Shown piece by piece: positions 1 to 29,365 of a DNA stretch of 29,365 bases; the stretch's first letter is position 1, and each line of letters starts with the position of its first letter. Made by a program: the position numbers and the translations under genes. Below the pieces are notes generated by a model. The model was not told the origin of the DNA, did no database searches, and saw nothing but the letters and a program-made list of their open reading frames with translations. Where the stretch lies: IMG/VR virus record IMGVR_UViG_3300034082_001991, positions 1 through 29,365 of that record, one strand, 5' to 3'. This DNA comes from a virus.

Positions 1-705
1 TGTATTCGTTGGTGCGGGAGGAATTTCATAAACATAATCTGTTCCAACCGTACTCACACTGCACAATTCAAAATTCATATTTAAACCGTTAACTAAAGTG
101 CTAAACGGTACTACTGGCACTGTCCCTGCAGGAATCTGTAAAGTATATTCGTCTGTTTTTACCCCAAGAATTTGTGATGAATTAGCTGGCAATCCAACTC
201 GTTGAGTATTGATTAATGCCGCATTAATGATAGTATTATATTGTTCTAGCCAATTTGGGTTGGCAGGATCATTCCATAATACAGGAACATTTCCTAGATT
301 AAATCCATTTAAATCTATGATATTTTGAGTAGTGCGAACACTTGTTACTTTTAAATAACCTTGTGCTTCTAAATTTCTTTTAGGAGTATAACTAACTAAG
401 TTTGCTAACTTGATAACACTATCTCTGCGTTCAGCCGTATCAATGAAATTTTCACGAGCATTTAAGTCATTGCGGAAAGCAAGACCTTGTCCCATGAAAG
501 CCATAACATCAAGCAGGGCGATAAATTCTGAACTTTCAATATAATCATTGAATGTTTCAGGATAATATGCACGTAAGTAATCAATGAAACTTTTACGTAA
601 TGTTTCATAGTCGTAGCTACGAAAGTCGGCTTGATTGAAGGTTTGGTAAATGGCTTTCCAGTCATTGACCCCGAATAATGCTGATTGTCTGCTGCTGGTT
701 GCCAT
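1..705 (-). CDS. gp6: Baseplate wedge protein gp6-like (3' end off window)
   Basis: In T4, gp6 forms the ring-like core of the baseplate wedge, binding gp25 and gp53. The 235 visible codons start MATSSRQSALFGVNDWKAIY and continue through segments I recognise from the gp6 family: YDYETLRKSFIDYLRAYYPE, then SSEFIALLDVMAFMGQGLAF, then RNDLNARENFIDTAERRDS. The frame is open to base 1, so the C-terminal part is missing. The start is the ATG at 705, preceded by an AAGAGAA ribosome-binding site and, at 721-730, by a GATAAATACT late-promoter-like element. It lies directly downstream of the gp25-like gene and is the last visible gene of the minus-strand baseplate operon. Family assignment is from recalled sequence similarity and the gene neighbourhood; I am very confident. 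Confidence 0.95.
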   Translation of the reverse strand, partial: MATSSRQSALFGVNDWKAIYQTFNQADFRSYDYETLRKSFIDYLRAYYPETFNDYIESSEFIALLDVMAFMGQGLAFRNDLNARENFIDTAERRDSVIKLANLVSYTPKRNLEAQGYLKVTSVRTTQNIIDLNGFNLGNVPVLWNDPANPNWLEQYNTIINAALINTQRVGLPANSSQILGVKTDEYTLQIPAGTVPVVPFSTLVNGLNMNFELCSVSTVGTDYVYEIPPAPTNT

Positions 706-720
706 AGTTATTCTCTTTTA

Positions 721-730
721 AGTATTTATC
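721..730 (-). promoter_or_regulatory. Late-promoter-like element before gp6
   Basis: GATAAATACT on the minus strand, 16 bases upstream of the gp6 start in the 52-base gap after the gp25-like gene. It matches the TAAATA core that recurs upstream of other late genes here and resembles the T4 late -10 element TATAAATA. No -35 element is expected for this class. Confidence 0.5.
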
Positions 731-757
731 ATACCTAATAAACTAGGTTTTTTAGCT

Positions 758-1207
758 TTATTGTAAAACTGCTATATTAGTAGCACTATTAAAGAATACG
801 CTTAATAGATTAGCTTGATTGAAAGGGGTCACAGCCATTTCAACTTCTAGCAATATGCCGTTTTCTTGTGGAAATGCACGAACAGTGTTTAATATAAGTC
901 TGGGATCTTGACTGGCTACTCTGCGTATTTCGTTTTCTAATTGAAATTGCACATCTGCGGTGTTTGGTTCAAATACAAAACTCCAAAGGGTAGTCCCATA
1001 GCTAGGGTTTCCCACCTTCTCCCCTTGACGAATATTTAATGCATTGATTAAATCTTGTATAACCAATGGTGCATCAACTAATCCAAATTGGCTCCCTACT
1101 TTGTATGGGTTTACTACCGATCCTGTACCAGCAGCCGGACCAGTGGGAAGGTTCGTAGAACGCGGTGTGTAAGCATTTATAGTGCTGAATCCAATGTATG
1201 AGGGCAT
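758..1207 (-). CDS. gp25: Baseplate wedge protein gp25-like
   Basis: A small baseplate wedge subunit that in T4 joins gp6 and gp53 and helps nucleate the sheath. The 149-residue product is near the usual family length of about 130. The signature is in the middle: an NPSYGTTLWSFVFEPN segment (G-T-x-L followed by the FEP strand) and then ENEIRRVASQDPRL, both typical of the gp25-like family shared with contractile tails and type VI secretion. The first 45 residues are a Pro/Thr/Gly-rich extension. It sits between the Ser-rich 461-residue gene and gp6. No Shine-Dalgarno sequence precedes the ATG; instead CATAAATA lies four bases upstream, overlapping the stop codon of the previous gene. Confidence 0.92.
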   Translation of the reverse strand: MPSYIGFSTINAYTPRSTNLPTGPAAGTGSVVNPYKVGSQFGLVDAPLVIQDLINALNIRQGEKVGNPSYGTTLWSFVFEPNTADVQFQLENEIRRVASQDPRLILNTVRAFPQENGILLEVEMAVTPFNQANLLSVFFNSATNIAVLQ

Positions 1208-1211
1208 GATG

Positions 1212-1219
1212 TATTTATG
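1212..1219 (-). promoter_or_regulatory. Late-promoter-like octamer abutting the gp25 start
   Basis: CATAAATA on the minus strand, with four bases (CATC) before the gp25 ATG. By T4 late-promoter spacing, transcription would begin at about the start codon, so this is either a promoter giving a leaderless mRNA or a chance match. The element contains the TAA stop of the upstream gene. Confidence 0.25.
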
Positions 1220-2600
1220 CTGACGTAATAGTTGAGCTTGACGGTAGTGGTTTACCGGTAGTTAGTGTATACTGAGTATTTTGTAATGCTATTACTTTTT
1301 TATCCAATTCGTCTATGTTATTTTTAGCTGTTTCAACTGCTTGTTCTAACGCGGGTATAGAAGGATCACCTTGTGGTAAATCTTGTTTAGCTTTACTAAG
1401 TGTATATCTTGCATCTGCTTCGGCTTTAACTAAAGCAAAACGAGCATCGGACAATGTTTCAATTTCTTTTTTATTTACATCATATGCAGTAATTTCAGAT
1501 TGTGATAAGTCTCGCATCGGGGTCGCAGTCAGTCCCGAAAAGTCCGGTACAGGAACTTTCTTGTCACCCAACAAGTTACCGATCTGAGAAGATATTTCAC
1601 TTCTATTAATTGTATTTTCAGCTACAGTTGGCATTTTTATAGGAAAGGGACTAGCAGTACTTAGTGAATTCATACTTGCTGTTAATGATGCTGCGGCTGC
1701 AGGAGATAGCCCAGTTGAAACCAACGATGATAATGGTTGTCTTCCAGATTGCAGTCCTTGAGTTAAATTACTAATTGAGGGTAACCCCGAAACAGCAGGT
1801 AATCCAGAAATGTTAGGTATACTTCCAGTTACACCATTTGGTAAACTACTAGGATTACTTAATACTCCGCTCAGTGATGCGCCGGCCCCTGTTAACGCAT
1901 TGCCGGATAATAAACCTGACAGTGAGCTTGAACCGGACGTTGCAGTACTAATTTGATTTAGTGCTGCACTAGATGCATTTTTAGTTATTGAACCAAGTCC
2001 ACTTAATGTGTCAGAAATTCCACTAGTAGTTAATGAACTGGGATTTACTATAGATGACAGTGCCGATTGCCCACCTGGTAAGTTGCTTACACCGCTAGCA
2101 AGTGCAGATGGGCTAACTATGCCTGACATACCGGGCACATTACTCATCGCTCCTGATAATGCACTCAATCCTGCTTTTACCCCATCGGATGCAACTGCTG
2201 CTTCCACTGCAGGTATTTTACCTGTTACTACATCAACTCCTGCGCTATTTAATCCACTCGTAAATGAAGTTGTTAATGGAGTAGATGCAGCTTTGGTGTC
2301 AGTTGCCACCTGGTCTAATTTATTTTTTAAATTGATAATTGTTAAGTTTTGCGGAACTCCGGCTTGCAGTGGTTTAAATGAGGCTGATATTGCAGCAAAT
2401 GCCGAACCTGATATTCTTTTTGCAGTATCTACTAATCCCGATAACCCAGTATTACCGGGTATACTTGACATTGAAGCTGTCATGCCATTAAGAGAAGTAA
2501 CAATAGAACTTGCGCCGCCGGTTGTGGTTGCTAGCGCAGATGAGAAATTACCTGAACTTATTGCACTTGCTACATTAGATATAGAAGGAAGTGTTGACAT
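1215..2600 (-). CDS. Ser/Ala/Gly-rich low-complexity baseplate-operon protein
   Basis: I do not recognise this 461-residue protein. Residues 1 to about 340 are strikingly rich in Ser, Ala, Gly, Leu and Thr, with recurring SxLSGL, SNLPG and ISGLP segments. The last 100 residues or so change character to a charged, probably helical or coiled-coil region (DVNKKEIETLSDARFALVKA, later NNIDELDKKVIALQNTQY) and end in a Ser/Thr tail. There is no signal peptide or obvious membrane span. Its ATG overlaps the stop of the preceding gene as TAATG, so the two are probably translationally coupled. Position between spike gp5 and wedge gp25 suggests a virion structural role such as an accessory baseplate, fibre-attachment or hub protein; that is inference only. 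A long opposite-strand ORF here is a composition artefact. Confidence 0.75.
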   Translation of the reverse strand: MSTLPSISNVASAISSGNFSSALATTTGGASSIVTSLNGMTASMSSIPGNTGLSGLVDTAKRISGSAFAAISASFKPLQAGVPQNLTIINLKNKLDQVATDTKAASTPLTTSFTSGLNSAGVDVVTGKIPAVEAAVASDGVKAGLSALSGAMSNVPGMSGIVSPSALASGVSNLPGGQSALSSIVNPSSLTTSGISDTLSGLGSITKNASSAALNQISTATSGSSSLSGLLSGNALTGAGASLSGVLSNPSSLPNGVTGSIPNISGLPAVSGLPSISNLTQGLQSGRQPLSSLVSTGLSPAAAASLTASMNSLSTASPFPIKMPTVAENTINRSEISSQIGNLLGDKKVPVPDFSGLTATPMRDLSQSEITAYDVNKKEIETLSDARFALVKAEADARYTLSKAKQDLPQGDPSIPALEQAVETAKNNIDELDKKVIALQNTQYTLTTGKPLPSSSTITSA

Positions 2601-3208
2601 TATAGTATATCACCAATATTTGTAGAGTTTTGTAAGAATGCTACAGTGGATTTTACTCCAACATATGCAGCAGCATTTACTATCCCTGCTATAGCTCCCG
2701 GTGCTTCATTACCAACTATAGCACCGGTCATCATCATTGCACTTTGTGCCTGTTGAAAATTAATTATCTGTGCTGCTGCTTGTGCAGAAGTATTATTAAT
2801 TAATGCTTGTAAATTTTCAGCTCCAGGAACACCAGTAAACAAATTATTTGTCATGGCAGATTCTACACTCATTCCCCTTTGAACCAAACCAGTAACCAAT
2901 GAAGCTGATCCTGGTTTTAATATACCCGCTGCTTCAAGCTGTTGCGGTGTCTTTGCTAGTATACCTATCCCAGCATTAACATTTCCTGCAGCATCTACAA
3001 TAATACCAGTCCCATTCGCTACTACCTCGGGATACGCAGCCGCTGCTTGTGCTGCTGTGCCGCCGATCATTGCGGCAGTTACACCAGCATTTAATGATTT
3101 ACTAACTGTTCCAATAGCAGAAACCGTGGCAGAAGTTGCCGCCGTGACTGGATTGTTAGGCGGAAGTCTTGTTGAATTAGCATATGTTTGACTTTGATTA
3201 TATTGCAT
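2600..3208 (-). CDS. Ala-rich baseplate-operon protein of unknown function
   Basis: An unrecognised 202-residue protein. It opens with a polar N-terminus (MQYNQSQTYANSTRLPPNNP), followed by Ala/Val/Gly-rich stretches at about 20-80 that could form amphipathic helices. The centre has a better-defined motif, TPQQLEAAGILKPGSASLV, then a region ending in NLFTGVPGAENLQALINN. Composition (Ala, Gly, Asn, Thr) resembles the following Ser-rich gene. It overlaps both neighbours by TAATG junctions: its ATG sits in the gp5 stop and its stop contains the next ATG. The strict coupling argues that it is made together with gp5 and the 461-residue protein, so a hub or spike-associated structural role is plausible. 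It could also be a chaperone; nothing in the sequence decides this. Confidence 0.75.
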   Translation of the reverse strand: MQYNQSQTYANSTRLPPNNPVTAATSATVSAIGTVSKSLNAGVTAAMIGGTAAQAAAAYPEVVANGTGIIVDAAGNVNAGIGILAKTPQQLEAAGILKPGSASLVTGLVQRGMSVESAMTNNLFTGVPGAENLQALINNTSAQAAAQIINFQQAQSAMMMTGAIVGNEAPGAIAGIVNAAAYVGVKSTVAFLQNSTNIGDIL

Positions 3209-4659
3209 TAAAATGCCCTACTACTATTATTATTTACTTTAACATCAACCCCTTGATTTGCACTTGACCAAGGAGAATGAGCAGGAGCACGACTGACAAT
3301 AGATAACAGATATCCAGGAGCCGCTAACCATCCTTTAATTTTGTCAAACAATGTATCAGTATGAGTTACGATAGGTATCTTAGGTACTTCTACTGGGGTT
3401 ACTGAAGTTGACCCTGTATTTAAATTTATTTTGCTACCATTAACATACATAGTTCCTGCGCTGGCATAAGAACCCTCACCACTTGCTTCCATACTCATTG
3501 AACCATTAACTTTAACTGTATAGGTGCCTAACGTATACCCACTAAAGTTTTTACCTGAACGATAAGAAATATCAGTCTCAGCATTTATTTTAATATTATT
3601 AGCTGCTATATTTAAATCATTCTTAGCATTGATATTAATATTGTTATCTGCATGTAAATTTAAATCTCCTTGTGTCCTGATATTTACACTGTTGGTAGCA
3701 TACATATCAATCGTACCTTCTTTGCCTAATTCAATATAGCTTTGTCCGTTAGCATGAATAATGAACAATGTTTGCCCATCATCACTCATTAATATTTGAT
3801 GACCTAATGCTGTTCTTAATCTTATTAGTTGATCTTTGCCAACAACATCACCATCATCCATAACAATACTATGTCCACCTCTACGTGATACCAGTTGCAA
3901 TGATTCAGTTGATGACTTAACTCCATTAGTTAATACATTATTGTCTGTAAAACCACCCTGATAAATTGGTCTACCTGGAGTGCTAACTCCCCAACCAACA
4001 CGAGAAGGACTTTCACGTAATGCGCTACTTGATATTGGTCCTCTAATTGAATCTCTAATCAAACCTTGTTGAAAATATATAGAAGAACTATAACTATGAA
4101 TGGGTTTGGGTGCAGTTAAAAACTGTGTACCATTTGTTATGTTAGAGTTGTTTGTATTTAAATTAGTTACTGGTAAAAGTGTTGCTCCACCTAACGCAGC
4201 AGCTTCAGCACTATTTGGTACAATATTAGGTGAAGCACCTATTGCAGGGATCATCTGTAGTAATTCGGGTTGTAGAACACTACCGATATAATATCCATAA
4301 CTTGGATCTCCATTGATAAAGATACAAATAACTGTGCTTCCTATGTCAGGGGGACTATACCACATACCATATGAACTTGGATTTTGAGTATATGTACCAT
4401 AATCAGTTGATTCGTTACTACCAGATGCAGGAGTTGATCCAAAGAAAGGACTCATGTAACTTACAGTTACCCAGCTTGTGCTATCATCTGGGTTAGGTGC
4501 ACCAAAGTCTTCTAAATATACTTGAATTCTACCGCCGCGGGTAGCATCAATATTGTTTTTAACAACAGCAAGAGTGGGGGTATTGCGTATTACCCCGCCA
4601 CCAGAATCTGGTTTACTTGCTGGGAGTTGTCCTCTTGGTTTAAAATAGTCTGTTGCCAT
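3208..4659 (-). CDS. gp5: Baseplate central spike gp5-like, without lysozyme domain
   Basis: gp5 forms the needle under the tail tube that punctures the outer membrane. Visible here are an N-terminal OB-fold-like region (about 28-130, including RGGRIQVYLEDFG and DIGSTVICIFINGDPSYGYY), a polar linker, and a C-terminal triple beta-helix region (about 300-417) with the roughly eight-residue rhythm NSVNIRTQGDLNLHADNN, ININAKNDLNIAANN. T4 gp5 carries a lysozyme domain between these parts. Here residues 140-285 are Ser/Asn/Pro-rich and show no lysozyme catalytic pattern, and the protein is 483 residues against 575 in T4. The start lies three bases after the TAA of the upstream gene, with no clear Shine-Dalgarno sequence, so translation probably depends on re-initiation. 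Confidence in the gp5 call is high because of the OB-plus-beta-helix order and context. Confidence 0.85.
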   Translation of the reverse strand: MATDYFKPRGQLPASKPDSGGGVIRNTPTLAVVKNNIDATRGGRIQVYLEDFGAPNPDDSTSWVTVSYMSPFFGSTPASGSNESTDYGTYTQNPSSYGMWYSPPDIGSTVICIFINGDPSYGYYIGSVLQPELLQMIPAIGASPNIVPNSAEAAALGGATLLPVTNLNTNNSNITNGTQFLTAPKPIHSYSSSIYFQQGLIRDSIRGPISSSALRESPSRVGWGVSTPGRPIYQGGFTDNNVLTNGVKSSTESLQLVSRRGGHSIVMDDGDVVGKDQLIRLRTALGHQILMSDDGQTLFIIHANGQSYIELGKEGTIDMYATNSVNIRTQGDLNLHADNNININAKNDLNIAANNIKINAETDISYRSGKNFSGYTLGTYTVKVNGSMSMEASGEGSYASAGTMYVNGSKINLNTGSTSVTPVEVPKIPIVTHTDTLFDKIKGWLAAPGYLLSIVSRAPAHSPWSSANQGVDVKVNNNSSRAF

Positions 4660-4662
4660 ATA

Positions 4663-7233
4663 TTAAAAATAGTTGTAATTTACACCACTGTCATCGTCTT
4701 GTACCGAACCAGACTTAGTTGGGACAGTTACCGTTGTATTTTCTTGAGCTTTCCCGACTACTGCCATTATAGCTGCACCGTCCCCTGTTCCCATTGGATC
4801 ACTATAATCAGAGCCATTGTCAGTTGTTGATGCACCAATTCCTGCTCGTGCAGCAGAATCAGCCATTTGACTTTCCCCTGGTTTTCCAATCCCACCCGAC
4901 GGTCTACCTTCGGCCGCGGCTGTAGATGATGTAGAACCTGCTTTATCATTTGGAAATGTACTCATATTACAATGTAATTCTTGCTCAAATTTACCTTTAC
5001 TGAAAGTACTAATAACCGTCTGAACCATATAGCTGATCCCGCCTCCTCTACTATCTAACTCTTTTTTTATGGAAGCCGGAAAGTTCCAAAAGTATATTGA
5101 TTGATTAATACTCAATAATCCTGTGCTATTTTGATAATCTTTTGGTTCTTTGAAGTCAACCTCAATAAAAACTTGTCCGCCGTTTGCATTAATAGTAAAC
5201 CCGTCTGTACCATAATATTGATTGTAAAATGCATTAATACTACTAGGTGAAGGTTGCATTAAAAAGTCAGGATCCCCTAATATTTTTATCTTTGCGCTGG
5301 CATATGTATCAGGATTATATAGACTAGTCATATATGCATTTTGTGCTTGCAATCCCATATTCAACGCACCTTGACTAGGGCTAGAATTTTCTTTACCTAT
5401 TATTAACGGGACATTCCCACCGCCGCCATATGATGAGGGAGATGTGTCTTTTCCAGATAATGCTACATTATAATATGCATTGTTCATCTGCTGTTCATAA
5501 CCTATTATTTCACTATTTTTTCCAGTAAACCAATATTCATATCGTTTATGAGGCCCATAATATTTTGTGCCAGGTTTAACATACGGCGCAACTACTACCG
5601 GGGTTTCGTATGGTTGAATTATATAAGTTGTTTTGAATACAAAATCTTTTTGACTTTTATCCCATCCTTTATTTGTTACTTCGGCATGCATTGTATACCA
5701 TCTGATTCTTGATTCATTGGTGTTAGGAACTTGTGGATATTTACCATCGGAGTCAGGAACTTGCGGATATCCACTATTTGATTCATCGGGAATTTCGTCA
5801 GATACATACGCAGTTTTTAAAGCATTTAATAAGTAATCACTTTGTAAAATAATTTGATTTACACATTGCAAAATAGAACCACCTTTAGTAAAAGTAATTT
5901 GTCTTGCTGAATTATCCGGAGTGTTATTATCTTCTTCAGCAGCAACAGTAGAGTCTGCACTGTTTTTAACATTATTTGTCATGGCCCAAACTCGTTTATC
6001 AAAAATATCTTTATTTACAATACTTGCACCCCCGATGGCAGTTTCTGCATCTCCTAACCATTTCACATCCCACTCACTTGCTATTTCAATTGACTTATTG
6101 TCAACCAAAGACTGTTGATCTTTATTTAATTTTGCAAGTAATCCTATAGCCTGACCTTGAGTTCCTCTACTGGCGCCTGCTGAGATGCTTTGATGGTCTC
6201 CCATCAAAGCATCATACACCGTTGCCCCCAATATTGATGCTCCCATATCTACAAACCCGCGCTTAGTCCCAAACCCGGTTCTTGATGCAATATTAGTTGC
6301 GGTAATATCATACACCACTGCTTTTCCATCTATTTTAAAATTCATTTGCTGTATAAAAATATCATAAAATCTTTCATACAATCCTAATGCGTTTCCATTT
6401 GGATTCCCATCAGAACTTGGAATTTTTGATGGATCAATTATATAACCATCTTTATCATATCCTAAAAATCTAATACCCAACATAAAAAATTGTCTGGATG
6501 GATTCTCTATGTCTTTGAAATTCTTTGATCTAGCCACTTTTGCTAATTCGGTTGATGCATATCTTAATTTTGACAAGAATGAAAAACCGTACGGTTCAGT
6601 TATAGTAAACTTAATCTCAGAAATACTAGTTGCACTGCCGGTGTCTTTCCCGGCAATTGCTTGTGTGATTTTTAAATCATCTATGTAAAAATCTAAATCA
6701 AATCCCGGAGCACGTTTTTCTGTTTTGTTGTTTATCCCACCGCTTTGAGCAACTAAATATACACCATTTGTATATTGAGTAGCAGATGCATTTGCGCTAG
6801 AAGAAGACGGCGGAGAAGTAGTAGCTCCTCTGTCACCTGCGTTACGAAATCGTTGTATTTCTCTTGCATATTCTGATGCATATTCTGATTCTGCTGTCGC
6901 TTCAGGTGTATTTGCTCCTGGTACTATGTTATTGATGGCGTTTATGTCTTTTCTACCTGATTGAATAAAGGCATTATACGCATCAGGTGTTATCATATAC
7001 AAAGATATTTTGTATGTATAACTTGAAAAATTAGCTAAGGGATTTTGAGTTCGTCTGCCTGGTTTATTTGTCGCGGGTTTTGCTGCCGGAGTACCTGCTG
7101 TACCTGCTACTGTAGTAGTGGAGGCAATAACTGGTGCTCCTCCCCCCGTTGAGGGGTATGTATTAAATGTATTATTCACCCCTCCTGCTTGAGCCGGATT
7201 ACGTTGATCATCAGGTGCTAAATTATCAGCCAT
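4663..7233 (-). CDS. Large baseplate hub-position structural protein (gp27 equivalent?)
   Basis: An 856-residue protein immediately upstream of the spike gene. The N-terminal 65 residues are Pro/Ala/Thr-rich and disordered-looking. A globular part follows (about 70-330) with FDLDFYIDDLKITQAIAGKD, TITEPYGFSFLSKLRYA and ERFYDIFIQQMNFKIDGKAV. A second part (about 480-720) contains a short internal repeat (YPQVPDSDGK, YPQVPNTNES) and YYGPHKRYEYWFTGKNSEII. The C-terminus is a low-complexity acidic/Gly/Ser tail. In T4 the spike partner is hub protein gp27, and the position (48-53-this-5) fits that role. I cannot show the gp27 fold by eye, and at more than twice gp27's length it may combine hub and accessory functions. 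It starts two bases after the gp53 stop and is clearly part of the same operon. Confidence 0.8.
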   Translation of the reverse strand: MADNLAPDDQRNPAQAGGVNNTFNTYPSTGGGAPVIASTTTVAGTAGTPAAKPATNKPGRRTQNPLANFSSYTYKISLYMITPDAYNAFIQSGRKDINAINNIVPGANTPEATAESEYASEYAREIQRFRNAGDRGATTSPPSSSSANASATQYTNGVYLVAQSGGINNKTEKRAPGFDLDFYIDDLKITQAIAGKDTGSATSISEIKFTITEPYGFSFLSKLRYASTELAKVARSKNFKDIENPSRQFFMLGIRFLGYDKDGYIIDPSKIPSSDGNPNGNALGLYERFYDIFIQQMNFKIDGKAVVYDITATNIASRTGFGTKRGFVDMGASILGATVYDALMGDHQSISAGASRGTQGQAIGLLAKLNKDQQSLVDNKSIEIASEWDVKWLGDAETAIGGASIVNKDIFDKRVWAMTNNVKNSADSTVAAEEDNNTPDNSARQITFTKGGSILQCVNQIILQSDYLLNALKTAYVSDEIPDESNSGYPQVPDSDGKYPQVPNTNESRIRWYTMHAEVTNKGWDKSQKDFVFKTTYIIQPYETPVVVAPYVKPGTKYYGPHKRYEYWFTGKNSEIIGYEQQMNNAYYNVALSGKDTSPSSYGGGGNVPLIIGKENSSPSQGALNMGLQAQNAYMTSLYNPDTYASAKIKILGDPDFLMQPSPSSINAFYNQYYGTDGFTINANGGQVFIEVDFKEPKDYQNSTGLLSINQSIYFWNFPASIKKELDSRGGGISYMVQTVISTFSKGKFEQELHCNMSTFPNDKAGSTSSTAAAEGRPSGGIGKPGESQMADSAARAGIGASTTDNGSDYSDPMGTGDGAAIMAVVGKAQENTTVTVPTKSGSVQDDDSGVNYNYF

Positions 7234-7234
7234 C

Positions 7235-7546
7235 TTAAATTCCTAAAACTTGCTTTAACATATCCAGCTTAGGTAAATATATTCCTGTACCAGTAGTAAA
7301 ATCAAAATACGGGTCTTTTAATCTGTTTGGATTTCTACTTGCAAATACCCACCATAATCTACTATCACTATATAAATCATAGGCTAACGTATCAGGCCTA
7401 TATTCGTATACGGTAGTTATTTCCCAATAGATATCTGAAGGTTGCATAGGTATAGGCCTATTCACCATAACATCTAAAAAGTTATTATTAACTATTTCAG
7501 AAAAATAATATGGACTTGTTGCTGGGTATAAATTATTTGCTGCCAT
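7235..7546 (-). CDS. gp53: Baseplate wedge protein gp53-like
   Basis: gp53 is a small wedge component that clamps adjacent wedges around the hub. The conserved stretch YEYRPDTLAYDLYSDSRLWW then VFASRNPNRLKDPYFDF, ending GTGIYLPK, is the hallmark of the gp53 family. I chose the ATG at 7546 (103 residues) rather than the in-frame TTG at 7552: GGAGG at 7556-7560 sits nine bases before that ATG, and the ATG shares its A with the TAA of the gp48-like gene in a TAATG coupling junction. The next gene begins one base after the stop codon. Confidence 0.92.
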   Translation of the reverse strand: MAANNLYPATSPYYFSEIVNNNFLDVMVNRPIPMQPSDIYWEITTVYEYRPDTLAYDLYSDSRLWWVFASRNPNRLKDPYFDFTTGTGIYLPKLDMLKQVLGI

Positions 7547-8589
7547 TACCAAATTCCTCCACCTGCTCGTTGTGTTCCTCTTAACAATGCACCTGTTGCA
7601 TATTCTCTCAAACTAAACTTATTACTAATGTCATTTCTAGTTACTATCGGATTTGCAGTAATGCTAAGACTTATTTTAGTGGGAACATAAGTAGCATCCT
7701 TTGTTCCGGTATTAATAGTTTCCCAATTGGGTGGAGATACGGTTGCTCCTGGATTAATACCGTTGCCACCGCTACTCATCCTAACTGCTTGTGCTTGTGC
7801 CATTCCACTTTCTCCGGGTTTACCTTGTGCAGGATCGTTTTGTCTATTAACTCCGGCAGGGGTACTAGTGCTTCCCGCTAATATATAGTCAACGTCAGTA
7901 GGTAAGGTGTAGGTAAAAGCTGTAATTACCAATGGATGAGCATCAAATTGAAAAGCACCCAATCCACTTAAATAGCACAATGGGGGAGGTGTGCCGTGAG
8001 TAGGATTTTGATCTAGACCATAAAACATTTTAGTCATTGACCTGAAGAAATGTATTACTGCTAGTACATATTGTGCTTCAAAGGTATCCTGTGCCGTAAA
8101 ATCACATCCAATAGTTACGCTATCTACTGCACTACCTCTATATGAGAAGAACTTATAATTGCTATGTGTCAATTCGGTAGCATCATAATTAGCATTATAT
8201 TGAACTGAAATAGCAGGGGTATACGGGAAGATGACGCCGTCTGTTGCTTGTAGTGGTGCTAATATTCCAGGTGGATTAGCTTTATACAAATATGTTGCAC
8301 CGGGACTTAAACTTAATCTTACCCGCCAATCTTGTTTTGCTTGAAAGTTTACTACATCTTGTTGTATAGCCTGTGATTGCGTGTTTAATTGTGCATTAGT
8401 TAACCCTTGCTGAATACCCAATTCTCCTGCATTGCGTATTGCTTCTTCATTAGCAGCAGCATTTTGTTCTTGTATATTTGCAGTAACTCCAGGATCACTT
8501 ATCGTCACCGGTCCTGGAGTTGGTACGATGGCAGTTACTGTAGGAACGGGGTTACCGATTGGGTTAACTACTACTGTTGGATTTGCCAT
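7546..8589 (-). CDS. gp48: Baseplate tail-tube cap gp48-like
   Basis: gp48 caps the baseplate hub and starts tail-tube polymerisation together with gp54. The N-terminal 35 residues are Val/Pro/Thr-rich, followed by a Gln/Asn-rich helix (to about 80). The conserved core then begins with DWRVRLSLSPGATYLYKANP and continues TDGVIFPYTPAISVQYNANY, LTHSNYKFFSYRG, AQYVLAVIHFFRSMTKMFYG and LPTDVDYILAG, which I recognise from cyanophage gp48 proteins. At 347 residues the length is normal. This is the first gene of the minus-strand baseplate operon. Upstream are AAGGATAAGAAG as ribosome-binding region and GCTAAATATA at 8611-8620 as likely late promoter. gp54 is a paralogous alternative, but the sequence pattern and first position favour gp48. 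Confidence 0.88.
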   Translation of the reverse strand: MANPTVVVNPIGNPVPTVTAIVPTPGPVTISDPGVTANIQEQNAAANEEAIRNAGELGIQQGLTNAQLNTQSQAIQQDVVNFQAKQDWRVRLSLSPGATYLYKANPPGILAPLQATDGVIFPYTPAISVQYNANYDATELTHSNYKFFSYRGSAVDSVTIGCDFTAQDTFEAQYVLAVIHFFRSMTKMFYGLDQNPTHGTPPPLCYLSGLGAFQFDAHPLVITAFTYTLPTDVDYILAGSTSTPAGVNRQNDPAQGKPGESGMAQAQAVRMSSGGNGINPGATVSPPNWETINTGTKDATYVPTKISLSITANPIVTRNDISNKFSLREYATGALLRGTQRAGGGIW

Positions 8590-8610
8590 ATAATCTTCTT
8601 ATCCTTATAG

Positions 8611-8620
8611 TATATTTAGC
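8611..8620 (-). promoter_or_regulatory. Late-type promoter for the baseplate operon
   Basis: GCTAAATATA on the minus strand, 22 bases upstream of the gp48 ATG, with the purine-rich AAGGATAAGAAG between. It matches the TAAATA core found upstream of gp6, tape measure, portal and fibre genes. Confidence 0.5.
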
Positions 8621-8631
8621 ATAAATATAAT
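8617..8631 (+). promoter_or_regulatory. TAGCATAANTA element, plus strand (late promoter candidate for gp55 unit)
   Basis: TAGCATAAATATAAT, one of four near-identical 15-mers in the window (others at 8697, 21965, 26670), with the consensus TAGCATAA-N-TA-Y-AA-Y. The copy at 21965 sits like a promoter for the prohead core gene. This one faces the late sigma gene and overlaps the divergent gp48 late promoter. Confidence 0.35.
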
Positions 8632-8662
8632 GCTCTATTTTTACCTTTTCTACAAAAAATTG

Positions 8663-8698
8663 TTGCTTTTCTGCAACTGTTATGCTATAATCACTGTA
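8663..8698 (+). promoter_or_regulatory. Sigma70-type promoter for the gp55-47-46 unit
   Basis: TTGCTT at 8663-8668, an exact 17-base spacer, then TATAAT at 8686-8691 with an extended -10 TG two bases upstream (TGC-TATAAT). The expected start of transcription is near 8698, followed by AAGGAG at 8714-8719 and the ATG at 8724. This is the best host-type promoter seen in the window, consistent with early or middle expression of the sigma and recombination genes. Confidence 0.8.
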
Positions 8699-8705
8699 GC
8701 ATAAC
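8679..8705. promoter_or_regulatory. Perfect 9-bp dyad over the -10 and start site
   Basis: GTTATGCTA (8679-8687) and TAGCATAAC (8697-8705) are perfect reverse complements separated by nine bases. The left arm covers the extended -10 and the right arm covers the predicted transcription start. The centre-to-centre distance is 18 bases, in the range bound by dimeric helix-turn-helix repressors. In RNA the left arm would mostly not be transcribed, so a DNA operator is more likely than a hairpin. Confidence 0.55.
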
Positions 8706-8723
8706 TATAACACAAGGAGACCC

Positions 8724-9641
8724 ATGTCATTATTACCTGCGCCACGAAAACCCGTTAATTATCTCAATAACAAAGATATACTAAAAGAAATACACGAAAG
8801 CAAAACAGCTTATTGTCATTTTGCTAAACCCGAATATCACCGATACGATTTTATTGTAGATATGCCCCAATCTTCAATAGAAGATAGTCTAACATATGCA
8901 TTTACTCCCGAATCTATGCAACAAGCAAAAGAAACTAGAGCAACTAGGCTTAGCTTAGAAGCAGGGGTAAAAGATTCAGTTGATCCAGAATCTATCCTAG
9001 TAACAGATTTAGTATTTCGTGTAATGAATTGGGATCATGTACCAGTAGCACCAAAGGTTCCCCGCAAAACAGTTAAAAAGAAAACAGCAAAAGATATATT
9101 TGAATTTGAAGAAGCTGAGCCTGATGAAATCTTTGCGGACTTAGAAGACGTTACTACTAAAGCAGAAGTAGATGACATGGTTCACGTTAAGGTAAACTTC
9201 CCTCCATTCCAACATTATAAAATAGATAACAATAACACTTTCTATTGCGTGGGTAAAAGTCATTGGAAAGGTGATTTAGAAACCGGAGCGTTTAGTAAGG
9301 ATCATGGACAAGTAACAAATAAACTTGCCCGTATGTATATTATGATGTGTGAAAAATATGCCATGAAATACAATTGGCGTGGATATACATACAATGATGA
9401 AATGCGTAATAGTGCTATTCTACAATTAACTTATGTTGGTTTACGATTCAATGAAGCTAAAAGTGCTAATCCATTCGCATACTATACCGCAGCAATTACA
9501 AATAGTTTCTGTCGTGTCTTAAATACGGAAAAGCGAAATCAAAACATTCGTGATGATATCTTAGAAATAAATGGACTTAACCCAAGCTGGACTCGTCAGG
9601 GTCTGGGTGCTGGAATGAGTTCGGTTGTTTACGAAGAATAA
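8724..9641 (+). CDS. gp55: Late-transcription sigma factor gp55-like
   Basis: T4 gp55 is a minimal sigma factor that directs host RNA polymerase to TATAAATA late promoters. The C-terminal third carries the sigma region 2-like pattern: KLARMYIMMCEKYAMKYNWR, DEMRNSAILQLTYVGLRFNE, NPFAYYTAAITNSFCRVLNT and EKRNQNIRDDILE. At 305 residues it is much longer than T4 gp55 (185). The N-terminal part begins NYLNNKDILKEIHESKTAYC, a segment I associate with the marine T4-like version, and includes a Lys-rich then acidic stretch around residues 112-155. I do not see the short hydrophobic/acidic sliding-clamp tail of T4 gp55; the C-terminus is SSVVYEE. It is the first gene of the plus-strand unit, with a perfect AAGGAG site. 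Confidence 0.85.
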   Translation: MSLLPAPRKPVNYLNNKDILKEIHESKTAYCHFAKPEYHRYDFIVDMPQSSIEDSLTYAFTPESMQQAKETRATRLSLEAGVKDSVDPESILVTDLVFRVMNWDHVPVAPKVPRKTVKKKTAKDIFEFEEAEPDEIFADLEDVTTKAEVDDMVHVKVNFPPFQHYKIDNNNTFYCVGKSHWKGDLETGAFSKDHGQVTNKLARMYIMMCEKYAMKYNWRGYTYNDEMRNSAILQLTYVGLRFNEAKSANPFAYYTAAITNSFCRVLNTEKRNQNIRDDILEINGLNPSWTRQGLGAGMSSVVYEE

Positions 9642-9647
9642 TTTTAC

Positions 9648-9669
9648 CAATGTGATTGATTTCACATTG
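9648..9669 (+). other. Hairpin between gp55 and gp47
   Basis: CAATGTGA (9648-9655) pairs with TCACATTG (9662-9669) across a six-base loop, followed by ACTTTT. It occupies the only sizeable gap (50 bases) in this unit. It may act as a weak terminator/attenuator or an mRNA processing or stability element between the sigma and nuclease genes. Confidence 0.45.
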
Positions 9670-9691
9670 ACTTTTACTATATACTAACTAG

Positions 9692-10705
9692 ATGACTAAT
9701 CTCTTTAAAAAAGCCGCTTGCCTAACTGATATTCATTTTGGATTGAAGTCAAATAGCCTACAACATAATCAAGACTGTAGTAATTTCATTGATTGGTTTA
9801 TTTCTAAAGCCAAAGCAGAAAATTGTGAAACTTGTTTTTTCTTAGGTGACTGGAATCATCATCGGGCAAGTATTAACATACATACATTGCAATTTGGATT
9901 GCAAGCATTGGAGAAATTAAATGCTAACTTTGATAGAGTATATTTTATACCAGGCAATCATGATCTTTATTATCGTGACCGCAGGGACATTCATAGCGTT
10001 GAGTGGGCTAAACATTTACCAAATGTACAAATTGTCAATGATTTCTTCAGTGAAGGGGATGTTTGCATCAGCCCTTGGTTGGTTCAGGACGATTACAAAA
10101 AAGTTCAAAAACTAAGTGGTAAATATTTGTTTGGTCATTTTGAATTACCTAGATTCTTTATGAATGCAATGATAGAGATGCCCGATCACGGCGAGATTAA
10201 CACAGATCACATGAGGGGCTTTGATAAAGTCTTTACTGGGCATTTTCATAAACGCCAAAGCAAAGCTAATGTTTGGTATATTGGAAATGCATTCCCGCAT
10301 AACTATGCTGATGCAGGTGATGACGCACGTGGTATGATGATGCTAGAATGGGGACAAGAGCCTGTCTTTCATAGTTGGCCTCGTCAACCTATTTTTCGTG
10401 TGCATAAACTTAGCGATATCTTAGAAAACCCAGAAGGCTTGCTATTAATTGACAGTCATGTTCGTGTGCATTTAGATATCAACGTAAGTTACGAGGAAGC
10501 TAATTTTTTACGAGAAACATTTATACCTGAATATAAACTAAGAGAGATGACATTGATACCAATGAAAGTAGAACAGACCGAGACAGAAGGTCGCGGGGAT
10601 TTAAGATTTGAATCAGTAGACCAAATTATCATTGATCAAATCAATAGCATTGAAAGCAATAGTTTTGATAAGCGAATCTTATTGGAAATTTATAACAATC
10701 TATGA
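9692..10705 (+). CDS. gp47: Recombination nuclease subunit gp47-like (Mre11/SbcD type)
   Basis: gp47 is the metallophosphoesterase subunit of the gp46/47 complex that resects DNA ends for recombination-dependent replication. The calcineurin-type metal motifs are in order and intact: LTDIHFG (D13, H15), LGDWNHH (D53), PGNHD (N89, H90, D91), the LFGHFE histidine, and TGHFHKRQ. Length 337 matches T4 gp47 (339). The stop overlaps the gp46 start as ATGA, a typical coupling for this pair. The window's strongest sigma70 promoter lies upstream of the preceding gene, with a hairpin between. A metal-dependent exo/endonuclease activity together with gp46 is expected from the family. Confidence 0.95.
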   Translation: MTNLFKKAACLTDIHFGLKSNSLQHNQDCSNFIDWFISKAKAENCETCFFLGDWNHHRASINIHTLQFGLQALEKLNANFDRVYFIPGNHDLYYRDRRDIHSVEWAKHLPNVQIVNDFFSEGDVCISPWLVQDDYKKVQKLSGKYLFGHFELPRFFMNAMIEMPDHGEINTDHMRGFDKVFTGHFHKRQSKANVWYIGNAFPHNYADAGDDARGMMMLEWGQEPVFHSWPRQPIFRVHKLSDILENPEGLLLIDSHVRVHLDINVSYEEANFLRETFIPEYKLREMTLIPMKVEQTETEGRGDLRFESVDQIIIDQINSIESNSFDKRILLEIYNNL

Positions 10706-12774
10706 TAATTCTTAAGAATATAACTCTCCGTAATTTTTTATCAATTGGACAAGTAACACAAGCAGTAAACTTTGATAGACAAGAACTAACACTTATTCTA
10801 GGTGAGAACTTAGACTTAGGTGGTGATGGTGCTCGTAATGGCACGGGTAAAACCTCACTGATTCAGGCACTATCTTACGCCTTATTCGGTGTTCCTATTA
10901 ACAGTATTCGTAAAGATAATCTAGTTAATCGTACCAATGGCAAAAACATGATGGTAACACTAGAGTTTAGTGTTAACAGTATAGATTATAAAATTGAACG
11001 CGGAAGAAAGCCAAACATCCTACGATTCTACGTGAATAGTGATTTGCAAAAAGGTAATGATGACGCACAAGGTGAGAATAAAGAAACACAAGTTGCAATT
11101 GAAAAAGTAATTCATATGAGTGCCGATATGTTTCGGCATATTGTAGCATTGAATACTTACTCTGAACCATTTCTTGCTCTTAAAAATAATGAGCAACGGG
11201 ATATCATTGAACAACTATTGGGTATCACACTGCTTAGTGAAAAAGCTGAGTCAATTAAACAACAACTAAAGAATACCAAAGATGATATTCAGCAAGAAGA
11301 ATTCAATGTAAAAGCTATTGAAGAAGCCAATAAACGTGTAAAAGAACAAATTGAATCTACTAAACGTAGACAAAAATTGTGGAAAATGAAACATGATGAA
11401 GATTTAGAGCGTCTTGCTATTGACTATCAACGTTTGATTACTATTAATATTGATAGTGAATTACAGGCTCATAAAGATTTGTCCGTCTGGAATGAAAAGA
11501 AAAAACAACAAGATGCATACAATGCATTAATTGCTCGTTCAACTGCATGGCAACAAAAACATGACAGTGATATTTCTGTAGCAAGGGTTTCGTACTCACT
11601 TAAAAACGAATATGACATTGAAACTGAACTTGAAGCATGGACTAAATTGAATGAATGGACCCGTGAGTCTATCACACAAGATACTCTGGCTAGTACAATT
11701 GCTACCCAAACCAAAAGTATAGAAAAAGAAAAAAAATTAATTTCTAAACTTGAAAAAGAGGTAAGGTCATTAGAAGATCATACTTGTTATGCGTGTGGAC
11801 AAGACTTTCATGATGAGAGTCATGCTAAAGTCTTAACTGACAAGCAAGAAATGTTAACCAATACTCGTTTGCAAGTTTCTGAATTAGCAAATTTACTAGT
11901 TGCAAATGCATTACTAGTCAAAGAACTAGGACTGCAACCTACTCCATTGTATAAAACAGAAGCTGAGGCGATTCGTCATAGCAGTGACTTGAGTAACTTA
12001 AAAAAAGTTTTTGAAGATAAAAAGCTAGAAGCTAACCCCTTTGCTGATCAATTAGCAGAATATACTATGATTGAGTTAGGGCGTCAGCCAGAAACACATT
12101 ATGATACTGAATCGCAGGCAATTGAACATCGTAGTAAAGTTGCTAATATAATTAAAGATATTGAACGAAAAAGCGAAGATGTTGATCCATATAATGAACA
12201 AATTGCCGAGATGGAAAATCAAGCATTGCAAGAAATTAACTTTGATAAGATTAATCGGTTGACACGTACCATGGAACATCAGAAATTCTTGCTTGATATT
12301 TTAACTAGCAAAGATAGCTTTGTTCGTAAGAAGATTATTGACCAAAATCTATCATACTTGAATAGTAGGTTAACACATTACTTGGATAAGATTGGATTAC
12401 CACATCAAGTAATATTTAAAAATGATTTACAAGTTGAGATTACAGAATTAGGCAGAGAACTTGACTTTGATAATTTAAGTAGGGGTGAACGTAACCGATT
12501 GATTTTAGGATTGAGTTTTGCGTTTCGTGATGTATGGGAGAATCTGTATAGTCCAATCAATACATTGTTTATTGATGAATTGATTGATAGTGGTTTAGAT
12601 ACAATGGGTGTTGAAAACGCTATTGCTATTCTTAAAGACATGAGCCGTCGTAGAAAGAAATCTATTTGGTTAGTAAGTCATCGTGAAGAATTAGCCGGAC
12701 GAGTTCCAAATGTGTTGAAAGTTATTAAAGAAAATGGGTTTACATCTTACAATACCTCAGTGGATATAGAATGA
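10702..12774 (+). CDS. gp46: Recombination nuclease ATPase gp46-like (Rad50/SbcC type)
   Basis: The SMC-like ATPase partner of gp47. Walker A is GARNGTGKT (43-51). Long coiled-coil arms run from about 185 to 345 and 370 to 545, separated by a zinc hook (C362-Y-A-C365 in HTCYACGQDF). The ABC signature is LSRGERNRL (S593, G595) and Walker B is TLFIDELIDSG (D625, E626), followed by an SHREE histidine motif. At 690 residues it is longer than T4 gp46 (560), with the extra length in the coiled coil. All ATPase residues are present. It overlaps gp47 by four bases, and the SDR gene start overlaps its own end (ATGAG), so four genes in a row are coupled. Confidence 0.95.
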   Translation: MIILKNITLRNFLSIGQVTQAVNFDRQELTLILGENLDLGGDGARNGTGKTSLIQALSYALFGVPINSIRKDNLVNRTNGKNMMVTLEFSVNSIDYKIERGRKPNILRFYVNSDLQKGNDDAQGENKETQVAIEKVIHMSADMFRHIVALNTYSEPFLALKNNEQRDIIEQLLGITLLSEKAESIKQQLKNTKDDIQQEEFNVKAIEEANKRVKEQIESTKRRQKLWKMKHDEDLERLAIDYQRLITINIDSELQAHKDLSVWNEKKKQQDAYNALIARSTAWQQKHDSDISVARVSYSLKNEYDIETELEAWTKLNEWTRESITQDTLASTIATQTKSIEKEKKLISKLEKEVRSLEDHTCYACGQDFHDESHAKVLTDKQEMLTNTRLQVSELANLLVANALLVKELGLQPTPLYKTEAEAIRHSSDLSNLKKVFEDKKLEANPFADQLAEYTMIELGRQPETHYDTESQAIEHRSKVANIIKDIERKSEDVDPYNEQIAEMENQALQEINFDKINRLTRTMEHQKFLLDILTSKDSFVRKKIIDQNLSYLNSRLTHYLDKIGLPHQVIFKNDLQVEITELGRELDFDNLSRGERNRLILGLSFAFRDVWENLYSPINTLFIDELIDSGLDTMGVENAIAILKDMSRRRKKSIWLVSHREELAGRVPNVLKVIKENGFTSYNTSVDIE

Positions 12775-13376
12775 GAATATTAATTACCGGTTCATCAAGT
12801 GGCGTGGGACAAGGATTATTATTGGCATTGTCTAGCTCCCATACAGTTATAGGATTGTCCAGATCCGTGTTAGACTTGTCTGTCACGGAACAGGTTTCTA
12901 ATTTTAATATACCAATCATTGACATGTTAATTAATTGTGCTGGCACTGACATAGGTGGTAAAATAGAATTTACAAAACATAATACTAAAGAAGTTATTGA
13001 TATAATTAATACAAATTTGATTGCTCCGGTTATATTATCACAAAAAGCATTAATAAAGAATCACCAATGTAAGATTGTAAATATATCTAGTACTAATAAT
13101 ATTAAGTATTATCCAAATAATCTTACATATAGTTTAACAAAGAAATCATTAGAATCGTTTACTAATATGCTTCAAATAGAATATCCCGAAATAAATATTT
13201 TAGAAATCAGATTGGGTTTAACTAAAACAAATTTTAATGGTAGTCGTTATAAAGGACATGAAGAACGGTTTAATGATGTATACTCAAACCCCCATCTAAC
13301 AGTAGATGAAGTTGTTACCCGCATTACAACTGTGCTGTTTAACAATACTGTTAAGTTTATAGAGATTGCGCCATGA
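12771..13376 (+). CDS. Short-chain dehydrogenase/reductase (SDR)
   Basis: A 201-residue classical-type SDR oxidoreductase, short for the family (about 250). All core elements are visible: cofactor loop TGSSSGVG (6-13), NCAG (55-58), the active-site Asn in NTNLIAP (N82), the Ser in VNISSTN (106-107) and YSLTK with Y120 and K124. The substrate cannot be predicted; loss of length comes from the region between beta-2 and NAG and from the C-terminal substrate loop. Its start overlaps the gp46 stop and its stop overlaps the radical SAM gene start, so it is inserted as a coupled pair within the replication operon. It is unlike any T4 gene and is probably an acquired auxiliary gene. NAD(P)(H) use is inferred from the family. 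Confidence 0.88.
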   Translation: MRILITGSSSGVGQGLLLALSSSHTVIGLSRSVLDLSVTEQVSNFNIPIIDMLINCAGTDIGGKIEFTKHNTKEVIDIINTNLIAPVILSQKALIKNHQCKIVNISSTNNIKYYPNNLTYSLTKKSLESFTNMLQIEYPEINILEIRLGLTKTNFNGSRYKGHEERFNDVYSNPHLTVDEVVTRITTVLFNNTVKFIEIAP

Positions 13377-14476
13377 AATTAAACTATCCTTGGCAATTAT
13401 ATCATTGGCATTTTGAAGTGAGTGGTAAGTGTACACTCAAATGCCCACGCTGTCCTAGAAATGATATGGCCCCTGTTCCATGGATGAACAAAGAATTAAC
13501 GTTAGGCTTCTTTAAAAAAGTATTACCACCTGAATTATTAAAGACACATGTTAAACGCATTACACTGTGCGGTGATATAGGTGATCCTATCTATGCTAGC
13601 CAATACTTAGATATCGTTGAGTACATCAAACTAAATAATCCAAAAATACATGTTTTTACTATTACTAATGGTAGTTACCGAAAAGCTGAATGGTGGGAGC
13701 GATTAGCCGCTATTAGTAATGAGTATGACACCGTTAATTTTAGTATTGATGGATATGACCAAGAGTCTAATAATTTATATCGTATAGGTAGCAATTGGGA
13801 TTCAATTATGCAGGGTATGGATATCATGTGTAACAAAAGTTCAGCATTTGTATATTGGGCTGCTATTATATTTTCATTCAACCAAGATCGCATAGATGAT
13901 ATTCATAAGCAAGCAAAAGAAATGGGTTGTGACGGTGTTCAATTAACATATAGTACCAAATTTGGCAATACGTCCGGAGAATCATACGGTGGAGAAAATG
14001 ATACGCTTAAACCTAGACCAGAGTTCATTAGTAAAACATATCGGTATGAACGACATTTCAGAAATATTTCGGGTAGAGAGCAACACAATGCAGATTACAT
14101 GAATACTAACATAAAGATGTTTGAGGAGATATCAAAAACATATCAAAAATTCATTACACCTATGTGTTCAATTGGTAATCGCGGTTTATATGTAAGCGCA
14201 GATGGTGTGATTCACCCCTGTAGTTGGGTAAGTTATCCATATGTGTCTTTAACATCTGCCCGAAAAATTATAAAATTTGAAGATAGTTTTCATCAAGTAC
14301 ATAGAGACAAACTCAATTTAAATGAAAGAACATTAGAAGATATATTGAATGATGATATTTGGTCTCACTTGTTTAACAGTTTTGATGATGAGTCAAAAAC
14401 GTGGGTAGAGTGTGAGCAAAAATGCAATTGTTCATTGGTAAATAAAGAATATGCTGTTGGGTTTCTAACAAATTAA
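13373..14476 (+). CDS. Radical SAM enzyme with C-terminal SPASM/twitch-like cysteines
   Basis: A 367-residue radical S-adenosylmethionine enzyme. The cluster motif CTLKCPRC (C20, C24, C27) binds the catalytic 4Fe-4S. The following TLCGDIGDPIYA (64-75) takes the place of the SAM-binding GGE region, and NFSIDGYD (122-129) is a typical radical SAM barrel strand. A second set of cysteines, C265, C283, C347, C351 and C353, is arranged like a twitch or SPASM auxiliary cluster, as in peptide-modifying and aminoglycoside-type enzymes. No precursor peptide is obvious next to it. Its ATG overlaps the SDR stop by four bases, so the two probably act on the same molecule. The target (nucleotide, sugar, peptide or lipid) is unknown. 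A QueE role is unlikely given length and lack of other queuosine genes. Confidence 0.88.
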   Translation: MKLNYPWQLYHWHFEVSGKCTLKCPRCPRNDMAPVPWMNKELTLGFFKKVLPPELLKTHVKRITLCGDIGDPIYASQYLDIVEYIKLNNPKIHVFTITNGSYRKAEWWERLAAISNEYDTVNFSIDGYDQESNNLYRIGSNWDSIMQGMDIMCNKSSAFVYWAAIIFSFNQDRIDDIHKQAKEMGCDGVQLTYSTKFGNTSGESYGGENDTLKPRPEFISKTYRYERHFRNISGREQHNADYMNTNIKMFEEISKTYQKFITPMCSIGNRGLYVSADGVIHPCSWVSYPYVSLTSARKIIKFEDSFHQVHRDKLNLNERTLEDILNDDIWSHLFNSFDDESKTWVECEQKCNCSLVNKEYAVGFLTN

Positions 14477-14511
14477 TATATTTTTAAACAAGTAAATTAA
14501 CAGATAAGTAT

Positions 14512-15072
14512 ATGTCTATGTCAAGTCCACAGAAAAACAAAGGATCTGGTTTTGAAAGAGAAATCGCTAAATACTTATCCGATAAGTACGGTGAAAGTTT
14601 CATTCGTGCTCCTGGATCAGGTGCTTATGTGGGCGGGAAGAATCAACACAGAACAGAAGTATTACACGAAGGACAGATTCGTTCGTTCAAGGGTGATATT
14701 GTACCAGGACAATCATTTATCAAAATGAATGTTGAATGCAAGTTTTATGCTGATTTTCCTTTTCATCTATTGCTTACGGGGGAAAGTAAAGTAATAGATG
14801 CATGGATCGGACAACTTATGGATGTAGCTGACCCTAATGATTTGAACATTCTGTTTATGAAGTTCAATCGTAAAGGTCGTTATATTGCGGTAGAAAGCAA
14901 ATTAACATGGGTTGCTGATAACTTTACTTATTACACATCAAAAAAACACGGAGACTGGATGATTTTTGAATTTGATAGTTTCTTCTTACACAACACTGAT
15001 TTATTAAAATCATATAGTTCAACCGACACCAAGTCAATAGAAAATAATTCCCAATTAACAATTAATATATAG
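14512..15072 (+). CDS. Holliday-junction-resolvase-like PD-(D/E)XK nuclease
   Basis: A 186-residue protein with the core of the Hjc-like PD-(D/E)XK nucleases: KNKGSGFEREIAKYLSDKYG with E15 in the first helix, then GDIVP (D62), then the VECK strand (E75, K77). The spacing E-D-ExK matches archaeal-type Holliday junction resolvases and several phage nucleases. The C-terminal third, including WMIFEFDSFF and a Ser/Thr/Asn-rich tail, is not recognised. Either M1 (14512) or M3 (14518) may be the true start; AGATAAG lies about ten bases upstream. A 35-base gap separates it from the radical SAM gene. Its place after gp47/46 suggests junction cleavage during packaging, taking the role of T4 gp49, but a restriction-like or mismatch nuclease remains possible. 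Confidence 0.7.
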   Translation: MSMSSPQKNKGSGFEREIAKYLSDKYGESFIRAPGSGAYVGGKNQHRTEVLHEGQIRSFKGDIVPGQSFIKMNVECKFYADFPFHLLLTGESKVIDAWIGQLMDVADPNDLNILFMKFNRKGRYIAVESKLTWVADNFTYYTSKKHGDWMIFEFDSFFLHNTDLLKSYSSTDTKSIENNSQLTINI

Positions 15073-15151
15073 TAACAATTTGCCGGCTCAGTTTGTGAGT
15101 CCTCCTTGAGTTTGTACAGATTGTGCTGTGCTGACGGATTCTGGAGTATGT

Positions 15152-15471
15152 ATGAACAGCAATGTTCATAGAAAACCGAGAAGGCTCTCGTCAAAGCGAA
15201 CCTTCAATGAGTTTATATCCAATTCTATCTTGCGGATATAGAACATGCGTTGTCGAAGGACCAATTGAAAGACATTGGCAGCTTCACTACAGTCCCAAAA
15301 ACATTACAGGACAACCGGTTGCGTATAATGTCAGAAATAGGTGATTATACGGGGAATAGATGGCAAAGGTCGACGGTCGTGGCAAACACACTTTTATCCA
15401 ACGGTAGTGCAAATTTGCACTACCATGGCTCTCAAATCGGCAATATATACTTTGAGCCATTCAAAGTATAA
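15152..15471 (+). pseudogene. Small gene of unknown function split by a -1 frame change
   Basis: The reading frame starts at ATG 15152 with GGAG five bases upstream and encodes NSNVHRKPRRLSSKRTFNEF followed by ISNSIL, then meets a TAG at 15239. If the frame moves back by one base at about 15230-15232 (TTG), it continues ADIEHALSKDQLKDIGSFTT and runs to a stop at 15471, giving about 106 residues. The joined sequence ISNSIL-ADIEHALSKDQL reads smoothly, and the second part ends with NGSANLHYHGSQIGNIYFEP, which looks like genuine protein. There is no slippery heptamer at the junction, so a one-base deletion (a real mutation or an assembly error) is more likely than programmed shifting. I do not recognise the product. 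It follows the resolvase-like gene after a 79-base gap. Confidence 0.5.
15403..15470 (+). repeat. 22-bp perfect palindrome and two competing hairpins
   Basis: Bases 15403-15424 are a perfect palindrome: an 11-base arm GGTAGTGCAAA joined directly to its complement. Next, ATGGCTC (plus CAAA after a two-base bulge) at 15425-15436 can pair with TTTGAGCCAT at 15451-15460. TATACTTTGA (15446-15455) can instead pair with TCAAAGTATA (15461-15470) across a five-base loop. The last two pairings share bases and exclude each other. All lie within the 3' end of the broken small gene. Confidence 0.7.
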
Positions 15472-15516
15472 ACAATGAAGTACCGTAAAAACAAAGAACG
15501 AACGCAGTGAGTTCTT

Positions 15517-15536
15517 AGATGAACGCTAGTTCATCT
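15517..15536. terminator. Hairpin between convergent genes
   Basis: AGATGAAC and GTTCATCT form a perfect eight-pair stem with the loop GCTA, in the 106-base gap between the broken small gene (plus) and the gp26 downstream ORF (minus). It has no T-run on either side, so a termination function is only suggested by position. Confidence 0.35.
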
Positions 15537-15577
15537 GTTATTGAAAGAACCCAAAATTGATAAATGAATATTTATGG

Positions 15578-15808
15578 CTAGAAAAATGGCAACTGTGTCT
15601 TTTTAGTTGTTTCCATATTACTTTCTATTAATTCATTAACTAATTTTCTTTCGTCATAGGACATGTTTAGTACATCTTCATACGAAGCACCTCCCCGCAT
15701 GTACCAAGATAAAGTTAAAGCAGATTTCTTTATCTCAGTACATTCTTTTTCCATGCCGTCTAGCAGCTTCTGTACACCCTTAGGGTCTAGGTGTAGAAGC
15801 CTTAACCG
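15578..15808 (-). CDS. -1 frame extension of gp26 (58-aa ORF from ATG 15754)
   Basis: A short frame open from the slippery site at the end of the gp26 gene to a TAG at 15578. Read after a -1 slip it adds 76 residues: 18 residues ending LDPKGVQKLLDG, then MEKECTEIKKSALTLSWYMR and so on to QLPFF. The WYMRGGASYEDVLNMSYDER segment matches small proteins I associate with the gene after gp26 in cyanophage-like T4 relatives. The internal ATG at 15754 could start a stand-alone 58-residue protein, but no Shine-Dalgarno sequence precedes it and the coding signal (LLHLDPKGVQKLL) extends upstream of it. This supports expression mainly as a gp26 fusion of about 349 residues. By analogy with lambda G/GT it would be a minor tail-assembly chaperone form. 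Confidence 0.75.
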   Translation of the reverse strand, partial: RLRLLHLDPKGVQKLLDGMEKECTEIKKSALTLSWYMRGGASYEDVLNMSYDERKLVNELIESNMETTKKTQLPFF

Positions 15809-15814
15809 AAAAAA
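15766..15814 (-). promoter_or_regulatory. Programmed -1 ribosomal frameshift signal
   Basis: On the minus strand the gp26 gene ends GAT-TTT-TTC-GGT-TAA. T-TTT-TTC (15814-15808) is a perfect X-XXY-YYZ slippery heptamer in the right phase. After a seven-base spacer a hairpin follows: GCTTCT-ACACC (15800-15790) pairs with GGTGT-[AC bulge]-AGAAGC (15778-15766), eleven base pairs around an eleven-base loop. The zero-frame stop (15804-15802) is two codons after the slippery site. The -1 frame is open for 76 codons. All three elements of a bacterial -1 signal are therefore present. Confidence 0.8.
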
Positions 15815-16626
15815 TCAGTTTGATTAATTACAATGTCTTGTGAATATTCATGTTGACAATGAATACATTTGATTTTTTGTGGCTCTAGTTTTGATTGATC
15901 TTTTAATTTTCCATGGTAATCACGTATGTCTATGTAGATGTTTTTATCGCAATTTTGTAAAAATTCAAGTATAAAATCAGTTTGTTTGACTAGTTCATCG
16001 TTGACTTTAATGTATTCAATAGTATGTGATAATAGGTCCATTGTGATTGTAGTAATGGTTACTATCGCTTCATGTGACTTTTTTGTTTTTTCTTCATCCG
16101 ACAACTCTTGCAAACCTGCAAACATTTTTTGAATTTCAAATTGATGTTTACCGGCATCACTCATTTCTTTATAGATGAGAGGTCTGAATTTAATTTCTAA
16201 CTCACCTAATTTTAATGGGGTAGAGTAGTCTACTTTTTTGATATTTTGCAGCATGCCAATAAGATTAACTCCGTATGTAGCAGATTCACCACATGCTGGA
16301 CAAATAGATTCAACTTCTAAGTCATTTCCCTGTGAGCATGATTTGATAGCTAATAGTATAGCATCTACATCAATACTTTTGATTTGCCATGGATCTTTGA
16401 TTGCGGGAACACAGCTTTTGATTAATTCTACTATAGCAAGACCGTTGTATAAAGCGTCTGGTGTTCTTACTGTGATTTCATCAATTGCCGTCATGGGATA
16501 GATAGGTAACTCACCGGTTTCTGACATAGTTAAGACTTCAGGCTCATATCCTTCACCGCCGCTGGGTAATTTCAAATAAATTGACGGTCTACGAAAATAT
16601 TGCTTTAATGGATTGTTTGATAACAT
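15802..16626 (-). CDS. gp26: gp26-like baseplate hub/tail assembly protein
   Basis: A 274-residue protein with the pattern of the T4 gp26 baseplate family: MLSNNPLKQYFRRPSIYLKL, LPSGGEGY, then GELPIYPMTAIDEITVRTPD and ALYNGLAIVELIKSCVPAI. Two CxxC pairs (C109/C112 in ICPACGE and C254/C257 in KCIHCQH) probably bind zinc. T4 gp26 has 208 residues; the extra length includes the second CxxC pair. Genes of this type next to a tape measure gene behave like tail assembly chaperones, and here it lies divergently from the tape-measure-like gene. Its 3' end carries a -1 frameshift signal giving a longer form. A late-type promoter half (CACTAAATA on this strand, 16681-16689) lies 55 bases upstream of the ATG. 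Confidence 0.8.
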   Translation of the reverse strand: MLSNNPLKQYFRRPSIYLKLPSGGEGYEPEVLTMSETGELPIYPMTAIDEITVRTPDALYNGLAIVELIKSCVPAIKDPWQIKSIDVDAILLAIKSCSQGNDLEVESICPACGESATYGVNLIGMLQNIKKVDYSTPLKLGELEIKFRPLIYKEMSDAGKHQFEIQKMFAGLQELSDEEKTKKSHEAIVTITTITMDLLSHTIEYIKVNDELVKQTDFILEFLQNCDKNIYIDIRDYHGKLKDQSKLEPQKIKCIHCQHEYSQDIVINQTDFFG

Positions 16627-16650
16627 TAGTTGTATTCCTTTGATAAAAAA

Positions 16651-16663
16651 CGGGTATTACCCG
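16651..16663. repeat. Small palindrome in the gp26/tape measure divergent gap
   Basis: CGGGTATTACCCG: six-base arms around a single T, between the gp26 start and the paired late promoters. It lies within the gp26 leader and may be an mRNA hairpin or a protein site. Confidence 0.4.
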
Positions 16664-16665
16664 AT

Positions 16666-16688
16666 ACTAAATACTAAAGATATTTAGT
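16666..16688. promoter_or_regulatory. Back-to-back late promoters (perfect dyad)
   Basis: ACTAAATA (16666-16673) on the plus strand and the same octamer on the minus strand (16688-16681) form a perfect inverted repeat with a seven-base spacer. Each points at a start codon 55-60 bases away: tape measure at 16733 and gp26 at 16626. The octamer matches the TAAATA core upstream of portal, fibre and baseplate genes. Confidence 0.55.
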
Positions 16689-16732
16689 GCCTAAAAAATG
16701 GCTAAAATTAAAAAACAGTTTAGGAAATCACA

Positions 16733-19700
16733 ATGAGTTCAGAAGACGAAATTATACGTAAACTAACAAGAATGACAGAGGTTTTGGAATCCATGACCGG
16801 TGGATTTTCTTCTGCAACTGATGCAACTCGTAATTTTACTGAGGGGATGACAGAAGCTGCAAAGGCTGAAGCTGAATCAAAAGCGATTGGGGACGCAGCT
16901 AACAAGCGCATGGAAAAAGCTACAAACGAAGCTATAAAAGGTGTGGCTAGTTTTGGTAAAGCATTAACTAGTGGTGCAGAGGGAGGCTTTGGTAAATTGA
17001 GTGGCGGGATTGAAGCAACAGCACAATCTGTAGCTACACTAGCTGAAGGTTTTGGCAGATTCGGAAAAGTAGTTGCTGGATTGACAATAGCCACTGGTAA
17101 ATTGCTTACAGCACATATGAAGCAGACTGATGAGATTTTAGCTGCCAGTGATAATATAAAGAAATTGGGTTTTGCTGGAGAGCAATCATCTAAAACTATC
17201 TTTGACCTGGCACAGAATGCCAAAACTTCAACCACTAAGTTAGCCGAAGCAATGAAAAGAACCCAAGGAGGGTTAATAACATTTGGTGATGATTTTGGTA
17301 AGGGCGCAGTAAAATTTGGTGAGATGATTGCTGTCACTGACCAGCAGCGTGAAGCATTTCAACGGTTAGGTGTTACTCAGGAAGAATTGATGGGAGGTCA
17401 AGCTGACTACCTAGCCTTACAAAAAGCATCCGGGCAATCAATGGCTAGCCAATTAAAAGATACTAAACAGTTAAAACAAGCATCATTAGACTATGTAGAA
17501 AATTTAGTAAAACTTAGTAAACTAACCGGGAAAGATGTTGATAAACTTAAACAAGCCCAATTAGCAGCGAATGAAGCAACGGAAGAACTAATATATACCC
17601 GTTCAGAAAATGTAAAAATTCGTGAGTTGAAAGCTATGAATTTAGCTGATCAAGCTAAAGCTATAGAAGATCAACAAAAAGCAAGAAAAGAGTTTATAGA
17701 AAAGGCTTATTCCCAGTTTGGTGAAGAAACCGGTTCACAATTAGCAAGATTAGCAAGAACCGGAGCATATGACACATATACTAGTGGTTTGGCAAATTTA
17801 GGTATTGAAGCACAACAACTCTCAGAAGACCTAAAGAAAGCTAAACCTGGTGCCGAAGTTGATCTTATTTTTAATAAAACTGCTGCCGGAATTTCTACTA
17901 AACTAGATATAATTTCCACTGATATGCGAGATGCATTTCAATTTGGTGGTGACACATTACTAAAAGCCTTTGGCGCTAATAATACTTTGTTAAAAGAACA
18001 AGTAGTTGCAACCGGAGTAACAGTTGAACAATTAAATGAAGCCAATGTCAAAATAAAATTAGCAATAGGAGATCCAGCTAATCCAACTAAACCTACTGCT
18101 GGACCAATATTAGATAACGACCCTGCTGAAATATCAAGAAATTTTCTAACAACATTAACTTTAAATTTAACTAAAGGGCTTGAACAATTAAAATTTGACA
18201 CTAACCCTTTGGTAAAAGGATTTGATACCACTACAACTGCGGTAACTATATTAGCTGGTGCTGCAGGCATAGCATCCGCTGCTCTTGTTGCTATGGCAGG
18301 CGGTAAAGCTGTAATAGCTGGCGGTAAAGCTGTAATAGCTGGCGGTAAAGCTATAGGATCATTATTTAGTAAAGGTGCACCTACAGTACCAGCAGCAACT
18401 ACAGTAGCAGCAGGTACCACTAAAGCTGCTGCTCCGGCAGCTGGGTCACTTTCAGGTTGGAAAGCAGGTTCTACTGCCGCAGCAGAAGGCGTTGCTAAAG
18501 CTGGTGCAGGCGCCGCAGCAGAAAGTGCTGCTAAAGCTGGTGCAGGCGCAGCCGGTGAAGCAGCCAAATCAGCAGCTAAAGTAGCAGCCGGTGAAGCAGC
18601 ACTAAAAACAGCAGGGGCTACGGCAGGTAAATCAATGCTGAAAGCTCTTCCTGTTGTAGGATCTATTCTTAGTGTTGCTTCTGCGTTTGGAAGAATAAGT
18701 TCAGGAGATTATATTGGTGCTGCATTGGAGGGAGGAGCGGCGGTTGCAGCCCTTGTACCGGGACCCGGTACTGCTATAGCATTAGCATTAACTGGGGCTG
18801 CCGGTGCTAAAGATGTATATACCGCATTAAATCCAGACTTAGCCAAAGTTCCTGAATCTGTGCCAGCAGAGCCACCAAAGTCAGTTGCACAACCTACAGC
18901 TCCAGAAGTACCCAAGCAAGTACAAGTACCCGGGGAAGCGGGTCGCGGAGCAGCAGCACCGGCAGCAGCAGCACCGGCAGCAGCAGCACCGGCAGCAGCA
19001 GCACCGCCACCTGTATCAACCGCGTCAAGAACTGCAGGTACCATGAGTGCTTACAAACCAAGAGGATCAGTAGTGGCTGCTAAACCAGCAGCTAACTCAG
19101 CAACACAAGGATCTGGCGCACCTAAAATTGAAGACCTGTTTACATTTGGGGGACAAACTGGGCAGAGAAGTAACTTTGATGATTTGGATCCTGCTTTCAA
19201 AACTAGACTGATAAAGGTTGCACAAGCATATAAAGCAGAAGGTGGTACAAAAATAAATGTAACAAGTGCAGTAAGGGATCAGGAAGATCAAGAAAGAATT
19301 TATAAAACTTGGAAAGATGCCGGCGGTGATTTAAAAACTAAGCCGAAGGCAGGCGGGATGACAACACCCGCGTTACCAGTAAGTATGGGCGGCAGACCAA
19401 GCGCACATAATGTTGGGAATGCAATTGATGCCGGACAACAAGCCGTAGATATTAATAATAAAATTAAATTAAAAGATTTTGGATTAGTTTGGGGAGGGAC
19501 ATTTAAGGACGCTGACCCGGTTCATATTCAAATGGGATCAAATTTATCAGCCGCAACCGGAGGAATAACCAACGGTCCAAAATCCGGTTATCCTGCAACA
19601 TTGCACGGTAATGAAATTATAACACCATTGAGTCCTAATAGTATTTTAGAACAATTAGGCAAAACCCCTGCTACAACTGACATAGCAGGATCATCGTCAT

Positions 19701-19846
19701 CATCTACAAGTAACACAATCAAAGAAATTTATTCAATGAATACAGAAATTATGGAATTGCTTGCAGGTAAATTAGATACTATGATTTCAAAACTATCAGA
19801 TAGTAATGATACCCAATCAAAATTATTAATGTATTCTAGGGTTTAA
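16733..19846 (+). CDS. Tape-measure-like protein with C-terminal M15 peptidase domain
   Basis: A 1037-residue protein. Residues 1-480 are mostly helical and rich in Ala, Lys, Glu and Gln. A hydrophobic Ala/Gly stretch (about 500-700) follows, containing AGGKAVI repeats (523-541), as in tape measure proteins. A Pro/Ala-repeat linker lies at about 740-765. Residues 813-935 match the VanY/M15 peptidoglycan peptidases: VTSAVRDQEDQERIYKTW, RPSAHNVGNAID with H892 and D899, and DADPVHIQM with D928 and H931, i.e. both zinc histidines, the zinc Asp and the acidic catalytic residue. The end is helical. It would set tail length and, when ejected, cut the peptide part of peptidoglycan. It lies opposite the gp26 chaperone-like gene and before portal. 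The tape measure call rests on composition and context; the M15 call on visible motifs. Confidence 0.82.
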   Translation: MSSEDEIIRKLTRMTEVLESMTGGFSSATDATRNFTEGMTEAAKAEAESKAIGDAANKRMEKATNEAIKGVASFGKALTSGAEGGFGKLSGGIEATAQSVATLAEGFGRFGKVVAGLTIATGKLLTAHMKQTDEILAASDNIKKLGFAGEQSSKTIFDLAQNAKTSTTKLAEAMKRTQGGLITFGDDFGKGAVKFGEMIAVTDQQREAFQRLGVTQEELMGGQADYLALQKASGQSMASQLKDTKQLKQASLDYVENLVKLSKLTGKDVDKLKQAQLAANEATEELIYTRSENVKIRELKAMNLADQAKAIEDQQKARKEFIEKAYSQFGEETGSQLARLARTGAYDTYTSGLANLGIEAQQLSEDLKKAKPGAEVDLIFNKTAAGISTKLDIISTDMRDAFQFGGDTLLKAFGANNTLLKEQVVATGVTVEQLNEANVKIKLAIGDPANPTKPTAGPILDNDPAEISRNFLTTLTLNLTKGLEQLKFDTNPLVKGFDTTTTAVTILAGAAGIASAALVAMAGGKAVIAGGKAVIAGGKAIGSLFSKGAPTVPAATTVAAGTTKAAAPAAGSLSGWKAGSTAAAEGVAKAGAGAAAESAAKAGAGAAGEAAKSAAKVAAGEAALKTAGATAGKSMLKALPVVGSILSVASAFGRISSGDYIGAALEGGAAVAALVPGPGTAIALALTGAAGAKDVYTALNPDLAKVPESVPAEPPKSVAQPTAPEVPKQVQVPGEAGRGAAAPAAAAPAAAAPAAAAPPPVSTASRTAGTMSAYKPRGSVVAAKPAANSATQGSGAPKIEDLFTFGGQTGQRSNFDDLDPAFKTRLIKVAQAYKAEGGTKINVTSAVRDQEDQERIYKTWKDAGGDLKTKPKAGGMTTPALPVSMGGRPSAHNVGNAIDAGQQAVDINNKIKLKDFGLVWGGTFKDADPVHIQMGSNLSAATGGITNGPKSGYPATLHGNEIITPLSPNSILEQLGKTPATTDIAGSSSSSTSNTIKEIYSMNTEIMELLAGKLDTMISKLSDSNDTQSKLLMYSRV
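18299..18355 (+). repeat. 21-bp tandem repeat inside tape measure gene
   Basis: GGCGGTAAAGCTGTAATAGC plus a final T, copied exactly at 18299-18319 and 18320-18340, with a third partial copy from 18341. It encodes repeated GGKAVIA. The exact DNA identity indicates recent slippage duplication in the hydrophobic segment. Confidence 0.85.
18949..19009 (+). repeat. 15-bp tandem repeat (Pro-Ala linker) in tape measure gene
   Basis: GCACCGGCAGCAGCA units repeated about four times, encoding PAAAA blocks. It forms the flexible linker before the peptidase domain and is expected to vary in copy number by slippage. Confidence 0.85.
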
Positions 19847-19847
19847 C

Positions 19848-19856
19848 GCTAAATAC
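19848..19856 (+). promoter_or_regulatory. Late-promoter-like element before portal gene
   Basis: GCTAAATAC, 11 bases upstream of the portal ATG at 19868, in the 21-base gap after the tape measure gene. No clear Shine-Dalgarno sequence is visible between it and the ATG. Confidence 0.4.
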
Positions 19857-19867
19857 TAGATAATATT

Positions 19868-21649
19868 ATGACCTACAAAAAACGTTTTACGAATAAAAGT
19901 GGTATCTCTAGTCCAATCGGTGGCGGAAATAGCAATGCCGGCGCTTGGAACGGCAGCCCAGGCCAAAATGGTTCATCAACCGGCGGTTGGAATAACCACG
20001 AAATGGGCTATAAAAACTATATGAGTAGACTTCCAGAAGTCTATACTGGTCATCCAAATCGCATTGAACGATATAATCAATATGAAATGATGGACGTTGA
20101 TGCTGAAATTAACGCATGTTTAGATATCATTTCAGAGTTCAGTACACAGAAAAACGAACATAACGATACACCATTCAATCTAGCATTTACTGAGGATCCA
20201 ACTCCTCACGAAGTAGAATTGCTAAAGACACAATTACAACAATGGTGTAAACTAAACGAATTTGGAACAAGAACATTTAAAATCTTCCGTAATACAATCA
20301 AGTACGGTGATCAAGTATTTGTAAGAGATCCAGAAAACTTCAAACTATTCTGGATTGATAACACTAAAGTTATAAAAGTTATTGTTAACGAAAGTGAAGG
20401 TAAGAAGCCTGAACAATATGTTATTAAAGACATTAACATCAACTTACAGAATCTTACAGTAGCACAGAAAACTAATTCAGACTTTGCCGCTAATCCAGCA
20501 ACTGGTATGGGCGGCACTGGTGGTGGCGGGGCAGGAGGTGGTTACACAGTTCCAGCTATGCCCTATAACACTACTGGTAGTCGTTTTACACTGGGACAAA
20601 GTGAAAGTGCTATTGACGCTAAACACATTGTTCATTTAAGTTTAACTGAAGGATTAGATAGATTCTGGCCCTTTGGTCAATCAATACTAGAGAATATTTT
20701 CAAAGTTTATAAGCAAAAAGAATTACTAGAAGATGCTGTTCTTATATATCGTGTACAACGTGCTCCGGAACGTAGAATGTTTAAGATTGACGTTGGTAAC
20801 ATGCCAAGTCACTTGGCTATGGCTTTTGTTGAACGTATTAAAAATGAGATACATCAAAGACGTATCCCATCAGTTCACGGTGGGTCGGCTATTGTTGATG
20901 CTACATACAATCCATTATCAATGAATGAAGATTACTTCTTTCCAGTAACAGCAGACGGTAGAGGAAGTAGTGTTGAAGTATTACCCGGTGGACAAAATCT
21001 TGGTGAAATTGATGACTTGAAATACTTCAATAATCGTTTGGCACGCGGTTTACGTGTTCCAAGTTCATATTTACCAACTGGCCCTGATGATAATACCACT
21101 CCAATGAATGACGGTAGAGTTGGAACAGCAATGATACAAGAGTTTCGTTTCAATCAATATTGCGAACGACTACAAAAGTATATGAGCCATAAGTTAGATG
21201 AAGAATTTAAGTTATTCTTGCGTTGGAGAGGTTTCAATATTGATAGTGGTTTGTTTACATTAGAATTTAATCCACCTCAAAATTTTGCAGCTTATCGTCA
21301 AAGTGAATTAGATACATCACGGGTAAGTACATTTGCTAGTATGGAAGCATTTCCTTATATTAGTAAACGTTTTGCATTAGAACGATTCTTGGGATTAAGT
21401 GAAGAAGAAATTAACAAGAATGAGAAGATGTGGCGTGAAGAAAACGGCAAAGAATCAGATATTGAATCATCAAGTAGCGATTTGCGTAACATTGGTGTCA
21501 GTGCCGGTGACATTGATAGTGACTTAGAAACCGCTGAAGGGATTGAAAATAACCCAGAAGAAGGTGAACAAGCAGCTGGACCAGAAGTAGTGGGACCAGT
21601 TGGTAATGATGCCGGTGGACAGCCTGCACCATCGGCCGGTGGTATGTAA
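19868..21649 (+). CDS. gp20: Portal vertex protein gp20-like
   Basis: Forms the dodecameric portal through which DNA is packaged and where the head starts to assemble. The 593-residue product begins with a Gly/Asn/Ser-rich stretch (1-45), then the conserved gp20 body: YKNYMSRLPEVYTGHPNRIE, RYNQYEMMDVDAEINACLDI, EGLDRFWPFGQSILENIFK, then LLEDAVLIYRVQRAPERRMF and PSHLAMAFVERIKNEIHQRR. A Gly-rich insertion lies at about 213-228. The C-terminal 80 residues are acidic and Gly/Pro-rich. Length is slightly above T4 gp20 (524). It is the first of the classical head block 20-(small)-(core)-21-22-23. Assignment is secure. Confidence 0.96.
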   Translation: MTYKKRFTNKSGISSPIGGGNSNAGAWNGSPGQNGSSTGGWNNHEMGYKNYMSRLPEVYTGHPNRIERYNQYEMMDVDAEINACLDIISEFSTQKNEHNDTPFNLAFTEDPTPHEVELLKTQLQQWCKLNEFGTRTFKIFRNTIKYGDQVFVRDPENFKLFWIDNTKVIKVIVNESEGKKPEQYVIKDININLQNLTVAQKTNSDFAANPATGMGGTGGGGAGGGYTVPAMPYNTTGSRFTLGQSESAIDAKHIVHLSLTEGLDRFWPFGQSILENIFKVYKQKELLEDAVLIYRVQRAPERRMFKIDVGNMPSHLAMAFVERIKNEIHQRRIPSVHGGSAIVDATYNPLSMNEDYFFPVTADGRGSSVEVLPGGQNLGEIDDLKYFNNRLARGLRVPSSYLPTGPDDNTTPMNDGRVGTAMIQEFRFNQYCERLQKYMSHKLDEEFKLFLRWRGFNIDSGLFTLEFNPPQNFAAYRQSELDTSRVSTFASMEAFPYISKRFALERFLGLSEEEINKNEKMWREENGKESDIESSSSDLRNIGVSAGDIDSDLETAEGIENNPEEGEQAAGPEVVGPVGNDAGGQPAPSAGGM

Positions 21650-21658
21650 GATAAATAG
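21650..21658 (+). promoter_or_regulatory. Late-promoter-like element after portal
   Basis: GATAAATAG directly after the portal stop codon and 16 bases upstream of the next ATG (21675). Same core as at gp6 and the fibre genes. Confidence 0.4.
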
Positions 21659-21674
21659 TATATCGGAAACCAAA

Positions 21675-21896
21675 ATGAAATTGATGGAAATGTTTAATCC
21701 CGCGGTAGAAGGTTATCAAGATTTAGCTGCTGATAACAGTAAACCAAAGTGGAAAGAAAGCCGCAAAACAAAACTAACACTAAGACAGATTCGTAAACTT
21801 AGAAAAATGTTGGATGTTAGAAATTTTGAAAAATCAAAATATATCAAAAAAGTACATGAACAATATGGCGTAAAGCCAGAAGCAGCACCACAATAG
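21675..21896 (+). CDS. Small basic protein of the head block (position of gp67/68)
   Basis: A 73-residue, Lys/Arg-rich protein (MKLMEMFNPAVEGYQDLAAD, LRQIRKLRKMLDVRNFEKSK). I chose ATG 21675, preceded by CGGAAA, because a longer frame beginning inside the portal gene has no supporting signal. T4 has the small prohead core protein gp67 at this position, and cyanophage-like relatives have a conserved short basic protein between 20 and 21. The charge is opposite to that of the acidic prohead core protein encoded next, so they may pair in the prohead core; that is inference. A terminator follows. Confidence 0.75.
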   Translation: MKLMEMFNPAVEGYQDLAADNSKPKWKESRKTKLTLRQIRKLRKMLDVRNFEKSKYIKKVHEQYGVKPEAAPQ

Positions 21897-21928
21897 AGTA
21901 CAACTCTCTATATCTCTCCTAAAAATGC

Positions 21929-21957
21929 AAAAAATGCTATCTTATTGAGCATTTTTT
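21929..21957. terminator. Rho-independent-type terminator after small head gene
   Basis: AAAAAATGCT and AGCATTTTTT form a perfect ten-pair stem with a nine-base loop and a terminal T-run on both strands. It splits the head block before the strongly promoted core gene. Confidence 0.7.
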
Positions 21958-21964
21958 AATTGTA

Positions 21965-21979
21965 TAGCATAAGTACAAT
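21965..21979 (+). promoter_or_regulatory. TAGCATAANTA promoter-like element before prohead core gene
   Basis: TAGCATAAGTACAAT just after the terminator and 31 bases before the ATG at 22011, with TTAGGAGA as ribosome-binding site between. It matches three other 15-mers in the window. Its position between a terminator and a gene start supports promoter function. Confidence 0.5.
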
Positions 21980-22010
21980 ACACAAAGCCATTACTTAGGA
22001 GAAACAAACA

Positions 22011-22835
22011 ATGGACCACAAAAAATTTGAAACACTTATTGATTTGATTATCAATGAGAATGAAGAACAAGCTCGTGCATTATTTCACGATATCGTAGTT
22101 GAAAAAAGCCGCGAAATCTATGAAGATATCATGTCCGACGAAATGGATGAAGGCATGGATCCCGGCGGCCAAGTAGGTCAGATGATGGATGAAATCTCTG
22201 CTGAAGAAGAAGGCATGACCGAAGAAGAAGATGAAGAAATTGACTTTGATGACGAAGGTGATGAAGATATCATTGATATTGAAGCCGACGGCGAAATGGA
22301 TCACTCAGAAGAAGGTGAAGAAGATCGTTTAGTAAGCATTGAAGATAAGTTAGACCAATTGATGGCTGAATTTGAGCAGATCATGGGCAACGGCGACGAT
22401 GAAATGGCCGATGACGAAATGGCTGCTGCTGATGACGAAATGGCTATGGGCGACGAAGAAATGGCTATGGGTGACGAAGAAGGCGCTATGATGGAAGCAA
22501 TTACTTTGAAGAAAGTAGCTGTAACTCATGGTGACAACGGTCAAAACACAAAAAGCACAAGTTTACAAAACAGCGGACAGGCTGGAATGGACAGTCGTCC
22601 AGTAAAGTTCAGTGGTGCTAGTGAAGCAGTTCCAACAAGTCCTAAAGGACCTAGCAACTTTTACTCAAAAGGTGAGACACAGGTAAAAGATGCTAACAAT
22701 TGGAAAAATGCTCCAGCACAAAATAATGCTGACTTAGAAAAGGCTCCGGCTCCGTCTAAGTCACAAGCTAGTGGTACAAACACCAAGAGCCCTGTAGCTG
22801 AATCACGTAAGCCAGTAAAACGTATTATTAAGTAA
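22011..22835 (+). CDS. Acidic prohead core protein
   Basis: A 274-residue protein in the prohead core position before the protease gp21. Residues 1-50 form a helix-prone N-terminus (MDHKKFETLIDLIINENEEQ). Residues 50-165 are extremely acidic and Met-rich, with tandem DDEMA and GDEEMAM units. Residues 165-274 are polar, Lys/Ser/Pro-rich and disordered, ending KPVKRIIK. Similar acidic core proteins occur in marine T4-like phages and, like T4 gp67/gp68, would be degraded by gp21 during maturation. Sites of the gp21 type (hydrophobic-x-Glu then small residue), such as AMMEAI, are visible. It has its own promoter-like element and a strong ribosome-binding site, implying high expression. Confidence 0.75.
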   Translation: MDHKKFETLIDLIINENEEQARALFHDIVVEKSREIYEDIMSDEMDEGMDPGGQVGQMMDEISAEEEGMTEEEDEEIDFDDEGDEDIIDIEADGEMDHSEEGEEDRLVSIEDKLDQLMAEFEQIMGNGDDEMADDEMAAADDEMAMGDEEMAMGDEEGAMMEAITLKKVAVTHGDNGQNTKSTSLQNSGQAGMDSRPVKFSGASEAVPTSPKGPSNFYSKGETQVKDANNWKNAPAQNNADLEKAPAPSKSQASGTNTKSPVAESRKPVKRIIK

Positions 22836-22848
22836 GGAATCTGAGAGA

Positions 22849-23484
22849 ATGGCTTTGTATCTCAAGGAGCACTTGACTTTCGACCGTGCAAGCATGGTTG
22901 TTGAAAGCGTAAGTGAAGGCGATAAGAAGAACCTTTATATGAAAGGTATCTTCATTCAGGGCGGGGTAAAGAATGCTAACGAGCGTATTTACCCCGTTTC
23001 CGAAATTGAATCCGCTGTACAAACATTAAACGAACAGATTACCGATGGTCATTCAGTATTAGGTGAAGTAGATCACCCGGATGACTTAAAAATCAACCTA
23101 GATCGTGTATCACATATGATTACAGGCATGTGGATGGACGGTGCTAACGGGTTCGGAAAGTTAAAGATATTACCAACTCCAATGGGGCAACTAGTTGCTA
23201 CTATGTTGGAGAGTGGTGTCAAACTCGGCGTTTCAAGTCGTGGCAGCGGTAACGTGGACGACATGAACGGAAAAGTAAGTGACTTTGAAATAGTCACTGT
23301 GGATATTGTTGCACAACCAAGTGCACCTCAGGCTTATCCTAAAGCAATATATGAGGGCATGATGAACTTACGTCATGGTCATAGAATGTTGGATATGGCA
23401 AAAGATGCTCAGGGCAACAAGAAAGTGGAGAAATATTTGAAAGGGGAAGTAATGCGCCTCATCAATGATCTCAAAATTAAATAA
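22849..23484 (+). CDS. gp21: Prohead protease gp21-like
   Basis: A serine protease of the herpes/T4 prohead family that matures the head by cleaving core, scaffold and capsid proteins. Conserved features are KGIFIQGGVKNANERIYP near the N-terminus, the catalytic histidine in LGEVDHP (H76), and the nucleophile segment VKLGVSSRGSG (S129 or S130). An acidic residue in EIVTVDIVAQPSAP is typical of the following strand. Length 211 equals that of T4 gp21 (212). It lies 13 bases after the core gene, with GAGAG as Shine-Dalgarno sequence, and just before the scaffold gene. Confidence 0.96.
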   Translation: MALYLKEHLTFDRASMVVESVSEGDKKNLYMKGIFIQGGVKNANERIYPVSEIESAVQTLNEQITDGHSVLGEVDHPDDLKINLDRVSHMITGMWMDGANGFGKLKILPTPMGQLVATMLESGVKLGVSSRGSGNVDDMNGKVSDFEIVTVDIVAQPSAPQAYPKAIYEGMMNLRHGHRMLDMAKDAQGNKKVEKYLKGEVMRLINDLKIK

Positions 23485-23497
23485 AGGGGAAACAGAA

Positions 23498-24598
23498 ATG
23501 TTTGATGCTATCAAGCCATTACTTGAAAGTGGACTTATCAACGAGGACGTGGGCCGTGAACTAAACGAAGCCTGGGAATCTAAGTTGAATGAGGCACGTG
23601 AGCAAGTACGTGTTGAATTACGTGAAGAATTCGCACACCGTTATGAACATGACAGAATCGTGATGGTAGAAGCCCTAGATAAAATGGTTACAGAAAGTCT
23701 AACAACTGAAATTTCTGAATTTCAGATTGAAAGACAAGCAATGAACGAAGACCGCGTACAAGCTAAACAACAATTGCGTGAAAATGCAGTTAAATTCAAT
23801 AATTTCATGGTTACTAAACTAGCTGAAGAAATTAAAGAACTACGCAGTGAACGCAAACTACAAATGGAAAGTCAATCTAAACTTGAACAATTTATTGTTC
23901 ATGCATTGGCACGTGAAATTAAAGAATTCACACAAGACAAACAAGCTGTAGTTGAAGCAAAGGTTAAGTTGGTTGCAGAAGGTCGTCAACAATTAGAAAG
24001 ATTGAAATCACGCTTTGTGAGTGAATCTGCTAAAAGATTGAATACTGTTGTAACATCACATCTTAAGGGTGAATTAGGTCAGTTGAAGGAAGATATCAAG
24101 GTTGCTCGTGAGAACAATTTTGGACGTAGAATATTTGAAAGTTTTGCAAGCGAGTTCTCAGTTACTCATTTAAATGATAAAGCTGAAACCCGTAAACTAA
24201 TGAATTCTCTACAATTGAAAGACCAACAATTAGCTGAATCTATCAAAGTAATTGGTCAATCTAAAAAATTGATTGAAAGTAAAGAACGTGAAGTTCGTAT
24301 TATTAAAGAGTCTAATCAACGTGAAAAAATGATGAGCGATTTACTTGCTCCATTAAACGAAGAAAAGGCTACTGTAATGAAGGACTTACTAGAAAGTGTG
24401 CAAACACCAAAATTGCAAAGCACTTTCGACAAGTATCTACCAGCAGTTTTAAACAGTGGAGCAGAGAGAAAGTCTACTAAGACTACTCTACGTGAAAGTG
24501 TTAAAGAAGTTACTGGTGATAAATCTGCCAAAACACAAGAAGTAGATATGGATCAACGTGATAACGTTATTGATATCAAACGCCTGGCAGGGCTATAA
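23498..24598 (+). CDS. gp22: Scaffold (major prohead core) protein gp22-like
   Basis: The 366-residue product is almost entirely helical and charged, with coiled-coil repeats such as EAREQVRVELREEFAHRYEH, TKLAEEIKELRSERKLQME and ALAREIKEFTQDKQAVVEAK. It starts MFDAIKPLLESGLINEDV, a typical gp22 N-terminus carrying an LLE-S site of the gp21 type. I take ATG 23498, with AAAGGGGA eight bases upstream, over an earlier in-frame start within gp21. The extra length over T4 gp22 (269) lies in the coiled coil. It shapes the prohead interior and is removed by gp21. A C-terminal DMDQRDNVIDIKRLAGL resembles the capsid-binding end of the family. Confidence 0.93.
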   Translation: MFDAIKPLLESGLINEDVGRELNEAWESKLNEAREQVRVELREEFAHRYEHDRIVMVEALDKMVTESLTTEISEFQIERQAMNEDRVQAKQQLRENAVKFNNFMVTKLAEEIKELRSERKLQMESQSKLEQFIVHALAREIKEFTQDKQAVVEAKVKLVAEGRQQLERLKSRFVSESAKRLNTVVTSHLKGELGQLKEDIKVARENNFGRRIFESFASEFSVTHLNDKAETRKLMNSLQLKDQQLAESIKVIGQSKKLIESKEREVRIIKESNQREKMMSDLLAPLNEEKATVMKDLLESVQTPKLQSTFDKYLPAVLNSGAERKSTKTTLRESVKEVTGDKSAKTQEVDMDQRDNVIDIKRLAGL

Positions 24599-24625
24599 AA
24601 AAGACATAATTTAGGAGAATATAAA

Positions 24626-25822
24626 ATGTCAAAAGTATTATTAGAAGGCCGTTGGAACGAGACCAAGGATGCCCTGTTAGAAGGTCTAAAAGGAACTCGT
24701 CGTTCAACAATGGGTGTTATCTTAGAAAACACCAAAAAGCAACTACTTGCTGAATCTTCAGCCGGTACAACAACAGCTGGTAACATCGCTACATTAAACC
24801 GTGTGATTCTTCCAGTTATTCGTCGTGTTATGCCAACCGTTATCGCTAACGAATTGGTAGGCGTTCAGCCAATGACAGGACCAGTTGGTCAAATCCACAC
24901 TCTACGTGTTCGTTATGCTCAGTCATTAACAGACAATAGTGCTGCTGCAACTAGCGTAGTCGCTGGTCAAGAAGCATTAAGTCCATTCTTGATTGCTCAG
25001 GCTTATTCACGTACACCTTCAGCAGGCACAAGCACAAGTTTTTACACAGGTAATGATACTGCTGCTCTTGAAGGTAATGGCGGTAAGCAAATCAGTGTGC
25101 AAATTCTACGTCAAGCTGTTGAAGCTAAGTCACGTAAATTGCAAGCACGTTGGACATTTGAAGCTGCTCAAGACGCACAATCTCAACACGGGATTGACGT
25201 TGAAGCAGAAATCATGGCAGCATTAGCACAAGAAATTACTGCTGAAATTGACCAAGAAATTCTATTGTCTCTTGCTACTCTAGCTACAACTGAGTACACA
25301 TACAACCAAGCTACTGTATCTGGTACAGCTACATACGTTGGTGACGAACATGCTGCTCTAGCTGTTCTTATCAATCGTGTTGCTAACTTGATCGCTCAAC
25401 GCACTCGTCGTGGCGCTGGTAACTGGGCTGTTGTATCTCCGGCATCATTGACAGTATTGCAATCTGCAACTACTTCAGCGTTCGCTCGTACAACAGAAGG
25501 TACATTTGAAGCTCCTACAAACACTAAGTTTGTTGGTACATTGAATGGCGCTATGCGTGTATTCGTAAACAGCTATGCACCTGATACACAACCTGTATTG
25601 GTTGGATACAAAGGTTCTTCAGAAACAGATGCAGCGGCATTCTATTGCCCTTACATCCCGTTGATGAGTTCTGGTGTTGTTCTTGATCCATCAACATTCG
25701 AACCAGTCGTGTCATTTATGACTCGTTATGGGTACATAGAGCTAACTAATACGGCCTCATCGTTCGGCAATGCTGCCGATTATGTTGGTGAAATTGCCGT
25801 ACAAAATCTCACCTTTCAGTGA
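24626..25822 (+). CDS. gp23: Major capsid protein gp23-like
   Basis: The 398-residue major head protein of the HK97 fold. The N-terminal 43 residues are a propeptide ending KKQLLAE-SSAGTT, matching the gp21 rule (Leu-x-Glu before a small residue) and the position of T4 cleavage. After it come NRVILPVIRRVMPTVIANEL and VGVQPMTGPVGQIHTLRVRY, highly conserved in gp23. Near the C-terminus are AAAFYCPYIPLMSSGVVLD, FEPVVSFMTRYGY and an AVQNLTF end. At 398 residues it is shorter than T4 gp23 (521), which carries an insertion domain. TTTAGGAGAAT provides a strong ribosome-binding site. Codon choice is unusually regular, as expected for a very highly expressed gene. A strong terminator follows. Confidence 0.97.
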   Translation: MSKVLLEGRWNETKDALLEGLKGTRRSTMGVILENTKKQLLAESSAGTTTAGNIATLNRVILPVIRRVMPTVIANELVGVQPMTGPVGQIHTLRVRYAQSLTDNSAAATSVVAGQEALSPFLIAQAYSRTPSAGTSTSFYTGNDTAALEGNGGKQISVQILRQAVEAKSRKLQARWTFEAAQDAQSQHGIDVEAEIMAALAQEITAEIDQEILLSLATLATTEYTYNQATVSGTATYVGDEHAALAVLINRVANLIAQRTRRGAGNWAVVSPASLTVLQSATTSAFARTTEGTFEAPTNTKFVGTLNGAMRVFVNSYAPDTQPVLVGYKGSSETDAAAFYCPYIPLMSSGVVLDPSTFEPVVSFMTRYGYIELTNTASSFGNAADYVGEIAVQNLTFQ

Positions 25823-25836
25823 AATTGGGTACATCC

Positions 25837-25856
25837 GATTGTCTTTAGGGACAATC
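25837..25856 (+). other. Hairpin upstream of the gp23 terminator
   Basis: GATTGTC and GACAATC form a seven-pair stem with a TTTAGG loop, 15 bases after the capsid stop codon. Together with the terminator hairpin it would give the abundant gp23 mRNA a doubly structured 3' end that may protect it from exonucleases. Confidence 0.5.
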
Positions 25857-25863
25857 ACCAATC

Positions 25864-25890
25864 AAAAGCGCACTTCGGTGCGCTTTTTTT
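25864..25890 (+). terminator. Strong rho-independent terminator after gp23
   Basis: AAAAGCGCAC-TTCG-GTGCGCTTTT followed by more Ts: a GC-rich stem with the very stable TTCG tetraloop, the clearest terminator in the window. Confidence 0.93.
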
Positions 25891-25919
25891 GTGTTAAAAT
25901 AGTAGAATGTTAAGTATTA

Positions 25920-25928
25920 GACTAAATA
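25920..25928 (+). promoter_or_regulatory. Late-promoter-like element just before HNH gene
   Basis: GACTAAATA, five bases before ATG 25934, with no Shine-Dalgarno sequence. As at gp25, the spacing would produce a near-leaderless transcript if active. Confidence 0.3.
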
Positions 25929-25933
25929 CTATT

Positions 25934-26677
25934 ATGATTGAAAACAAATATACCAAACTTTATTACAAGATAACTTCCAATGCGAAGCAACGCATTACTG
26001 ATGGTTATACCGAACTACATCATATCATCCCTCAATCAATGGGCGGTAGTAATGATAAAGAAAACTTAGTAGAACTAACAGCAAGAGAACATTTTATTTG
26101 TCATTGGTTGTTGATTAAAATGACAGAAGGTGAAGATAGAAGTAAGATGTTATATGCACTTAATGGAATGAAAGCAGAGAATAGATATCAACAAAGATAC
26201 CATACAAAGATTACCGCAAGAGTCTATGAAAAGCATAGAATAGAACATGCAGAAAACCATAGTAAAAGAATGAAAGGTCGTATAGCCTGGAACAAAGGTG
26301 TACCGCAAACTGACGAACATAGAGAAAAAAATAGACAGGCGGCATTACAAAGAGCACCTAAGTCAGAAAAAACAAAAGAAAAGTGGAGACAGGCTAGATT
26401 GGGATACAAACATAGTGAAGAAACAAAAAAGAAACAGAGTGATAACCTAAAAGGTAAATTAAAAGGTCCGCAATCAGATGAACATAGACTTGCTATAAGT
26501 TTAGGTGGCAAAGGTATAAAGAAAGTAAAAACACACGGAGCAAACGTAGCCAAAGCAAATATAGGTAATATCAGCATCAACAAAGACGGATTAGAGAAAA
26601 AAGTAAAGAAAGATATACTACAAAGCTATCTAGACCAGGGTTGGCAACTAGGTGGCAAAAAGCGTAAGGTAGCATAA
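25934..26677 (+). CDS. HNH homing endonuclease with NUMOD3-like repeats
   Basis: A free-standing HNH endonuclease, probably a selfish mobile element. The HNH core is near the N-terminus: ELHHIIPQSMGGSNDKENLV with the paired histidines and Asn, then TAREHFICHWLL with the final His. The C-terminal half has repeated Lys-rich, DNA-binding motifs of the NUMOD3 kind: GRIAWNKGVPQTDEHREKNR, GYKHSEETKKKQSDNLKG and GPQSDEHRLAISLGGKG. From ATG 25934 the product is 247 residues; an upstream in-frame ATG at 25907 would add nine but lacks a ribosome-binding site. It sits between the capsid terminator and another terminator, next to gp23, a common insertion site for homing genes. The nuclease appears intact. 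Confidence 0.9.
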   Translation: MIENKYTKLYYKITSNAKQRITDGYTELHHIIPQSMGGSNDKENLVELTAREHFICHWLLIKMTEGEDRSKMLYALNGMKAENRYQQRYHTKITARVYEKHRIEHAENHSKRMKGRIAWNKGVPQTDEHREKNRQAALQRAPKSEKTKEKWRQARLGYKHSEETKKKQSDNLKGKLKGPQSDEHRLAISLGGKGIKKVKTHGANVAKANIGNISINKDGLEKKVKKDILQSYLDQGWQLGGKKRKVA

Positions 26678-26684
26678 ATACAAT
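26670..26684 (+). promoter_or_regulatory. TAGCATAANTA element over the HNH stop codon
   Basis: TAGCATAAATACAAT, the fourth copy of the 15-mer, includes the TAA stop of the HNH gene. A transcript started here would reach a terminator within about 40 bases, so it may be a chance match, a short-RNA promoter or a leftover of the site before HNH insertion. Confidence 0.3.
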
Positions 26685-26710
26685 ATCTCAACGGGATGGG
26701 AAGAAACACT

Positions 26711-26733
26711 AAGGGCACTAACGTGCCTTTTTT
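26711..26733 (+). terminator. Rho-independent terminator after HNH gene
   Basis: GGCAC-TAAC-GTGCC followed by TTTTTT, 37 bases after the HNH stop codon. Confidence 0.8.
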
Positions 26734-26738
26734 GTTGG

Positions 26739-27104
26739 CTATATAGTTACATCGGCGTCAACTGTTATATCTAGTATACTCTTATTTTTTTCTTTCAACT
26801 TCTTTTGATGCACTCTATTGCAATTGGCACATAGTGTTAACATATTCTTAACACTTTTGTTTTTCTTGTTACCATCTACATACACCAAATCAAGCTGACA
26901 ATTATCTTCTGGTAAAAAATTACATTTGTCGCAACAGTTTTTCTTATGCAGTAAGTAACCATACTGTGTGTTGTACATTGCTTTGCTACATTGAACGCAA
27001 TATTTGTGCCATTGTTTAAATTTATGTTTACTAATACCATTGGGTTTAGCTAATGATATTTTACAGTTTTCACAGAAAGGTCTTGTTGGTTGTTGTGTAA
27101 GCAT
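26739..27104 (-). CDS. Zinc-ribbon HNH-family protein with degenerate active site
   Basis: A 121-residue, Cys-rich, Lys-rich protein. Three N-terminal CxxC pairs (CENC, CVQC, CDKC) and LCANCNRVHQ near the end form zinc sites like those of phage HNH endonucleases. In the usual family sequence the region reads QLD-x-DHIDGN, with His as the catalytic base. Here it reads QLDLVYVDGNKKNKSVKN, so the Asp-His pair is replaced by Val-Tyr, while DGN, the downstream Asn and LCANC remain. It is probably nuclease-dead or altered, possibly a DNA-binding remnant. It runs opposite to its neighbours, starts without a Shine-Dalgarno sequence, and has TATAAATA four bases before the ATG. Confidence 0.75.
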   Translation of the reverse strand: MLTQQPTRPFCENCKISLAKPNGISKHKFKQWHKYCVQCSKAMYNTQYGYLLHKKNCCDKCNFLPEDNCQLDLVYVDGNKKNKSVKNMLTLCANCNRVHQKKLKEKNKSILDITVDADVTI

Positions 27105-27108
27105 TTTA

Positions 27109-27116
27109 TATTTATA
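27109..27116 (-). promoter_or_regulatory. Exact T4-type late -10 octamer before the zinc-ribbon HNH gene
   Basis: TATAAATA on the minus strand with TAAA between it and the ATG at 27104. It is identical to the T4 late promoter core. The spacing implies an almost leaderless mRNA. Confidence 0.4.
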
Positions 27117-27168
27117 GAAAAAAGATTTTTCTAGTGCTTTTTTTTGTTGGAGTATAGTTGACCAAAAT

Positions 27169-27181
27169 GATAAATATATTA
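27169..27181 (+). promoter_or_regulatory. Late promoter of fibre gene 1
   Basis: GATAAATATATTA, 16 bases before the ATG at 27198. The identical 13-mer precedes fibre gene 2 at 28703, which supports it as a conserved promoter. Confidence 0.55.
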
Positions 27182-27197
27182 TAACAATGGAATATTT

Positions 27198-28694
27198 ATG
27201 GCATCAGCACCTTTTAACAGTTTAGGCGGATACTCAGTTGGCATACCTACAACACAAGTAGTTGATAGCAACGGAAACGTTGTATCTAATTTTTTAAATC
27301 TTTCTGGTAATGTTTCAGCTAATAAAGTTTATGCAAATAGTTTCTTTTACGCCAATGGCGATCCTTTTAATGCAAATCCAGGTGGTAGCAATACTCAACT
27401 ACAATTCAATGACAACAATGCATTAGGTGGAATACCCAATGTCACTTGGAATGGTAATATATTAACATTAGGTAACATTGCAAATTTATCAATCGGCGGG
27501 GGTGTTAATGGTTATTTTTTACAAACTGATGGTGCAGGTAATTTAAATTGGACGGCAGGCGGCAATGGCGGCAATAGTTCCCCCGGTGGAGCTAACTCAC
27601 AAGTTCAATTTAATGATCTAGGCTCATTTGGTGGTGATGTTGGGTTTACTTATAATAGTACAACCAATACGTTACAAGTAGCAAATACTATAGCCGGAAG
27701 TATAACAGCAACGGGTAATATCACTACTGGTAATATAACTAGCTTAGGTAATATAACAAGTACATATTATATTGGTAACGGATCATTATTGACCGGCATT
27801 ACTACTGAGCTTGCAAACTATGTAATACAAAATGCACAATCAAATATCACTAGTTTAGGAAATCTTGTTTTTCTAAATATTGACGGAGACACTACAAGTT
27901 TAGGTAATATAAATTCTTCAGGGAATATTAGTGGTGGTAATCTTAATGCAGGATCAAATGTAACTACCGGAAATGCGTCAATCACAAATAAGATTACAGT
28001 TGGTGGTAATTTAACTATAAATTCAGCAGCATCGTTCAGACTAGCCGGCACAATGAATACAGCTGGAAGTTCTAATATTAATTTGGGAACTATTTCAAAT
28101 ATTCATATTGCAGGCGGTGTTAACGGTTATGTATTGACAACCGACGGTACAGGAAATTTAAGTTGGGCAGTTGTTGGTGGTGGCGGTGGCAATGGTACTC
28201 CAGGTGGTGCTAACACACAAGTTCAGTTCAATGAGTCTGATACTTTTGCAGGTAGCCCATACCTTACTTACAATGATTACACTAGAACCTTGCAAGTTAG
28301 CGGTAACTTAATTGCTAACTCAGTACAAGTAGGTGCAGGCATATACAAGTGGTCTACTAGCTTTGTTTATTTTGCGAATACTGCAAATACAGACCCACAA
28401 CAAATGTTATATTCTATTCCAGTTGCTAATGTTGCAGGGGTAGAATTTCAAATTTTTGCAACAGAACCGGCAGGTCCTAGTAGACAGAGTTCTAAAATTA
28501 GCTCATTGTACTATGATAACACTGTGGAATTTACCGAATATGCAAGTTTGTTTGTAAATGGTGGAGTAGGTGATTTTGAAGTAGCTTATGATGGTGGAAA
28601 TATAATTGTTCCTCCTTCATTAGAACTTAACGTAACACCATACACAAGTAATCCAGTAACTTATAAAATGTTGATTACCGTATTCGCAGGATAA
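27198..28694 (+). CDS. Repeat-rich tail fibre/structural protein 1
   Basis: A 498-residue Gly/Asn/Thr/Ser-rich protein, predicted beta-rich fibre. Repeated modules are PGGSNTQLQFND (61-72), PGGANSQVQFND (129-140) and a third copy near 345, a motif common in fibre-like proteins of marine phages. There are also two GGVNGY..TDG.GNL.W modules (about 101-118 and 318-335) and many LGNI/TGNI/SGNI turns like a beta-solenoid. The last 120 residues lose the repeats (from about IYKWSTSFVYF to YKMLITVFAG) and probably form a globular, receptor-binding tip. The first 16 residues (MASAPFNSLGGYSVGI) resemble those of the next gene, a likely attachment end. I use ATG 27198 with GGAA upstream; an ATG at 27187 is out of frame. 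T4 gene equivalence is unclear. Confidence 0.85.
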   Translation: MASAPFNSLGGYSVGIPTTQVVDSNGNVVSNFLNLSGNVSANKVYANSFFYANGDPFNANPGGSNTQLQFNDNNALGGIPNVTWNGNILTLGNIANLSIGGGVNGYFLQTDGAGNLNWTAGGNGGNSSPGGANSQVQFNDLGSFGGDVGFTYNSTTNTLQVANTIAGSITATGNITTGNITSLGNITSTYYIGNGSLLTGITTELANYVIQNAQSNITSLGNLVFLNIDGDTTSLGNINSSGNISGGNLNAGSNVTTGNASITNKITVGGNLTINSAASFRLAGTMNTAGSSNINLGTISNIHIAGGVNGYVLTTDGTGNLSWAVVGGGGGNGTPGGANTQVQFNESDTFAGSPYLTYNDYTRTLQVSGNLIANSVQVGAGIYKWSTSFVYFANTANTDPQQMLYSIPVANVAGVEFQIFATEPAGPSRQSSKISSLYYDNTVEFTEYASLFVNGGVGDFEVAYDGGNIIVPPSLELNVTPYTSNPVTYKMLITVFAG

Positions 28695-28702
28695 CAGATT
28701 TT

Positions 28703-28715
28703 GATAAATATATTA
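28703..28715 (+). promoter_or_regulatory. Late promoter of fibre gene 2
   Basis: GATAAATATATTA, identical to the element before fibre gene 1, followed by AGGAAAA and the ATG at 28730. Confidence 0.55.
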
Positions 28716-28729
28716 AATAGGAAAATGTA

Positions 28730-29365
28730 ATGGCGGTAAAACCCTTAAATGCAGTAGGAGGTCTTTCAGTAGGGAAAACACCAATTACTATTATATATTC
28801 AAACGGTGATATTTTAACTAATAACTTCTCAGCCACCGGTGACTCAAATTTAAATAATATTGGAAATATTTATATTTCTGGTGGTTCAAATGGACAAACA
28901 ATTCAAACTGATGGCACTGGAAATCTTAGTTTTGTAACTATCTCAAGTATTTCAAATGGTAATAGTAACATACAAGTTCTGGCCAATGCTAATATTACAT
29001 TCAGTAGTGCAGGCAATGCAAACATTGTTATCATTACGGACACTGGTGTAAATGTCAACGGATATCTAACTGTTACAGGTAATGCTCAGTTTAATAATGC
29101 TAATTTAGGTAATCTAGCAACTGCTAACTACGCAAATTTTGCAAACGATATAGTAGTTCAGGGTAATATTGCTAATGCAAATAATATCAGTGTTACAAAT
29201 AACATAGAAGGTAATACAGCCAACTTCAGTGGTAATGTTACTTCATTAAATGCTAACTTAGGCAACTTGATAACTGCTAACTACGCAAATTTTGCAAACG
29301 ATATAGTAGTTCAGGGTAATATTGCTAATGCAAATAACATCAGTGTCACTTATGAAATTACAGGT
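28730..29365 (+). CDS. Repeat-rich tail fibre/structural protein 2 (3' end off window)
   Basis: The 212 visible codons encode a paralogue of the preceding fibre: MAVKPLNAVGGLSVGK matches MASAPFNSLGGYSVGI position for position at key residues, and GGSNGQTIQTDGTGNLSF matches the GGVNGY module. The rest is Asn/Ala/Thr-rich with NANLGNL and ANFANDIVVQGN repeats. A 51-residue unit is duplicated: ITANYANFANDIVVQGNIAN and its continuation recur almost unchanged. The frame is open to the window end, so total length is unknown. It has its own promoter-like element and a good AGGAAAA ribosome-binding site. A role as tail fibre or head/tail decoration with a shared docking N-terminus is inferred. Confidence 0.85.
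   Translation, partial: MAVKPLNAVGGLSVGKTPITIIYSNGDILTNNFSATGDSNLNNIGNIYISGGSNGQTIQTDGTGNLSFVTISSISNGNSNIQVLANANITFSSAGNANIVIITDTGVNVNGYLTVTGNAQFNNANLGNLATANYANFANDIVVQGNIANANNISVTNNIEGNTANFSGNVTSLNANLGNLITANYANFANDIVVQGNIANANNISVTYEITG
29120..29345 (+). repeat. 153-bp-period direct repeat in fibre gene 2
   Basis: About 73 bases beginning ACTGCTAACTACGCAAATTT at 29120 recur at 29273 with one mismatch that I can find (AATAAT against AATAAC). The 153-base period equals 51 codons, so copy number could change in frame by recombination. Confidence 0.85.

Follow-up and report, generated by a model that had tools for sequence, protein, structure and literature searches.

A conserved -1 frameshift signal at the end of a gp26-like gene of a T4-type phage and its predicted pair of tail assembly chaperones

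The gp26-like gene and its 3' end

The window, by which we mean the whole 29,365 nt stretch of viral DNA that was analysed, is from a T4-type phage, with genes for gp20 portal, gp21 protease, gp23 capsid protein, gp46/47, a late sigma factor and a gp5-like hub protein. A gp26-like gene occupies positions 15802 to 16626 on the minus strand. Its 0-frame product of 274 aa is TAC-N-like and matched both PF12322, T4_baseplate (E 4.7e-14; 53 bits, curated cut-off 24.5), and phrog_150, baseplate hub (4.6e-12). The protein contains two CxxC pairs (C109/C112 and C254/C257), each invariant across a gp26 alignment which has T4 gp26 among its sequences.

On the minus strand the gene ends GAT TTT TTC GGT TAA. 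The codons GAT TTT TTC hold a slippery heptamer T_TTT_TTC (15808–15814) in phase with gp26, followed by a 7 nt spacer, GGTTAAG (15801–15807), which includes the 0-frame stop TAA (15804–15802), and then by a predicted stimulatory stem-loop (15766–15800). The -1 frame stays open between positions 15814 and 15578, for 78 codons when the two Phe codons are counted and 76 past the slip, and encodes a C-terminal extension (FFRLRLLHLDPKG...KKTQLPFF). The predicted TAC-NC-like frameshift fusion would span 15578–16626 on the same strand, with the junction ...QTDFF-RLRLL... and a length of about 349 aa (273 + 76). An earlier sequence-only reading of this DNA had given the same gene end, in-phase slip, spacer, open frame of 76 codons and fusion length, and all of these were confirmed. 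Its eleven-pair hairpin is also present, but consists of 12 pairs with a 2 nt bulge. Among the 29 window ORFs of at least 100 aa, the gp26-like gene was alone in having an XXXYYYZ heptamer that is in phase and no more than 30 nt from the stop.

An AlphaFold2 model of the extension was helical, with a pLDDT of 86.5. Foldseek and VIA-align searches with models of gp26 and the extension returned short helical overlaps only, none of them informative, and a PDB sequence search gave no solved structure matching either. At the DNA level, phage and plasmid records gave no match, Rfam returned no family and ARAGORN no tRNA.

Conservation of the heptamer and the extension

Window-type loci were collected through two independent searches, one with gp26 and the other with only the extension, and 94 unique loci were left once duplicates were dropped. 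GATTTTTTC was present in 94/94 with the stop exactly one codon past the heptamer in all, a fixation we give as a count without a probability since the sequences are related by descent. The extension was exactly 78 codons long in 93 of the 94. Loci that were found through the extension only also carry the in-phase heptamer, and in three extension-driven loci with a later-starting tblastn match it lies likewise just upstream. Elsewhere in window-type genes Asp is encoded by GAT in 72% and Phe by TTT in 69% of cases, so the choice of GAT TTT TTC is not a matter of codon bias alone.

The same arrangement extends well outside the window-type loci. In-phase TTTTTTC with a -1 extension was found in 82/82 further unique contigs, which are of Kyanoviridae or RaK2 type, and 20 isolate phages have an in-phase T_TTT_TT[C/T] with a -1 ORF that starts FF. 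The isolates comprise 12 jumbo phages together with P-SSM2, Syn9, S-PM2, HTVC008M, KVP40, Aeh1, PhiW-14 and phiM12; the heptamer is T_TTT_TTT in three of the 20 (XacN1, HTVC008M and phiM12). The sequence-only reading had proposed that gp26 be recast in this branch of phages, but the signal is not peculiar to it, as the same heptamer occurs in Kyanoviridae, KVP40, Aeh1 and PhiW-14. Its proposal to compare T4-like phages was borne out, in that heptamer and extension are kept and the stem covaries in the window-type relatives. Over about 180 unique loci the frameshift reading was not refuted by downstream ORFs that had been kept while the heptamer was lost, or that had gained a clear start together with a Shine-Dalgarno (SD) sequence.

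Among the frameshift-type genomes the sole departure was Ackermannviridae Vi01, which keeps the extension while its slip region is non-canonical. At about 2250–2426 of Vi01, gp26 ends GAA ATT TTC ATT TAA with no canonical heptamer, and the -1 frame opens just ahead of this end. At T_TTC in this genome a slip that involves one tRNA could occur.

The downstream stem-loop

The stem of the window starts directly after the 7 nt spacer, with its 5' arm at 15800–15789, a 9 nt loop, and its 3' arm at 15779–15774 and 15771–15766 on either side of the 2 nt bulge. A spacer of this length fits the 5–9 nt placement of a downstream stimulatory structure. Folded as a single sequence the window hairpin is modest (z -1.2 to -1.4); it is covariation across an alignment of 80 sequences that carries the argument for the stem. 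In that alignment, which was scored for a 13-pair stem, 87% of cells were paired and pairing fell to 37–56% when the partner was slid. Nine of the 13 pairs had changed on both sides, and double-change cells numbered 88, compared with 31±5 in shuffled alignments; the shuffles do not preserve relatedness, whereas the slid-partner control does. Unconstrained RNAalifold recovered 10 of the 13 pairs and added one extra at the base.

Kyanoviridae-type loci carry a different and strong hairpin (mean z -3.7 by mononucleotide shuffles, compared with -2.7 for the hairpins of window-type relatives), placed past a spacer of 5–6 nt rather than 7 nt. In 70/73 Kyanoviridae-type contigs the heptamer is preceded at 4–18 nt by an SD-like motif, in most cases GGAGG or GAGG, but such a motif was present in 0/94 window-type relatives. 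Two stimulator designs are thus found at the same slip site.

Relation to T4 gp26 and gp51

The PF12322 model detected two genes in T4, gp26 (8e-65) and gp51 (1.8e-53), as well as two in RB49 and a single one in KVP40, Aeh1, cyanophages, Vi01 and others. No slip site was found in gp26 or gp51 of T4 and RB49. The window shares the PF12322 family with these phages, whose long form has a C-terminal tail homologous to the -1 extensions found elsewhere among T4-like phages, but T4 and RB49 have two duplicated genes where the window has one gene with a -1 frameshift. A profile built from the extensions of Kyanoviridae, KVP40, Aeh1, phiM12 and PhiW-14 matched the gp51 C-terminus of RB49 at 1.7e-8 and that of T4 at 3.5e-4. 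The jumbo-type extension profile alone gave no significant match to gp51, and hhalign of the jumbo-type against the Kyanoviridae-type extension gave a weak result (probability 37%). The link of the window extension to the Kyanoviridae type is accordingly weak; it depends on position, on the FFR start and on a core gene common to both.

In a phylogenetic tree gp26 and gp51 of T4 and RB49 cluster together (support 94/91) inside a mostly frameshifting group. Both branches of the deepest split include frameshifting members, in a midpoint-rooted tree with several weak inner branches. An economical reading of these sequences would be ancestral frameshifting with a later duplication in the line of T4. 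It is probable, in our view, that the gp26 frameshift was ancestral to the T4 superfamily, jumbo phages included, and that T4 and RB49 escaped it by duplication into a short gp26 and a gp51 made up of core plus extension; the marine "truncated gp51" would then be the frameshift tail of gp26.

Two adjacent PF12322 copies were also seen in Campylobacter phage NCTC12673 (15536–16650 of the record), the second of which ends in a tail resembling the C-terminus of gp51 and has a single TAA within the region of the match. This pair is perhaps a second, independent duplication.

A predicted chaperone pair and its alternatives

In phage lambda, ribosomes that slip by -1 towards the end of a gene beside the tape measure gene produce a long isoform, gpGT, in addition to the short gpG, and this tail assembly chaperone frameshift was reportedly described by Xu, Hendrix and Duda in 2004. 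We consider it very likely that the gp26-like gene would give a short gp26 and a gp26-extension fusion through -1 frameshifting, the two forming a chaperone pair of the G/GT type. What makes this the leading interpretation is the conservation of heptamer and stem, the selection on the -1 frame that is described below, the homology to the gp51 C-terminus and the paralogy of gp26 and gp51. The sequence-only reading had put forward such a pair, and for the mechanism that it predicted the support from conservation, covariation and selection is strong.

One start would therefore serve two proteins. Most ribosomes would terminate one codon past T_TTT_TTC and release the short gp26 of 274 aa. The downstream stem-loop would pause a fraction of them and favour a one-base backward slip, in which the Phe tRNAs of the P and A sites would re-pair from TTT-TTC to TTT-TTT, and the slipped ribosomes would go on to add 76 codons to give the fusion of about 349 aa. 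On the lambda G/GT model, the tape measure protein would be chaperoned, and the tail-tube protein recruited, by the N-terminal part common to both products together with the C-terminal extension. The slipping itself, the rate at which it would occur and the chaperone role are inferences that go beyond what the sequence shows. Both isoforms would presumably bind the tape measure and affect the tail.

The candidate client is encoded next to the gp26-like gene, on the plus strand at 16733–19846. This 1037 aa product is rich in Ala and contains a hydrophobic stretch as well as a peptidase domain of the VanY/endolysin-like kind (residues 813–986). Its N-terminal part resembles the divergently encoded neighbour of gp26 in RaK2, Munch, BF, GAP32 and IMG/VR relatives. 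The RaK2 database record likens that neighbour to a tape measure protein, and we infer the same identity for the window product. Adjacency to a tape-measure-like gene in a T4-type phage had been claimed before and holds, although the two genes are divergent and the gp26-like gene does not lie upstream in one operon. In P-SSM2 and KVP40, gp26 directly follows a tail-tube gene.

If the frameshift is real, gp26 and the fusion might instead be structural proteins of the hub or baseplate, produced at a constant ratio. Such a role has traditionally been assigned to T4 gp26, described for many years as a subunit of the baseplate hub, and there is genetic work that locates it in the hub (PMC3004832). 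We nevertheless regard this as unlikely, given that the same T4 review counts gp26 and gp51 among the chaperones of hub assembly and records that gp51 is required yet absent from the particle (PMC3004832); a chaperone role for T4 gp26, of which the sequence-only reading was not aware, had already been listed there. The position of the gene beside tail tube and tape measure genes also speaks against a structural role. So does a mass spectrometry table for the CBB virion, in which the tape-measure neighbour CBB_251 is represented by 29 peptides and the gp26 homologue is missing, neither CBB_249 nor CBB_250 being listed; this absence is weak evidence (PMC5259590). The CBB gene numbers were matched through RefSeq tags, with CBB_250 presumed to be FDG95_gp250; the text of that paper also has "CBB_250" where CBB_240 seems to be meant (PMC5259590).

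Translation of the extension as a separate small gene, with its own ATG, perhaps by re-initiation past the gp26 stop and with no frameshifting, appears less probable still. It is annotated in this way in P-SSM2 and KVP40 (as "gp51"), PBECO4 and GAP32, and 15/94 relatives carry an ATG of the -1 ORF close to the gp26 stop (codon index 3). In those 15 relatives coupled re-initiation could add a second product. Across the 94 relatives, however, the first ATG varies from codon 3 to codon 50, and in 78/94 no SD-like match precedes any early ATG or GTG, while the start of gp26 itself has such a match in 81 of the 91 scored. The lack of an SD sequence for this ORF, noted earlier, has its counterpart in the relatives, which show no conserved start or SD sequence. 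For the codons that lie after the slip and ahead of the usual first ATG, dN/dS was 0.28 in the -1 frame and 0.83 and 1.2 in the other frames; because of this purifying selection these codons are taken to be translated. Coding character upstream of the ATG had been claimed and stands, but that ATG is not the only one, as the -1 ORF of the window has four in frame (codon indices 20, 38, 50 and 66). A separate gene would also leave the invariance of GAT TTT TTC and the covariation of the stem unexplained, and the homologue of the extension in T4 and RB49 is joined to a gp26-like core. With no conserved ATG or SD sequence, a separate gene with its own start was rejected.

A chance heptamer, or a sequencing error that splits one gene, is scarcely credible and was rejected, as the same configuration is conserved over about 180 unique contigs and in 20 isolate genomes.

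Comparison with known systems

The likeness of the predicted chaperone pair to lambda gpG/gpGT is one of arrangement, namely a -1 slip near the end of a gene that adjoins the tape measure gene, and two isoforms; in lambda the chaperone genes lie upstream of the tape measure gene in one operon, whereas in the window the tape measure gene is divergent. Also comparable are gp26 and the short "gp51" of Kyanoviridae, KVP40 and Aeh1, which have T_TTT_TTC or T_TTT_TTT at the same place and an extension with an FF start, though an extension about 16 residues shorter than the window type. We take the tail chaperone genes identified in T4-like phages in 2022 to be gp26 and gp51.

The frameshift had been thought undescribed for gp26. 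According to two later papers, however, Vladimirov, Gautam & Davidson 2022 (Virology 566:9-15) identified T4-like tail chaperone genes (PMC10885494, PMC12846349). As cited in the PRFect paper, some T4-like phages have a short and a fused long chaperone gene with no frameshifting (PMC10885494), and the 2022 study is also cited for polyT slip sites in T4-like TAC-N genes (PMC12846349). A -1 frameshift has been shown in Vandenendeviridae (PMC12846349). Phage Adele (Vandenendeviridae/Andersonviridae) has a -1 polyT slip near the end of TAC-N and an extension mis-annotated as a separate ORF, but its slip motif is reported as GTTTTT (PMC12846349). We liken it to the window by mechanism. In the open literature we found no description of a gp26 frameshift in jumbo phages. 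The frameshift principle is already known in phages, T4 relatives included, and the window is a well-supported new example with no new mechanism; its novelty is modest, because T4-like chaperone genes, polyT slip sites and split genes are all credited to the 2022 study by the papers that cite it.

The locus nevertheless corrects a widespread annotation error, in which the extension is entered as a separate hypothetical gene or as a "truncated gp51", or is omitted. It also offers a reason for a published oddity, the marine T4-like gp51 that is missing about its first 200 residues; Sullivan et al. 2010 recorded this short marine gp51 and did not name a frameshift (PMC3037559). Jumbo-phage lineages are here brought into the T4-like system of chaperones, complete with an RNA signal that covaries, and a natural comparison is offered between frameshifting and gene duplication as ways of setting the ratio of short to long chaperone.

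Other features of the window

Downstream of the extension are perfect inverted repeats at 15403–15470 and 15517–15536, among them the palindrome GGTAGTGCAAATTTGCACTACC at 15403–15424, which are possibly terminators between convergent genes. An HNH endonuclease gene (25907–26677, plus strand), possibly for a homing endonuclease, directly follows the gp23-like major capsid gene. Genes for a FabG-like reductase and a radical SAM protein (12771–14476, plus strand) lie between the gp46-like and RusA-like resolvase genes.
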